The notes beneath the pieces were generated by a model. It was given only the letters and a program-made list of their open reading frames with translations, made no database searches and was not told the DNA's origin. From positions 1-55,875 of the forward strand of contig WFTS01000051.1 of NCBI GenBank assembly GCA_015485385.1: 55,875 nucleotides of DNA, written 5' to 3'. Origin of the DNA: Kordiimonadales bacterium (GTDB lineage: Bacteria > Pseudomonadota > Alphaproteobacteria > Sphingomonadales > Kordiimonadaceae). How positions within the stretch are numbered: position 1 is the stretch's first letter; the number at the start of each line of letters is the position of its first letter. Below are positions 1 through 55,875 of the stretch, piece by piece. The position numbers were made by a program, and so were the translations under genes.

Positions 1-172
1 ATCCAGCTTTTTCGCAAGGCGCGTTATTCCCTCTTTCCGGGTATCATGAAATTTTAAATCAACAATGTCGATATTGTTTTTTGTCAGCGATGATTTTATC
101 GCTCACCTTTTGGGATAGGGTGTTTGTCTCGCCTGCTGAGATTGTGATATTTTCTGCCAAAATATCCCACAT
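1..172 (-). pseudogene. Tyrosine recombinase (phage-type integrase) remnant, frameshifted, runs off the left edge
   Basis: Reading the minus strand toward position 1 gives a segment ending LKFHDTRKEGITRLAKKLD, which resembles the FHDxRHE-x-ITRLA catalytic box of tyrosine recombinases, here with Lys instead of the usual second His. The upstream part (from an ATG at 172) lies in a different frame. The two frames join near an A6 run (T6 on the plus strand at 77-82), and removing one A would restore a continuous reading frame. A stop sits just before the ATG, so the N-terminal domains are missing. I see this as a decayed integrase; the rest of the C-terminus lies outside the window. A sequencing slip at the homopolymer is the alternative for the frameshift but not for the missing N-terminus. 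Confidence 0.5.
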
Positions 173-440
173 AATGGTAACTGTCTGCTTAGCTTATCTC
201 AACGCGCCAAGTTTTTATGTGTTAAATGGAATATGCCACGCTAAGCTTTAGTGTTGGGGATTTATTCGTGTATTTGGATTTTGTGCTTTAGGGTGCAGAC
301 TGGCCGGTGGGTTTTCTACCCGCTGAGATTTTGCAGGCACGGCTGTTCAGCTTGTGTAAATATTGTGGTGCGTATTTTATCACTTGAATTGTTGAAACTG
401 GCAGAATTTGGCCTAGTTTGGCTTTAAAGGGAGAAATTTT

Positions 441-1706
441 ATGCTGAGACATATTTCGGTCATCTTTGTGCTTGTTTTCACGGTGGCTGTGGGGGCCATT
501 GGCTCTGACCTGCCAACAACAACACCGGAACAGGCGGGCTTTTCCAAAGAAGGGCTTGAGAAGCTCAAGGCCCATTTTCAAGGCTATGTGGATGACGGTA
601 AACTGGCTGGGTTAACGACACTTGTGTCTCGGCGCGGCAAAATTGTGCACTTTGAAACTTACGGCCAGCAAAACAAGGCCAAGGGCATACAAACGTCCAA
701 GGATACGCTGTACCGCATTTATTCTATGACCAAGCCCATAACCGGCGTTGCCATGATGATGCTGTGGGAAGAAGGCAAATTTAAACTGGATGATCCGGTT
801 TCTAAATATTTACCGAGTTTCAAAGGCCAACGTGTGTTTGCAGGGGCCGGTCAGAAAAATAAGATCAAAACCCTGCCCGTTGAGCGTGAAGCTACAATCC
901 GGGATCTGATGCGCCACACGGCTGGTTTAACATATGGCTTTTTCGGTGATACTCCGGTTGACCGCGTTTACCGCGCTTCGGGCATGTTTGATGCGAAAAA
1001 TGATCTGGCCACACTTGTTGATATGCTGGCGAAGCAGCCGCTTTTGTATCAGCCGGGAAAATCATGGGTGTATTCTCTGTCGGTTGATGTGCAGGGCCGC
1101 TTGATTGAAAAATTCTCAGGCATGTCTTTGGAGGATTTCTTTCAAAAACGTATTTTTGAGCCACTAGGTATGAAGGATACAGGCTTTAAAGTCCGCAAGG
1201 ATCAGAAGAAGATATTTTCCGAGGTTTACGGGATAGACAAAGAAAAAGGCTTAACCGCCTACCGGGGCAGTTTTTACCGCGATTTCAATGAAACGCCGCC
1301 TTTTTTATCAGGCGGTGGTGGCTTGGTCTCAACAACATCGGATTACTGGCGCTTTGCTCAGATGGTTGCCAATGGCGGCATACTGGAGGGGGCGCGCTTA
1401 TTAAAGCCTGAAACCGTAGCAATGATGCGCAGTGACCAATTACCAAAAGACTTGGCCGGCATCGGAGGAGGCAAGCTAGGCTTGGGGTTTGGCTTGGATT
1501 TCGCCGTTGTGAAAGACGTCAAGAAAGCAGGCATTGAGGGCCGAGAAGGTGAATATTATTGGGGCGGACTGGCCAATACGCTGTTTTGGATAGACCCAAA
1601 AGAAGACATTGTCGCCGTTTTGATGACCAACCTAATGCCGTCAGGTGTTTTCCCTTTGCGTAAGGATATGCATAAATATGTCTATGGCGCTTTGGCTGAA
1701 GATTGA
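441..1706 (+). CDS. Serine beta-lactamase-like hydrolase / esterase, exported
   Basis: This 421-residue protein belongs to the class C beta-lactamase / esterase EstB / penicillin-binding-like superfamily. It starts with a hydrophobic signal peptide (residues 1 to about 21), so it probably acts in the periplasm. The nucleophile motif SxxK is S95-M-T-K98, the second motif Tyr is in YSL at about 211, and a C-terminal YWGG stretch stands in for the KTG box. The motif HTAGLTYG at about 159 is typical of the esterase-like branch. A GGGAGA ribosome binding site lies 7 nt before the ATG. The gene stands alone and is followed by a hairpin terminator. The substrate cannot be predicted: members include esterases, D-aminopeptidases and transesterases, and true beta-lactam resistance is not implied. 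Confidence 0.9.
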   Translation: MLRHISVIFVLVFTVAVGAIGSDLPTTTPEQAGFSKEGLEKLKAHFQGYVDDGKLAGLTTLVSRRGKIVHFETYGQQNKAKGIQTSKDTLYRIYSMTKPITGVAMMMLWEEGKFKLDDPVSKYLPSFKGQRVFAGAGQKNKIKTLPVEREATIRDLMRHTAGLTYGFFGDTPVDRVYRASGMFDAKNDLATLVDMLAKQPLLYQPGKSWVYSLSVDVQGRLIEKFSGMSLEDFFQKRIFEPLGMKDTGFKVRKDQKKIFSEVYGIDKEKGLTAYRGSFYRDFNETPPFLSGGGGLVSTTSDYWRFAQMVANGGILEGARLLKPETVAMMRSDQLPKDLAGIGGGKLGLGFGLDFAVVKDVKKAGIEGREGEYYWGGLANTLFWIDPKEDIVAVLMTNLMPSGVFPLRKDMHKYVYGALAED

Positions 1707-1730
1707 CCCTACATAAGGTTTTTAGTTTTG

Positions 1731-1758
1731 AAAAGGCGGGGTTTAGCTCCGCCTTTTT
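1731..1758. terminator. Bidirectional intrinsic terminator between convergent genes
   Basis: The arms AAAAGGCGG and CCGCCTTTTT pair across a 9-nt loop. T-rich sequence follows on the plus strand, and the plus-strand A run gives a U tract on the minus strand too. It sits between the stop of the serine hydrolase (plus) and the stop of the last exbD (minus), so it can end both transcripts. Confidence 0.75.
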
Positions 1759-1795
1759 GCTTTTTAAGCGGCACATGCACCCGAAGGGCCACCGT

Positions 1796-2212
1796 TTATA
1801 AGGCGGGGCTTGTGATGACCGCAATCTTGCCATGCGGAATGCCGTTTAGCAGAGCAGCATCATAGAGCCGGATCATGGTCTTCAGGGTTGCGCCTTGTTC
1901 TATAGCCATTACAACGGGGGCCTCAGGCGTGAGAGTGCTTTGCTGTTTGATGATCGCCTCTGCAGCCCAAATATCCACATGACGTCCTTCAAACAATAGC
2001 CGGTTGGCTGCATCGATTTGAAAGCCGATTACGGGTTTATCCATGCGGGGCTGCGCCGGCGTGCTGCTAGATGGATGATTAATGGCTAATCCACTTTCTT
2101 TCATGAAGCTTGCTGTGACGATGAAAAATATCAGCATGATAAAAACGATGTCCAACATCGGGGTGAGATCAACATCGCTTTGGTGGCTTGGTCTTGACCG
2201 GTTCGGTTTCAT
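1796..2212 (-). CDS. exbD: ExbD/TolR-family biopolymer transport protein (third copy)
   Basis: A 138-residue inner-membrane protein of the ExbD/TolR family. It has a short cytoplasmic N-terminus, one transmembrane helix containing the proton-path Asp (D21 in DLTPMLDIVFIMLIFF), and a periplasmic domain. In Ton systems ExbD forms the proton channel with ExbB and drives TonB. It is the third ExbD in this cluster and lies 33 nt behind a second TonB gene, downstream of a terminator that separates both from the main operon. No ExbB is encoded in this sub-unit, so it must use the ExbB/TtpC encoded upstream or one elsewhere. The linker is Ser/Pro-rich and the sequence is clearly diverged from the other two copies. 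Confidence 0.92.
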   Translation of the reverse strand: MKPNRSRPSHQSDVDLTPMLDIVFIMLIFFIVTASFMKESGLAINHPSSSTPAQPRMDKPVIGFQIDAANRLLFEGRHVDIWAAEAIIKQQSTLTPEAPVVMAIEQGATLKTMIRLYDAALLNGIPHGKIAVITSPAL

Positions 2213-2245
2213 AATTGGCTCCTAAATTTTAACAAAGGGGACGCT

Positions 2246-2857
2246 TTAAATGCTGGGCATTTCGAAGACCATCCGAAAACGGACCCCTTTAGACGCGCGG
2301 GCTATGCCGTCAACAATGGTGGGTTTATACTTAAAACGAAGGATGGTTTTCAGGGCTGTACGGTTAAAGCAACCAGATGGATCCGCATCCACCAAGGTGG
2401 GATTTTCAACCATCCCCAGCGTACTAACATCGAAATCCATGACAACCCAGCCACTGATCCCGCGGTCTTGGCAGCGGCGAGGGTAGGGCGGGGCTACACG
2501 CACCAAAGGGATACGCTCACCGTCCATCTGACCTGGCAGTAAGGTGGGTCTAGCGCCTGACGGCCCCGTTGGAATTGGTGGGCCTGAGATAACAATGATA
2601 TTTTTATTATGCTTGATCGTCTTTTTCGGTTTGGTCTTTCGGGGTGGATCAATAACTGTCATTGGCTTAGGAATGCGCTCAATTTTACGCACAACAGGCG
2701 GCTTGATCTCTTCTTGTATGAAGATCATGTTTCGGTCGGGTAAGGGGGCGTCTAGAATTATATCAGCGCCCTTTACGAGGCTTTGCATCATATAAAACAA
2801 GGAAAATGTGGCTATGCTGGCGCTGGCTACAAGCGGTAGAAATCTGGCTTTAGACAT
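2246..2857 (-). CDS. tonB: TonB-family energy transducer (second copy)
   Basis: A 203-residue TonB-like protein. A single N-terminal membrane anchor (residues about 8-28) is followed by a Pro/Lys-rich periplasmic linker (about 50-95) and a C-terminal TonB domain beginning at VRVAPPYPRR with the typical GWVVMDFDV strand. TonB carries proton-motive energy from ExbB/ExbD to outer-membrane receptors. An AAAGGAG ribosome binding site precedes the ATG, and a weak -35/-10 pair (TTTACA, TATAGT, 15-nt spacer) lies at 2887-2913 on the minus strand. A strong terminator separates it from the TPR gene, so it probably has its own promoter. Compared with the first TonB its linker is more basic and less acidic, suggesting different receptor partners. 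Confidence 0.93.
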   Translation of the reverse strand: MSKARFLPLVASASIATFSLFYMMQSLVKGADIILDAPLPDRNMIFIQEEIKPPVVRKIERIPKPMTVIDPPRKTKPKKTIKHNKNIIVISGPPIPTGPSGARPTLLPGQMDGERIPLVRVAPPYPRRCQDRGISGWVVMDFDVSTLGMVENPTLVDADPSGCFNRTALKTILRFKYKPTIVDGIARASKGVRFRMVFEMPSI

Positions 2858-3055
2858 ATCAAACTCCTTTGTGGTTATACAGTAACACTATACGGAACGA
2901 AGGCATATGTAAAGTTATCTTATAACAATAGTGATGGCAGGATTATCCCCCCCCCGGATTGAGAGCCTATTATAAACTGGGCGGAATAGGGTTGGACTGT
3001 CAGCATAGGGGAATGAGAGCCTGTGACGGGAGGCTGAATGCTTGGTCTCCATAAA

Positions 3056-3083
3056 AAAACGGCGCCCAGAGGAGCGCCGTTTT
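3056..3083 (-). terminator. Intrinsic terminator of the main Ton operon
   Basis: On the minus strand the arms AAAACGGCGC and GCGCCGTTTT enclose an 8-nt loop and are followed by a run of seven T. It lies about 35 nt after the stop of the TPR gene and ends the seven-gene operon before the second tonB-exbD pair. Confidence 0.85.
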
Positions 3084-3118
3084 AATAGTCTGTTTTGCAT
3101 CAGGGCATGCTGATCACA

Positions 3119-4510
3119 TTAAGATGTTCCCAGCAGTGTTTTTTCGCGCTGTTCCTCAATTTTGAGATAGTCGCTCCACTGACGAACTTGCTTTTTCTGC
3201 TTGCCTTTGCCGGCAATTTTATTGGCAACCTTAAAGGCTTTGCGGGCGTCATCAAATCGCTTCAATTCGATAAGAGCCTGCGCCTTCAGCATAACAGTGG
3301 AAAAGCGTTTGTTTTTCAGCTTTTGCTTCTGGGCTTTGCCTTTAACCTTCGTGGTTTTATAGGCTTTAAGGGCCGCATCAAATGCTTCGATAGCACCCTT
3401 TAGGTCGTCTTCTGCCATCTGAACTTGACCAACCTGAAACCAAAGGTCTGCCTCATTCTTCAATTTGGCAGCGGCTTTCAGCGGTTCAATCGATTTGGCA
3501 AATTCACCAGCTTGCATATAACACTGGCCCAACGTGCGCAGGTTATCAGCGGTTTTTTCAATGCGTTTGTCTTTGAACCCTTTGTCCAAAATCCATGCAC
3601 ATTTAATGGGTGCGTCGCGGCTAACTTGAATTTGGGCAACATTGACCAGCTGGGCAGGGGTATCATTGAGAAATCCCTGTTTGTAGGCCGCTTCCATCAA
3701 GCTGAAGAAGGCGTTTTCGTCCCCCAGTTCTTGATACACGCCCGCCAGTTGGATCCAGTAGCGAGGCTTTGGCCATTTGATCAGCAGTGTCTCAAGGGTA
3801 TCACGCACCTTATCAAACTGGTTCAGTTCCCAGTGCGCAGACAGCTTGATGCCGTACCAATTTTCTTTAACATCGATTGTATCTAGCGAATTTGCCATCG
3901 CGATGGCGCGGTCAATATAATCGATGGAATTAGGAAAATCGTTTCGAACATAATAAAGCTGAGAGATAAAGCTAAGCTGAGAAACACCAACAAATTCACC
4001 GGCGCGAGGTTCCCATATTTTTACATACTTCAGCGATTTATCGTAATCTTCGATACTGAAATAAAGCTGAGCCAGTCCGTAGGTGATATTAAGCTCAAGC
4101 GCTTCTGGAATACTGTCCTTATAGCGCAAAATTTGTTCATAAGCGCGGATCGTGCCGCGCGTATCATCTTCTTCAAAGGCGATCATCGCAGTAAGCTGCC
4201 AAACAACGGCGCGCTCATAATCATTGATCTTCTTCATCTGAAGCGTTGCTGCGAGAATTTCCTTGGCTTTCGTCAGGTCTTTCTCGTCTATGGCCTCTTG
4301 CGCTTTTTGAACCTTTTTATGAACACTAATGCTCATCGCAGGTACTTTGCGGGTTTCCGCCTTTTTCTTCGGTTTTGGCTTGGCCTTGAGCTGCATCGCT
4401 TCAGCCGTGGGAGCCGAGAAAGGCGCCCCTGCGGGAAGTGGTGCCACCATAAGCGCCACAGCAGCAACCATAGCCAACGGCAAAGATTTATATGTCTTGA
4501 TCAGTTTCAT
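3119..4510 (-). CDS. Periplasmic TPR-repeat protein of the TtpC-type Ton system
   Basis: A 463-residue protein with a signal peptide (Lys-rich start, hydrophobic core to about residue 28) and repeated helical pairs that look like tetratricopeptide repeats, for example around residues 70-250 and 330-400. The C-terminus is strongly basic. In Vibrio and Shewanella the TonB2-type clusters also end with a TPR gene, so this is most likely the equivalent accessory factor, acting in the periplasm or at the membrane. It begins 16 nt after the tonB stop and is the last gene before the terminator. The molecular function of this TPR protein is not established. Confidence 0.85.
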   Translation of the reverse strand: MKLIKTYKSLPLAMVAAVALMVAPLPAGAPFSAPTAEAMQLKAKPKPKKKAETRKVPAMSISVHKKVQKAQEAIDEKDLTKAKEILAATLQMKKINDYERAVVWQLTAMIAFEEDDTRGTIRAYEQILRYKDSIPEALELNITYGLAQLYFSIEDYDKSLKYVKIWEPRAGEFVGVSQLSFISQLYYVRNDFPNSIDYIDRAIAMANSLDTIDVKENWYGIKLSAHWELNQFDKVRDTLETLLIKWPKPRYWIQLAGVYQELGDENAFFSLMEAAYKQGFLNDTPAQLVNVAQIQVSRDAPIKCAWILDKGFKDKRIEKTADNLRTLGQCYMQAGEFAKSIEPLKAAAKLKNEADLWFQVGQVQMAEDDLKGAIEAFDAALKAYKTTKVKGKAQKQKLKNKRFSTVMLKAQALIELKRFDDARKAFKVANKIAGKGKQKKQVRQWSDYLKIEEQREKTLLGTS

Positions 4511-4526
4511 GACTTACTCCTGCCCC

Positions 4527-5141
4527 TTAATCTGCGAGATCGAACGTGAATTTATAACGCACGCCGGTCACTTCTTGGGGGGTCCCGTTCACTACTTTGG
4601 GCTTGTATTTAAACTTGGTCGCGGCTTTTGTTGCGGCCCGTTCAAAATAGCCCTTAGGATCTGCGTCGATAATCACGATGCTTTCCGGCGGAACAGTGCC
4701 GTCAGCTGCAACGGTCAATTCAACAACAACCCAGCCTTCAATACCACGTTCGTTTGCACGGCGAGGATACTGCGGCTGAACACGCACCAGCGGCAGATAA
4801 TCACCGTCAGAACTTGGACCCAGATCAATTGATCCCAGATCAACGCCAGCGCCAGTGTTGGCACGGCCAATAGAAAGGTTAACTTTGTCAGGGCCAGACA
4901 TATCAACTTGCGGGGTATCAATTTCAGGCGGAGGAGCTTCCACTTCCGGCGGCTTCTCTACCACGCGTTCTAGGCGCTGTGGTGGCTGGTCTTCAATATC
5001 TTGGACAACATCGATGAAGCGTGGGCGTTCATCATTGTCAATTTTTACTTCACCGCTCGCAACGAGAAAATTCATCATCAAGAAGAGAGCAAATGTTACA
5101 CCGCTGGCGGCGATCAATGCTGTGGCTACACGAGCAATCAT
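4527..5141 (-). CDS. tonB: TonB-family energy transducer (first copy)
   Basis: A 204-residue TonB protein with an N-terminal transmembrane anchor (about 5-28), an acidic and Pro-rich linker with several PPEVE/PPPEI type runs (about 52-80), and a C-terminal TonB domain from about residue 120 (VRVQPQYPRRANERG). It couples ExbB/ExbD proton flow to TonB-dependent receptors. Its ATG overlaps the stop of the preceding exbD by one base (TAATG), indicating translational coupling. The gene is part of the operon with DUF3450, TtpC, ExbB and two ExbD proteins, the arrangement known from TonB2 systems. Confidence 0.95.
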   Translation of the reverse strand: MIARVATALIAASGVTFALFLMMNFLVASGEVKIDNDERPRFIDVVQDIEDQPPQRLERVVEKPPEVEAPPPEIDTPQVDMSGPDKVNLSIGRANTGAGVDLGSIDLGPSSDGDYLPLVRVQPQYPRRANERGIEGWVVVELTVAADGTVPPESIVIIDADPKGYFERAATKAATKFKYKPKVVNGTPQEVTGVRYKFTFDLAD

Positions 5142-5539
5142 TATTTTCTCTCCGTGCCAATTGAGATTACTTCAACACCGGCATTTCTGACGGCATCATA
5201 CACCTTCATCACCAAAACCGCATCAGATTCTTCATCCCCCTGGATCGAAACCGACCCTTTAGGATTCTCGGTATGCAGTTTTTCAACAGCGGTCCGAACC
5301 GCGTCAATGTCGGTGTCTTCGCGGTTGATGAAAATTTTATTATCGGCGGTCACAGCAATCAAAATACTGACTTGCTTTTGAAGTCTAGATGACTCTGCGC
5401 CGGGTTTTTTAACTTCAACACCCGATTCTTTTACGAATACAGCTGTTACGATGAAGAAGATCAACATAATGAACACGATGTCCAGCATCGGGGTCATGTT
5501 GATTTCAGTATCATCTTCCTCTTGTGCGTGGTTACGCAT
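5141..5539 (-). CDS. exbD: ExbD-family biopolymer transport protein (second copy)
   Basis: About 132 residues, with one transmembrane helix carrying the conserved Asp (D20 in NMTPMLDIVFIMLIFF) and a periplasmic domain. I chose the ATG at 5539 because GGAGAAG lies just before it and the protein then starts in register with its paralogue (MRN versus MRK); a TTG four codons upstream is the alternative. It lies 90 nt behind the first exbD and is translationally coupled to tonB. Two adjacent ExbD genes are common in TtpC-type operons, where they probably form heteromeric proton channels with ExbB. Confidence 0.93.
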   Translation of the reverse strand: MRNHAQEEDDTEINMTPMLDIVFIMLIFFIVTAVFVKESGVEVKKPGAESSRLQKQVSILIAVTADNKIFINREDTDIDAVRTAVEKLHTENPKGSVSIQGDEESDAVLVMKVYDAVRNAGVEVISIGTERK

Positions 5540-5629
5540 GGTCTTCTCCAATTCGCCCCAACGTTATAATATTGGGGTTAAATTATTGGCTTCAGCGCCG
5601 TGGATGGCGGGGACAAGCCCCGCCAGCGG

Positions 5630-6049
5630 TTATTTTTTCGGCGTCATAACGATCTTATCGTTGCCAATGCCAATGGTCCTTGCCGCATCATAGATGCGTA
5701 TCGCTAGACCAAGGGCAGAACCCTCTTCAGCCTGGATCACCACAGGGGCGAGTGGGCGTTCTACGCTTTCCTTCTTGATAATCGAGCCAACCGACGAGAT
5801 ATCAACACGAAGGAAATCGTGGCTGATGCGGTTGTTCTTATCAATAATGAACGCAATAGCGCGTTTCTCGTCGTCCGGTGGCGGAGGATCATTTTGGGTA
5901 TTATTATCCTCCGGCTTGTTGATCTCAAGGCCGGATTCTTTGACAAAAGAGGCTGTTACGATGAAGAAGATCAACATAATGAACACGATGTCTAGCATCG
6001 GGGTCATGTTTACTTCTGCTTCGTCCTCTCCCTTTGCGAATTTACGCAT
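5630..6049 (-). CDS. exbD: ExbD-family biopolymer transport protein (first copy)
   Basis: A 139-residue ExbD protein. The charged cytoplasmic N-terminus precedes a transmembrane helix with the essential Asp (D20), followed by an Asp/Pro-rich linker around residue 50-62 and the periplasmic domain. It works with ExbB as the proton-driven stator that energises TonB. It begins 21 nt after the exbB stop. Nearly identical DNA encodes the membrane helix in this gene and the next exbD, showing a fairly recent duplication or selection on this segment. Confidence 0.94.
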   Translation of the reverse strand: MRKFAKGEDEAEVNMTPMLDIVFIMLIFFIVTASFVKESGLEINKPEDNNTQNDPPPPDDEKRAIAFIIDKNNRISHDFLRVDISSVGSIIKKESVERPLAPVVIQAEEGSALGLAIRIYDAARTIGIGNDKIVMTPKK

Positions 6050-6070
6050 GGGTTACTCTCCAAATCAGGT

Positions 6071-6604
6071 CTAATGATCGGTCGTCAGACTGTCTTCCAG
6101 ACGTTCTGCTTCCCGTTTAGCGCGACGTTCAATATAGGTGCTTAGGAAAATGCCAGATAGTGCAGCTACCATGCCCGCCATAGTCGGAATGGTGGCTTTC
6201 GAAACACCCGCAGCCATGGCGCGGGCGTTCGAACTACCTTGCGATCCCATCACATCAAACACTTCAATCATGCCTGTAACCGTCCCCATAAGGCCGATCA
6301 GGGGGCAAATGGCAACGAGCGTCTTGATCAAATTCACACCCTGAAACAGGTTGTGATTAATCTCTGAAACCATGGCAGCACGAATTTTATGTGCATACCA
6401 AGATTTCCGCTCTGCCCTTGCTTCCCAGGCATCAACCACCCGGTTTTTCTGCTTGCGATATTCAAGCGTGAAAAACCAGAGGCGTTCGATGATAAGAACC
6501 CACATTATGAACGTGACCGCTAGCAGCCCGAAGAGGACGTCGCCGCCCCGCTCCATGAATGCGCGGATCGCGTCAAATGCGTCGTTAAGCGCTAGCATTC
6601 GCAT
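6071..6604 (-). CDS. exbB: ExbB-like MotA/TolQ/ExbB proton channel protein
   Basis: About 177 residues with the ExbB/TolQ plan: an N-terminal helix (about 17-38), a cytoplasmic loop, and two further helices containing LIGLMGTVTGMIEVFD and the AxxxP-type segment ATIPTMAGMVAALSG. It forms the channel core with ExbD. I chose the ATG at 6604 because GAGAAAGAG lies directly upstream; the reading frame stays open further, into the end of the ttpC gene. With this start it overlaps the 3' end of ttpC by 20 nt, a sign of coupling. It is shorter than E. coli ExbB, as usual for the ExbB of TonB2 operons. Confidence 0.94.
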   Translation of the reverse strand: MRMLALNDAFDAIRAFMERGGDVLFGLLAVTFIMWVLIIERLWFFTLEYRKQKNRVVDAWEARAERKSWYAHKIRAAMVSEINHNLFQGVNLIKTLVAICPLIGLMGTVTGMIEVFDVMGSQGSSNARAMAAGVSKATIPTMAGMVAALSGIFLSTYIERRAKREAERLEDSLTTDH

Positions 6605-7949
6605 GCTCTTTCTCTGCGTGCACTGCAATGATGCCGGCAGACTGCTCTTCAAGAACGTGGATCACGCCTTTAGAGGAGCCCGACACAAAGCTGTGTAGGA
6701 ACAGAGTTGGAATTGCGACCACAAGGCCTTCAACTGTCGTCATCAGGGCAGCCGAAATACCACCAGCCATCTTCGCTGGATCGCCCGTACCGAACAAGGT
6801 AATGGCTTGGAAGGTTTCGATCATACCAGTCACTGTACCCAACAGACCCATAAGAGGGGCAACCGCAGAGATCAGCTTGATGATGGTGAGGAAGCGCTCA
6901 AGAGCTGGTGTTTCTTTCAGAATTGCTTCATCCAGTTTCAGCTCAAGTGTTTCAACATCCACAGACTTGTTGTTTTCATAAACAGAAAGTACACGGCCTA
7001 GCGGATTGTTAACATTGGCAGTTTCAGACCGAATCTGCTTTTTCACTTTGCCGCTAACACCCAAGAGGTAAATCCACTGGAAGATCGCCACCAAGACACC
7101 AATAGCACCAAGGCCAAGTGTGATGTAACCAATGGTTCCACCTTGCTCTAGACGTTCCATTTTGGTTGGTTTGTCAACTTCAAGGGAAAGCAATTGCCCA
7201 CGTGTTGGATCAATACCAAGGCGTTGAATGCCACTTGTAGCAGATTCGAAACCAGGAATTGTGCCAGTGTAACGACTAGAAGGCTGACGAATAAGCTCAT
7301 CAACGCTGCCTTCTTTGGTGTTCAGGACATAATATTTGCCTTCACCAACAAGGCCAAAGTCGCCAAGACGGGTTAGGTTGATTTCCTCGGTATTCCCAGC
7401 GACTGTACGAACAGTATGCTTGAAAGTTTTAATCTCACCAGAACCGATCATTTCAAGCATCATCTGAGCAGGCCAAGCCCGAATATCGGCAAGGGTCGGA
7501 AGCTCAGAAGACTCTGATGATTTTTTGATAAGATTGTCGATTTCTGCCATGCGGCCAGGATTGTCGATAGACACATGAGATGTTGAAATCACCGATTTCG
7601 CATCACCAGCAGATTGCTGAAGAACGCCGAAAAGTTCACTTAATTGTCCAAGGCGCTCGCGCTGAACTTCAAGTTGGCGTGTGATCTCAGCTTCATTGTT
7701 GCGACGTGTTTGTTCAAGACGCGCACTTTCACGCTCAAGCCGTTTTTGGGTTTGGCGTTCTTGTTGCAACAAAGATTTTTGCTGGTCACGGCGTTGACGA
7801 AACTCAGCTTCGCGTTTCTTATGCTGTTCTGATTCAGAAGCACGACCATTGCGTACTTTGTTCAACAGATCAGCCATACTGTCTTGTGCTGTTGCTGAGG
7901 CAGAAAAGCCCAGAGCAATCAAAGCGACAGAGGTTATAATCTTTTTCAC
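6585..7949 (-). CDS. ttpC: TtpC-like MotA/TolQ/ExbB proton channel protein with long periplasmic domain
   Basis: A 454-residue protein. It has a signal peptide (1 to about 21), a long charged coiled coil (about 35-110, many R/E/Q), a periplasmic domain, a transmembrane helix at about 270-295, and a C-terminal ExbB/TolQ module with LMGLLGTVTGMIETF. This architecture is that of TtpC, described in Vibrio TonB2 systems as an extra component required for function. The start is GTG with AGGGGGAAAT before it. Only one base separates it from the upstream DUF3450 gene. The large periplasmic part may reach toward TonB or the TPR protein. Assignment rests on domain order plus operon context. Confidence 0.92.
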   Translation of the reverse strand: MKKIITSVALIALGFSASATAQDSMADLLNKVRNGRASESEQHKKREAEFRQRRDQQKSLLQQERQTQKRLERESARLEQTRRNNEAEITRQLEVQRERLGQLSELFGVLQQSAGDAKSVISTSHVSIDNPGRMAEIDNLIKKSSESSELPTLADIRAWPAQMMLEMIGSGEIKTFKHTVRTVAGNTEEINLTRLGDFGLVGEGKYYVLNTKEGSVDELIRQPSSRYTGTIPGFESATSGIQRLGIDPTRGQLLSLEVDKPTKMERLEQGGTIGYITLGLGAIGVLVAIFQWIYLLGVSGKVKKQIRSETANVNNPLGRVLSVYENNKSVDVETLELKLDEAILKETPALERFLTIIKLISAVAPLMGLLGTVTGMIETFQAITLFGTGDPAKMAGGISAALMTTVEGLVVAIPTLFLHSFVSGSSKGVIHVLEEQSAGIIAVHAEKEHANASA

Positions 7950-7950
7950 G

Positions 7951-8730
7951 TTATTTCCCCCTACTTGGAGCCGCTACAGGCAGAATTACAATATCCGTCT
8001 GTGTACGTTTTTGAGCAATGCGAATAAGCTGTTTAATAGGTGCTGTGAATTCAGCGCCCAGCTTTTGCCATGAGTTGCTAGCGCGGTCCCAAGCTGCAGT
8101 TTCAAGACCATCTTTGGTCTGATAATAGAAACCAACACGACCAAGGCGCACGAAGTTTACAGAGCGACCATCTTTCAATGGAGCTTCATAAGCATATAGC
8201 GAACGGCCATACTGAACTTCGGTTTTATACGCCTCAAGTACGATACGGAAACGCTCTGGGTCACCAACGTTCGGGCTGTCCATTGTTTCACGCAGCATTG
8301 CGATACGGTCATCGCGCTCATCCTTAAGGAAAGGAATATCGCTCGCGATAAACTCTTCAAGATCATCGATCATGTCGAGCATCAAAGGCGTGATTTGGCG
8401 CTTGATCTCGTCGATCTGACCAATAGAAGCTTTGATCTTAGAGATCTCTTCTTCTTGCTTGGTGATCACCCGGCGTTGTTGAGCGTTATAAGCACGAAGA
8501 CCTGCGTTGGTCTTCAATACGCCTTTATACTCAACAATCAATTTATCTGTCGCATCAACAACACCATCAATGGTTTTTTGTGATGTTTGTGCGATTTTGT
8601 TCGCTGCATTCACTTCTTCTACGATCGACTTCACGCCAGCGTTTTGTGCTGACGCAACAGACGCTCCCAGAAGGATCGAAGCTACTGCAACTGTAGAGAC
8701 AGCTATACGTTTCACTTTAGCTTTATCCAT
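7951..8730 (-). CDS. DUF3450 periplasmic coiled-coil protein, first gene of the Ton operon
   Basis: A 259-residue exported protein with a signal peptide (cleavage likely after ASA-Q near residue 28). A coiled coil spans about 35-115 and a conserved domain holds the DUF3450-type stretch FLKDERDDRIAML followed by ERFRIVLEAYKTEVQYGR. DUF3450 proteins are commonly encoded just upstream of TtpC in TonB2-type clusters, which matches here. The biochemical role is unknown; a periplasmic accessory of the Ton motor is likely. It is the first gene of a seven-gene operon and a candidate promoter lies about 190 nt upstream. Confidence 0.9.
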   Translation of the reverse strand: MDKAKVKRIAVSTVAVASILLGASVASAQNAGVKSIVEEVNAANKIAQTSQKTIDGVVDATDKLIVEYKGVLKTNAGLRAYNAQQRRVITKQEEEISKIKASIGQIDEIKRQITPLMLDMIDDLEEFIASDIPFLKDERDDRIAMLRETMDSPNVGDPERFRIVLEAYKTEVQYGRSLYAYEAPLKDGRSVNFVRLGRVGFYYQTKDGLETAAWDRASNSWQKLGAEFTAPIKQLIRIAQKRTQTDIVILPVAAPSRGK

Positions 8731-8918
8731 TTTCTGCCCACATGGGTTTTAAAAAAGCTGCGGCCTTGCCTTGAATTGAGTTTCATATCTGGTGAAACTC
8801 AGGCGCCCCGAAGCGGATTAAACCTTGCAAAGACCAAAGTCATACGACCTTAAATCCTTACCCTTTAAATTGGGAGTAAGTTGCCACATATGCTTTATCC
8901 TGACAGACAAGCTGCCAG

Positions 8919-8927
8919 ATTATAACA
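8919..8927 (-). promoter_or_regulatory. Candidate extended -10 promoter of the Ton operon
   Basis: The minus strand reads TGTTATAAT, an exact extended -10 element, about 190 nt before the DUF3450 start codon. No good -35 hexamer is visible, which is acceptable for an extended -10 promoter. No Fur box was recognised, so iron control cannot be claimed. Confidence 0.35.
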
Positions 8928-9420
8928 TGTGCCGCATAAAAAGGTTTTCCCGAACCTCTCCCAATTGTGCAAACCACCCTGCGAATAAATCCGCACCCCT
9001 TGTCGCCCTACACCCAATTCATCGGTGAACGATCTATTATAATTGCCTCCTTGAAATGTTTTCACATTCGTCAGGAAGCATGAGGCGGGTGGCCCGCTCG
9101 GCGCCTATCATCCAAGAATCTTCCACAATTCCAAGCAAAAATTTCACTTTTATTGTTTCAAGCATCTTGATTGGATAATTTTCTCCTTCAAAAAGCGTGA
9201 AAATCAACGTAATTATAGTATGTGATACTGTAACACAATTGATAGAATGTCAAGCCTTGAAAAGCAAATTTACCCTGCTCACCAATTTTTAATGGTGCGG
9301 TATTCTTGGCACATCTTAGCAGATAATTATTCTTAATTTGGCTTAGAGTGGGATTTGCCGATCATGAGATTTAGGCCATAAGAGATTTGCCGCCCGCTTA
9401 ACGTAACATCATCGCCATGC

Positions 9421-9490
9421 CACTGATTTTCAGCGCTTAGTTGCGACCAACCATGAAAGCAATCACGTTCTATCGGCTGGGAAATCAGTG
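9421..9490. repeat. Long stem-loop in the 1 kb intergenic region
   Basis: CACTGATTT (9421-9429) and CAGC (9431-9434) pair with GCTG (9476-9479) and AAATCAGTG (9482-9490), giving a 13-bp stem with a small internal bulge. TTGC and GCAA inside the loop could form a further stem. No U tract follows, so it is not a standard terminator. It may be a structured RNA or a degenerate small inverted-repeat element. Confidence 0.4.
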
Positions 9491-9778
9491 AATTTCTGTG
9501 CGAATAAATGGCTATATGGTCACATTAGAAACTAATTTAAACTCCCTATACTTCAGAGCATGACCTCAAGGCCAAGCCCTTTGGGCGAATAAATTTCAGG
9601 CAAGTTTTAATCTCTCTAATGCATTAAAAAATTCATCTAAACCTGAGCGAAAAAAAACATGGCCTTGGTCCTGAAAAATGCCACATAAATTTTTTGTGTT
9701 TCCAATAATTTTGAATTTTACAATGAATGATTCGTTTAAAATGTTTGAGGAATTGTCAAATCAGGCGAATCAGCAGGC

Positions 9779-11656
9779 CTATGAAACCAAGGTGACACGT
9801 CTTAGTCCGCGCAGGGCATTCCCGATCAAAATCACCTCGGCTTTCTGCAGTTCTGAAATTGGTATCGAGCGAATGGTAACTGAAGGGGACTGGGTCATAT
9901 CTATAAGCTGATCGCGCAAGATGCCTGGCAGCAATCCGTCACCAATTGGGGGGGTGATAATTTGGTCGCCGTACACTAGGAAAATGTTGCTGATAGCGCC
10001 TTCGGTGATATGGCCCTCTTGATTGGCAAACAAACAATCTTGATGCCCATCTTTTTGCGCGTCTTGAAACGCAACATCAAAGCGTGCGCGCAGGCTGGTT
10101 TTATGCCGGAGAAAGACATCTTTGCTGTCAACAGGTATCGGATCAAGCATCACTGTCCCAATAGGGCGTGCAGCGGCACAGACCCGGTAGTCGTGTGGGC
10201 CATAATAGGGAGAGCCCTCAAAGGCGGTGCTTTCGATCTGGCAATTTCCCCGTTTGTCTAAAAGCAAACGGCAGCGGTGAATAGCAGACGGCTTAAAGCT
10301 GAGCGCATTCTTATATAGCATGGTTTTGATTTGATCAGGGTTACACTTAAAGTCAAAATAGGATGCACTGGCTTCAAGGCGCTTTATATGCTGCTGCAGC
10401 AACGGGTAGTTTCCAGCCTCAAGTCTAAGCGTTTCGATAAGATGAAAAGGCGGCCTACGGGCTTGGATGAAACGCGCTTTGAGTTGGCATTCATCATATT
10501 CTGCATCGGGTTTGCTGTCGGCGACAATGCCGCTCCCGATGTTAAAGCGCCCAGTTTTGTTCACTGAAAGGCACAGTGTGCGGATCGGAACATTTAGGGT
10601 CCAGGTTTCAGCGTGGTCTTTGGTGGCCGGGCTAAAATGACCTATCGTGCCGCAGTACACTCCGCGCGGGCCGTCCTCAAGCGCGTGGATAATTTCCATG
10701 GCACGGATTTTAGGGGCTCCGGTGACGGACCCACATGGGAACATGGCCTTTAGCAACTGTGACGGAGTAAGGTTTTCTTTAGCTTGTGCGCTGACGCTTG
10801 AGGTCATTTGGATCAGGGTTGGGTAGGTTTCTGTTTCAAATAGATGATCGACCCTCACACTGTGCGGGGCGGCAATCTTGCTTAGGTCATTCCTGATGAG
10901 ATCAACGATCATCAAATTCTCGGCACGGGATTTTTCATCTGTTTGCAGATTTTTACTGACCATCCGGTCTTCTCTGGCCGTAGCCCCTCGCGGTGCGGTG
11001 CCTTTCATTGGCTTGGCCGTTAGTGTGTCCTTTTGTTTCTTCAGAAAAAGCTCAGGCGATAGGGACAATATTTTGGTGTCGCCTCCAGTTGGGCCGGTAT
11101 CAATATAGGCACCGTAAGCGACGGGCTGGCTCTCGCGGAGCACCCGGTATAGCGATAGTGGGTCGCCGGAAATTTCAATGGGTACATCGAAGGTGTGATT
11201 GATCTGATATACATCCCCCGCTTGGATGTAGGCGTGGATTTTTTTGAGAGCACGTAAATACGCGTTTTGGTTATGGCTTGGTGGGCTAAGGCTAATATTC
11301 GCTTGGGCGCCCGTCGGGTTTTCAGTAAAAAAATCATCCAGAGCTTGAGGGGTTAGCTGTTTCCTGTGCCGAGTTGCCATCATCCATATCAGAGGCTCAG
11401 GTGTTTTTTGTGTTAACCGCGCGGCAAGTTTAGGTTCAAGGCATGCGGCGGCTTCGTAAGAGATCCAGCCTGCCGTATGTAGGCCGTCTGTGTGCGCTTG
11501 ATCCAAACGCTTTAGGGCGGCGGGCAGGTCGGAAAACGTATCAGCCTGAATAATGTAATCTGGAGAATGGAACAGATAAGAAGGGCCTGCCCTGTGCGGG
11601 GCTCGGCTATCATCCAGCAAAACGAAGGGTGCATGGTCAAGATCAATATGTGACAC
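9779..11656 (-). CDS. pabB: Aminodeoxychorismate synthase component I fused to aminodeoxychorismate lyase (PabB-PabC)
   Basis: A 625-residue fusion protein of folate synthesis. Residues 1 to about 370 are PabB, which turns chorismate and ammonia into aminodeoxychorismate; it has KPMKGT (215-220) with the catalytic Lys of the PIKGT motif and FPCGSVTGAPK (306-316). Residues from about 375 form a class IV aminotransferase-fold PabC lyase, which releases p-aminobenzoate and pyruvate, with the PLP Lys probably in HKTS and a conserved ITEGAISNIF segment. The start is GTG with AGGAGGGAG eight bases upstream. The glutamine amidotransferase subunit (PabA) is not in the window. Fusions of this type occur in several bacteria. 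Confidence 0.93.
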   Translation of the reverse strand: MSHIDLDHAPFVLLDDSRAPHRAGPSYLFHSPDYIIQADTFSDLPAALKRLDQAHTDGLHTAGWISYEAAACLEPKLAARLTQKTPEPLIWMMATRHRKQLTPQALDDFFTENPTGAQANISLSPPSHNQNAYLRALKKIHAYIQAGDVYQINHTFDVPIEISGDPLSLYRVLRESQPVAYGAYIDTGPTGGDTKILSLSPELFLKKQKDTLTAKPMKGTAPRGATAREDRMVSKNLQTDEKSRAENLMIVDLIRNDLSKIAAPHSVRVDHLFETETYPTLIQMTSSVSAQAKENLTPSQLLKAMFPCGSVTGAPKIRAMEIIHALEDGPRGVYCGTIGHFSPATKDHAETWTLNVPIRTLCLSVNKTGRFNIGSGIVADSKPDAEYDECQLKARFIQARRPPFHLIETLRLEAGNYPLLQQHIKRLEASASYFDFKCNPDQIKTMLYKNALSFKPSAIHRCRLLLDKRGNCQIESTAFEGSPYYGPHDYRVCAAARPIGTVMLDPIPVDSKDVFLRHKTSLRARFDVAFQDAQKDGHQDCLFANQEGHITEGAISNIFLVYGDQIITPPIGDGLLPGILRDQLIDMTQSPSVTIRSIPISELQKAEVILIGNALRGLRRVTLVS

Positions 11657-11790
11657 GGAATACTCCCTCCTGAATTGAGTTGACAGCGGCTGTTTTACGG
11701 TAAGATTTTAAGGCGAAAACTATGGAGGCCCTTATGTTACAGACAGAGAAAGGCGTCAATATAGGGTTGATATAATCGGGCTGATTTACA

Positions 11791-11825
11791 ACAAAGGGCG
11801 GCCACAGTGATGCGCCGCCCTTTGT
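11791..11825. terminator. Strong hairpin terminator, 11-bp stem
   Basis: ACAAAGGGCGG and CCGCCCTTTGT form a perfect 11-bp stem around a 13-nt loop, followed by TTTAT on the plus strand. It lies 16 nt after the stop of the MAPEG gene on the minus strand and would end that transcript. The better U tract faces the plus strand, which hints at a short plus-strand transcript (see findings). Confidence 0.7.
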
Positions 11826-11841
11826 TTTATAGCTTCAGTCT

Positions 11842-12234
11842 TTAAGCAATGCCGTAAGCTTTTACCAATACGGTAATGGATGCGGTTAGGAGAACGAGCA
11901 TTGTACCAAGAGCCCCAAACATACGCGGCTTGTTGGCTACATCAGGGTATTTGATCAATCCAAACGCATGTGAAACGCGCGCGGCGACAAAAATCACGCC
12001 CATGCCCATCACGAGGTCTTTATTTGCCCCCATATATTCGGACGCGCCGATCAGGATCAAAACAATCGGAGCAAATTCGGTGAGGTTTGCGTGTGCCCGA
12101 ATAGCACCCAACATCATAATGTCGTCGCCTTCCCCCAAAAGCGTTTTGGTTTTGCCGCGCATACGGCCTGTTTGAATTGCTGTGAAGCAAAGCAGCAAGC
12201 CGATGAAGCCTGCAGTGATGAATGTGATTGTCAT
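11842..12234 (-). CDS. MAPEG-family membrane protein (first copy)
   Basis: About 130 residues with four predicted transmembrane helices and the MAPEG signature AIRAHANLTEFAPIVLILI. MAPEG proteins (membrane-associated proteins in eicosanoid and glutathione metabolism) include microsomal glutathione transferases; bacterial members are mostly uncharacterised inner-membrane proteins. I chose the ATG at 12234 because AGGGGAG sits 5 nt before it; a start seven codons upstream has no such site. A paralogue lies at 14199-14582, with COQ4 and a TetR regulator between them. The Arg and Asn of the RAHxNxxE motif, involved in glutathione binding in characterised members, are present. Confidence 0.9.
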   Translation of the reverse strand: MTITFITAGFIGLLLCFTAIQTGRMRGKTKTLLGEGDDIMMLGAIRAHANLTEFAPIVLILIGASEYMGANKDLVMGMGVIFVAARVSHAFGLIKYPDVANKPRMFGALGTMLVLLTASITVLVKAYGIA

Positions 12235-12365
12235 GGTAACTCCCCTTTTTGACATCCCCTAGGGGCAATGTGCCCTGAGGGTGTAGCGAGCAAAGAGACA
12301 CATAACAGCAGAATTTGTAAACTGATATTTCAGTGAGATGGTTTTATAAAACTTAGGTGCCCACG

Positions 12366-12398
12366 AGAAAAAGGCCGCCATATTCATACGGCAGCCTT
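12366..12398 (-). terminator. Intrinsic terminator of the coq4 gene
   Basis: On the minus strand AAGGC-T-GCC pairs with GGC-G-GCCTT across a 10-nt loop and is followed directly by TTTTTCTC. It begins about 22 nt after the COQ4 stop codon. Confidence 0.8.
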
Positions 12399-12419
12399 AA
12401 TCAGGAGGGGACGTTAGTG

Positions 12420-13202
12420 TCACTGTGCGGCGAGGGCCTCAGGCCTTGTTCCCGCGATCACATCTTCAGCGTGGGCATATAAGGTTGGCTTGCGTACATT
12501 TAGCATTTCACGCACTTCCTCCAAAGGTAAATGCATGAGGTTTTCCCAGTTTACACCCGGTAACCAAGTGGTCTTTTTGCCAGTTCTATAGGCTTGCCAT
12601 ACAGCACGCCATATCTTGGCTTTAGGGAAAGATTGCTTGAAATGATAAGCCCCCATAACTGCAATCGCAGCAAAACCAAGGCTTTTGGTTTGCCCGTATG
12701 AGAATGCGACAACGCAAGCCTCGCCAAAGCCATCCCGGCCATAACCGGTTAAGATGTGCCACAGATCATGTGATTCGCGTGTGCGCCGCGCATAGCGGTA
12801 CATATCCTCGTCGGTGAAATCATCATAGTGGCCCTCGCCAGCCTCAATCAGGCCTTCGGGTGAGATACCTTCGCGTTGGCAAAAGTCATAGTAGGTACGG
12901 CCAAATGAACCAAGCGGTAGTTTTGCCAGATATTCGCGGTTTGTGAGTGTATCAAGAAGTTCTATTTCGTCAGCAAGAACACGTTTGCCAAAGGCTGTTG
13001 CCTTGAAGCGTTGATATTCTGTCCAAAAGGCATCCTTTGCTAAGGACCGCATGATAATGAACACCTGAGACGTGTCCTCAGGTGTTGCAATCAGTTGCTT
13101 CAGTGCCCGCCATGCCGTGCGCCATTCGCGCTTTGGAATCACATAGGGCTCTAACTGGTCGTCAGGGTGGTTTAATGTCGCAGGAGCGGCAGGGTTAGTC
13201 AT
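12420..13202 (-). CDS. coq4: COQ4-family ubiquinone biosynthesis protein
   Basis: A 260-residue protein matching the Coq4 family, needed for coenzyme Q synthesis. In human COQ4 work the protein was reported to perform oxidative decarboxylation of the quinone ring; bacterial homologues are less studied. The family's metal-binding pattern HDxxH-x11-E is complete: H145, D146, H149 and E161 in HDLWHILTGYGRD. No signal peptide or transmembrane helix is seen, consistent with a peripheral membrane protein. The gene is divergent from a TetR regulator, with a good promoter in between, and ends at its own terminator. Confidence 0.92.
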   Translation of the reverse strand: MTNPAAPATLNHPDDQLEPYVIPKREWRTAWRALKQLIATPEDTSQVFIIMRSLAKDAFWTEYQRFKATAFGKRVLADEIELLDTLTNREYLAKLPLGSFGRTYYDFCQREGISPEGLIEAGEGHYDDFTDEDMYRYARRTRESHDLWHILTGYGRDGFGEACVVAFSYGQTKSLGFAAIAVMGAYHFKQSFPKAKIWRAVWQAYRTGKKTTWLPGVNWENLMHLPLEEVREMLNVRKPTLYAHAEDVIAGTRPEALAAQ

Positions 13203-13237
13203 GGTTAAGCATCCTCACTTATGCTAGCGTGCCTTTA

Positions 13238-13265
13238 AAGATATGTTTATCGACAATAATGTCAA
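13238..13265 (-). promoter_or_regulatory. Candidate sigma-70 promoter of coq4
   Basis: The minus strand has TTGACA (13260-13265), a 16-nt spacer and TATCTT (13238-13243), about 36 nt before the COQ4 ATG. The region is shared with the divergent TetR gene, so the regulator could act here, although no clear palindromic operator was found. Confidence 0.5.
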
Positions 13266-13308
13266 TAGAAGGGCCGGTAGTTTTTTTAATCCGGTAAAAG
13301 TAATTTTG

Positions 13309-13956
13309 ATGGCTGAAGTAAAAAAGCGTGTACGCCGAACACCTGAACAAGCTCGGAGCTTGATTTTGGATGCGGCTGAAGTGCGCTTGCAAAGCGAAGG
13401 CCCAGAGGGCTTGCAGGTGAAAGAAGTCGCAGGCATTGCGGGTGTTGCACACTCTACGGTGCTGCACCATTTTGGCAGTGCCGAAGGGCTGCGCAGGGCC
13501 TTGATGGCCAGCATGGGCAATCGCCTTTTGGCGGATATTTTAGCCGCCGTAAAAAAAGACACGCTTCAAAAGGGCGATAATGAAATTTTGCTGAGTGTTT
13601 TTGAGACATTAAGCGACAAAGGTCACGCACGCTTGTTGGCTTGGATGATGTTGAAGGGTGATCAGCCTGCTAGTGATAATGATCAAATGCAGCAGCTTTT
13701 CCATCAATTGATAGAGGAAATTGCGGCGATATCGGTTGCTGATAGGGGTGACAAAAGCGCACGAGGGTGGCGTCTTGCCCGTCAACAGGCGCGCTTTACG
13801 ACGATGCTTGCAGCTGTTGCAGCCGTTGGTGATGGTATTGCAGGCGCATTTTTAGCCGGACAAATTGGTTTGACCGACAGTGAAGCACGCGGTGAATTTC
13901 GGGATTGGTTTGGGGCGTTGCTTAACAGCCAAACCGACGAGCCTCTGTGTAAATAG
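13309..13956 (+). CDS. TetR/AcrR-family transcriptional regulator
   Basis: About 215 residues from the ATG at 13309. The N-terminal helix-turn-helix domain (about 10-60) shows the TetR pattern: RSLILDAAEVRLQSEG, then VKEVAGIAGVAHSTVLHHFGS as the recognition region. The C-terminal ligand domain is unlike any I can name. An in-frame start at 13243 would add 22 residues that read as non-coding. The gene is divergent from coq4, the usual layout for a local repressor, so coq4 and itself are the first candidate targets. Confidence 0.9.
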   Translation: MAEVKKRVRRTPEQARSLILDAAEVRLQSEGPEGLQVKEVAGIAGVAHSTVLHHFGSAEGLRRALMASMGNRLLADILAAVKKDTLQKGDNEILLSVFETLSDKGHARLLAWMMLKGDQPASDNDQMQQLFHQLIEEIAAISVADRGDKSARGWRLARQQARFTTMLAAVAAVGDGIAGAFLAGQIGLTDSEARGEFRDWFGALLNSQTDEPLCK

Positions 13957-14120
13957 ACAGCGGTATCAGCAAAAAATAAACAGGTTATTCTCGTGGGTCG
14001 GCTTGAGCGCAGCCAGAAACTGCACTCAAATTTTTACCGGCAGTAAATCCCGCATTATAGTGCTTCAAACTATAAATTCCCCATCTGTGATCACTCCCGA
14101 TTTGTGACCAGAGCAGGCGC

Positions 14121-14142
14121 GCTGGCGCCCCACCAGCTTTTT
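14121..14142 (+). terminator. Weak hairpin with U tract after the TetR gene
   Basis: GCTGG and CCAGC pair over a 7-nt loop and are followed by TTTTT. It is about 165 nt after the TetR stop codon, so the assignment to that transcript is uncertain. Confidence 0.3.
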
Positions 14143-14168
14143 GGCGAAGCCTACGCGGCGTTTGAGCG

Positions 14169-14191
14169 CCAACTGAGTATTACTCAGTTGG
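14169..14191. repeat. Perfect 23-bp palindrome between convergent genes
   Basis: CCAACTGAGTA and TACTCAGTTGG are exact reverse complements around one central base. It lies 8 nt after the stop of the minus-strand MAPEG gene and could act as its terminator stem, though no long U tract follows on either strand. Confidence 0.5.
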
Positions 14192-14198
14192 AAAGACT

Positions 14199-14582
14199 TT
14201 AGAGCATAAAGTAAGCTTCTACCAAGCCTGCGATTGCAGCAACCAATATAGACAGAAATGTCAGGACAGTACCCCAATACCGAAATGGGTTTGCGCCTTC
14301 AAATTTCCCAAAGGTTAACCCGTGCATAAAGCGCCCCACTACAAAAGCCGCGCTGATACCTATTGTTAGATAAACATTCGCGCCGGTATATTCCAGCAAG
14401 CCGATTAAAATCAACGCCATTGGCGCATATTCGGTGAAGTTGCCGTGTGCACGAATAGCATTTTGCAAAGTGTCTTCATCGCAATCGCCTGAGTTTTTGC
14501 GACCCCGAGCATTGGTTACGCCGATGGATAAATAAACCAAAAGCAGGCCAAGAAGGCTTGCTGAAACAAGAGTGATAAGCAT
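14199..14582 (-). CDS. MAPEG-family membrane protein (second copy)
   Basis: 127 residues, four hydrophobic helices, and the MAPEG motif AIRAHGNFTEYAPMALILIG. It is a diverged paralogue of the protein at 11842-12234, similar in length and topology. The pair brackets coq4 and a TetR gene, which may point to a shared lipid or quinone stress role, but this is only context. Substrate and activity are unknown; a glutathione-dependent function would be the family default. Confidence 0.9.
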   Translation of the reverse strand: MLITLVSASLLGLLLVYLSIGVTNARGRKNSGDCDEDTLQNAIRAHGNFTEYAPMALILIGLLEYTGANVYLTIGISAAFVVGRFMHGLTFGKFEGANPFRYWGTVLTFLSILVAAIAGLVEAYFML

Positions 14583-14674
14583 ATGGTGCTCTCCCTAAAT
14601 AATATCCCCCTTGTGACGTTCTCTGTAATTGATGGTTTGGTCAAGTAGAGAAATTGAAAGGCACTTATACAAAT

Positions 14675-15304
14675 ATGGCTAGCGACCGGTTTAGAGATTG
14701 GGGTTTGTACCATAAAGCTGTTGCCGCTTTGGTTGCTGGGGTGGTTTTAAGCGTGGTGGTTCGGGCTTTAATCGCAATAGATGCCGCTTATGAAATCAAG
14801 GACCAGATCGTTATTGAGGCTTCTGCAGCTGAGATTTGGCCGTGGGTGATAGAGAATGATAAGCGGTCTGATTGGCAAGGCGAAGTTATTCGACTGAACG
14901 GCGTTTCAACTGATGTTGGTCGTAGCCGTATGTTATATTGGAAACGCGACTATAAACGTTGGCGGTCATATGAAGTAACGACAGAGATTGTTCCACAACG
15001 TCGTTTAAAGACCGAGCAAGAATCCGATATTGATCGGCGCTGGTGGCAAGTGGAGCTTGTGCCACAGTCCCCGTGTCGAACGCGTGTTATTTTGACAGAG
15101 CATATTAAGCCTACTTTATATGCAGATAGATTTTGGTTTTTTCAGGTGCGGGAACAGCGTCAGAAACGCCTAGAAAATTCTGTCAGAGACCTAAAGCGTT
15201 GGGTTGAGAAGACCAGCAAAGCGTGCCGTATGGAAGCAAAGCAAACACCGCCCCACGATCAAGAACAAATGGCGGATAAACCAGAGCTTACAAAAAGGAA
15301 ATAG
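14675..15304 (+). CDS. SRPBCC-fold protein with N-terminal membrane anchor
   Basis: About 209 residues. One hydrophobic helix (about 15-35) is followed by an SRPBCC/polyketide-cyclase-like domain with the typical opening DQIVIEASAAEIWPWVIENDKRSDWQGEV, here cited in part (IEASAAEIWPWV). Such domains bind hydrophobic ligands, but the specific ligand cannot be read from sequence. The C-terminal 35 residues are charged and probably disordered. I chose the ATG at 14675; a TTG seven codons earlier is possible. No operon partner is evident. Confidence 0.75.
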   Translation: MASDRFRDWGLYHKAVAALVAGVVLSVVVRALIAIDAAYEIKDQIVIEASAAEIWPWVIENDKRSDWQGEVIRLNGVSTDVGRSRMLYWKRDYKRWRSYEVTTEIVPQRRLKTEQESDIDRRWWQVELVPQSPCRTRVILTEHIKPTLYADRFWFFQVREQRQKRLENSVRDLKRWVEKTSKACRMEAKQTPPHDQEQMADKPELTKRK

Positions 15305-15311
15305 CCACAGC

Positions 15312-15491
15312 TTATGTTGGCGTTACTTCAAAATCGGTGAATTCCCACTGATCAATGTTTTCCATCTCAGCTAAAAACAGGTTTTCGGCTGCAACAACGG
15401 CTTCTTCTTCGCTTTCAGCGTTAACCTCGCTAACCCAGTAAAAGGTGCCGTGCGGCAATGTGGCTTGCAGTGTGACTTTTTGTTTTGCCAT
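15312..15491 (-). CDS. Small conserved-looking hypothetical protein
   Basis: A 59-residue soluble protein from the ATG at 15491 (MAKQKVTLQATLPHGTFYWV). The alternating beta-type pattern followed by a helix with ESEEEAVVAAENLF resembles small stand-alone DUF proteins, but I cannot name the family. The frame extends upstream to 15560 with less plausible sequence. It is convergent with the SRPBCC gene (7 nt apart). Confidence 0.6.
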   Translation of the reverse strand: MAKQKVTLQATLPHGTFYWVSEVNAESEEEAVVAAENLFLAEMENIDQWEFTDFEVTPT

Positions 15492-15609
15492 AGCGGGTGC
15501 CCCAAAATTGATATTCAAAAGATAGATGGCTGCTCTAGCATGAAGACAGGCACCTCGCAAATAGTCTAGCGGATATTTTTAGGCTCTCACAGTGTGGCTG
15601 TTCTTCTGC

Positions 15610-16749
15610 TTATAGGGAACGGCCAATAAGTTCTTTCATGATCTCGGAGGTGCCCCCATAAATGCGCTGTACGCGGGCGTCTGTAAAGTGCTGCGAAATT
15701 TCATATTCTTTCATGAAACCATAGCCGCCATGAAGCTGAAGGCATGTATCTACCAGCCGGCCTTGCATTTCCGTTGTCCATAATTTTGACATGGCCCCGC
15801 CGACAGCATTTAAATCGCCTTTTATATGGCGGGATAGGCATTGATCAATATAGGCCCAGCCTACTTCAAGCTCGGTCCACATCTCAGCCATTTTAAAGCG
15901 AGTATTTTGAAACTTTAAGATCGGGCGGCCAAAGGCTTCACGCTCTTTGACATACTCAAGCGTGATGTCAAAGGCTCGCTGTGCCCCTGCCATAGCAATC
16001 ACACCAATAGAAAGCCGTTCTTGCGGCAGTTGCTGCATTAGATATATGAAGCCCGCGCCTTCTTCACCGATCAAATTGGTGGCGGGAACGCGTACTTCGT
16101 CGAAAAACATTTCGGACGTGTCAGAGGAATGTTGGCCGATTTTTTCCAAATTCCGGCCACGTTTGAACCCGTCCCGCGAGGTTTCAACTACAATTAGGCT
16201 AACACCTTTGGCCCCTTGTTTTGGGTCGGTTTTGCAGGCAACGATTACAAAATCACAATTTTGGCCGTTTGAAATGAACGTTTTGGACCCGTTGACCACA
16301 AAATGATTGCCGTCCATCACGGCGGTCGTTTTCATGCCTTGCAGATCGCTTCCGGTGCCGGGCTCGGTCATGGCAATGGCGCCGACCATTTCCCCTGTTA
16401 CCATTTTAGGAAGGATGCGGTTTTTAAGGTCGTCAGAACCATAATGCAGCAAATAAGGCGCAACAATATCAGAATGTACGGCTATCGCGGCTCCACCTGC
16501 GCGGTTGTAGGCATGTTCTTCATTAATAACGCAGTTGAGACGATAATCAGAGCCCATGCCGCCGTATTCTTCGGGAAGTTGCGGGCAGAGTAATCCATTC
16601 TCGCCTAATGTGTTCCAATATTTGCGGGGGACTCGTCCGTCTTTAGCCCATTTTTCGACATGGGGGAGCGCTTCGGCTTGGAAAAACTTACGAACAGAAT
16701 CTCTGAAAATATTATGTTCTTCGTCGTATATGTCACGGTTCGATAACAC
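15610..16749 (-). CDS. Acyl-CoA dehydrogenase, long-chain/isovaleryl-type active site
   Basis: A 379-residue FAD enzyme that oxidises acyl-CoA to enoyl-CoA in fatty-acid or branched-chain degradation. It shows MTEPGTGSD (about 127-135) and a C-terminal RIYGGTSEIMKELIGR. The position used as catalytic Glu in medium-chain enzymes (YEGT) is Gly here, while Glu244 in LPQERL matches the catalytic base used by long-chain and isovaleryl-CoA dehydrogenases. It starts with GTG preceded by GGGAGA. A candidate operator (GGAC-N6-GTCT) lies about 70 nt upstream. The chain-length preference is inferred only. Confidence 0.94.
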   Translation of the reverse strand: MLSNRDIYDEEHNIFRDSVRKFFQAEALPHVEKWAKDGRVPRKYWNTLGENGLLCPQLPEEYGGMGSDYRLNCVINEEHAYNRAGGAAIAVHSDIVAPYLLHYGSDDLKNRILPKMVTGEMVGAIAMTEPGTGSDLQGMKTTAVMDGNHFVVNGSKTFISNGQNCDFVIVACKTDPKQGAKGVSLIVVETSRDGFKRGRNLEKIGQHSSDTSEMFFDEVRVPATNLIGEEGAGFIYLMQQLPQERLSIGVIAMAGAQRAFDITLEYVKEREAFGRPILKFQNTRFKMAEMWTELEVGWAYIDQCLSRHIKGDLNAVGGAMSKLWTTEMQGRLVDTCLQLHGGYGFMKEYEISQHFTDARVQRIYGGTSEIMKELIGRSL

Positions 16750-16817
16750 AGGCTGTCTCCCTTTAAGCGTCCGTTGAGCAGAAGATGGGGCGAACTATGT
16801 GGTCTGTCAAATATTCT

Positions 16818-16831
16818 GGACCGTACAGTCT
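16818..16831. promoter_or_regulatory. Candidate operator upstream of the acyl-CoA dehydrogenase gene
   Basis: GGACCGTACAGTCT is a near-palindrome of the form GGAC-N6-GTCY. The same layout occurs upstream of the SCP2 gene (20014-20031). It resembles TetR-type operators of lipid metabolism in size and symmetry; the regulator is unknown. Confidence 0.35.
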
Positions 16832-16890
16832 AATTTATGACATGTGTTACTGCCCGGCAGGGCCAAACGGGACAAAGGGGGGTAGAGCAA

Positions 16891-16912
16891 AGAAAAGGGG
16901 CCAGAAGGCCCC
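16891..16912 (-). terminator. Intrinsic terminator after the secreted protein gene
   Basis: On the minus strand GGGGCC-TTCT-GGCCCC is followed by TTTTCTTT. It lies 32 nt after the stop codon at 16944. Confidence 0.8.
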
Positions 16913-16943
16913 CACGATTGCTTGGTTTTAAACTTTTTCAGAT

Positions 16944-17291
16944 TTACCCTCGGGACTTCCGAAATGTCCGAATGGCCATATTCATTCTGTTTTGTATTTC
17001 ACGGCGCACCTCGTGCACTGCGGCCAAGTCTTCGTTCCAGCGCTCTTTTTGTTCTTTAGTCAGATAGGGCATTATGTTTCCAGCGCGATCATCCATGCAG
17101 GTTAAATACCGATCAATCGCATCAGAATAGGAAACAACATTGTTTCGGGCTGTGCGGATTTCTTCAGCGCTGGCAGTTTCGCCGTTTGGAACATAGGGTT
17201 CGGTTTGTGGAACCTCGCCGCAGTCTACTGCAAAGGCTGAATTCCCGCCAAATGTAAGGGCCACAGCAATGGCAAAAATGGTTCTTCTCAT
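16944..17291 (-). CDS. Small secreted protein of unknown function
   Basis: 115 residues with a clear signal peptide (1 to about 21, AFA-V cleavage). The mature part has two Cys (in VDCGE and LTCMD) that could form a disulfide and is otherwise mainly helical and charged. It is exported to the periplasm or beyond. I do not recognise the family. It is monocistronic by its terminator and its opposite spacing to the next gene. Confidence 0.7.
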   Translation of the reverse strand: MRRTIFAIAVALTFGGNSAFAVDCGEVPQTEPYVPNGETASAEEIRTARNNVVSYSDAIDRYLTCMDDRAGNIMPYLTKEQKERWNEDLAAVHEVRREIQNRMNMAIRTFRKSRG

Positions 17292-17372
17292 GGGTCTACC
17301 TATTTGTCTTTTCGTCTTCAGTAATTAAGTGCGCGCAAGTTTACGCACACTTATAATATTTAGCAAATGTGC

Positions 17373-18206
17373 CTATTTTTTGGCAGACTTTTTAGCAGGA
17401 GCCTTTTTGGGCGCCGTTTTTTTGGCGGCTGCCTTTTTAGCCGGGGCTTTTTTAGTCGCTGTTTTCGGGGAAGCTTTCGGGGCTGCTTTTTTAGCCGCAG
17501 CTTTCGGGGCAGCCTTTTCCGCAGGGGCCTTCTTCTTAGCTGGAGCCGTTTTTTCTGAAGGCTTCGCTTCTGGCTTTGTTTCAGCTTTTGCCGCCTCCGA
17601 AGCTTCAGCCGCAGCCTTCTCAGCCTCTTGCTGGGCTGCGATTGCTTTTTGGTTGGCTTCGTCTTCTGCCTTGGCTTGCTCAGGGAACAAGTGTCGGTAC
17701 ATTGCGTTTACGCGGCCAGCCACATCAGAGACGGCATTGGCGAGCGCAGGCAAATTATAGGCAACACCCCGGTATGTGAAAATTTGGTTTGCGGGATTAT
17801 AGCCGCGATAAACAGATTCGGATGTCAGCGCTCCGTCGCTTACTGCTGCAGGATCGCCAACCAGATCGAAAATAACATTCTGACCTTTTGTTTTATTGAT
17901 CCATTCTTCTGTTTTTTCGTCAGAACGTTCCCAAATTTCAGAAAGACGGCGATCATTTAGCGCATGCTTTTCTGTTAACTGTAGCACCTTGCGAAGCGCT
18001 TCGCCGCGCCCACGTGCCCGTGCCCTTGTGGGCCATAACAGCGATGAAATTTGGCTCGCGGGCATTAAAATCATTTGGCCGCCGTACAAGACGCCCTGGC
18101 TTTGACCCGCGTTTACAGCCTGATTGAATAAATTAAACGATGCCTGCATATGTAGGCATTGGTTCCGCAGTTCATGAATGTAAATGCTAAGCGTGTTCTG
18201 ATCCAT
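17373..18206 (-). CDS. Unknown domain fused to a histone H1-like Lys/Ala/Pro tail
   Basis: About 277 residues from the ATG at 18206. Residues 1 to about 175 form a mostly helical domain that I cannot assign. Residues about 177-206 are an Ala/Glu-rich helix. The last 71 residues are an alternating Lys-Ala-Pro tail with repeats such as KKAPAKKAAAKKTAPKK, like eukaryotic H1 and bacterial H1-like proteins that bind DNA or polyphosphate. No signal peptide is present with this start, so it is probably cytoplasmic. The frame continues 50 codons upstream without a good start. The repetitive tail could vary in length between strains. Confidence 0.8.
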   Translation of the reverse strand: MDQNTLSIYIHELRNQCLHMQASFNLFNQAVNAGQSQGVLYGGQMILMPASQISSLLWPTRARARGRGEALRKVLQLTEKHALNDRRLSEIWERSDEKTEEWINKTKGQNVIFDLVGDPAAVSDGALTSESVYRGYNPANQIFTYRGVAYNLPALANAVSDVAGRVNAMYRHLFPEQAKAEDEANQKAIAAQQEAEKAAAEASEAAKAETKPEAKPSEKTAPAKKKAPAEKAAPKAAAKKAAPKASPKTATKKAPAKKAAAKKTAPKKAPAKKSAKK

Positions 18207-18453
18207 GGTAGTGTTTCGCTTTTTTATTTTTGACAATTTTACGGTGCGACGCTCCCCCATAACGCAGAGCATAATCGCTTGAAAGCGAGCGATAGCACAA
18301 GCCATCCTTGCTGACCAGAGCAGATTATAACCTTGCAGAAGTCTAGCCGAGAGCAAAATTAAATTGGTAGGGCAGGCGCCGTAAGGAACAGGATTGGCTT
18401 TACCGCTGATTTAGGCTATTATCTGCGTGGGTAATTAAATTGGGTGCCACAAG

Positions 18454-18867
18454 ATGGTAGAGAGTGTTCTTGCACCAAAGGCGCAGTCAGCGTCTGTTGT
18501 CGGCAGGGCGGACCGTGCAAGTGCGCGTGGTCCGGTTGGTGCCGTACGGCCAACGTCGCCTGTGGGCCAGAAGGCGTTTGGCGCCAGTTTTTCTGATTCT
18601 GCAACCAGCTTGCAGCCAGCATCTAATGATCAGGTCACCAGCGGATCTGGGCTTTTGTCCACCAACGTGCAGATATTGCTGGCTGAAACACGCAGCCAAG
18701 AGGCCGCGACCCCTTTTGTTGCGCCGTCAAAACTGGGACAGGCTTTGAACACGTATGTTGAAACCCAAGGCCAAGTGCGAGAAACAATTCGTGCGAATAC
18801 GGCTGCTGCGGTGCCCGCTAACTCCGACGAGCAAGGCGCCCCTCTGTTGGATAAGGCTGAAGCCTAG
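18454..18867 (+). CDS. Hypothetical protein, Ala/Ser-rich
   Basis: 137 residues of low complexity (Ala, Ser, Val, Gln), without signal peptide or transmembrane helix. The centre contains STNVQILLAETRSQ and a following helix. Overlapping frames in the same region are less protein-like. No family is recognised. Proximity to the H1-like gene is divergent and gives no functional hint. Some alphaproteobacterial flagellar-associated small proteins have similar composition, but I would not assign that. Confidence 0.55.
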   Translation: MVESVLAPKAQSASVVGRADRASARGPVGAVRPTSPVGQKAFGASFSDSATSLQPASNDQVTSGSGLLSTNVQILLAETRSQEAATPFVAPSKLGQALNTYVETQGQVRETIRANTAAAVPANSDEQGAPLLDKAEA

Positions 18868-18970
18868 ACTTGCAAACACTGGTCAAGCCAAGTGCCGTTT
18901 GAGCCCCCCCCTTCTGAAAGCCTGAAATGAAACTTCCTATCAAGGTTGGGCGTTCAATCATATGAATGGT

Positions 18971-18984
18971 GCCAGTTAACTGGC
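18971..18984. repeat. Perfect 14-bp palindrome between convergent genes
   Basis: GCCAGTTAACTGGC is fully self-complementary and lies between the plus-strand hypothetical gene and the minus-strand DUF1499-like gene. It may be a terminator stem, but there is no U tract. Confidence 0.35.
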
Positions 18985-19024
18985 GCGCGCTCAGGGGATA
19001 TTTTAATAAGCCCTTAAACGATAC

Positions 19025-19573
19025 TCAGTTGCGGTCTGCGATGCGGTGTAAGCGCGCTATCATGTTTTCAGCGCGGTCCCGCAGGTTAGAGGCACTGCTT
19101 GATCCAATAGGTTTATAGCTATAGAGCGCTAATTTGCTGGAAAAGTCGGTTTCACGAAAAATGCGAACAGAAATAACAGCAGGGTAGGCTTCACCGGGAC
19201 GGCGTTCAAGAAAATCAAACTGGCCGTTTTGGAAATTAAAACTGCGGGTCGTTACCGCTGGTAGGTCTTCTGCATAATCTGCCACAATCTGGCGCAATCG
19301 CTCGGCTGGGATACTGAAGGGTTCACTATTGCCGTTGGCTTCAGCTTTGGAACAAATGGCGGCGTCACACAATAGATAGCCCGGACCGTTTGCGTTGCCT
19401 GTGCCGTCCGCATGAAAGGTCAGCGCTTCGAAATTTGTTGGCTGTAAGCTGCCTTCGCTTGTCCCAAACAGGCCTTCCCCGCCATTGGCGAGGATATACA
19501 TATAAAACATCAACCCGCCAGCGATGACGATGAAGCTGATCAAGATTAAAAGAGAGCGAAATTTATCAAGCAT
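19025..19573 (-). CDS. DUF1499-like membrane-anchored protein
   Basis: 182 residues. A single N-terminal transmembrane helix (about 8-28) anchors a periplasmic domain. The C-terminal half (AVISVRIFRETDFSSKLALYSY followed by SNLRDRAENMIARL, cited in parts) resembles DUF1499 proteins, whose ending has the pattern S-R-x-G-x-S-D-x-x-x-N-R-x-R-I. The first part has two Cys near residues 69-74 (LLCDAAICS). Function of DUF1499 is unknown. It is followed upstream by the SCP2 gene on the same strand (80 nt gap). Confidence 0.65.
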   Translation of the reverse strand: MLDKFRSLLILISFIVIAGGLMFYMYILANGGEGLFGTSEGSLQPTNFEALTFHADGTGNANGPGYLLCDAAICSKAEANGNSEPFSIPAERLRQIVADYAEDLPAVTTRSFNFQNGQFDFLERRPGEAYPAVISVRIFRETDFSSKLALYSYKPIGSSSASNLRDRAENMIARLHRIADRN

Positions 19574-19652
19574 AGTAACCCAGTTACAGCCCAGACGTGC
19601 CCAAACCGGTGGCTATGGACCCATCTCGTAAAAGAAAAGCATCGATAGAGAA

Positions 19653-19952
19653 TTAACCGAGAATAGACCCGAGCTGCATGGCTAGGCTCATATCCCCTTC
19701 CACTCGGATTTTGCCCGTCATAAAGGCCATCTGAGGGTTAAGGTCCCCTTCAGCGATTTTGACGAAATTTTCCATGGTTACTTTTACGGTGCAGTCGGCT
19801 TCGCTGTCTTCGTTGTCAATAACCGTTGGGGATGATTTTCCATCAATGCGCACAGTGCCATCATCGCCAAAATCGAATTTTATAATTGCGGAAAGCGGAG
19901 AATGAGCACCTACACGGCTGCGCATTTCTTCAGTGATTTTTTCCAGTGTCAT
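19653..19952 (-). CDS. SCP2 sterol-carrier domain protein
   Basis: A 99-residue single-domain SCP2 protein. The family forms a hydrophobic cavity that binds lipids or acyl-CoAs. Typical features are the strand FDFGDDGTVRIDG and the C-terminal NPQMAFMTGKIRVEGDMSLA. Stand-alone bacterial SCP2 proteins are often encoded near beta-oxidation genes. A perfect palindrome (20014-20031) lies about 60 nt upstream and shares its pattern with one ahead of the acyl-CoA dehydrogenase gene. Confidence 0.92.
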   Translation of the reverse strand: MTLEKITEEMRSRVGAHSPLSAIIKFDFGDDGTVRIDGKSSPTVIDNEDSEADCTVKVTMENFVKIAEGDLNPQMAFMTGKIRVEGDMSLAMQLGSILG

Positions 19953-20013
19953 TCGTGTCTCCCTATTTGGTCATCATGTGTGCAGCAGATTTTTGCTGCC
20001 CGACTGTAGTATA

Positions 20014-20031
20014 TTGGACTGATAGGTCCAA
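20014..20031. promoter_or_regulatory. Candidate operator upstream of the SCP2 gene
   Basis: TTGGAC-TGATAG-GTCCAA has perfect 6-bp inverted arms. Its core GGAC-N6-GTCC matches the arrangement at 16818-16831. Position just upstream of the SCP2 start fits a repressor site. Confidence 0.45.
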
Positions 20032-20049
20032 CAATCAATTGCAACAAAA

Positions 20050-20784
20050 TCAGTTCTTCTTTTTTTTCTTTAATTTCTTCAAAAATCCACCAATGCCCTT
20101 TTCCAGTTTATCTTTTGCACCAGTAGCCAATTGCTTCACTTTTTTAGAGGCCCCTGCGGCAACGAGGGCTTTGGTGATTTGCGGTTGCAGCGTATCCATA
20201 ACATGGCGTGCAATCTCTTTTGGAGCGAGGCCTTTTTTATCGGTGCCAAGGTTCGTAAGCGTGAAGCTGGCAAGCGTGATGTCTTCATCCAATTTTATAA
20301 ACCCATCAGTTTTTGCCTTGATGCGCGGGTTTCTAATTTCCAGTTTGCGGATCGTTAGGGTTATCTCGCTTGGTGTGTCCGCTTCGCTTTGTGGCAATTC
20401 AAGGCCTTCTTGAAAGGCTTCAAAGTTGGTTTTTCCATCTTGACGGCGCGCATTCAAAAGTGGCGCGTCAATGATCATATAATCAATGATAATATGGTTA
20501 CTAAGCAGTGTGCCGGTTTCCAGTTTCATGGCAAAGTTTTTGACAGCAGCCATCGGCCCTTCGCCGTAGCCTTTGGGTTGACCAATCGTGAGGTCTTCGA
20601 CGGATACCTTGCCAGAGAAAGGCGACAGTGAAACCTTTGCCAAATCAACATCAACCTTCAGCGTTTCTGGCCCGGCTGCGGTGATGCCAGTTTCAATGAT
20701 ATTATCAAGCTGGGAATAAAGAACAGCCAGAGAAACACCGATGATAAGTAAAATACTGATGATAATTTTTTTCAAATTACTCAT
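20050..20784 (-). CDS. AsmA-like membrane-anchored protein
   Basis: 244 residues. One N-terminal transmembrane helix (about 6-24) is followed by a beta-rich segment reminiscent of AsmA/DUF748 proteins: LAKVSLSPFSGKVSVEDLTI and later ITLTIRKLEIRNPRI. AsmA-like proteins are envelope-spanning lipid transporters in their long forms; this is a short member. The C-terminal 30 residues are very Lys-rich, ending KKLKKKKKN, unusual for a periplasmic end and perhaps for binding anionic lipid. AAGGGG precedes the ATG. An 18-bp tandem repeat lies in its upstream region. Confidence 0.7.
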   Translation of the reverse strand: MSNLKKIIISILLIIGVSLAVLYSQLDNIIETGITAAGPETLKVDVDLAKVSLSPFSGKVSVEDLTIGQPKGYGEGPMAAVKNFAMKLETGTLLSNHIIIDYMIIDAPLLNARRQDGKTNFEAFQEGLELPQSEADTPSEITLTIRKLEIRNPRIKAKTDGFIKLDEDITLASFTLTNLGTDKKGLAPKEIARHVMDTLQPQITKALVAAGASKKVKQLATGAKDKLEKGIGGFLKKLKKKKKN

Positions 20785-20817
20785 GGGAACCCCTTCGCGT
20801 ACCGCACGCCCACTATA

Positions 20818-20853
20818 GTGATCTATATGACCTCAGTGATCTATATGACCTCA
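20818..20853. repeat. Two perfect tandem copies of an 18-bp unit
   Basis: GTGATCTATATGACCTCA occurs twice head to tail. It lies 34-69 nt upstream of the AsmA-like ATG, in the region where a promoter is expected. It may be a duplicated regulator site or a simple duplication. Confidence 0.9.
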
Positions 20854-20992
20854 ATATCCAAATTCTTTGATACAATTGTTTGAGCTTGGTTTCAAATATT
20901 CACACAACCATCCGCTGCAAGAGAATAAAAGCTTAACCTTGATCGCTGTTTATGCCAGCATAGGCTTCACGATAGTCGGCCATGCCCGGAAA

Positions 20993-21014
20993 CCCGGGTA
21001 GAGCCCGGGTAGAG
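20993..21014. repeat. Two perfect tandem copies of an 11-bp unit
   Basis: CCCGGGTAGAG occurs twice head to tail just before the likely start of the EAL-domain gene. Since 11 is not a multiple of three, the duplication would shift any reading frame through it, favouring a start downstream at 21030. Confidence 0.85.
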
Positions 21015-21029
21015 AAGGATGATACGCAC

Positions 21030-22508
21030 GTGGTGCCATTTACTCAGATATTGCTTTTTGTATCATATGCCATTTTAGGAATAGCGTTCATGGTGATACC
21101 GCCGCGCTTGTTTGGCTGGGATCAACAGCTATTCGGATTTGTCGGCATGTTTGTTTTCTTTGGGGCGTGGCAGCTGCAAAACTGGATCATCGCCAGCCGC
21201 ACAGAGCGCGATTCTAGCATACGGTTAGATCAGCTCGAAGACGTAGCGCTTATTCTCAGAAAAGACTTGGAACGTACGCGCCGTGAGATGGATAGCCGAG
21301 GCCGCGAAGGCGAAGAGAAAAGTAACACATTGATCTCTGAGTTGAAAATGCTGCAAACGCTTCTGGCACAGGTTATGAGAAAAGAGGCAGAACTGAGCAG
21401 AAGCACTGTTCCTGTTGACATGTCTGAAATTAAAGAAGATGACGCGCTTGAATTGAGCGTGGATCACATGCCTGCGGCGACAGTGGGTGCAAACGGTGAT
21501 GACGATGCCCAAGAAGACCCGGAGGAGAACACCCTTGAATTTGAAGACCTTGAAGATGAGCAGATCACAGACGCTGATATTGAAGGGCTTGATTTAACCC
21601 CTGAAGAGGCGGCGATGGTCGTTATGGATGATGGCCAAGCGTCGTCTGCTGATGATGATCTCAAGGATGGGGATGCGGAAAAGCTTCGGTCAGGACAGAA
21701 ACGCAGCGGCCAAGCCCCTCGTCCGGGTGTGAAGCGCAAAGCCCCTATTCGTTTGATCAAACGCGAAGACCAATTGCTACAAGTGGTGCGCAGTAGTTTG
21801 TCAGAAAATAGGGTAGACCTTTATTTGCAACCGATTGTTGGCCTGCCATCAAGGCGCATCAAACATTATGAATGTTTCTCGCGCGTTCGTGACGAAGACG
21901 GCCGCATAATCTTGCCGCGTCAATATTTAAAAGTCGCTGAAAACAAGGGGTTGATTGGCACGATTGATAATCTTCTGCTGTTTAGGCTTATCCAGTTGGT
22001 ACGGCGATTAGGGAAACGCAGGCCTGATTTGCGCTTTTTCTGCAATATGTCACGTTACTCTATGACCGATGATGAATTTTTCCCGCAATTCATTGATTTT
22101 ATGAGCGAGAATAGAGAATTTTCAGAGCGCTTTGTTTTTGAGATTTCTCAAGATGATTATAAGATGCTGGATGACAGTGTGACGGACCGTTTGCGGTCAC
22201 TTGGTCGCAAGGGTTTTGGTTTCTCAATGGATTTGGTGAAAGACTTTAATATGGATTTCGCCAGCTTAGAGTCTGAATATTTTCAGTTTATCAAAGCTGA
22301 CCTAACCGACATATTGGTATCGCATCCTGAGGCGGGAGACGTGGAGGTCTTTAAATCATCTTTGCGGCGTAAAGGGATGCAGTTGATTTCCAGCCGTATC
22401 GAAGATGAAAGCATGGTGTTAAAGGCCCTCGACGCTGGTGTTGAGTTTGCGCAAGGGTATTTGTTCGGCGAGCCAACATCTGCAAATGATATGAACCGCG
22501 AACTTTAA
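21030..22508 (+). CDS. tipF: TipF-like EAL-domain protein (flagellum assembly), catalytically degenerate
   Basis: About 492 residues from GTG 21030 (ATG 20982 would add 16). Two transmembrane helices (first 45 residues) are followed by a coiled coil (about 55-115), an acidic linker and a C-terminal EAL domain from about 245. The EAL motif is replaced by ECF (in HYECFSRV) and several metal ligands are not in place, so c-di-GMP hydrolysis is unlikely. This architecture matches TipF of Caulobacter, a c-di-GMP-binding protein that positions the flagellum. A HAD hydrolase gene follows, then chemotaxis genes, which supports a motility role. GAAGGA precedes the GTG at a rather long distance. Confidence 0.8.
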   Translation: MVPFTQILLFVSYAILGIAFMVIPPRLFGWDQQLFGFVGMFVFFGAWQLQNWIIASRTERDSSIRLDQLEDVALILRKDLERTRREMDSRGREGEEKSNTLISELKMLQTLLAQVMRKEAELSRSTVPVDMSEIKEDDALELSVDHMPAATVGANGDDDAQEDPEENTLEFEDLEDEQITDADIEGLDLTPEEAAMVVMDDGQASSADDDLKDGDAEKLRSGQKRSGQAPRPGVKRKAPIRLIKREDQLLQVVRSSLSENRVDLYLQPIVGLPSRRIKHYECFSRVRDEDGRIILPRQYLKVAENKGLIGTIDNLLLFRLIQLVRRLGKRRPDLRFFCNMSRYSMTDDEFFPQFIDFMSENREFSERFVFEISQDDYKMLDDSVTDRLRSLGRKGFGFSMDLVKDFNMDFASLESEYFQFIKADLTDILVSHPEAGDVEVFKSSLRRKGMQLISSRIEDESMVLKALDAGVEFAQGYLFGEPTSANDMNREL

Positions 22509-22558
22509 GCACCGCTTAGGGGCGAAATGGGCTGCTTCGGCGTCATTAGGGTTGTTAT

Positions 22559-23446
22559 ATGCCAAATAAATTGGGGCAAACCATTGCCTTACCAAAGGGG
22601 CTTGGGGCGCTTGCCTCCGACCTGAAATTGATCATATGCGACTTATGGGGCGTGATGCATAACGGGGAGAGCCCGTATGTAGCGGCTATTGATGCTATAG
22701 GGCAGGCACGCCGTGCGGGTATTCAAACTGTATTTCTATCTAATGCGCCACGCCCTCGGGCTTTTGTGCGCCAGCATTTGGTTGATATGGGGGTCCCTGA
22801 AGCGCTGACAGATTTTGTTGTCACCTCTGGCGGGTTGGCGCGTGATGAGGTGCGAACCCAGTTTCAAGGCAAAAAATTATATCATTTAGGTCCGCAAAGC
22901 GACCAGAACACTATCGAAGGCCTGCCGGTTGATCTTGTTGATCGCCCAGATGATGCTGACGTGATTTTAGCGACAGATTTAGATTTTCACCGTGTTGAAG
23001 ATCACAGGTCTTGGCTCGCTGGTGCGGCGAGTCGCGGCGTACCGTTTTTGTGCGCCAATCCAGACCGGGTGGTGCATGTAGGGGATAAATTATATCTATG
23101 CGCCGGCTCTGTGGCGGATCTTTATGCTCGCATGGGTGGGGATGTGCATTGGTTTGGAAAGCCAACAGCTTATGCGCTGCAATCCTGCCTTGGGGAATGC
23201 GGCATGGATGCGAACACGGACCCAAACAATATTTTGATGATAGGCGATAGCTTGCAAACCGATATGGCGGGCGCGGCCGCCGCGGGTCATAAGGGGCTAT
23301 TCATTGCTGGAGGTATCCACAGAGATGATTATCCCGAGATGCTTGCTGCAGCGAAGGATAATAGGCTCGACGTTGATGCCTTTCAGCGCATTTTTGGTGC
23401 AGCGAAGGCTGTCCCACATGCGGTTATGAAACAGTTAATCTGGTAA
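22559..23446 (+). CDS. HAD-superfamily hydrolase, TIGR01459-like
   Basis: 295 residues of the HAD subclass IIA. Motif I is D28-L-W30-G-V (CDLWGVMHNG), motif II Ser is in LSNAP, the motif III Lys is in FGKPTAYAL, and motif IV is GDSLQTDMAGA. The second Asp of the usual DxD is Trp, which is characteristic for the alphaproteobacterial TIGR01459 family and suggests altered chemistry. A sugar-phosphate or nucleotide phosphatase activity is possible, but no substrate is known. It starts 50 nt after the TipF-like gene on the same strand. Confidence 0.85.
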   Translation: MPNKLGQTIALPKGLGALASDLKLIICDLWGVMHNGESPYVAAIDAIGQARRAGIQTVFLSNAPRPRAFVRQHLVDMGVPEALTDFVVTSGGLARDEVRTQFQGKKLYHLGPQSDQNTIEGLPVDLVDRPDDADVILATDLDFHRVEDHRSWLAGAASRGVPFLCANPDRVVHVGDKLYLCAGSVADLYARMGGDVHWFGKPTAYALQSCLGECGMDANTDPNNILMIGDSLQTDMAGAAAAGHKGLFIAGGIHRDDYPEMLAAAKDNRLDVDAFQRIFGAAKAVPHAVMKQLIW

Positions 23447-23503
23447 GATAATGAGATTTTGGTGAAAGCTGTTTGTGGCTCTGGTTACAAAACCCTGTTT
23501 CTT

Positions 23504-24502
23504 CTAGCCGAACAGGGCGTCGATATCGTCTTGACTAACTTGTTCCCCAGACGGCATTGAGGCCTCATCGGCTTTGTCATCTTTCGCTGCTTTTTCTTTG
23601 GCAGCTTGTGCTTCAGCCTCTTTTTTGGCTTTTTCAGCTTTCTTTTTTTCTTCTTTGGCTGCGGCGTCTGCCACAGGGTCAAAGTCTTCTTCAAACATAT
23701 TATCAAGCTGTTTGGGGTGAACCGGCTTGGGCGGTTCAGGCGGTGGAGGTGGTGCAGGTGCTTTAGCCGCCGCCGGAGCAGGTGCGGGCTTGGGCGCTGT
23801 AGCTTTAGGCTTTGGTGCAGCAGCCGGTTCTGGAGCCGGAGCTGGTTCTGCACTGCCGGTTCCGCCCATCAATGCGTCAACAGCGCCTTGATCAATACCT
23901 TCGCCTTCAAGCGCAGGACCAGACAAAAGGGCTTCATCTTCGGTTACTTCATCAGCGTCTGCTTTAGCAGCGTCTTCAATATCTTCTTCGGTCACACCAA
24001 GGAGGTTTCTAAGTTCCAGAACCCTTTGCTCGATGTGCGATAGTGTCTCGACAACCTTGGAAATACGCTGCCCAGTAATGTCTTGGAAAGAACATGCCTC
24101 AAAAATACGCATGACAGCGTCATTGGTTGTGGCTTGATACGCATCCATGTCACTTGCATCTGCGCCCATGATTTCTTCAGCTGCGGTCATGATGGTGTTG
24201 GTGGCTTCTTCGGTTTGCTGAACGATGGCGTCCAGCTCAAGCCCGGCGCGCGGGATGCGGGCGCTTTCCAAGTCACCCGGCTGCAAGGAGGCAATTTCCT
24301 TGCGCGCATTGGAAATATAATCTCCTAGCGCGCGGCATTCGCGGTAAATTGATGTATCAATAGTTTTGAAGAACAACTGCGTAGTGCCGATCAGCACTTC
24401 GGTCACCGAGGCGACCTCAGTGAGCGACAGGCTTGCTGTGTTTTGCTTTCGAAGGTTGTCAACAAGAAGACTAATTTGCCCCGAAAGCTCTTCAGAACTC
24501 AT
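23504..24502 (-). CDS. cheZ: CheZ-type protein phosphatase of CheY-P
   Basis: 332 residues. The N-terminal helical domain (1-160) carries the CheZ active-site motif D141-I-T-G-Q145-R-I, where Gln is the catalytic residue that dephosphorylates CheY. The middle (about 205-310) is Ala/Pro/Lys/Glu-rich and disordered. The last residues SQDDIDALFG resemble both the CheY-binding tail of E. coli CheZ and the FliM N-terminal CheY-binding peptide. It overlaps cheY by one base (stop and start share a base), so both are co-translated. The linker is far longer than in gamma-proteobacterial CheZ. Acts in the cytoplasm on the flagellar switch signal. Confidence 0.9.
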   Translation of the reverse strand: MSSEELSGQISLLVDNLRKQNTASLSLTEVASVTEVLIGTTQLFFKTIDTSIYRECRALGDYISNARKEIASLQPGDLESARIPRAGLELDAIVQQTEEATNTIMTAAEEIMGADASDMDAYQATTNDAVMRIFEACSFQDITGQRISKVVETLSHIEQRVLELRNLLGVTEEDIEDAAKADADEVTEDEALLSGPALEGEGIDQGAVDALMGGTGSAEPAPAPEPAAAPKPKATAPKPAPAPAAAKAPAPPPPPEPPKPVHPKQLDNMFEEDFDPVADAAAKEEKKKAEKAKKEAEAQAAKEKAAKDDKADEASMPSGEQVSQDDIDALFG

Positions 24503-24888
24503 TAGAAGTCTCCAAGCACAGCAACCAATTTGGTTTTCAGTGTCGCGGCGTTGAACGGCTTCACGATATAATTGTTTACCCCCGCTTTTTTCGCGGCGAT
24601 CACATTATCGGTTTTCGATTCTGCTGTGACCATGATGAAGGGCGTGTTTTTTAATTGATTGTCTGCCCGCACTTCTTTTAGAAATTCGTAGCCCGTCATG
24701 GGTTCCATGTTCCAATCGGAAATGATTAGCCCATATTGGCGTGCACGAGATTTTTCCAGTGCCATGGCACCATCAGTCGCTTCATCAACATTGTTGAAGC
24801 CAAGTTGTTTCAACAGATTACGGACGATACGAAGCATCGTCTTGTAGTCGTCGACGATTAGGATCGGCATACCCAAATCAACGGCCAT
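24502..24888 (-). CDS. cheY: CheY-like chemotaxis response regulator
   Basis: 128 residues forming a single receiver domain. The acidic pair D13-D14, phospho-acceptor D58 (ISDWNMEPMTG), T88 and K110 (VKPF) are all present. Its sequence is closest in style to CheY proteins that bind FliM at the flagellar motor. GAGGAAA precedes the ATG. It is the first gene of the cheY-cheZ pair; the rest of the chemotaxis cluster is not here. An AATTGGTTAA word upstream (24983-24992) recurs at other promoters in the window. Confidence 0.95.
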   Translation of the reverse strand: MAVDLGMPILIVDDYKTMLRIVRNLLKQLGFNNVDEATDGAMALEKSRARQYGLIISDWNMEPMTGYEFLKEVRADNQLKNTPFIMVTAESKTDNVIAAKKAGVNNYIVKPFNAATLKTKLVAVLGDF

Positions 24889-25314
24889 GATATTTCCTCA
24901 GTATTTGTTGTGGCACTCGCAAACCCAGATATCTGAGTCTACATACGTCTTCAAATGGGACATTAGCCCCGATGTCATGAAGAATTGGTTAACCCAAAGA
25001 TCGCTTGGTTTCAATTACTTCCGACAAATATTAGTAAAATATAGCACAAGTTTACCAAATCCGCGATGTTGGCTTCCTATTCAGGGTACATAGCGGCTGA
25101 CCTGACCACGAAAAGCAAAGTGTTTGCGGAGCGCCAAACGAGAGCATGACCCCGTTTATTTAGATGGCTTGAGTAGTTTAAAAGCACGAGTCGCACACAA
25201 AAAAGGTGGTTTGGCTTTCAATCATAGTGTATGTCCCGGCGCAGCAAGCCTGTGGTGATTGTGGGGTGTAGCGTGCGCCCATATAGAATTTATTAGGCCT
25301 GACAAGGAAACTCG
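24889..25314. other. Intergenic region between divergent cheY and ribF
   Basis: No gene is seen. It contains the cheY upstream region with AATTGGTTAA at 24983-24992 and a longer motif starting AGAGCATGACC at 25141 that also occurs upstream of the two solute-binding genes near 52.7 and 53.6 kb. No convincing terminator, riboswitch or FMN element is seen ahead of ribF. Confidence 0.5.
25141..25172 (-). promoter_or_regulatory. Copy of the AGAGCATGACC...TGG upstream motif
   Basis: The plus strand begins AGAGCATGACCCCGTTTA and carries ATGG about 8 nt later. Related copies lie at 52721 and 53626 (see findings). Orientation relative to cheY is the same as for those genes. Confidence 0.3.
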
Positions 25315-26343
25315 ATGCGACTTTTTCGCCATATTGACGAACTTCAAAAAGGCAATCGCGGGACAGTCGTGGCGCTGGGTAATTTCGATGGGTTTCACAG
25401 AGGCCATCAAGTTGTGATCGGCGAAGCAGGCCGCACAGCGCGTGAGATGGGGTTGCCGCTTACCGTGGTGGTAACCGAACCCCATCCGGTTCGTTATTTT
25501 GCCCCCAGTGTCCCGGCTTTTCGCCTGACTCCGTTTAGAGAGCGCGCACAATTGCTGGAAAAGTTCGGCGTTGATCAATTGCTGGTCCTTCCGTTCGATA
25601 AAGAACTGGCCACTATGTCGGCACAGGATTTTGTGTTGGATATTTTGTGCAAAGGCTTGGACACGAAGCATGTTTTTGTCGGCTATGATTACCGGTTTGG
25701 CAAAGGGCGTGGCGGCGGCACAGATGTGCTTGGCTACATGGGAGAAATGGAAGGGTATGGCCTGAGTGTCATTAAGGCGGTTACCGTTGGCTTGGAAGGC
25801 TACGCTGGGGAAGTCTATTCCTCAACTGTGGTCCGAAAAGCACTGCAAAACGGTGAGGCACGCAAGGCGGCCGCTCTTTTAGGGCACTGGTTCACCATCA
25901 ATGGGCGGGTGACAACTGGCGACAAGCGTGGACGCACCATCGGATTTCCAACGGCTAATATCGAACTGGGCGAAAGTTTGGAACCCAAAATGGGCGTATA
26001 TGCGGTTCGAGTAAGCCTTGAAGGCCAGACAAAGGCCATAAGCGGCGTGGCCAATATTGGAAAGCGTCCCACGTTTGATAAGCGTGATGTGCTGATGGAA
26101 GTGCACCTCTTTGGGTTTGATGATGATATTTACGAACAACATTTGCGCGTAGAGCTGGTGGCTTTTCTGCGGCCTGAAGCGAAGTTCGACGGCCTTGAAA
26201 GCTTGAAAGCTCAGATCAGCAAAGATTGTCGGGTCGCTAAAATTGTTTTGGCAGAACCTGAGAATGCGCCTGAACGCCTTAGTGCGCCGACGCTTGAAAA
26301 TTATCTAACCTTATTCCCCGAGCCTCATATTCGCGCACGTTGA
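25315..26343 (+). CDS. ribF: Bifunctional riboflavin kinase / FAD synthetase
   Basis: 342 residues. The N-terminal FAD synthetase (nucleotidyltransferase) domain has GNFDGFHRGH (22-31) and a second site segment KGRGGGTDVL; the C-terminal riboflavin kinase domain has the FPTAN motif in RTIGFPTANIEL and ends with the usual GLESLKAQISKD helix. It makes FMN and then FAD from riboflavin in the cytoplasm. In many alphaproteobacteria ribF sits near ileS and lspA, as here, although a TerC gene and a pseudo-receiver gene intervene. No FMN riboswitch is visible upstream. Confidence 0.96.
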   Translation: MRLFRHIDELQKGNRGTVVALGNFDGFHRGHQVVIGEAGRTAREMGLPLTVVVTEPHPVRYFAPSVPAFRLTPFRERAQLLEKFGVDQLLVLPFDKELATMSAQDFVLDILCKGLDTKHVFVGYDYRFGKGRGGGTDVLGYMGEMEGYGLSVIKAVTVGLEGYAGEVYSSTVVRKALQNGEARKAAALLGHWFTINGRVTTGDKRGRTIGFPTANIELGESLEPKMGVYAVRVSLEGQTKAISGVANIGKRPTFDKRDVLMEVHLFGFDDDIYEQHLRVELVAFLRPEAKFDGLESLKAQISKDCRVAKIVLAEPENAPERLSAPTLENYLTLFPEPHIRAR

Positions 26344-26356
26344 TAGGCCGCTTATG

Positions 26357-26381
26357 TGCCGGAGGATATATACCGCCGGCA
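26357..26381 (+). terminator. Candidate hairpin after ribF
   Basis: TGCCGG and CCGGCA pair, with an inner GG-CC pair around ATATATA. It begins 13 nt after the ribF stop, followed by a short T-rich stretch (TCTTT). The U tract is weak. Confidence 0.4.
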
Positions 26382-26483
26382 TCTTTGCGCTTTATTGCAC
26401 TGTTCTGGGTGATATAGTCGCGCGAGTTTGATGGGTTCGCATCATTAATAATTAGTCACAGTATCTAGTTTGGGGAGGCCACT

Positions 26484-27218
26484 TTGGAAGCGCTATTGGA
26501 TTATCACCTGTGGGTGAGCTTTTTAACACTGACATCGCTGGAAATAATCCTTGGCATAGATAATGTGGTTTTTGTGGCGCTTCTTGTGGGGCATCTGCCA
26601 GAGAAACAGCGGGAAAAGGCCCGTGTTGTTGGCATGTCGCTGGCTTTGTTGATGCGTATCCTCTTGTTGCTGGGCGTTACATGGGTGATCGGGTTAAAAG
26701 CCCCTTGGCTTGAGATCATGGACCAATCTTTTTCCGGAAAAGACATCTTGATGCTGCTGGGCGGTGGCTTTTTGGTTTATAAAGGCACCAATAGTATTCA
26801 CGACGAAGTCACCGGCGATAAAATTGAAGATTTCAAGGCCTATTCTGGCGGCATGGTGGCTGTGATTAGCCAAGTGGTTTTCATCGACATTATCTTTTCT
26901 TTTGATAGCGTGATGACCGCCGTGGGCCTTACGGAAAACATTATGGTTATCATTGTTGCCATGACAGTGGCGATGGTGGTGATGATTTTCTCGTCCAGTT
27001 ATATCGCTGATTTTATCGAGCGCTTCCCAACACTGAAAATTCTCGCGCTATCCTTCATTATGCTGATCGGGATTTTCCTCGTGGCCGAGGGATTTGGAGT
27101 GCATGTGCCCAAGGGCTATATCTATTTTGCGATGGCTTTCTCGCTGATGGTAGAGGTCTTGAATTTGCTGTCACGTCACCGTCGGGAAAAGAAAAAAGCG
27201 GCCAAAGGCCTGCGTTAG
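26484..27218 (+). CDS. TerC-family integral membrane protein
   Basis: 244 residues, about seven transmembrane helices. Characteristic Asp-containing stretches LEIILGIDNVVFVALL and FIDIIFSFDSVMTAVG match the TerC family, which includes Alx/MntP-like and tellurium resistance-associated metal exporters. The start is TTG with GGGGAGG five bases upstream, a strong site that compensates for the weak start codon. No yybP-ykoY manganese riboswitch is seen in the upstream region, unlike many family members. Manganese or calcium export at the membrane is the best guess. Confidence 0.92.
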   Translation: MEALLDYHLWVSFLTLTSLEIILGIDNVVFVALLVGHLPEKQREKARVVGMSLALLMRILLLLGVTWVIGLKAPWLEIMDQSFSGKDILMLLGGGFLVYKGTNSIHDEVTGDKIEDFKAYSGGMVAVISQVVFIDIIFSFDSVMTAVGLTENIMVIIVAMTVAMVVMIFSSSYIADFIERFPTLKILALSFIMLIGIFLVAEGFGVHVPKGYIYFAMAFSLMVEVLNLLSRHRREKKKAAKGLR

Positions 27219-27300
27219 CTTTCCCACCGTTTTCAATTTATTAAGGCTCGGGATGCTATAGTGCTCCTTGGTTAAGGTGTTTGTTGTACAGGGATAGTGC

Positions 27301-27834
27301 GTGCACGCAGGTTTGTTACAATCATTTTCAGTGATGTTGGCTTTGTCGAATGAACAAACGGCAGAGGCCATGAAAGCTGTTTTAATGCAGCAGCGGATGC
27401 GGCGCGTTTCAAGCGCGTTAGATAACCGTGATGCCGTAAGTCAAATGCAAGATCACCACTATAATATGATTATTATAGAGGAAGGTTTTCCTGACCTTGG
27501 AGCCGCAGATTTTTGCCGTTTTTTACGGTTAACCAATACAGTTATGTCGGTGGCTCCGATTATTTACGGGATTCACGCGGCAGACAAAACCCGGGTGCTT
27601 GCGGGCCGTGATGCGGGGGCATCAAAAATTGTTTTGATGCCGCTGACGGGCAACTCTCTTTTGGGGACATTGCAAGCGGCCGTCCGCGAAATACGGCCTT
27701 TCATTCAGACACCGTCTTTTAACGGGCCAGACAGGCGAATTACCAAAAGCAAACCCTACAACGGGCCAGAGCGCCGCAAAGAACAGCAGGGTTTGATGAC
27801 CGTAAACCAGCAAAAGCACATATTGGCAGGATAA
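27301..27834 (+). CDS. Degenerate receiver-domain protein with two NGPxRR motifs
   Basis: 177 residues. Residues about 8-130 have the fold pattern of a response-regulator receiver, but the acidic pair is missing (LALSN), the phospho-acceptor Asp is Glu (IIIEEGFPD), and the conserved Lys is lost (VLMPLTG). Signal reception by phosphorylation is therefore unlikely. The tail repeats FNGPDRR and YNGPERR, basic motifs seen in some alphaproteobacterial receiver-like proteins. Start is GTG; the ribosome binding site is unclear. It could be a pseudo-receiver that binds a partner protein. No histidine kinase is nearby. Confidence 0.75.
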   Translation: MHAGLLQSFSVMLALSNEQTAEAMKAVLMQQRMRRVSSALDNRDAVSQMQDHHYNMIIIEEGFPDLGAADFCRFLRLTNTVMSVAPIIYGIHAADKTRVLAGRDAGASKIVLMPLTGNSLLGTLQAAVREIRPFIQTPSFNGPDRRITKSKPYNGPERRKEQQGLMTVNQQKHILAG

Positions 27835-28071
27835 ATAGTGGCTGATTGTGTAGATTGATTGCTCGACAGACGCGGTTCACGCTGGTAAAAAGCGCCCATG
27901 ACAAAGCTATATTCAGCCAGAATGCTTCAGGCAGCTTATTTGATACGAATTACTGGCCCGGCGCTTTAGTAGCGACCGGGAGTTTCTAGTTTGTCACTTT
28001 TCCATGAATATAGTTGCTGAATGGCGGCACTAACGCTGCCACATAGCCCAAAGAATATGAGACACAAATCC

Positions 28072-30882
28072 ATGTCTGACGACCAACAAAAACGCGATTA
28101 CCGCGATACCGTTTTCCTTCCGAAAACCGATTTCCCTATGCGTGCGGGCTTGCCCAAGCGCGAGCCAGAGTTTCTGGCGAAGTGGCAGCGTGACGATATC
28201 TACCGCCAGTTACGCACCGATAGCAAAGGCCGCGAGAAATTTATCCTGCATGATGGCCCCCCTTATGCGAACGGCGATATTCACTTTGGCCATGCGATGC
28301 AAAAAACGCTGAAAGACATCATCGTCAAGTCGCAGCAGATGCAGGGCAAAGACGCCCCATTCGTGCCGGGATGGGATTGCCACGGCTTGCCGATCGAATG
28401 GAAAATCGAAGAAAAATACCGCAAGAAGAAGAAAAATAAAGATGATGTTGATCCTGTAGAATTTCGCAAAGAATGCCGCGAGTTTGCTGCCCACTGGATC
28501 GACGTGCAAAAAGAACAGTTCAAACGCCTTGGCATTATCGGGGATTGGGATGATCCATACACCACTATGGCATTCGGAGCCGAGGCCACTATCGTTGAGG
28601 AACTGTTAAAGTTTTCAATGTCTGGTTCGCTGTATCGGGGCTCTAAGCCGGTGATGTGGTCCCCGGTTGAAAAAACCGCGCTTGCAGAAGCTGAAGTTGA
28701 ATATCACGATTATACGTCAACCCAAATTGATGTTGCTTTTCAAACGGTCAAGACCAACGCCGAAGCTCTAGAGGGTGCGCGTGTGGTTATTTGGACCACC
28801 ACCCCTTGGACAATCCCGGCGAACCGTGCTGTGTGTTATGGCCCGGATATTGATTATTTAGTCCTTCAAGTGACTGAGGTCGAGGACGAGACTCTGGCAA
28901 AAGTGGGTGACCGCTTTGTGATCGCTGAGGCGCTGGTCGCTGATTTCGCGCAGCGTGCAGGCATTATCGCCTATGAGCAAAAAGCGCACGTTAAAGGCGC
29001 TGTTTTTCAAGGCACTGTTCTCGCACATCCGTGGCGAGGCCATGCAGATGCGGACGGCTATTATGATTTCGATGTGCCGATGCTGCCGGGCGGTCATGTT
29101 ACCACCGAAGCAGGTACAGGCTTTGTTCACACAGCCCCCGGCCACGGTGATGATGATTATCAAGTCGCTCACGTTGAAAACGGTATCCCTGTCCCAAACA
29201 CAGTGAATGCTGGCGGTGTTTATTTTGAAAATGTCACCCTTGTCGCGGGCCAGCATGTTTACAAAGTGGCTGATACGGTCTGTGATCTGCTAATGGGTGT
29301 CGGCGCTTTGCTGGCCAAAGGCAAGTTAAGCCACAGTTACCCGCATAGCTGGCGCTCTAAGGCTCCTTTGATCTTTCGTAATACACCGCAGTGGTTTATC
29401 TCAATGGAGAAAAACGGGCTGCGCGACAAAGCCATTGCAGCAATTGATGAAACCAATTGGTTCCCCGCGATCTCGAAAAATCGCATCACGGCGATGGTAT
29501 CAGACAGGCCGGATTGGATCATCTCGCGTCAACGGGCGTGGGGCGTGCCGATCACGGTTTTTGTCAATAAAAAGACCGACCAATTGCTTCAGGATGAAGC
29601 CGTCAACAAGCGTATCGTGGACGCGGTGAAAGCGGGCGGTGCCGACGCATGGGTGGCCGTGCCAGCGCAAGACTTATTGGGCGATGATTATAATGCCGAC
29701 GATTATGAGCAGGTCCATGATATTCTGGATGTCTGGTTTGATAGCGGCTGTACACATGCTTTTGTATCTGAGCAGCGCCCTGAACTGAGAAGCCCGGCTG
29801 ACCTTTATATGGAAGGGTCTGATCAGCACCGTGGTTGGTTCCAATCTAGCTTGCTAGAAAGCTGCGGGACGCGCGGTGTGGCTCCTTTTAAAAATGTCAT
29901 GACCCACGGCTTTGCCCTTGATGGTGACGGGCGCAAAATGTCCAAGTCTATGGGCAATACGGTGTCCCCCCAGAAGATCATTGATAAATACGGCGCGGAT
30001 ATTTTGCGCCTATGGGTTGTCTCGGTTGATTACAAAGAAGATGTGCGCATTAGCGATCAGATTATCCAAGGCCAAGTTGATGCCTACCGGAAAATCCGCA
30101 ACACGCTTCGGTATATGCTGGGCAATCTTCAGGGTTTCTCAGAGAACGAACGTGTGTCCGTCGATGAAATGCCGGAGCTAGAGCGCTGGGTGCTTCACCG
30201 TTTGTCACAAATTGATGCCCTGATCCGTGACCGTGCAAGCGAGTTTGATTTTAACCCGGTGTTCCGCGAATTATACCAGTTCTGTATCCTTGATTTGTCA
30301 GCATTTTTCTTTGATATCCGGAAGGATGCGCTTTACTGCGATGATACATCAGGGGCACGCCGCAAGGCCACGCGCACGGTGCTTGACGAAGTGTTCAAGC
30401 GCCTTGTTTTGTGGTTTGCACCGGTTTTATCGTTCACGTCGGAAGAGGTTTGGCAAAACCGGTACGGTGCGGATGCGCGAAGCGTCCACCGTGAGGTTTG
30501 GCCTGAAACGCCTACAAATTGGCGCGATGATGCGCTCGCTGAAAAATGGTCTAAAATCCGTGAGGTGCGCGGTATAGTGACATCGGCGATTGAAGACTTG
30601 CGCCGCGACAAAGTGATTGGCTCTAGCCTTCAGGCAAACGCCGATGTAACGGTTTCCAGCCAAGCGGTCCTTGATGCCTTTGAAGGCCTCGATCCGGCGG
30701 AAATTTTTATCACATCAGACGCGACTTTATCGCTTGGTGACGGCGACAGCGCTGAAATTACAGTGGCCGCAGGCGAAAAATGTGAGCGCTGCTGGACCGT
30801 GAAGCCCGAAGTCACCACAAACGGTGATCTGTGCAATCGCTGCGACAGTGTGGTCAAAGCCTATGACGAGGCGGCCCATTAA
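28072..30882 (+). CDS. ileS: Isoleucyl-tRNA synthetase
   Basis: About 936 residues from the ATG at 28072 (an upstream in-frame ATG at 28021 adds 17 residues without similarity). It charges tRNA-Ile. The class I signatures are HFGH (71-74, HIGH motif) and KMSKS (622-626), with the editing domain including TTTPWTIPANRA. The C-terminal zinc finger CERCW...CNRC is present, typical of the bacterial type. It overlaps lspA by one base (TAATG). Confidence 0.97.
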   Translation: MSDDQQKRDYRDTVFLPKTDFPMRAGLPKREPEFLAKWQRDDIYRQLRTDSKGREKFILHDGPPYANGDIHFGHAMQKTLKDIIVKSQQMQGKDAPFVPGWDCHGLPIEWKIEEKYRKKKKNKDDVDPVEFRKECREFAAHWIDVQKEQFKRLGIIGDWDDPYTTMAFGAEATIVEELLKFSMSGSLYRGSKPVMWSPVEKTALAEAEVEYHDYTSTQIDVAFQTVKTNAEALEGARVVIWTTTPWTIPANRAVCYGPDIDYLVLQVTEVEDETLAKVGDRFVIAEALVADFAQRAGIIAYEQKAHVKGAVFQGTVLAHPWRGHADADGYYDFDVPMLPGGHVTTEAGTGFVHTAPGHGDDDYQVAHVENGIPVPNTVNAGGVYFENVTLVAGQHVYKVADTVCDLLMGVGALLAKGKLSHSYPHSWRSKAPLIFRNTPQWFISMEKNGLRDKAIAAIDETNWFPAISKNRITAMVSDRPDWIISRQRAWGVPITVFVNKKTDQLLQDEAVNKRIVDAVKAGGADAWVAVPAQDLLGDDYNADDYEQVHDILDVWFDSGCTHAFVSEQRPELRSPADLYMEGSDQHRGWFQSSLLESCGTRGVAPFKNVMTHGFALDGDGRKMSKSMGNTVSPQKIIDKYGADILRLWVVSVDYKEDVRISDQIIQGQVDAYRKIRNTLRYMLGNLQGFSENERVSVDEMPELERWVLHRLSQIDALIRDRASEFDFNPVFRELYQFCILDLSAFFFDIRKDALYCDDTSGARRKATRTVLDEVFKRLVLWFAPVLSFTSEEVWQNRYGADARSVHREVWPETPTNWRDDALAEKWSKIREVRGIVTSAIEDLRRDKVIGSSLQANADVTVSSQAVLDAFEGLDPAEIFITSDATLSLGDGDSAEITVAAGEKCERCWTVKPEVTTNGDLCNRCDSVVKAYDEAAH

Positions 30883-31400
30883 TGCAGGCAGGGGTGCATT
30901 TTAGATTTGGGCTTATGATCAGCGGGCTGTTGTTGCTCGCTGATCAGCTCTCTAAATATTGGGTGTTGAATAGCCTGAAATTGCCCGAGCTTGGCACTGT
31001 CGCGCTATTGCCTTTTTTGAACTTCACTATGGTGTGGAACGAAGGCATTTCCATGAGCCTTCCTGTGGGCGACTGGATTGGGCGTTGGGGGCTTGTTATC
31101 CTTACCGCATTGATCAGCCTGTGGCTGTTAAATTGGCTACGCACCACCGTGCGGAAGTTTGAAGCAACGGCGCTTGCGATGATCCTTGGCGGCGCTATTG
31201 GCAATATTATTGACAGGATACAGCACGGAGCCGTGGTAGACTTTGTTCACCTGCATGTGGGCGGTTATAATTTCTATGTTTTTAACCTTGCGGACAGTGC
31301 AATCAGCATTGGCGCAGTGTTATTATTGTTTGATGGCTTGCGGGACGGCGCTAAAGGCCCTAAAAAAGCCTCAAAGACGCATGACGTTGATGCCAAATAG
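30882..31400 (+). CDS. lspA: Prolipoprotein signal peptidase II
   Basis: 172 residues, four transmembrane helices. The catalytic Asp residues are in NIIDRIQHGAVVDFVHLH and FNLADSAISIG. It cleaves signal peptides of diacylglyceryl-modified lipoproteins; the next gene encodes a lipoprotein, a likely client. Its ATG overlaps the ileS stop, as in many proteobacteria. Confidence 0.96.
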   Translation: MQAGVHFRFGLMISGLLLLADQLSKYWVLNSLKLPELGTVALLPFLNFTMVWNEGISMSLPVGDWIGRWGLVILTALISLWLLNWLRTTVRKFEATALAMILGGAIGNIIDRIQHGAVVDFVHLHVGGYNFYVFNLADSAISIGAVLLLFDGLRDGAKGPKKASKTHDVDAK

Positions 31401-31439
31401 CGTCACAGTGTGCGAGACGACTTTTAAGGAGTAGAGTGA

Positions 31440-31874
31440 ATGACACTCAAGTCTGTATCTATCATTATTGCTGCAAGCCTGCTGTTGGCTGCATGTGGCG
31501 GCAGCAAAGGCCAAAAAGGCCCCGATGAATTTGAGGTGATAAGCCGCGCTCCGTTGGTGATTCCGCCGGAAGCTGAATTAACGCCGCCGCGTCCGGGTGA
31601 ACCCCGCGCACAGGAAATTGATCCGGGTCGACAGGCATTTGAAGCTTTGTTTCCGGGCAAGAAGTTTCGCCGCACAGCGCCAAAAAGCAAAAGCGAAAAT
31701 GAAATTTTAAGCCACATGAGATATTCCAGCCCGGATATTCGTTCAAATGCGGGGGGCGGCAAAACCGCCGATGTGGTGAAGAAAAAGTTACTTCTTGCCG
31801 ATCTGCTAAATGCCGAAGACCGTATGTTTAGGCCGGATAATATAGAAATATTCCGGGAATATGACGGATCGTAA
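31440..31874 (+). CDS. DUF3035-type lipoprotein
   Basis: 144 residues with a lipobox LLAAC (Cys19). The family pattern is visible in PDEFEVISRAPLVIPPEAEL, followed by PPRPGEPRAQE. DUF3035 lipoproteins are conserved in alphaproteobacteria directly after lspA, as here, and probably have an envelope function; the role is not known. AAGGAG lies close to the ATG. It ends before a terminator and mutL. Confidence 0.85.
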   Translation: MTLKSVSIIIAASLLLAACGGSKGQKGPDEFEVISRAPLVIPPEAELTPPRPGEPRAQEIDPGRQAFEALFPGKKFRRTAPKSKSENEILSHMRYSSPDIRSNAGGGKTADVVKKKLLLADLLNAEDRMFRPDNIEIFREYDGS

Positions 31875-31906
31875 GCGGTTTAAGGTTATATTACACAGCT
31901 CATATT

Positions 31907-31938
31907 AGGCCGTCTGTATCCTCTGGTGCAGGCGGCCT
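31907..31938 (+). terminator. Terminator of the ileS-lspA-DUF3035 operon
   Basis: AGGCCG-T-CTG and CAG-G-CGGCCT form a 10-bp stem with one T-G wobble around a 12-nt loop, followed by TTCCC. It lies 33 nt after the lipoprotein stop. Confidence 0.6.
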
Positions 31939-31973
31939 TTCCCTTCCCGTTCAAGCTTGTTAGGGTATCCGCC

Positions 31974-33875
31974 ATGACAGCAGACAATAGACAATCTTTA
32001 CCTAAGGTGGCCGGCATTATCCATTTGCTGAGCGAGCGCACTATCAACCGAATCGCGGCGGGTGAAGTGGTCGAACGCCCGTCAAGCGCTGTGAAAGAAC
32101 TGGTGGAAAATTCCATTGATGCCGGGGCTAGCCATATTGATGTGGTGATGCGCGACGGTGGACGCAGCCTTATTCAAGTTAGCGATGATGGGCGCGGTAT
32201 GGATGCCGCCGAGCTTGAGCTTGCAGTTGAACGTCATGCCACATCAAAACTTAGTGACGAAGATCTGGTAAATATTGCTTCGCTTGGATTTCGCGGCGAA
32301 GCGCTGGCCTCTATCGCCTCGGTTGCTCGGCTGTCGGTTACATCGCGCGCTGCGGGTGCAGAGGAGGCTTGGACCGTGCGCGTGGACGGTGGCACCAAGC
32401 ACGGGGTTGAACCCGCCGCGCATACGCTAGGAACGCGCATAGAGGTGCGAGATCTATTTTACGCTACCCCCGCCCGATTGAAATTCATGAAAACCGCGCG
32501 CGCTGAATATGGTCAGGCTGGCGATGTGGTCAAGCGGCTGGCGATGGCACACCCTAACACGGCCTTCACGCTGTCGGACGGGGACCGCACTACATTCCGC
32601 GCCCCCATGATCGGTGACCTTGTCGGCGATGCCCGGCTTGAGCGTTTGGGCGCCATATTAGGGCGTGAATTTCGTGAAAACGCGATAGAAATTGATGCCG
32701 AGCGCGAAGGCCTGCGATTAACGGGCTATGCGGGGCTGCCTACCTACAGCAGGGGGAATGCGCAGCAGCAATATTTGTTCGTGAATGGTCGGCCGGTCAA
32801 AGACCGTTTATTGGTTGGGGCCGTTCGCGGCGCGTATCAGGATTATCTGGCGCGGGACCGGCATCCGGTTTTGGCGCTATTCATTGATGTGCCAGCCGAT
32901 TTTGTTGATGTAAATGTGCATCCCGCCAAAGCCGAGGTGCGCTTCCGAGATGCTGGGCTGGTGCGCGGCTTGATTGTCTCAGCCTTGAGGCATGGTTTGA
33001 TGGCGGCAGGGCACAGGGCCTCTACTACGGTGGCTGGGGCGGCGCTTGGTGCAATGCGGCCGCATATGGGGAGTGTTCATACCCAGTGGCAACAGCCGGG
33101 CGAGCGCCCAAACCTTCCGTCTGGGTTTCGTGAAGCGGTTGATATGGTTTATGCGCCGTCTGGACCGGTTGCAGCGGGCGCGTTTGGTGAAGGCAGCCAG
33201 TTGGGATTGGATGCGGGCGGCGACATGGATGCTCCCAGCGCACGAAATGCAGACCCAGATTATGGACAAAGATCAGCGGCGCAGGTGGATGAACACTTCC
33301 CACTTGGGACCGCACGCGGCCAAGTTCACGCCACCTATATCGTTAGTCAAACCGCCGATGGTATTGTGATTGTCGATCAGCACGCAGCCCACGAACGGCT
33401 GGTGTATGAGCGCATGAAAACCCAGATTGCAGCCACCGGCGTTGCGCGTCAAACATTGCTGCTGCCCGAGGTTGTGGAACTGGACGAATTGGCCGCAAAC
33501 CGTTTGGTGAAACGCGCGGCAGAATTAGAAGCCCTTGGGCTGGTGATAGAACCCTTTGGCGAGGGCGCGGTTGTTGTGCGCGAAGTGCCTGCAATGCTGG
33601 GAAAATTGGATGCAAAAGGCTTGGTGCGGGATTTAGCGGATGAAATCACCGAACTGGACGAAGCTTTGTCTTTGAAAGAACGTCTAGAGGATGTTTGTGG
33701 GACAATGGCCTGTCACGGAAGCGTTCGGGCCGGGCGAAGGCTGACAGTGGATGAAATGAACGCCTTGTTGCGTGAAATGGAAGCCACCCCCCATTCTGGC
33801 CAGTGTAACCACGGTCGCCCCACCTATGTGGAGCTGAAGCTGGCGGATATCGAAAAACTTTTCGGGCGGCGCTGA
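31974..33875 (+). CDS. mutL: DNA mismatch repair protein MutL (endonuclease type)
   Basis: About 633 residues from ATG 31974; a GTG at 31926 would add 16. The N-terminal GHKL ATPase has NSIDAGA, DDGRGM and [10 protein letters not shown]. The C-terminal domain has the endonuclease metal site [12 protein letters not shown] at 468-479, fitting DQHA-x2-E-x4-E, plus ACHGSVRAG and CNHGRP. Thus the protein probably nicks DNA itself, as expected for bacteria without MutH. It coordinates mismatch repair after MutS. The region 335-450 is a variable linker. Confidence 0.96.
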
Positions 33876-33882
33876 GAGGGCT

Positions 33883-36237
33883 TTACGCGAATTTCTGCCG
33901 CAGTGTTCTGATCAACTCGGCGCTTTGTTGCATGTGGATTTCTTCGCTATCCAATATTTTATGGATCAAGCGCTTTTTAAGAGAGTCTGCATCAAACGAA
34001 TCGGGTAAATTTCTGTGACCAGCAGCATCAATGATAAAATCGACCATCCGGTTCGAGGCATGGATGCGACCCCACAAATAATCATTTTCGCGCGCGGACC
34101 GACTGAAAAAGGCCCCGAAATTAAACAGCTCGGTGCCGCGCAGAGGGTTTTCGCCTTCTGCCAAATGCCCACAATCTAGGGGGCTGATGCGGTCAACACG
34201 GATTTCATCTACTTCTAAAAGATCGGCGCGCGCGGTCATGGGTTGGGTTAAAACATCATAAAAAGCATAGCCAATATAGGCACGGAACAGAGTGATTTTC
34301 AGGTCTGGATCGCGCAGGCTTGAAAGCGTTAAGGCTAGGAAATCATCGCTAAGAAAATCAATATCCTCCAACATCATAACGGATCCGATACAATCCATGA
34401 TCGCACCAATCGTGTCTTGGGATAGCGCGCTTTTGTCGGGCCAGATTTCAGACACTGATTCCATATAGATGTCTGCGTGCCAGCGACTGCGGTATTCTTC
34501 TAGGCTTTTATACATCTGGCGTTTGGTTAATTTATAAAAAGCGGCGGGTGTTCCATTATTATGGGTTTGCATATATTGGTTTAAGCGCTTGACGGTAAAG
34601 CGCAGTCGCCGCACGCGGAAATCAATATCAAAGGTGCGTAGAAAGCCAACATAGGCCAATTGCTCAGAATAAGGCTGATCGTTCACACGCCCAAGCAACT
34701 GCATATCATGAGCCCAAAGATTGATCACGGCCCGGGTTTTGTCTAAATCCAAATTTACACCGTCAGCGCGCGCAATCGTGACCAGTAATTCTGCAAGGCG
34801 TTCTAGCAATATCTGGATTTTACTTTGGATATAGGAGCCGTAAGCAAACCCGGATTTTTCCTGCGCCAGCCGATTTCCGCGCTCGCGCCAGCTTGCCAGC
34901 ATAGCGGTTTCTACCCGCCGTTCGCTTTCCAGATCAATCATACTATCAACCATCAGGCGCACGTCTGCTTCGATGGTTTCAAATACATTCTCTAACCGGC
35001 GGGCCTCCTTGTTGCTTTCTTCGATTGCGCGTAGATCGCCGTAGATCGGTTCGCTCCTTGGGATTTCCGCTAAAGACGACAAGATAGTGCGAAACCAGCT
35101 TGGGGTGACTTTTGGGACAGGAGGCAGACCTTCAGCCGGATCGTCTGGCAGGGGGTCTACATAGATAATGCGCCGGTCTACTTCCCGGTGGGCGGCTCGG
35201 TCACGCGCAGCATCAATGGCTTCGGCAAAGGGTTTGTTATTGGTTACACCGCCGTCAATGAAGGACATGGCCTGAAGCCTGTCAGGGTGCTCCATATGGG
35301 CTGGAAAATTCTTAGAGAGAAAGGCTTGGCGCGCCGGCCAACTGCGCCCGGTTTCGGCTAAAAATGCCTCTAGGTCTTGGAAGCGGATCGGAGGAAAGGC
35401 CCCCGGAAAGGATGATGTTGCGCGCGCTGCAAAGCCTAGCCCGGCAATATTATCGTCTGCCAGTTCGCTCATTAGGTCTTGGCCTTCAGCGTCTTGATAG
35501 GTGAAGTTCAGTGTTACTTTATGCTGCCGTTCAGCAATTTCTTTGGGGTCATGCAGTTTCAGGCGGCGCGTTTGGCCGAAAAAATTTGTCATGGAAACAA
35601 ACAGATCAAGCTTATGGCCCATCGGCACCAGCGTTGAATTATCATCAGACCGGCCCATTGAAGCACAAGCACTGACCATCCATCTGAGCATTCGTTCGCC
35701 TGAGAAAGGCGGCTGGAACCAGCGCGACCGCAAAAATCGTGAGAGTTTGCGTTTGCTCTCTGGGTCTGGTTTTTCCGCACCAAAGATACGGCCCCCAAAA
35801 AGCCAGATCAGGGGATAGAGATAAAACTTGCTGGTCCGTTCGGCAAGCGTGCCTTTTTCCATCAATTCTTCGATGTCGCCCAGCTCCATCCATAGGTCTC
35901 TGAGCGGGTCAAAGTCTAGGTCGTGGGCAAGCGCGCGCGCGAGGAAAATCCCATTGATCCCCCCAGCGGATGTGCCAGAGACAACATCAACAATCACCCG
36001 AATATCTATCTTTTCGCCAAGGCTTTTGAATATCTCAAAATAGAGGTCTTCGGTGTCGGTGGCGTATGGGCGCCGAGGGGCTGCTTGCTCGAATGTATCG
36101 CGTCCACCTTCAGAGCTTTGATACGCCCGAGACGCGCGGACCAGCTTGAGTATCTCATGCGAGATACCGTTCATATAAACCGCTAGTGATGCCCCGCCGT
36201 AGCAGACCAGTGCTAGCCTGAGTTCGAGTTCACGCAT
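33883..36237 (-). CDS. Large patatin-like phospholipase (TIGR03607-like)
   Basis: About 784 residues from the ATG at 36237, with AGGAAA upstream. The patatin catalytic dyad is clear: G-T-S90-A-G-G in VSGTSAGGING and the Asp in FIDGGVTNNKPF, with a Gly-rich oxyanion segment CYGGASLAVYMNGI at 12-25. Patatins hydrolyse acyl chains from lipids. The remaining 450 residues are helical and unique to the long patatin-related subfamily; their role is unknown. No signal peptide is seen, so it is probably cytoplasmic or peripheral at the membrane. It is convergent with mutL (8 nt). Confidence 0.9.
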   Translation of the reverse strand: MRELELRLALVCYGGASLAVYMNGISHEILKLVRASRAYQSSEGGRDTFEQAAPRRPYATDTEDLYFEIFKSLGEKIDIRVIVDVVSGTSAGGINGIFLARALAHDLDFDPLRDLWMELGDIEELMEKGTLAERTSKFYLYPLIWLFGGRIFGAEKPDPESKRKLSRFLRSRWFQPPFSGERMLRWMVSACASMGRSDDNSTLVPMGHKLDLFVSMTNFFGQTRRLKLHDPKEIAERQHKVTLNFTYQDAEGQDLMSELADDNIAGLGFAARATSSFPGAFPPIRFQDLEAFLAETGRSWPARQAFLSKNFPAHMEHPDRLQAMSFIDGGVTNNKPFAEAIDAARDRAAHREVDRRIIYVDPLPDDPAEGLPPVPKVTPSWFRTILSSLAEIPRSEPIYGDLRAIEESNKEARRLENVFETIEADVRLMVDSMIDLESERRVETAMLASWRERGNRLAQEKSGFAYGSYIQSKIQILLERLAELLVTIARADGVNLDLDKTRAVINLWAHDMQLLGRVNDQPYSEQLAYVGFLRTFDIDFRVRRLRFTVKRLNQYMQTHNNGTPAAFYKLTKRQMYKSLEEYRSRWHADIYMESVSEIWPDKSALSQDTIGAIMDCIGSVMMLEDIDFLSDDFLALTLSSLRDPDLKITLFRAYIGYAFYDVLTQPMTARADLLEVDEIRVDRISPLDCGHLAEGENPLRGTELFNFGAFFSRSARENDYLWGRIHASNRMVDFIIDAAGHRNLPDSFDADSLKKRLIHKILDSEEIHMQQSAELIRTLRQKFA

Positions 36238-36345
36238 GGCGCGTTTTCCTGAAAGGCCCAAGGCTAAATGCCAGAGACCCAATTAAGTCCTTATGAACAT
36301 TACAACTTTTCGGTGCTTGCCCCAAGGATTTTATGGTGTGCAACC

Positions 36346-36915
36346 TCAAGCGGCTTTTAAAGCCAAAAATACGGTGCGCTGGAGGCCCTGACTGCGCTCG
36401 TCGATCAGCTCAAGGTCTGCGGGCAGAGCAAGAGCATCCCCTTTGGCGAGTTCGCAAATAATAACACCATTTTCAGAACCGCCGGGGGTGATCCAATGAG
36501 CGCTGATAAGGCTTTCAAGCGTGGGTTCAACAAGGCCTTTGTGGTAGGGCGGGTCCATAAAAATAAAGGCATATGGGTCTTTTGCGGCTGGCAGCGCCCG
36601 CGCGCTGGTGGTTAAAATATTGCTTTGATCCATCACCTTCAGGGCGTCTATATTGGTTTTTAAGCATGTGACACTTTTGGGCGATTTTTCAACAAAAGTG
36701 ACATGCGCCGCCCCGCGCGACAGAGCCTCAAGCCCAAGCGCACCGGTGCCTGCAAACAAATCCGCCACGCGCGCACCGGAAAAATCTGGATATTTGTGGT
36801 GTGACAAGATGGAAAAAACCCGTTCTCGCATACGGTCAGTGGTCGGGCGCACCGATTTTCCGTCTGGTACTAAAAGGCGTCTACCCCTATGTATTCCTGC
36901 GATTATGCGGCTCAT
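36346..36915 (-). CDS. rsmD: 16S rRNA (guanine966-N2)-methyltransferase
   Basis: 189 residues. N-terminal MSRIIAGIHRGRRL and the SAM motif DLFAGTGALGLEALSRGA, with the catalytic DPPY at 121-124, match RsmD, which methylates G966 of 16S rRNA. The start overlaps the stop of the pseudouridine synthase gene (ATGA), so both rRNA-modifying enzymes are co-expressed. Confidence 0.95.
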   Translation of the reverse strand: MSRIIAGIHRGRRLLVPDGKSVRPTTDRMRERVFSILSHHKYPDFSGARVADLFAGTGALGLEALSRGAAHVTFVEKSPKSVTCLKTNIDALKVMDQSNILTTSARALPAAKDPYAFIFMDPPYHKGLVEPTLESLISAHWITPGGSENGVIICELAKGDALALPADLELIDERSQGLQRTVFLALKAA

Positions 36916-38159
36916 TTCCGGCCTTTGGATGGGGGTCTGCGCGGTTGATTTTTGCTGCGATCTGGCACGCCTTTGCTGCCCATTGTTGCACGGTCTTGTC
37001 CCTTGGGTGGGCGCCCTTTGCGTTCAGCAGTTGGACGGCGACGAGCCGAGGTTTCATCAGGCCGATCGTCTTCGAAGCGGGCTTTAAATTTGGCACTTCT
37101 GGCAGAAGGTTTTCCAGACCCTCCAGACCCTCCAGCACCAGATTTTCCAGACGCCGTGACACCTGACTTGGCCGAAAGTTTACTGCGCTCTGGTCGGCGG
37201 CTGGTGTTGTCTGCATCTTCGCCTTTAGCGTTCCGGCTACGCAGGCGGCGGTTTGGACCTGAACTGCCTTCATCACCGCCTTGGGCCAGCTTGAATTGGC
37301 GCCGCCGTTTGGCACCGGGTTTGGCTTTGGTATCTTTTTTGGCTTTGGCCCATTTGCTTGGGTCGCGCTTGACAGTGTCGGTGCCCATGGCTTGGGGGGC
37401 TTCGCCGAAATAATCACTCAGCACTTCGTAAAGCTGTTTTTCGCCCACCGGTGCGATGCTGCCAACTTCCAAAGTGCCAAGCGAGAAAGGGCCATAATGG
37501 GTGCGGATCAAACGGTTTACCGTTAGCCCTAAATGTTCCATCACTTTACGGACTTCGCGGTTTTTGCCTTCACGAATTGCAACGCTGATCCAGGCATTGC
37601 TGCCCTGTTGGCGCTCAAGCGCGGCATCAATTGCACCGTAGTGGACCCCGTCAATAGTGGCGCCGTCTTTCAGCTTCGCCAACGCTTTTTCGTCCACCCG
37701 ACCATAGACCCGGACACGGTATTTCCTAAGAATACTATTGGCTGGCAGTTCAAGCCAACGGGCCAGTTCACCATCGTTGGTGAAAAGCAGCAGCCCTTCG
37801 GTATTCATATCTAAGCGACCCACTGAGATGACCCGGCCCATATGGTCTGGCAAGCGGTCGAACACGGTTGGGCGACCTTCAGGGTCGCGGTGGGTTGTTA
37901 GCGTGCCGCGCTTTTTGTGGCTGCGCCATAATTTGGTCTGCGACACTTCAGTGATCGGGTTGCCGTCAACGGTAATGCCCTTCAAACTGGTGACCAATGT
38001 TGCGGGCGTGTCAAGAGGTTTGCCGTCAATGGCGATGCGTTTGTCTTCGATCATGCGCTCGACCTCGCGCCGTGAAGCAACGCCCGCCCGCGCAAGAACC
38101 TTTGCGATGCGCTCGGCTTTCGGCGCAGCGGTCTCGTTTGTTTTGTCTATATCTGTCAT
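36912..38159 (-). CDS. rluB: RluB/RsuA-family rRNA pseudouridine synthase with long basic tail
   Basis: About 415 residues from ATG 38159. An S4 RNA-binding domain (about 14-70, KVLARAGVASRREVERMI) is followed by the catalytic domain with Asp117 in GRLDMNTEGLLL. Residues after about 260 form a Gly/Ser/Arg/Lys-rich disordered tail of about 150 residues, common in alphaproteobacterial members. It probably makes pseudouridine in 23S rRNA (RluB-like); RluE, RluF or RsuA activity cannot be excluded by sequence alone. Confidence 0.9.
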   Translation of the reverse strand: MTDIDKTNETAAPKAERIAKVLARAGVASRREVERMIEDKRIAIDGKPLDTPATLVTSLKGITVDGNPITEVSQTKLWRSHKKRGTLTTHRDPEGRPTVFDRLPDHMGRVISVGRLDMNTEGLLLFTNDGELARWLELPANSILRKYRVRVYGRVDEKALAKLKDGATIDGVHYGAIDAALERQQGSNAWISVAIREGKNREVRKVMEHLGLTVNRLIRTHYGPFSLGTLEVGSIAPVGEKQLYEVLSDYFGEAPQAMGTDTVKRDPSKWAKAKKDTKAKPGAKRRRQFKLAQGGDEGSSGPNRRLRSRNAKGEDADNTSRRPERSKLSAKSGVTASGKSGAGGSGGSGKPSARSAKFKARFEDDRPDETSARRRPTAERKGRPPKGQDRATMGSKGVPDRSKNQPRRPPSKGRK

Positions 38160-38298
38160 GCGGCGCACCATAGGGATATGGAACCAAGCGCGCAACCATT
38201 TGCAGCGCGAATAGTTTGATTGAAAAGCCTCGGCATGGGTCTACTGGGCCCAAGACTAACTCTTGACCCTTCTTAGCATACCGGGGTAGGGCAAGACT

Positions 38299-38751
38299 AT
38301 GATTGATCAATTCCCGCATATGCATACAGCCCTTGAGGAAGCGAAAAAGGCAGCGACCCTTGGTGAGGTGCCAATCGGCGCGGTTGTTGTTGGCCCTGAG
38401 GGCGGGGTGTTGGCGGCGGCTGGTAACCGGATTATCGGGCCTAAAGACCCAACCGGCCATGCTGAATTGATAGCAATTCGCCAAGCCGCCCAAACGCTTG
38501 GGAGCGAGCGCCTAACCGGATGCAGTTTGTTTGTGACCCTTGAGCCCTGCGCCATGTGCGCACAAGCGATCGCCTTTGCCCGCATTGGCCGGCTGTATTA
38601 TGGGGCAGAAGACCCAAAAGGCGGCGGCATTACTGTTGGCGCGCGTATTTTTAGCCAGCCGACAACCCACCATAAGCCAGAAATCTACGGCGGCATTTTG
38701 GAAAATCAATCGGCACAATTGCTTAGAGACTTTTTCAGCGCACGGCGTTAA
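38299..38751 (+). CDS. tadA: tRNA-specific adenosine deaminase
   Basis: 150 residues of the cytidine/deoxycytidylate deaminase fold. Zinc ligands are H54 with catalytic E56 (HAE) and C84/C87 (PCAMC). TadA converts A34 to inosine in tRNA-Arg(ACG). It is divergent from the rluB-like gene, a conserved neighbourhood in many alphaproteobacteria. Confidence 0.94.
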   Translation: MIDQFPHMHTALEEAKKAATLGEVPIGAVVVGPEGGVLAAAGNRIIGPKDPTGHAELIAIRQAAQTLGSERLTGCSLFVTLEPCAMCAQAIAFARIGRLYYGAEDPKGGGITVGARIFSQPTTHHKPEIYGGILENQSAQLLRDFFSARR

Positions 38752-38760
38752 ACTCTCGGT

Positions 38761-40053
38761 ATGGGAGAAGATTTTAGCGCGAAAATAATGCTGATGGTGA
38801 CTGACGCTTGGACTTGGGTTCAGACCAATTTCCTTGAGCCTGAACGCCTGCTTGAGCTGGCGGCAATCATCCTTGCGATCATCACGGCCCGTATCGGCTG
38901 CAATTATATCCACCGAGGCATTATGAAGGCGTTTGGCGATCGGGCCTGGGTTCGCAAAGCGGACCGCCGGTTCCTGATGCCAATTTTAATCGCCGCAGTT
39001 TCTATATTGCTGATGTGGACAGCCATCTTCGTTCTGCAACCCTTCATGCATACATATTTGCTCTCGATTTCCACCAGCTTATATACGGCATGGCTGTTTA
39101 TACGCCTCGCGGTTGGAATGCTTGCAAACCGGGAATTGGCAAAGCTGATCGCGGGTGTGACATGGTCGGTTGCGGCATTGAACATCATGGGGCTTCTTGA
39201 CCCAATCCTTAAGGTTCTGGATTCTGCGAAACTGCCTCTGGGCGAGATTGAGCTTAGTGTTTTGTCACTCCTTACGGGTTTATTGACATTTGGTCTGTTG
39301 ATCTGGGGAGCCTTTGCGCTGTCTGCTCTGATTGAGCGCCAACTGAAAACTATGGAGGGTGTTCCGCCCTCAGCCCGGGCTTTGATGACCAAGGTTGGCA
39401 AAATTGTTTTGGTGTCGCTTGCGTTCTTGATCTCGTTGAATGCAACAGGCATTGACCTAACGGCGCTTGCGGTCTTTGGCGGTGCGTTGGGTGTTGGCCT
39501 TGGATTTGGTCTTCAAAAAGTAGTCGGGAATTTTATCTCAGGCATCATTTTGCTGGTGGATAGATCGATCAAACCCGGTGATGTGATTGAAACCGGCGGT
39601 ACATACGGCACGATCAACCGGCTTGCTGCGCGCTATACCAGTGTGATCACGCGGGACGGCACCGAATTTCTTATCCCCAATGAGGATATGATCACGCAGC
39701 CTGTGGTGAATTGGTCGCACAGCCATAGGCTTGTACGCCGCCGTATCCCTTTGCAAGTGGGGTATGAATGCGATGTCAAAAAAGCGATGGCTTTGATGGT
39801 TGAAGCCGCGATGGAAGAAAAACGTACCCTGCGCAAACCCGAACCGCGCACCCTGATGCGGGGCTTTGGCGATAACGGCATCGATTTGGAACTGCGTATG
39901 TGGATCAATGACCCGCAAAATGGTGTCTCAAATATTGCCAGTTCTGTTATGCTGCGCATCTGGGATAAATTTAACGCGGAGGGCATCCAGTTCCCATATC
40001 CGCAACGTGTTGTGCATGTAAAAAATGACGCTGGGGACAACCAGCTCGGGTGA
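38761..40053 (+). CDS. MscS-family mechanosensitive ion channel
   Basis: 430 residues. Several N-terminal transmembrane helices (about 20-225) lead into the conserved pore and beta domain with GGALGVGLGFGLQKVVGNF and DRSIKPGDVIETGGTYGTIN. It protects against hypo-osmotic shock as an inner-membrane channel. It begins 9 nt after tadA. The cytoplasmic part is of standard length; it is larger than MscS by additional N-terminal helices. Confidence 0.92.
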   Translation: MGEDFSAKIMLMVTDAWTWVQTNFLEPERLLELAAIILAIITARIGCNYIHRGIMKAFGDRAWVRKADRRFLMPILIAAVSILLMWTAIFVLQPFMHTYLLSISTSLYTAWLFIRLAVGMLANRELAKLIAGVTWSVAALNIMGLLDPILKVLDSAKLPLGEIELSVLSLLTGLLTFGLLIWGAFALSALIERQLKTMEGVPPSARALMTKVGKIVLVSLAFLISLNATGIDLTALAVFGGALGVGLGFGLQKVVGNFISGIILLVDRSIKPGDVIETGGTYGTINRLAARYTSVITRDGTEFLIPNEDMITQPVVNWSHSHRLVRRRIPLQVGYECDVKKAMALMVEAAMEEKRTLRKPEPRTLMRGFGDNGIDLELRMWINDPQNGVSNIASSVMLRIWDKFNAEGIQFPYPQRVVHVKNDAGDNQLG

Positions 40054-40093
40054 AGACTAAATGTGACGTGGGTTTATTTCGGGGACTGAATAT

Positions 40094-40840
40094 TTGGATA
40101 ACATAGCAAAATTATATGCGCTACCATTGGAGGTGCTCACGGCGCTAGGTGCAGGGTATATCGGGTACAAGATATTCGCTACGGGCGTTGACAGGGTGCA
40201 TAAGACACATGATTCCATTTTTCAGGTTTTTATTTTTAGTGTGCCAGCATATTTGATATTTGGGTGGGTTAAGAAGCTTGAAAATTCAGCTATTGAGTGG
40301 GCCGCGATGGCCTCATTCTTAGGTGTTATTGCCTTTTCCTTGTTCGCAAGGCGCCTTTTCCCTGCAATAAAAAGTATTCCGAGTGCCCTTGGCTTCACTG
40401 ATGAAAATTATTGGCCCAACACTTGGGTAGCTCTTTTGAACGAACCTAAGCAAGATTTGAAGCGGATTGATGTCTTGTTGAAATCGGGTGAATGGTTGGA
40501 AAGTGACTTTGGGCAAGTTCCCTCCTGCGTACCACACTATCCCGCTGATTTGGATACGGAAGGGAATTTGGCGCTGTATGTGACCGGGAGGGTAAATACT
40601 CGGGGCATTCGGACCTTATATGGTAAGCAAGGAGTGAATTCAGATGATTGGGGGGCGACAATCACTTACATACCGCAACGCGAAATCCGCCGGGTCCAAT
40701 TTTGCAAGAAAGCAAAACAGCCCCAAGCGGTTTGGTGGAAACGTATGGCGTTATTTTTTTGGCGGTGGCGGTGGCGGTGGTGCCTTGGGTTCGGCTTGGT
40801 TAGTATTGTTGGTGCCGGGGTTTATACTTGCTTGCTCTGA
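40094..40840 (+). CDS. Membrane protein of unknown function, possible C-terminal frameshift
   Basis: 248 residues as read from a TTG start. Two or three N-terminal helices (about 10-95) precede a soluble part of about 100 residues. I suspect similarity to the DUF6338 type of membrane proteins but cannot confirm it. The end is odd: after a T7 run (40754-40760) the frame reads FFWRWRWRWC, a Trp/Arg repeat, whereas a shifted frame would give a smooth hydrophobic helix VIFLAVAVAVV. This suggests a frameshift or slippage at the T7 or GGCGGT repeat. The true length is therefore uncertain. Confidence 0.6.
   Translation: MDNIAKLYALPLEVLTALGAGYIGYKIFATGVDRVHKTHDSIFQVFIFSVPAYLIFGWVKKLENSAIEWAAMASFLGVIAFSLFARRLFPAIKSIPSALGFTDENYWPNTWVALLNEPKQDLKRIDVLLKSGEWLESDFGQVPSCVPHYPADLDTEGNLALYVTGRVNTRGIRTLYGKQGVNSDDWGATITYIPQREIRRVQFCKKAKQPQAVWWKRMALFFWRWRWRWCLGFGLVSIVGAGVYTCLL
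40754..40781. repeat. T7 run plus GGCGGT short tandem repeat inside a coding region
   Basis: Seven T are followed by three GGCGGT units and GGTG. Such repeats are slippage-prone and lie exactly where the reading frame becomes compositionally odd. Confidence 0.8.
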
Positions 40841-41064
40841 ACTTGTCCGTGGGTTTACGGAATCTATGACTAGAACACGGCGAGTTTCGGTTTTTTTTGT
40901 CATGAGGGTCTCTAATTTTCAGACTTAAGAAATGATACGATAGCATATAAAGCTAAAAATTGAAGTTTTGCAATCAAATTTAAAAATCGCAACACAGGCA
41001 ACTAATAATAATCGTATTGAGTAGATATACGACAGCAAAACTCAAACTTTGAAGGGGAATATCA

Positions 41065-41508
41065 ATGAATATGGGTAAGTTTGTTTTGAATGTAGTTGCC
41101 GTGTTTATTTTATATGGGCTGCTTTATGGCGCTGTTGGGGAGATGGTGTTTGGCGGCGCGTTTGACGCCATGATGGCAATGGATTTCTTCATGCCCGAAG
41201 AAGAAACATCAGTTTCCATGCTTTCATATCATCTGGTTCAGACTGTCATATTTGTTTGGCTTTTTAATAAAGCTGTTGGCTCTGGAGATTTAAAAGCGGG
41301 GGCTATGTTTGGCTTGATGATGGGCTTTTATATTATGGCCAGCGATTCTGTTTGGATGGCGGGGATTAAAGATTTCCCAAGTGAAGCTCGCATAGCTTTG
41401 AACATCTTAAATATTGTCATTGGCGTGATCGTGGGAAGCTTCTTGGCCTTCATGCAAGGCAAAGGGTGGGGCTCTGCCGCCGCCACTGAGGACGGTGGCG
41501 CTAATTAA
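41065..41508 (+). CDS. Small four-helix membrane protein, unknown
   Basis: 147 residues with four predicted transmembrane segments (about 5-30, 52-70, 77-98, 108-135). GAAGGGGAA lies before the ATG, a strong site. I do not recognise the family. It is not an obvious operon member: upstream 224 nt contain no gene, and the next gene is convergent and directly adjacent. Confidence 0.75.
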   Translation: MNMGKFVLNVVAVFILYGLLYGAVGEMVFGGAFDAMMAMDFFMPEEETSVSMLSYHLVQTVIFVWLFNKAVGSGDLKAGAMFGLMMGFYIMASDSVWMAGIKDFPSEARIALNILNIVIGVIVGSFLAFMQGKGWGSAAATEDGGAN

Positions 41509-42360
41509 TCAGCCCTCAATATAGGCCCAGTAAGCTTCAGCTAGACGGGTCGCGGCGGGGCCGGGGGTTCCGCCGCCTATGACCGTATCGTCAAATTTTA
41601 CGATTGGCATGGTGCAACTGGTGCTGCTGGTTAGGAACATTTCTGCCGCTGATTTAGCCTCCTCAACCTTAAAGGCGCGGGTTTCGACCTGCATCTGAAG
41701 GTCTTTGGCCATCTGCATTAGGGTGGCGCGGGTGATGCCCGGCAGGATGTTGTCGTCGGTGGAACGCGTAACCAGAGTGCCGTCTTTTGTGACCATCCAG
41801 ATATTTGTGCTGCTGCCTTCGGTTACATATCCATCTTTGTCATACATGACCGCTTCAAAGCCACCAGCTTCGCGCGCAGCTTGTTTGGCAAGGATATTGG
41901 GCAGTAGGGAAATAGATTTCACATCGCAGCGCCCCCAGCGAATGTCCGGCTGGCTGGACACATTAATTCCGATCGAAGCGCGGGATTTTACCGCCGCCAA
42001 ATCAAGCCGCCGGGCTGTTACCACCAGTGTGCTGCTGCTGTTGGCGGGGAAAGGATGGTCGCGCTTTGCAACGCCGCGTGTCACCTGAATATAGAGAAAG
42101 GCATTTGCCAGCCGGTTCCGGCGCACGGTTTCCTTGAAGACAAAAGTCATCGCTCGGCGGCCCATTGGCATGGCAATTTGTAGCTCGCGAAGGCTGCGCT
42201 CTAGCCGGTCTAAATGAGGCTCTAGATCAATCAGCTTGCCGCTTGCCACTGTGATGCCTTCATACACACCGTCAGCAAATTGATACCCACGGTCTTCAAT
42301 ATGGACATAGGCGTCGCTCATAGGCACATAAGCGCCGTTTACATAGGCTATGCGGGACAT
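41509..42360 (-). CDS. dat: D-amino-acid transaminase (class IV, PLP)
   Basis: 283 residues. The fold-type IV aminotransferase has the PLP Lys at K148 (RCDVKSISLLPN) and the conserved EGSSTNIWMV segment. The RWGRCDVKS context and SSTSCTMPI near the C-terminus match D-amino-acid transaminases, which make D-Glu or D-Ala for peptidoglycan. Branched-chain transaminase is less likely by these signatures. It is located one base after the end of the MFS gene on the minus strand, so both may be co-transcribed. Confidence 0.88.
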   Translation of the reverse strand: MSRIAYVNGAYVPMSDAYVHIEDRGYQFADGVYEGITVASGKLIDLEPHLDRLERSLRELQIAMPMGRRAMTFVFKETVRRNRLANAFLYIQVTRGVAKRDHPFPANSSSTLVVTARRLDLAAVKSRASIGINVSSQPDIRWGRCDVKSISLLPNILAKQAAREAGGFEAVMYDKDGYVTEGSSTNIWMVTKDGTLVTRSTDDNILPGITRATLMQMAKDLQMQVETRAFKVEEAKSAAEMFLTSSTSCTMPIVKFDDTVIGGGTPGPAATRLAEAYWAYIEG

Positions 42361-42361
42361 G

Positions 42362-43570
42362 TCATTCTCCAGTTGCCATTTTCTCAGGCTCTAAAGGGTC
42401 GATAAAGATCATCAATAGCAAAACCGGCCATATGATCAAGCATGTTGCAGTGGTAAGCGCTGTTAACCCCAGTTGAATGAACGGTGCGACAAGCGCGGTG
42501 GCTGCGGCGGCAAGTCCGGTGACGGCCATCAGCATTAAGGCCGAGGCGCGATCATCATCGTCGTGTGCGGCTTTCAGGGCTTGCAGAAAGCCGGGGCCGC
42601 CCCTGAGGCCAAGCCCCATATTGAGCACCCAGAATAGATATTTCAGATCAGCCGGGTTACCGCGTCCCCAAAGGGCATATGCGAGCAGCAGCATGGCCCC
42701 GATAGCGGCGACAATATTGCCCGCGTTGATCACATGTTCAGCGCCAAAACGTTTGACAAAATTACCCGAAATATTAGCGGTTAGGATAAAAACAGAAACG
42801 CCGACAATCTGCATGGCGATAAAATCGCTGATTGTGCCGTCCATGGTTTTAATGATCACGGCGGGCGCTGAGAAAACGAAGGTTAATAGCCCGCCAAGGA
42901 CCAAAGCGTGCCCCAGAGAATAGCGAAGATATGTCGCGTTTTTCACTAAATTGATATAGCTCCCGGGCTTCAGATTGGCTTTGGTGCCGATATGAGGAAG
43001 CAGCTTGGGCTTTAAGATCACTGTTAGGCTGACCACACCTACAAGCGCCGCTGTAAGCAAGAAAGAGGCAGTCCAGCCGTACTGGATATGGAGCCATGCT
43101 CCGGCGATAGGGGCAAGGCCCGGCACTAAGGCTTCGATGCTGCCCATGGCGCTCAAGGCCCGGACGGATCCCAATTCAGAAAAGAGATGGCGGATAAGGC
43201 CCGGTGCCAAGACGGCAGATCCTGAGGCAAAAATGCCTTGCAGCAAACGCACACCGATTAAAGTTTCAACCGAAGGGCTATATGCCCCGGCCAATGAGGC
43301 AAGGCCGTATCCGAACAGGGACCCGACAAACAAGCGCCGCCGACCCATGCGCGCCGCCAAGCTGCCAAAGGAGATCAGCCCGATCATATTCCCCGCGACA
43401 AATGCGGCCAACACCAGTTGGGCAGTGGCGGTGGATGTATCAAATATATGCGGAAAATCGGGAACAGACGGCAGCACCAGATCAATCCCCGCCAGCCCCA
43501 TCACTGTACCAGCAACAATGGTCGCAAAGGCGAAAAATACGCGCATTTTTGGGGCCAGACTTTCTTGCAT
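42362..43570 (-). CDS. MFS transporter, Bcr/CflA drug-exporter type
   Basis: 402 residues with 12 predicted transmembrane helices. The loop between helices 2 and 3 has SLAARMGRRRLFVGSL, the MFS motif, and ARLLQG-like RLLQGIFASGSA marks helix 4 of drug/proton antiporters. It ends one base before the transaminase gene and probably shares an operon with it. The exported compound is not predictable. Confidence 0.88.
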   Translation of the reverse strand: MQESLAPKMRVFFAFATIVAGTVMGLAGIDLVLPSVPDFPHIFDTSTATAQLVLAAFVAGNMIGLISFGSLAARMGRRRLFVGSLFGYGLASLAGAYSPSVETLIGVRLLQGIFASGSAVLAPGLIRHLFSELGSVRALSAMGSIEALVPGLAPIAGAWLHIQYGWTASFLLTAALVGVVSLTVILKPKLLPHIGTKANLKPGSYINLVKNATYLRYSLGHALVLGGLLTFVFSAPAVIIKTMDGTISDFIAMQIVGVSVFILTANISGNFVKRFGAEHVINAGNIVAAIGAMLLLAYALWGRGNPADLKYLFWVLNMGLGLRGGPGFLQALKAAHDDDDRASALMLMAVTGLAAAATALVAPFIQLGLTALTTATCLIIWPVLLLMIFIDPLEPEKMATGE

Positions 43571-43708
43571 GCGTCACTCCTGTTCCAGCGCGAGGGGCCT
43601 ACTCACGACGGCATCGTTTATAACAACATTTATTACAAGCACGAAAAAACTTATATTTTATATATCGTTGACAAAACACCAGAAAACAGCAACACAAGAC
43701 CTATCAAT

Positions 43709-43885
43709 ATGCATATGGTCCCGAAAGGGTGCTTGAAAATTTCAGGCAAGGGAAAACGGTTCAATGCCGTTACAGCCCCCGCTACTGTAACTGGGTACGA
43801 AAGAAGCAATTTATGCCACTGGCGTTTGGCTGGGAAGGCTGCTTCATTCGGTTTATCCGGGAGTCAGGATACCTGCTAGATGCAT
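43709..43885 (+). promoter_or_regulatory. Cobalamin (B12) riboswitch
   Basis: The conserved pieces occur in order: AAGGGAA (43748-43754 area), the B12 box GCCCCCGCTACTGTA (43775-43789), GCCACTG (43815-43821), GGGAAGGC (43832-43839) and GAGTCAGGATACCTGC (43861-43876). The closing stem is visible as ATGCAT at 43709-43714 pairing with ATGCAT at 43880-43885. About 140 nt follow before the first gene, with a GGAGAAAGAG ribosome binding site at its end, so translational control is possible. Adenosylcobalamin or a related cobamide should repress the three downstream genes. Confidence 0.93.
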
Positions 43886-44024
43886 TCATATGATTGTTTC
43901 ATCGGGTGGACGTGACACATGCTGCAACGAACGCAAAGCCGTCAGGCTATAAGCGTCTTTTTACGGTATCATACGGTGGAACAATCTTTTTACTGCGCGG
44001 GTTGGCGCAATAAGGAGAAAGAGA

Positions 44025-44615
44025 ATGCGTTCCATATCTAAGACTAACCACTTATTAAACAAAAGATTTCATGTTCGATTTACCGCATTGGTAAGTGTTG
44101 TTCTCGCGGTTGCGTTGCTGCGTTTATTGCCGCACCCCCCTAACTTCACCCCTGTGGGGGCCATCGCTTTGTTCGGAGGGGCTTATTTTAAGCCCAAATA
44201 CTGGGCTTTCCTTGTTCCAATTGCCGCGATGCTTATAAGCGACATTGGTTTGGAGTTGTTGTCAGGGCGCGGCTTGCATGCCTTGATGCCGGTCATTTAC
44301 AGTTTGATTCTTGCGACCGTTGCAATTGGCCTACTGCTGCAGAAAAAAGTAAGTTTCGGGCGGATATGCGGCGCGGCGTTTGGCTCGTCGCTTTTGTTCT
44401 TTGTGGGGTCTAACTTTGCCGTTTGGGTTATGAGCACAAGTTATCCCTCTACAGTGCAGGGACTTTTGGCGTGCTACACGGCGGCAATTCCTTTTTTCCA
44501 GAACACTTTAGGCGGGACACTTTTTTATTCAGCCTTGATGTTTGGAGGCTGGGCTTTGGCAGAGCATAAATTCCCCATTTTGGGCGCGCAAACACCAAAG
44601 GCGCTTGCTGTATAG
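44025..44615 (+). CDS. DUF6580-type membrane protein, B12-regulated
   Basis: 196 residues, about five transmembrane helices, with the family stretch PPNFTPVGAIALFGGAYF. DUF6580 proteins are often found behind cobalamin riboswitches and are suspected substrate-capture subunits or transporters, similar in size to ECF S-components. The gene directly follows the riboswitch, has GGAGAAAGAG before its ATG, and its stop touches the next ATG without a gap. A role in moving cobamides or precursors across the inner membrane is inferred, not shown. Confidence 0.85.
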   Translation: MRSISKTNHLLNKRFHVRFTALVSVVLAVALLRLLPHPPNFTPVGAIALFGGAYFKPKYWAFLVPIAAMLISDIGLELLSGRGLHALMPVIYSLILATVAIGLLLQKKVSFGRICGAAFGSSLLFFVGSNFAVWVMSTSYPSTVQGLLACYTAAIPFFQNTLGGTLFYSALMFGGWALAEHKFPILGAQTPKALAV

Positions 44616-45317
44616 ATGGCGCATATTAAAAAGAAAGCTGTCGTTGCCTGGAGTTCGGGCAAGGACAGCGCCTACGCCTATCATATAGCGCAGCAATCCG
44701 GTGATTATGACATTGTTGGTGTATTAACCACCTTGTCGGAGGGAACACAGAAAGTTGCGGCACATGGGGTGCGAGAAGCGTTTCTTGAACAGCAATATTC
44801 ACGTCTAGGCGTGCCTGCTTATAAGGTATATGTGCCAAGACCATGCTCGAACATAGTGTATGAAAACCGTATGGGCGTGCCCTTGCAGCAGTTAAAATCC
44901 GAGGGTGTAACGCATGTGATTTTCGGAGATTTATTCTTGGATGATATCCGAGCGTTTCGGGAAAATCAGATGCAAAAGCTAGGCTTAAAAAGCGTGTTTC
45001 CTTTGTGGGATATGCCCACACATAGCCTAGCCAAAGACATGATAGCCTCGGGCCTGAAAACTATTTTGGTTTGTGTTTGTGCCGAAAAATTGGGCAAGAG
45101 TTTTGCGGGGCGAGTTTTTGACCGATCCTTATTAGAGGACCTGCCCGCAGATGTGGACCCTTGCGGAGAAAAGGGTGAATTTCATACGGCCGTTATTGCG
45201 GGGCCGATGTTTGAAAATGAAATACCGGTCTCATTCGGGGATGTGAGAGAAGACACTGGGTATTTTTATGCTGACATTTTGCCGCGCTCGTCTGTCGTAG
45301 AGGGCCGGAAAAAATGA
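44616..45317 (+). CDS. DUF71/COG2102 ATP-pyrophosphatase-like protein (B12-associated group)
   Basis: 233 residues of the diphthine-ammonia ligase (Dph6) family. The PP-loop is WSSGKDS (12-18), and a C-terminal DPCGEKGEFHT block marks the family. Dph6 works on eukaryotic and archaeal EF2, which bacteria lack, so another amidation or ligation is expected. Comparative genomics has predicted that a bacterial subgroup of DUF71 acts in B12 salvage; this gene sits in a cobalamin-riboswitch operon, consistent with that. It is flanked with zero gap upstream and a four-base overlap (ATGA) downstream. Confidence 0.88.
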   Translation: MAHIKKKAVVAWSSGKDSAYAYHIAQQSGDYDIVGVLTTLSEGTQKVAAHGVREAFLEQQYSRLGVPAYKVYVPRPCSNIVYENRMGVPLQQLKSEGVTHVIFGDLFLDDIRAFRENQMQKLGLKSVFPLWDMPTHSLAKDMIASGLKTILVCVCAEKLGKSFAGRVFDRSLLEDLPADVDPCGEKGEFHTAVIAGPMFENEIPVSFGDVREDTGYFYADILPRSSVVEGRKK

Positions 45318-46120
45318 AACAACTCGCAGTGCCTGAGGGTCCACGACGAATCGTGTGCTTGACAGAAGAACCAACGGAAATCCTTTATCTACTAGGTGAA
45401 AGTGACCGTATTGTTGGTATCAGTGCCTATACCGAGCGCCCGCCTGAGGCGAAATTGAGCAAACCTATTGTCTCGGCCTTTGTCGGCGGTAGCGTTCAGA
45501 AAATAAAGGCCCTTAAACCCGATTTGATCATAGGGTTTTCTGATGTCCAAGCTATGCTGGCAGGCAAATTAATAAAGGCAAACTTGCCCGTATTAATTTT
45601 CAATCAGCGTAGTGTGCAAGAAATACTCGACGTTATTATGGCAATTGGCTGCCTGGTGCAGCGGCAAGCAGAAGCTACGGCTTTGGTTGCGACCTATATC
45701 AAGCGGATACAGTCTATGCGTTTGAGAAATACACAATTGAAACAGCGCCCTAAGGTCTATTTCGAGGAATGGAACGATCCGATGATCACGGGTATCCAGT
45801 GGGTTAGTGAACTTATTGAAATAGCGGGCGGAGAAGATGTTTTTGCAAGCCAATCTATGGGGCAGGCTTCAAAGGACCGCTTTGTTAGCGTTGAGGACGT
45901 AAGGGCTGCAGAACCAGATATCATGCTGGCATCTTGGTGTGGGAAGCCGTTCGATAGAGACGAGACCTTGCGGCGTTTTAAAGGGCTCTCAATCCCTGCT
46001 CTTGAAGGGGACCGAATTTACGAAGTGCCGTCGTCTATTATCTTGCAACCGGGCCCGGCAAGCTTAACAGCAGGGCTGGATTTTCTGGAAAAAATCATGA
46101 AAGAAGCGTTTGCGGACTAA
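45314..46120 (+). CDS. BtuF-like cobalamin-binding protein lacking a signal peptide
   Basis: 268 residues of the periplasmic-binding-protein class III fold (BtuF/FhuD type): RIVCLTEEPTEILYLLGESD, VGISAYTERPPEAK and IKALKPDLIIGFSD are typical of the N-lobe, and ELIEIAGGEDVF of the C-lobe. The first residues MKQLAVPEGPRR are polar, with no signal peptide, so it seems to act in the cytoplasm. It overlaps the DUF71 gene by four bases. Together with the riboswitch, it should bind a cobamide inside the cell. No BtuC/BtuD genes are in the window. Confidence 0.87.
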   Translation: MKQLAVPEGPRRIVCLTEEPTEILYLLGESDRIVGISAYTERPPEAKLSKPIVSAFVGGSVQKIKALKPDLIIGFSDVQAMLAGKLIKANLPVLIFNQRSVQEILDVIMAIGCLVQRQAEATALVATYIKRIQSMRLRNTQLKQRPKVYFEEWNDPMITGIQWVSELIEIAGGEDVFASQSMGQASKDRFVSVEDVRAAEPDIMLASWCGKPFDRDETLRRFKGLSIPALEGDRIYEVPSSIILQPGPASLTAGLDFLEKIMKEAFAD

Positions 46121-46124
46121 GAGG

Positions 46125-47036
46125 CTAAGCGCTTTTGTTGCTCTGGGTTTTTTCGACAATGCAATCATGAAATTGATGCACCAGCTCGGCGACTGTATCG
46201 GGGGCCTCTACTTGGGGATAGTGGCCAATACCCGGCAGCCGCGCCAGTTTGGCTTTTGGCACCAAATTGGCCCAACCATCCGCAGCGTGGGCTCCGGAGA
46301 CCGGATCCTCAAGGCCGTTGATCAACATCATTGGCATATAAGCGTCTTTTAAGGCCCCAACCCAGCGCGCGGCGTTCTTTTTGCGTTCGCGCATATAGCG
46401 GATGCGCCGAGTGAATGCTCCGCGCCCGTTGATGCCTTTGATTGCAGGCCAAAATTCGGCAAGACGATCGCCGGTTGGGCGGGTGTTTTTCCCAAAAATA
46501 TCGGCGAAGCCTTGCAGGAATTTAGCCTTATTGACAAAGCGTGAGAAAATTGGCCCGAAAGGCCCCGCGAGCAGCTTTTGCGCCGGGCGTGGGCGGTGTA
46601 AATCAGGGATCATGCCACCGTTTAAAAAGACAGATGACAAAATGCGAAACGAAAGCGAGCTTTCATTGTGGCGCGCGATCAGTTCTTGAGCCACGGTATC
46701 GCCGACATCATGCGCAAGGATGTGAACCTCCTTGATGTCGCGGTGGCGCATCAGATCTTCGATCATATCAGCCTGATCCATAATGCTACAGGTTTTCAGC
46801 TTGGCATTTAAAGACTGCCCATAGTCCAAAAGATCAGGCACCACCATATGGAAGCGGCCCACAAGCAATTTTGCAGCCCAGCACCAGTCCCAACCGCTTG
46901 TGGGAAAACCATGCAGCATCAACAGCACTTGGCCTTTTCCGCCCCGTTGGAAAAAGACATTATGGTCCCGCCATTCAAAATATTTGCCGCACTGTTTCCA
47001 TTGCTCAAACGATAGCGGTGCCTTTTGGATGCTCAT
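46125..47036 (-). CDS. Alpha/beta hydrolase with Asp nucleophile (epoxide hydrolase / haloalkane dehalogenase type)
   Basis: 303 residues. The nucleophile elbow is HD110VGDT, meaning an Asp replaces Ser, as in epoxide hydrolases and haloalkane dehalogenases. The oxyanion HGFPTSGWDW segment (42-51) and the His in GIGHYPQVEAP complete the pattern. The substrate is open. The gene is convergent with the BtuF-like gene (4-nt gap) and has no obvious partner. Confidence 0.85.
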   Translation of the reverse strand: MSIQKAPLSFEQWKQCGKYFEWRDHNVFFQRGGKGQVLLMLHGFPTSGWDWCWAAKLLVGRFHMVVPDLLDYGQSLNAKLKTCSIMDQADMIEDLMRHRDIKEVHILAHDVGDTVAQELIARHNESSLSFRILSSVFLNGGMIPDLHRPRPAQKLLAGPFGPIFSRFVNKAKFLQGFADIFGKNTRPTGDRLAEFWPAIKGINGRGAFTRRIRYMRERKKNAARWVGALKDAYMPMMLINGLEDPVSGAHAADGWANLVPKAKLARLPGIGHYPQVEAPDTVAELVHQFHDCIVEKTQSNKSA

Positions 47037-47112
47037 TTTGGCCCGAGCATATTGTTCGGCCTAAGTATATTTTTCCGTAAGGGCATGTTTTTGTCCACAC
47101 ATGTTTTTCGTT

Positions 47113-47131
47113 ACGGCTTCTGCCGTTTTTT
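47113..47131 (+). terminator. Hairpin with U tract upstream of threonine synthase
   Basis: ACGGC-TTCT-GCCGT followed by TTTTT on the plus strand. No plus-strand gene ends nearby (the BtuF-like gene stops about 1 kb earlier), so it might be a leader attenuator for threonine synthase or a terminator of read-through from the B12 operon. Confidence 0.45.
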
Positions 47132-47325
47132 GCCATCTTTGGGCTTATTGCGTTAACTAGGGCGCTTACCCGGTTAGGGCAAATCTTATCGGTGAAATAA
47201 TTTTATATGCTGTGACTTTAAACTGTATTTTAAGCGGGTATTTTTATCGTGGGTTTGTGACTTTCTTTTATGCCTCTGCTGCTCTAAGGCTAAATGCTAT
47301 CCCCTCAACAAGCTCGGAGCGCCCC

Positions 47326-48561
47326 ATGCAGACCTATCCTAACTTTGTTAGTCACCTTGAATGCGGTATTTCAGGCGAAAGTGATTATGCGCCGGGTGAA
47401 ATCCATGCCTTGTCACGCCGTGGGCGGCCACTGTTGGTACGCTATGACCTACAAACCGTGAAGGCAGCGGTTGATAAAGATGATATGTGGGCACGCGGTG
47501 GCGGCTTTTGGAAATGGCGCGAATTGCTGCCGGTTACAAAATCTGAAAATCTGGTGACGCTTGGCGAGGATGATACCCCCTTGATGGCATGTCGTACTTT
47601 GGCAAAAGACCATAGCGTTACAGGGGATATTCTTATCAAAGATGAGGGCCGCCTGCCGACCGGAAGTTTTAAGGCGCGTGGGCTTGCGCTGGCGGTGGCC
47701 ATGGCCAAAGAGCTTGGCCTTACACGCCTTGCGATGCCAACAAACGGCAATGCAGGGGCAGCGATGGCGGCCTATGCCACACACGGCGGCTTGGAAAGTT
47801 ATATTTTTGCGCCAGACGATACGCCAGACGCAAATATCCGTGAAATTCAGTTGATGGGCGGCAAAATATGGCGCGTGAATGGCCTAATTAATGATTGCGG
47901 AAAAATTGTTGGCGAAGGCAAAGAGGCGATGGGGTGGTTTGACCTCTCTACTTTGAAAGAGCCCTACCGCATTGAGGGCAAAAAAACCATGGGGCTTGAA
48001 CTGGCCGCACAGCTTGGCTGGCACGTTCCGGATGCGATTTTTTATCCGACAGGTGGCGGCACGGGCTTGATCGGCATGTGGAAAGCGTTTGATGAAATGG
48101 AAAAGCTTGGCTGGATTGGCCCCAAGCGTCCCAAGATGTTTGCGGTGCAAGCCACAGGATGCGCGCCGATTGTCAAAGCGTTTGATGAAGGCAAGCGCCA
48201 CGCTGACTTATGGCAAAATGCCCATACATATGCTGCGGGTATACGGGTGCCGGTCGCGGTTGGGGATTTTCTGATCTTAGACGCTGTGCGGGAAAGCGGC
48301 GGGGCTGCTTTGGCGGTGGACGACGAAGCGATAGAGGCCGCGCGTGCGGAAATTGGCGCCCGCGAAGGCATTATGGTTTGCCCTGAGGGAGCCGCAACCT
48401 ACGCCGCCTATCTCAAGGCGCTAAAAGAAGGGCAAATCGGTAAATCAGACAGTGTGATGCTGTTCAACTGCGGGAACGGCTTGAAGTATCCCATGCCTGA
48501 GGCGACCAATATCTTAGATAGACATGCCCCTATTGATTATGACTTAATGCTTCAGGGGTAA
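47326..48561 (+). CDS. thrC: Threonine synthase
   Basis: About 411 residues from the ATG at 47326, preceded by CGGAG. PLP Lys116 lies in EGRLPTGSFKARG; the glycine loop is PTGGGTGLIGMW. It converts O-phosphohomoserine to threonine. The N-terminal 38 codons that remain open further upstream are not similar to the family. Other type II PLP enzymes (cysteate synthase) share the fold, but the length and motif context favour threonine synthase. Confidence 0.88.
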   Translation: MQTYPNFVSHLECGISGESDYAPGEIHALSRRGRPLLVRYDLQTVKAAVDKDDMWARGGGFWKWRELLPVTKSENLVTLGEDDTPLMACRTLAKDHSVTGDILIKDEGRLPTGSFKARGLALAVAMAKELGLTRLAMPTNGNAGAAMAAYATHGGLESYIFAPDDTPDANIREIQLMGGKIWRVNGLINDCGKIVGEGKEAMGWFDLSTLKEPYRIEGKKTMGLELAAQLGWHVPDAIFYPTGGGTGLIGMWKAFDEMEKLGWIGPKRPKMFAVQATGCAPIVKAFDEGKRHADLWQNAHTYAAGIRVPVAVGDFLILDAVRESGGAALAVDDEAIEAARAEIGAREGIMVCPEGAATYAAYLKALKEGQIGKSDSVMLFNCGNGLKYPMPEATNILDRHAPIDYDLMLQG

Positions 48562-48595
48562 TTGCTATGGGGATAATCGCAGTGGGGAATGTGCA

Positions 48596-51196
48596 ATGAA
48601 ATATTTTGTCGGACTAATAATAGCGGTGTGGATGGGCGCGGGGGCTGCTCTTGCGGAACCACTTGATTATTATCTGGTTGAAGGTGTGTCTTACGACCAA
48701 ACCATACCTAAACCCCATGAAACGCTTGGCCATGATATTGGCGACCAACCTGTGCGTCATGATTTAATGGTTTCTTATTTGCGGCAATTGGCTGAGGCTA
48801 GTCCGCGCATTTCAGTGGAAACTATAGGCTATAGCCATGAAAAGCGCCCAATCCTGTTTTTCGTGGTTACGAGCCCTGAAAACCACGCGCGCTTAGAGGC
48901 GATCCGTGAGAACCATCTAAAACGCACAAATGCCAAAACTGCCAAACAAGCCAGCGATGATATGCCGGTTGTCACTTGGTTGAATTACGGTGTGCACGGT
49001 GCGGAAGCCAGCGGTATGGATGCGTCCATCCCGACGCTTTATCATCTTGCCGCAGCGCAAGACGATCGCACCAAAACCCAGCTTGAAAACAGCGTGATCT
49101 TGATCACGGCTGTGTTTAACCCAGATGGCCATGCACGGCGCGGTGCGTGGGTAACCCAGTATGGTAGCGATATTAGAAACAGCGACCCTGCCAGTGAAAT
49201 TCACAATCAAATATGGCCCGGTGGACGCACCAATCATTATATGTTTGATCTAAACCGTCAGTGGCTTTTGCAAACGCAGCCGGAAAGCCGGGCATGGCTG
49301 GCCAAATGGCACCAGTGGAAACCTGAAGTTTCTGCTGATTTTCACGAAATGGGTACAAATAGCACCTATTATTTCCACCCAGGAGTGCCAACGCGCACAT
49401 ACCCGTTGATCCCGGAAAAAGGGGACAAGCTGGCGTATGAATTGGCGGGGTATCATGTGAAATGGCTCGATGGCCAGAAGAAGCTTTATTTCTCGCAGGA
49501 AGGCTTTGATAATTATTATATAGGCAAGGGTTCAACCTATCCGCAGGTCAACGGCTCTCTGGGCTTTTTGTTCGAAGCAGGTGCGCAAATGGGCATTGCC
49601 AAAGAAAGCGATCAGGGCCTCAAGACATACGCTGAAAATGTGCAAACTCATGTGGGGACTAGCCTTTCTACCATCGAAGGCGCGGCGAGTATGCGCGAAA
49701 AATTGCACGCCTATCAGCGGCAGTTTTTTAAGGACGCGCCCAAGCTGGCCAGCGACGATGATGTGAAAGCTTATGTGTTCAGGGCACCAGAAGATAGTGC
49801 TCGGCTTGATATGTTTCTTGATTTGATGGCGCGCCACAAGGTGTTGGCTTACAAAGTTAAAGGGAGTGTAAAATCAGGTGGGCGCAGCTTTGGCAAGGGC
49901 AGCTATATTGTGCCGATGGATCAGCCGCAGTACCGCATGGCAAAAGCTCTGTTTAACCGTATCACCGAGTTTCCAGATAAAGTATTTTATGATGTCTCTG
50001 GCTGGACGCTTCCCTTGGCATATGGGCTTGATTACGGACCCGTAACAAATAAAGTTTCCAAAGCTTTGGGTGCTGCGGCAACCGACAGTGGGTTTGTCGC
50101 GCCAGAGCCAGACATCGCCCCTTATGCCTATGTGTTCCGGTGGTCTGATTATTATGCGCCTCGTGCTTTGAATGCCTTGCTTGAGGCGGGTATTCTTGCG
50201 CGGGTTTCCAAAGAACCCATTCGGATAATGACAACACGGGGCAAGGTTTCACTGGCGCGCGGCGCAGTGATTGTATCAAAGCATCACCAGCAAGTGGCCT
50301 CTGGCACAATCGACCGCCTGATGAAAATGCTGGCAGCAGAGAACCGCCTGACAGTTCATGCGGTCACATCGGGGCGTACTTTGGATGCGGGTGCTGACTT
50401 GGGTGGCCGTAATACGGTCGCTGATTTGCGCGCGCCCAAACCTTTGCTTGTGGTTGGCGCAGGCGTTACGCCGTATGACGCTGGCGAAGTCTGGCATCTG
50501 CTTGATCACCGAATGAAAATGCCGGTGACACTGGTACGCAGGGATAGGCTCAAGACCGTCAAGCTTGGTCGCTATACCCATATTATTTTGGTTGGTGGAC
50601 GCGGGGAGGCCTTGCCGCCCACGATGAAAGACAGCGTGATCAGATGGATTAAGGCAGGCGGTACTTTGGTGGCGCACCGCCAAGGGGCTAAATGGGTGAA
50701 TGACACACTATTTGGTCGCAGCAAAGATACAGAATCCGACAAGAAAAAGCCAAAGTCTGTGGCACGCTTGGTTTATAGTAGCAAAGGCCAGAAAGACGCC
50801 GAACATGTTATTGGCGGCGCTGTGTTTGAAAGCAAGGCTGATCTGACACACCCGATGGCGTTTGGAATTGTGAGACCCCTTGTTGCCACCAACAAGAACA
50901 GCAGTTTCGCTTTGAAGGTGCCTAGCGACCCTTATGCGCAAGTGGCTGTTTACACGAAAACACCGCTTTTATCTGGTTATGCATCCTCCAAGCGCCTGTC
51001 TGAGCTGGCTGGCACTCCGATGATGACAGCCGAGCGTATGGGCGATGGTGCCGTGATTTTGTTTGCGGATAACCCCAATTTCCGTGCCACCTATGTGGGG
51101 GCTGAGAAGCTCTTTATCAATGCGCTGTTTTTCTCCCGCGCGTTTGATAAATCGCGTGCCGGCGAAGAAGCCGATGCACAGGCAATAGAGGATTAA
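48596..51196 (+). CDS. Large exported M14-family zinc carboxypeptidase
   Basis: 866 residues with a signal peptide (1-20, ALA-E). The M14 zinc site is H134-G-A-E137 (HxxE) and H250 (SADFHEMG), with Arg/Asn in FDLNRQW and the catalytic Glu in FLFEAGA. Residues after about 400 form a long C-terminal extension, with several Rossmann-like beta strands, that is typical of the larger bacterial M14 proteins. It digests peptides in the periplasm or outside. It begins 34 nt after thrC, so co-transcription is possible. Confidence 0.92.
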   Translation: MKYFVGLIIAVWMGAGAALAEPLDYYLVEGVSYDQTIPKPHETLGHDIGDQPVRHDLMVSYLRQLAEASPRISVETIGYSHEKRPILFFVVTSPENHARLEAIRENHLKRTNAKTAKQASDDMPVVTWLNYGVHGAEASGMDASIPTLYHLAAAQDDRTKTQLENSVILITAVFNPDGHARRGAWVTQYGSDIRNSDPASEIHNQIWPGGRTNHYMFDLNRQWLLQTQPESRAWLAKWHQWKPEVSADFHEMGTNSTYYFHPGVPTRTYPLIPEKGDKLAYELAGYHVKWLDGQKKLYFSQEGFDNYYIGKGSTYPQVNGSLGFLFEAGAQMGIAKESDQGLKTYAENVQTHVGTSLSTIEGAASMREKLHAYQRQFFKDAPKLASDDDVKAYVFRAPEDSARLDMFLDLMARHKVLAYKVKGSVKSGGRSFGKGSYIVPMDQPQYRMAKALFNRITEFPDKVFYDVSGWTLPLAYGLDYGPVTNKVSKALGAAATDSGFVAPEPDIAPYAYVFRWSDYYAPRALNALLEAGILARVSKEPIRIMTTRGKVSLARGAVIVSKHHQQVASGTIDRLMKMLAAENRLTVHAVTSGRTLDAGADLGGRNTVADLRAPKPLLVVGAGVTPYDAGEVWHLLDHRMKMPVTLVRRDRLKTVKLGRYTHIILVGGRGEALPPTMKDSVIRWIKAGGTLVAHRQGAKWVNDTLFGRSKDTESDKKKPKSVARLVYSSKGQKDAEHVIGGAVFESKADLTHPMAFGIVRPLVATNKNSSFALKVPSDPYAQVAVYTKTPLLSGYASSKRLSELAGTPMMTAERMGDGAVILFADNPNFRATYVGAEKLFINALFFSRAFDKSRAGEEADAQAIED

Positions 51197-51252
51197 ACGG
51201 CATATGTGCCGCGTTTGGCACACAGCGAAAGGCAGCATAAGAAAGGCTGGTT

Positions 51253-51789
51253 ATGAAAAAGATATGTCTCGTAATGCTGGTGATAATGCTTGCAGCGTGC
51301 GGCGAAGAAGGCCCGGCCCCTGAAAGTAAAGTCCGAAAAATATCTGACATATATTTCCGCATTGCCATGGAGCATGTGGCCGGGGATGCACGCACATTTC
51401 AACGTCTGATGACACCGCAAATTTTGGCTGACGGGGCTCGTTGTGTGCAGGATAAAATCGTCTCTAAGCGGCTGGGTATATATGGACGTGGGCGACTGCA
51501 ATCTTTGTTGACCAAACATTTGTTTGCGGATGAACTTGGCACTTACCGCAGTTTTTTAGACCAGAAGGCCGTTAAGGCCAGTATGGAAAAGCGGGTCAGG
51601 GATTTGGGTTTTAAATCAATCGCAGACGCAACAAAAAGCACCAATTTGGTCGCGAAGGCCTTGGTGCAGGAATATGCTTATTATGCGCGGTTTACCGATA
51701 TTCACCAGATGAAAGCTGGTATTAATCCTGCTAATTTAATCGTGAAAAATTGCTTGCCGGTTAGCCTGAAACGCTATCTGCCTACTTAA
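51253..51789 (+). CDS. Lipoprotein of unknown function
   Basis: 178 residues with a lipobox MLAAC (Cys16) and a mature helical domain rich in Lys/Arg. It would be anchored in a membrane facing the periplasm. I do not recognise the family. It lies 56 nt after the peptidase gene, with two overlapping hairpins (51198-51222) in between. Confidence 0.75.
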   Translation: MKKICLVMLVIMLAACGEEGPAPESKVRKISDIYFRIAMEHVAGDARTFQRLMTPQILADGARCVQDKIVSKRLGIYGRGRLQSLLTKHLFADELGTYRSFLDQKAVKASMEKRVRDLGFKSIADATKSTNLVAKALVQEYAYYARFTDIHQMKAGINPANLIVKNCLPVSLKRYLPT

Positions 51790-51850
51790 TATAAAACCGT
51801 CCACTTACGATAAAATCACCCACTTGATTTAACCAGCGCCTTGCTCTTGG

Positions 51851-52621
51851 TTAGTTTTCAATTTCAGCGGGGTAAAGGCCATACTCTTTTGAGAAATAAG
51901 ACAGTTCATCAGATTGCAGCATAATTTTTAAGGCCAGCGCCAATCGTTCAGCTTTGTCGGCGTGGCGTTTATGGAGAACGTGATACACCAGCCTGTGTGC
52001 GAAGACTTTATGGCGAAGCTGGGTTTTATCCGATGTGTAATCTTTGCGTAGATCAGCAAGGCCAATACCGTCAGACAGTAAAATATCTATCCGACCTCGC
52101 TCTAGAAGCGGGGCTACACTTTTTAGATTATGCAAAGGCACAATTTTGTTCGTATAGGGTTTCAAGCGATCAAGCGCGGCGCGTTGCCCACTTAACACCC
52201 CAACCGACCGGCCTTTTAAATCAGCAAATGTGCCAGAAAAATCTGTGCTATTGAGCCAAGTGAACTGAACATCCACACGGAAAATGGCTTGGGGCACCAG
52301 TAAGCTGTAGTTTTGGGCCTCGCCTCTATCGGTGGCCACGCGCACCATCTCGGCGTCTAAATCACCATCCGCCAATTGTAGGGCTGATCTTTTGGCAGGC
52401 AGAAAAATGGGCTCCATGCAAAGATCCGCAATCTTATACATACGCGATAGAACGGGCAATATTATGCCCGAGGCGGTTTTGCCAAAATCCGAGAAAACCC
52501 CTACTTTCAGGCAGGGTGTACCCTCACGATTATTATTGGCGTGCGCAGGGGATATAGGCGCTATCGCTGTACAGGCCACAAATGCGGAAAATATAGACAG
52601 CAGTAGGAATATTTGCCGCAT
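51851..52621 (-). CDS. Solute-binding-like periplasmic protein (first of a tandem pair)
   Basis: About 256 residues from ATG 52621. Signal peptide (1 to about 29), then an SBP_bac_3 (amino-acid binding / periplasmic PBP2) fold: CLKVGVFSDFGK opens the domain and DLKGRSVGVLSGQ and ERGRIDILLSDG are the usual inner strands. It is a paralogue of the next gene, about the same length and with several identical blocks (PPIFLP/PIVLP, LQL, HVLHKRHADK). No transporter permease genes are nearby, so it may be a sensor or stand-alone binding protein. Confidence 0.85.
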   Translation of the reverse strand: MRQIFLLLSIFSAFVACTAIAPISPAHANNNREGTPCLKVGVFSDFGKTASGIILPVLSRMYKIADLCMEPIFLPAKRSALQLADGDLDAEMVRVATDRGEAQNYSLLVPQAIFRVDVQFTWLNSTDFSGTFADLKGRSVGVLSGQRAALDRLKPYTNKIVPLHNLKSVAPLLERGRIDILLSDGIGLADLRKDYTSDKTQLRHKVFAHRLVYHVLHKRHADKAERLALALKIMLQSDELSYFSKEYGLYPAEIEN

Positions 52622-52720
52622 AGGTGTTTCTGCCTGAAAAGCCACTTTAGGGTTTGTCTCGCCGCCAAGAGCCATATGAAAGAAGGGTGGCAGGCAAGCG
52701 TGCTCACTCTCATGTAAATT

Positions 52721-52754
52721 AAAGCATGACCGCGTTAAATAATTGGTTAATGGG
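52721..52754 (-). promoter_or_regulatory. Shared upstream motif, copy A
   Basis: The plus strand reads AAAGCATGACCGCGTTAAAT then AATTGGTTAATGGG. On the minus strand it gives TTAACCAATTATTTAA, about 100 nt before the solute-binding gene. A related copy lies upstream of the second paralogue. Confidence 0.4.
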
Positions 52755-52777
52755 AGGGGGAAGGGGAGAAAGGGAGG

Positions 52778-53554
52778 TCAGTCTTGAATATCAGGCACAG
52801 ATAAACCGTAGCCTTTATCCAAACCATCCATTTCACCGTTTTTAATCATGCTTTGCAGGGCTTTGGTCAGACGCGTTACTTTATCGGCGTGCCGTTTGTG
52901 GACGACATGGAAAATATCGACGGTTTTAAAGCTTTTAGACTGTAAGGCTAGGTCTAGGGCTTCGCACCCTTTTCTGATTTCAAACAGCGATACACTGTCC
53001 GAGATTAAAAAATCAATGCGCCCGCGTTCTAGAAGTTCGGGGCCTTTCTCAAGGGTTTGTAACAGTGTGATTTTATCTGTGTATTTTGAGACAAGCCTGT
53101 GGATGGAAGTTTGCCCTCGCAGCATTCCTATGGACCGCCCGGTTAAATCTTTCAACGAACCGCTGAAGGGTTTTTCGCCTATCCAGGATATTTGCATGTT
53201 GGTTCGAAACATGGGTTGAGGGATCAAAATACCAGGATGCTTGGTGCGTATAATCGCTTGTTTGGTGCGGAACATCTCGGCGTCAATTTGCCCGGCTCGC
53301 AATTGAAGGGCGGATCGCCGGGACGGCAAAACAATGGGCTCCATGCAAAGACCGGCTGTTTTATACATGCGTGTTATAACAGGCACGGCAATATCAATGA
53401 CGGTTTGCCCGAAATCAGAGAAAATCCCGACCTTTAGGCAAGCTTGTTCTTTTGGACGTGTCTCTGTTTGCAGGGCAAGCGCAGCAGCATTTGCACCCCT
53501 GTTGCCGCCCACCAACACAGCGATTATTAAAAAAGGTAGGAATATTTGCCGCAT
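52778..53554 (-). CDS. Solute-binding-like periplasmic protein (second of a tandem pair)
   Basis: About 258 residues from ATG 53554, with signal peptide (1 to about 24) and the same PBP2-like fold: CLKVGIFSDFGQ, DLTGRSIGMLRGQ and ERGRIDFLISDS. It shares the HVVHKRHADK end block with its neighbour. The pair arose by tandem duplication that included the upstream region. Mature parts diverge enough that ligands may differ. A LysR regulator follows upstream on the same strand. Confidence 0.85.
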   Translation of the reverse strand: MRQIFLPFLIIAVLVGGNRGANAAALALQTETRPKEQACLKVGIFSDFGQTVIDIAVPVITRMYKTAGLCMEPIVLPSRRSALQLRAGQIDAEMFRTKQAIIRTKHPGILIPQPMFRTNMQISWIGEKPFSGSLKDLTGRSIGMLRGQTSIHRLVSKYTDKITLLQTLEKGPELLERGRIDFLISDSVSLFEIRKGCEALDLALQSKSFKTVDIFHVVHKRHADKVTRLTKALQSMIKNGEMDGLDKGYGLSVPDIQD

Positions 53555-53625
53555 AGGTGTCTCTGCCCGAAAAGCCAATAGTGTAGCTGCCTCATTTTGC
53601 GGGCAGGGTTAAGCCTTTGAAAGAC

Positions 53626-53659
53626 TAGAGCATGCCGCCTTAAACAAATGGTTAAAGGG
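53626..53659 (-). promoter_or_regulatory. Shared upstream motif, copy B
   Basis: The plus strand reads AGAGCATGCCGCCTTAAACA then AATGGTTAAAGGG. The minus strand gives TTAACCATTTGTTTAA, resembling CtrA-type TTAA-N-TTAA sites but with eight rather than seven bases between the halves. Confidence 0.4.
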
Positions 53660-53680
53660 TCGCAAGCGCGGCTATCTGGC

Positions 53681-54625
53681 CTAAAGATACGCGTCATCTG
53701 CGTCTAAATCCCGCAATGGTTGCGGCGAGCCGGTTTCTGCTCGCAGCCAATCGATGAAGTCTAGGACTCGCTCATTTTTCAAATTATCATGTGGGCAGAC
53801 AATATAATGTTTGAAATCAAGCGGTACACCCGTGCCAAACGGGCTTACCAGACGCCCAGATTTCAGGTCTTCCTCAGCGATTACGGACCGCGCAAGCGCA
53901 ATGCCGCGCCCTGCAACAGCGGCTTCAATCGCCAATGCATTGCCGTTAAAATGCAAGGCAGGCATGCCGTCAGGGGTTTCCAGTCCGGCCGCCTTTAGCC
54001 ACATGGTCCAATTGGGGGCGCTGTCATCTTCAACCATGCTGTCGTCGTGGATCAGCGTATGCTTTAAAATTTCAGACGGGCAGTCTGCAAAGGCTTCGCT
54101 GTTTACAAGATCGGGCGAGCAAACAGGAAAGACCGTTTCCCGCATGATTTCTTCAACAAAAAGCCCGGGGTAGTTACCCAGCCCATAGCGAATGCACACG
54201 TCGGTATCGTCTATTTTGAAATCCGTGACTTGCATTGTGGCTTCAATTTTCACCACCGCATCCGGGCGACGTTCATAATAATTGGCAATATGAGGCACCA
54301 GCCATTTACTGGCAAACGACGGCGAAACGCTGATCTTCAGATGGGTGTTGCTTTTGCTATCCGTGAGAATATCCACCGATTGTTCCATCAGCTCGAACGC
54401 TTCTTTCAAGGGCGCGAGCGATAGCTGCGCTGCCTCGGTCAGCACCAGCGAGCGATTGGTGCGGCGGAACAGTTCAACGCCAAGGAATTCTTCCAGGGAC
54501 CGTATTTGCTGACTGATTGCAGCTGGGGTCACGGATAGGTCATCTGCGGCGTGTTTAAAACTCATATGCCGGGCGGCGGCATCAAAGGCCCGAAGGGCAT
54601 TCAGCGGGAGTAGAGATCTTTTCAT
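53681..54625 (-). CDS. LysR-family transcriptional regulator (GcvA-like)
   Basis: About 314 residues from ATG 54625 with GGAGG five bases before it. The N-terminal HTH is LNALRAFDAAARHMSFKHAADDLSVTPAAISQQ (cited in part) with the LysR recognition helix, and the rest is a typical effector domain. The style is that of GcvA/AmpR-like regulators. It is the neighbour of the solute-binding pair, which could be its target, but no divergent gene shows this. Confidence 0.9.
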   Translation of the reverse strand: MKRSLLPLNALRAFDAAARHMSFKHAADDLSVTPAAISQQIRSLEEFLGVELFRRTNRSLVLTEAAQLSLAPLKEAFELMEQSVDILTDSKSNTHLKISVSPSFASKWLVPHIANYYERRPDAVVKIEATMQVTDFKIDDTDVCIRYGLGNYPGLFVEEIMRETVFPVCSPDLVNSEAFADCPSEILKHTLIHDDSMVEDDSAPNWTMWLKAAGLETPDGMPALHFNGNALAIEAAVAGRGIALARSVIAEEDLKSGRLVSPFGTGVPLDFKHYIVCPHDNLKNERVLDFIDWLRAETGSPQPLRDLDADDAYL

Positions 54626-54773
54626 AGTGCCTCCGGCCAGCGGGGTTACGGCTGGCAACATTAGAAAAACTAACTGGGCCTATAATAGAACGCTGCTCTC
54701 AATTCGCCAAGCCCCTTAACGAAATTTGCAGCAAAACGTAAGGGAAACGAGGGTTTGTGTGGTGTGTTGGAGC

Positions 54774-55526
54774 TTAGTTCTTGGCCAGAACACGGGTATT
54801 TTCAGCAAAGCTTAGATGAATACCACATTCGGTTTTTGACTGCCCACGCCAGCGGCCCGAACGGTCATCCTCGGTATCTGTGACCCTATCTGTGCAGGGC
54901 ATACAGCCAATGGACGCAAACCCTTCCGCCACTAAAGGGTGTCGCGGCAAATTATGGTCGCTGATATAATCTTGCACATCCGCTTTGCTCCAGAGTGCGA
55001 GAGGGTTTACTTTCACGCGGCCATCTGCGGCCTCAAAATGTGACAGAAGTGACCGTACTCCTCCTTGGAAGCGCTTGCGTCCAGACGCCCAACCTTCAAA
55101 GCCGTATAGCACATGTTCTAATGGTTTTACTTTGCGAATAAAGCAGCATTTGTTGGTGTCTGTGGTCCAAAGCGCGCCTTTAGGATCGCTTGAGGATAGG
55201 TCGTTCTGGTCAGGCGAGATTGACCGCACATCCTTCAGGCCCAGATCAGCTGTAAGTTGGTCGCGGAAGCGCTTTGTTTCGCCAAATAATTTGCCGGTAT
55301 CAAGAAACAGCACCGGGATATCCTTTGATACACTTGCTGCAATATGGAGCAAAACAGCAGATTCCGCCCCAAAGGAGGAAACAAGTGCGAACCGGCGGCC
55401 AAAATATTTCAGCGCTCCGTCAATCACTTGGGCTGGACTTGACGCACCGTAACGGCTGTCGAGCAAGTCGGCAGCGCTGAGGGCATCAAAATATCCAGCG
55501 TCTTGTAAGGCGGCTTGGGCTGTCAC
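54774..55526 (-). CDS. cysH: Assimilatory APS/PAPS reductase
   Basis: 250 residues. The catalytic Cys is C234 in TECGIHL, and the pairs C127-C128 and C208/C211 (GCMPC) mark the [4Fe-4S] type found in adenylylsulfate reductases. It reduces APS (or PAPS) to sulfite for cysteine synthesis, using thioredoxin. The start is GTG overlapping the stop of the upstream gene by four bases. This Fe-S signature favours APS as substrate. Confidence 0.93.
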   Translation of the reverse strand: MTAQAALQDAGYFDALSAADLLDSRYGASSPAQVIDGALKYFGRRFALVSSFGAESAVLLHIAASVSKDIPVLFLDTGKLFGETKRFRDQLTADLGLKDVRSISPDQNDLSSSDPKGALWTTDTNKCCFIRKVKPLEHVLYGFEGWASGRKRFQGGVRSLLSHFEAADGRVKVNPLALWSKADVQDYISDHNLPRHPLVAEGFASIGCMPCTDRVTDTEDDRSGRWRGQSKTECGIHLSFAENTRVLAKN

Positions 55527-55875
55527 GATGCGATCCTTGCCCCTAAGGTAGCGTGCCTACTATGAGCGACAGAGCGCACGCCGGTGTAATCAGACTGGTA
55601 GAAATCCTTAAAGCGCACCAGCGCAGTTTTGAAAGCCCCCACCCGGCGGTTATCGGCGATGTCAACGCTATCAAAACCAGCACGCAAAAGAAAAAGCGCC
55701 TGATCAGGGATCACCGGGCCAACAGCACGAATTTCGCCCTTGAAGCCGAGGTCTTTGCGCAAGCGAACAGCCAGCGAAAAGCCGCGCCCATCCGTGAAAG
55801 CTGGGAATTCAATGACTATCAGAGCAAGTGTATCAACAAGGGGGGCAAGCGTGCGAAAGTCAGTGCCAGCAGGCA
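55523..55875 (-). CDS. DUF934-family protein, partial (N-terminus beyond the right edge)
   Basis: The minus-strand frame is open to the window edge. Visible features are FPAFTDGRGFSLAVRLR and GFKGEIRAVGPVIPDQ, then FLLRAGFDSVDI, matching DUF934, a family regularly encoded next to sulfite/sulfate reduction genes. It shares four bases with cysH (GTGA), so they are one operon. The function in sulfur assimilation is unknown. A shorter start at 55762 is possible only if the upstream similarity is ignored, which seems unlikely. Confidence 0.85.
   Translation of the reverse strand, partial: PAGTDFRTLAPLVDTLALIVIEFPAFTDGRGFSLAVRLRKDLGFKGEIRAVGPVIPDQALFLLRAGFDSVDIADNRRVGAFKTALVRFKDFYQSDYTGVRSVAHSRHATLGARIAS

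What the first reader, a model, noticed from the sequence alone, without database searches (positions are those of the whole stretch)
43709..46120. B12-riboswitch cassette: DUF6580 membrane protein, DUF71 ATP-pyrophosphatase and a cytosolic BtuF-like protein
A complete cobalamin riboswitch controls three genes with gaps of 0 and -4 bases. The membrane protein is a possible uptake component, DUF71 a likely ATP-dependent amide-forming enzyme, and the BtuF-like protein lacks a signal peptide, so it should bind a cobamide in the cytoplasm rather than feed an ABC importer. No btuC/btuD is in the window. A role of DUF71 in B12 salvage has been predicted from comparative genomics, but to my knowledge the reaction and the cytosolic binding protein are not characterised. 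The unit may remodel or re-amidate imported corrinoids.
Basis: partly seen in the sequence, partly recalled or inferred. Interest (0 to 1): 0.82.

Follow-up and report, generated by a model that had tools for sequence, protein, structure and literature searches.

The report
Vitamin B12 uptake-and-capture operon
A B12-sensing RNA switch controls three genes that look like a small B12 membrane importer, an ATP-using enzyme and a B12-binding protein that stays inside the cell, a possible route to import and hold the vitamin beside the usual ABC pump.

Summary
Observation confirmed. A cobalamin riboswitch (RF00174, 105 bits) precedes DUF6580, DUF71 and a BtuF-like protein, with gaps of 0 and -4 bases.

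DUF6580 models (pLDDT 70) as a six-helix S-component; its best solved match is the B12 transporter BtuM, and its only profile match is from the B12 transporter ECF-CbrT, E 0.04. In two reduced genomes without a clear BtuC-type permease it follows a TonB receptor under a B12 riboswitch.

The BtuF-like protein belongs to a widespread family without signal peptides; 30 of 104 distinct loci lie near B12-linked genes or riboswitches (19 counting established B12 genes and riboswitches only).

DUF71 has the known B12-subgroup motif. The genome holds riboswitch-btuB-btuF-btuC-btuD-cobQ elsewhere; CobS was not found and CbiB not above cut-off, so lower-ligand remodelling is unlikely.

Best model: a solitary S-component imports cobamides, the cytosolic BtuF-like protein captures them, DUF71 does ATP-dependent chemistry on them. 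Coupling and reaction are inferred. The full trio was seen only here and in one congener; pairs recur independently.

The parts
43699..43894 (+). Cobalamin riboswitch aptamer (RF00174)
   Evidence: cmscan 105.2 bits, E 2.3e-25, full length 1-189
43892..44016 (+). Predicted expression platform: a long hairpin (43892-43986) and a second one (43987-44016) that pairs most of the Shine-Dalgarno AAGGAG at 44012-44017, suggesting control of translation
   Evidence: strand folding MFE -44.8 kcal/mol, z -2.80; no terminator-like site between riboswitch and first gene in the simple scan. Inference, not tested.
44025..44615 (+). DUF6580 six-helix membrane protein, 196 aa; predicted solitary B12 S-component
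   Evidence: PF20221 194 bits; AlphaFold2 model six helices, pLDDT 69.8, pTM 0.62; Foldseek best hit BtuM 8ovv, prob 1.00, TM 0.62/0.69, E 0.027; profile hit 6fnp E 0.04
44616..45317 (+). DUF71/COG2102 PP-loop ATP-pyrophosphatase of the DUF71-B12 subgroup, 233 aa
   Evidence: PF01902 106.2 bits; motif DPCGEKGEFHT, His where Dph6 has Glu188; 3rjz_A, N-type ATP pyrophosphatase, E 5.1e-14
45314..46120 (+). Signal-less BtuF-like (periplasmic-binding-protein fold) protein, 268 aa; Cys15 and Cys209 invariant in 17 aligned relatives
   Evidence: PF01497 124.4 bits; V. cholerae BtuF 5ysc E 3.4e-15; AlphaFold2 pLDDT 89.1, Foldseek to 5ysc TM 0.72/0.75; alignment A1; signal check

Best explanation
A B12-repressed uptake-and-capture operon. 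When intracellular cobamide is low the riboswitch exposes the Shine-Dalgarno sequence and the three genes are made. DUF6580 is a solitary S-component that carries cobamide across the inner membrane without an ABC module. The BtuF-like protein stays in the cytosol, takes the incoming corrinoid and holds it, with conserved cysteines as possible cobalt ligands or reductants, so that import can go on down a gradient; this would be a binding-protein version of the metabolic trapping proposed for BtuM with BtuR. DUF71-B12 uses ATP on a carboxylate or amide of the corrinoid. It supplements the BtuBFCD system encoded elsewhere in the genome. Shown: the riboswitch, gene order, family assignments, lack of a signal peptide, recurrent genomic linkage to B12 genes, the separate btuBFCD operon. 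Suggested by models: the S-component fold. Inferred: S-component transport, cytosolic capture and its coupling to DUF6580, the DUF71 reaction, translational control.
For: Riboswitch. DUF6580: first PDB fold match is BtuM with hydroxycobalamin; ranks 2-5 are the thiamin S-component, 4huq_S (titled only 'a transporter'), FolT and a chain of ECF-PanT. Only profile hit is a 182-residue chain of 6FNP, which is ECF-CbrT (PMC5997447). DUF6580 follows a TonB receptor under an AdoCbl-II riboswitch in G214 and G488; none of eight reduced DUF6580 genomes has a FecCD match above 30.0 bits, nor CobS or CbiB. BtuF-like family: 41 of 102 loci have 20 codons or fewer between in-frame stop and core, and only 3 of 102 have any clearly hydrophobic stretch upstream. 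22 of 104 loci have a B12-linked gene adjacent and co-directional, 30 of 104 one nearby or a riboswitch. BluB 4 of 4 and CbiB 2 of 2 tested are above NCBIfam cut-offs. Riboswitch nearby in 9 of 27 genomes, window included, against 0.24 expected, P 8.6e-13. Not the BtuCD partner: BtuC in 4 of 104 loci, each with another BtuF; 6 of 27 genomes have no FecCD match above 28.4 bits. DUF6580 pairing needs two changes on the tree. DUF71-B12 motif.
Against: The full trio was seen only in the window and G004. 74 of 104 BtuF-like loci show no B12 link with the queries used, including all 15 of L065-L079, the window protein's closest relatives after G004; 26 of the 104 stretches are under 9 kb. The count of 30 includes two families (MP2, DUF5074) that are B12-linked only by association, and some query genes came from these same loci; with established B12 genes and riboswitches alone it is 19 of 104. 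No random-gene control was run for neighbours, only for riboswitches. The DUF6580 model is of moderate confidence, its Foldseek E-value is 0.027, and the 6FNP hit is not significant. DUF6580 lacks the BtuM loop-3 cysteine. In the 385-genome class sample DUF6580 and the BtuF-like protein coincide only in G000. G488 has a FecCD match of 30.0 bits, just over the cut-off. Neither corrinoid binding nor a partnership of the proteins was testable. EcfT was not searched for.
Confidence: 0.45

Rival explanations
1. The BtuF-like protein is a cytosolic cobamide carrier or chaperone that hands corrinoids to enzymes (adenosyltransferase, CobU, CbiB, CobQ, DUF71), with no coupling to transport; DUF6580 is a co-regulated importer.
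For: Relatives lie beside or near bluB, cobU, cbiB or cobQ with no DUF6580 found in the locus (L049, L087, L089, L096, L102, L129, L133, L136, L140). The family occurs in genomes with and without clear FecCD permeases.
Against: Direct pairing with small membrane proteins behind a riboswitch (L040, L042, L054 with a BtuB between, and the window) suggests a tie to uptake.
Confidence: 0.3
2. One reading: the operon re-amidates or remodels imported corrinoids, with DUF71 as an amide-forming ligase.
For: PP-loop ligase family. CobQ, an amidating enzyme, sits in the btuFCD operon of G000 and G004 although CobS and an above-cut-off CbiB were not found.
Against: Remodelling of the lower ligand needs CbiB and CobS; 13 of 20 DUF71 genomes examined (window's relatives and class) have no CobS match. 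Re-amidation itself was not testable.
Confidence: 0.2
3. DUF71-B12 replaces CbiZ as a pseudo-B12 amidohydrolase, as proposed in PMC3541065, and the other two genes import and present the substrate.
For: Published anticorrelation with CbiZ in bacteria and adjacency to B12 transporter genes or cbiB (passages and section 13 read). Motif match in the window protein.
Against: The product, cobyric acid, needs CbiB and CobS, not found in G000 or G004; an ATP-pyrophosphatase is not needed for hydrolysis (general knowledge). CbiZ was not searched here.
Confidence: 0.1
4. The operon takes up cobalt ions, like CbtJKL of Sinorhizobium meliloti, a BtuF-like system under a cobalamin riboswitch that proved to be a cobalt importer.
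For: Precedent in PMC7689651 (passage read).
Against: The fold of DUF6580 points to B12 S-components; a cytosolic binding protein is not described for CbtJKL in that passage; several neighbours elsewhere are corrinoid enzymes.
Confidence: 0.06

Closest known systems
BtuM (Thiobacillus denitrificans), solitary B12 S-component (PMC6072759)
   Same: Six helices, S-component fold, about 20 kDa, B12-linked gene context; proposed facilitated diffusion with metabolic trapping
   Different: No detectable sequence relation; the BtuM invariant loop-3 Cys is not at that place, DUF6580 has a Cys in 14 of 15 sequences at the start of helix 6; the partner here is a binding protein and not BtuR
ECF-CbrT cobalamin transporter (PMC5997447)
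   Same: Only PDB sequence-profile match of DUF6580, E 0.04
   Different: CbrT needs its ECF module (passage read); no ECF module is in this operon
BtuF, periplasmic partner of BtuCD
   Same: PF01497 fold, B12-linked genomic context
   Different: No signal peptide, no BtuCD beside it, Cys15 and Cys209 invariant in its family alignment; a signal-bearing BtuF exists elsewhere in the genome
DUF71-B12 subgroup of DUF71/COG2102 (PMC3541065)
   Same: PF01902, GExGEFH motif, neighbour of B12 uptake genes
   Different: Occurs here, and in 13 of 20 genomes examined, without a CobS match
CbtJKL cobalt importer of S. meliloti (PMC7689651)
   Same: BtuF-like protein under an adenosylcobalamin riboswitch
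   Different: An ABC importer of cobalt ions

Membership tests
Cobalamin riboswitch RF00174 | Score above the curated gathering cut-off over the whole model | tested here: met
   105.2 against 31.5 bits, positions 1-189
DUF71-B12 subgroup | PF01902 domain with PP-loop | tested here: met
   106.2 bits; WSSGKDS in the sequence
DUF71-B12 subgroup | ENGEFH-type motif, His in place of Dph6 Glu188 | tested here: met
   CGEKGEFHT (motif from PMC3541065)
DUF71-B12 subgroup | Catalytic role in B12 salvage | not testable with these tools
   Predicted in PMC3541065; no assay seen in the listings
Dph6 diphthine-ammonia ligase | EGGE/D-x-E motif and the curated NCBIfam cut-off | tested here: not met
   TIGR03679 78.1 bits, cut-off 197.3; motif differs
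BtuF of BtuCDF | PF01497 periplasmic-binding-protein fold | tested here: met
   124.4 bits; 5ysc TM 0.72/0.75
BtuF of BtuCDF | Export signal | tested here: not met
BtuF of BtuCDF | NCBIfam BtuF equivalog cut-off | tested here: not met
   NF002894 53.9 bits, cut-off 234
BtuF of BtuCDF | Binds B12 | not testable with these tools
   Needs purified protein
BtuM | Six-helix S-component fold | tested here: inconclusive
   Best Foldseek hit 8ovv, prob 1.00, TM 0.62/0.69 but E 0.027, model pLDDT 69.8: likely, not certain
BtuM | Sequence relation to BtuM | tested here: not met
   No phmmer hit at E 10; BtuM not among profile hits
BtuM | Invariant cysteine in loop 3 | tested here: not met
   Conserved Cys150 lies at the start of helix 6 (BtuM Cys80 in L3)
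ECF S-component with ECF module | EcfT and ATPases in the genome | not tested
Cobamide lower-ligand remodelling pathway | CbiB and CobS in the genome | tested here: not met
   G000 and G004: no CobS; CbiB absent in G004 and only 20.4 bits in G000, cut-off 34.4; G000 is 93% complete

The most novel reading that the evidence does not exclude
A new kind of vitamin import: a solitary S-component without any ATPase moves cobamide through the inner membrane, and a solute-binding protein that has moved into the cytosol, perhaps with cysteine ligation of cobalt, pulls the substrate in and holds it. A binding protein would thus work as a cytosolic sink, with DUF71 finishing the cargo.
Probability: 0.3. 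Interest if true: 0.82.

Novelty: new variant of a known kind. Interest (0 to 1): 0.6.

Why it matters
Many B12-dependent Gram-negative bacteria have BtuB but no BtuCDF (stated in PMC6072759, passage read). DUF6580 becomes a concrete candidate for an inner-membrane importer, notably in reduced genomes that have no clear BtuC-type permease match. The operon gives a defined test bed for the open DUF71-B12 question, in a genome where the remodelling answer is unlikely.

Tried and rejected
Missed upstream signal peptide: rejected, only 13 upstream codons in frame. Remodelling through CbiB/CobS: rejected for this genome, with the caveat of 93% completeness; G004, 100% complete, agrees. The BtuF-like protein as BtuCD partner: rejected. 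The second small membrane family (MP2) as a DUF6580 relative: hhalign probability 2.2% and no PDB hit. Viral fold library for DUF6580: nothing at E 0.001. Neighbour clustering by longest ORF was misled by antisense frames in GC-rich genomes and was replaced. Neighbours of the closest non-congener relatives (nine proteins from eight of the 15 loci L065-L079, four more) had no B12 domain; some of these frames may be spurious. Promoter and terminator scans gave no more than the shuffles. Literature: DUF71 and B12, seven papers; DUF6580, none; BtuM, listing; PF20221, none; BtuF combined terms; listings seen; cytosolic/cytoplasmic BtuF, BtuF-like; one paper, not on this; Diphthami_syn_2 with cobalamin, none. 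Passages only were also seen of PMC11109136, PMC8305020 and PMC3621897; they added nothing on this operon. No experimental work on DUF71-B12 was seen in these listings; most subscription journals are not held.
Full report
What is there. The window holds one Rfam match at gathering score, a full-length cobalamin riboswitch at 43699-43894 (105.2 bits), followed by DUF6580 (44025-44615), DUF71 (44616-45317) and a BtuF-like protein (45314-46120), all above their Pfam cut-offs. Downstream of the aptamer the RNA is predicted to fold into two hairpins, the second of which covers most of the Shine-Dalgarno sequence of DUF6580, while the simple scan shows no terminator-like site between riboswitch and gene; I infer control of translation. 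The flanking genes are an MFS transporter on the other strand (42362-43570) and an alpha/beta hydrolase on the other strand (46125-47036).

The rest of the genome. The genome carries a second cobalamin riboswitch, which leads btuB, a signal-bearing btuF, btuC, btuD and cobQ; CobQ scores 610 bits against a cut-off of 273. The congener G004 has the trio behind a riboswitch of 112.3 bits, riboswitch-btuF-btuC-btuD-cobQ on another contig and riboswitch-btuB followed by an adenosyltransferase-like frame on a third (that last name rests on my reading of the sequence). Neither genome gave a CobS match, and CbiB gave nothing in G004 and 20.4 bits in G000, under the cut-off of 34.4. So the trio is not the only B12 importer, and lower-ligand remodelling is unlikely.

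DUF6580. With an alignment of eight sequences AlphaFold2 gave six helices, mean pLDDT 69.8, pTM 0.62. The best PDB match is BtuM with hydroxycobalamin (8ovv: probability 1.00, TM 0.62/0.69, E 0.027); the next four are the thiamin S-component, 4huq_S (titled only 'a transporter'), FolT and chain C of ECF-PanT. A 15-sequence profile had one PDB match, a 182-residue chain of 6fnp, E 0.04, an entry that PMC5997447 gives as ECF-CbrT, the cobalamin ECF transporter (passages read); that the chain is CbrT itself is my inference from its length. Each hit is weak alone; their agreement on cobalamin S-components is the argument. In the class sample PF20221 occurs in 10 of 385 genomes: G000, eight reduced genomes of 0.8-1.7 Mb (71-100% complete) and one weak hit under the cut-off (G164). 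None of the eight has CobS or CbiB, and none has a FecCD match above 30.0 bits (G488, just over the cut-off of 26.5), while the clear best matches in the other genomes of that search are 250-318 bits. In G214 and G488 the order is AdoCbl-II riboswitch, TonB receptor, DUF6580. In G139 a BtuB-like receptor is convergent with DUF6580, with a partial cobalamin riboswitch upstream of the receptor; in G270 and G445 the convergent neighbour looks like a TonB receptor by my reading of the sequence. Of the other three, G170 (10 kb read) and G384 (3.4 kb read) showed no TonB receptor to the eye, and G289 was not read.

The BtuF-like family. In the class sample 26 of 385 genomes, the window's included, have a relative; the search asked for E 1e-20, and the weakest best match is 3.7e-68, so the family is discrete. 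The class is Alphaproteobacteria by inference: three of its loci are identical over the compared 180 residues to named alphaproteobacterial contigs. All 26 carry RF00174, against 259 of all 385 (stricter filters). Six of the 27 genomes (26 plus G004) have no FecCD match above 28.4 bits. DUF71 (18 of 385, two of them weak) and the BtuF-like gene share G000, G225, G449 and G486, but are adjacent only in G000 and G225; DUF6580 and the BtuF-like gene share only G000. I had 107 loci, 104 distinct. Signal: with the last ATG or GTG before the core as start, the highest N-terminal hydrophobicity among 102 proteins is 1.51, against 2.57, 2.48, 1.88 and 3.22 for four periplasmic BtuFs. That choice of start favours short N-termini, so I also measured without a start: 41 of 102 loci have 20 codons or fewer between the in-frame stop and the core, and 3 of 102 (L113, L118, L142; 1.87-1.95) have a stretch of 1.8 or more anywhere in up to 60 upstream codons. 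Cys15 and Cys209 are invariant in the 17-sequence alignment.

Neighbours of that family. 22 of 104 loci have a B12-linked gene within 100 bases on the same strand, and 30 of 104 have one within 6 kb or a riboswitch in the stretch. Without the second small membrane family (MP2) and DUF5074, which are B12-linked by association only, these are 18 and 28; with riboswitches and established B12 genes alone, 19 of 104. The neighbours include DUF6580 (seven loci including G004), DUF71 (five including G004), BluB, CobU, BtuB and CobQ (seven loci). In 9 of 27 genomes (8 of 26 without the window's) a riboswitch lies within about 7 kb, 0.24 expected, P 8.6e-13; counting only six genera, P is 1.0e-7. BtuC appears in 4 of 104 loci: in L047 and L052 with its own BtuF on the opposite strand to the BtuF-like gene, and in L124 and L143 just before a signal-bearing BtuF that is followed by the signal-less protein. 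Against: 74 of 104 loci showed no link with the queries used, among them all 15 of L065-L079; 26 of the 104 stretches are under 9 kb, so some links may be missed.

Tree. A maximum-likelihood tree of 104 proteins puts the window and G004 together, within a group of relatives without B12 neighbours from Planctomycetota, Myxococcota and others, far from the Rhizobiales that pair with DUF6580. The labels DUF6580 and DUF71 each need two changes, both forced by well-supported branches, MP2 three (two forced), BluB/CobU two (one forced). The links to B12 genes were thus formed several times.

DUF71. The window protein has CGEKGEFHT, the B12-subgroup motif described in PMC3541065 (section 13 read). 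The same type of motif is in all 16 good class loci, the window's included (L155-L170). Of 20 DUF71 genomes examined (15 from the class sample, two weak hits dropped, and five relatives including the window's), 7 have CobS above cut-off, three of these at 44-100 bits, and 13 do not. That paper linked the subgroup to pseudo-B12 salvage through CbiB and CbiZ patterns; in this sample the protein often stands without a lower-ligand assembly pathway. Its reaction remains open; an ATP-dependent step on corrinoid carboxylates or amides is inferred from the PP-loop family.

Mechanism. BtuM is thought to work by facilitated diffusion with BtuR as a metabolic trap (PMC6072759, passages and section 7 read). 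I propose that here the cytosolic BtuF-like protein plays the part of the trap and DUF71 processes the cargo. The transport and the capture are testable in laboratory E. coli. Competing readings are a carrier role without transport coupling, re-amidation, a CbiZ-like activity, and cobalt uptake as in CbtJKL (PMC7689651, passage read).

Verdict. The remodelling part does not fit this genome. DUF71-B12 and B12 riboswitches are known; the combination, the B12 S-component assignment for DUF6580 and the breadth of the signal-less family are what is new, as far as the literature searches listed could show.

Noticed in passing
L177 6552-8009 (own genome contig C44) and L178 8473-10110 (G004): Cobyric acid synthase CobQ sits in the riboswitch-btu(B)FCD operon of two genomes in which CobS was not found and CbiB was not found above its cut-off; its use there is unclear and could be re-amidation of salvaged corrinoids.
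   Followed up: partly
L042 7798-8478, L040 about 6486-7057, L054 6470-7000, L099 5465-5986, L041 10627-11199, L105 2380-2967: A second small membrane protein family with no Pfam match in the three members scanned (L042, L054, L099) and an invariant A-C-A-x-P motif in six aligned sequences; in L040, L042 and L054 it lies in a riboswitch-led unit directly before the BtuF-like gene. A possible further B12 inner-membrane transporter.
   Followed up: partly
L181 2135-4718 and L186 2003-4582: In two reduced genomes (G488, G214) an AdoCbl-II riboswitch, a TonB receptor and DUF6580 form one unit, next to an rRNA operon on the other strand.
   Followed up: yes
L143 4049-6774 and L124 2-2860: BtuC, a signal-bearing BtuF and the signal-less BtuF-like gene lie side by side, a natural comparison of the two forms.
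   Followed up: partly
L120 828-3364 and L125 3078-7483: A DUF5074 beta-propeller protein precedes the BtuF-like gene and DUF71 (in L125 behind a BtuB-like receptor), reminiscent of Bacteroides BtuG (recalled, not tested).
   Followed up: no
L062, L063, L064: DUF71 genes with the B12 motif in a congener and two members of the same order stand without DUF6580 or the close BtuF-like family beside them; L064 has a frame with a distant BtuF-like match about 1.4 kb away.
   Followed up: partly
L065-L079: The closest relatives of the window's BtuF-like protein outside its genus, in Planctomycetota, Myxococcota, marine archaea and others, have no B12 link with the queries used.
   Followed up: partly
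L144 5224-5991: A TauE/SafE-type membrane protein lies directly before the BtuF-like gene in a SAR116 genome.
   Followed up: no
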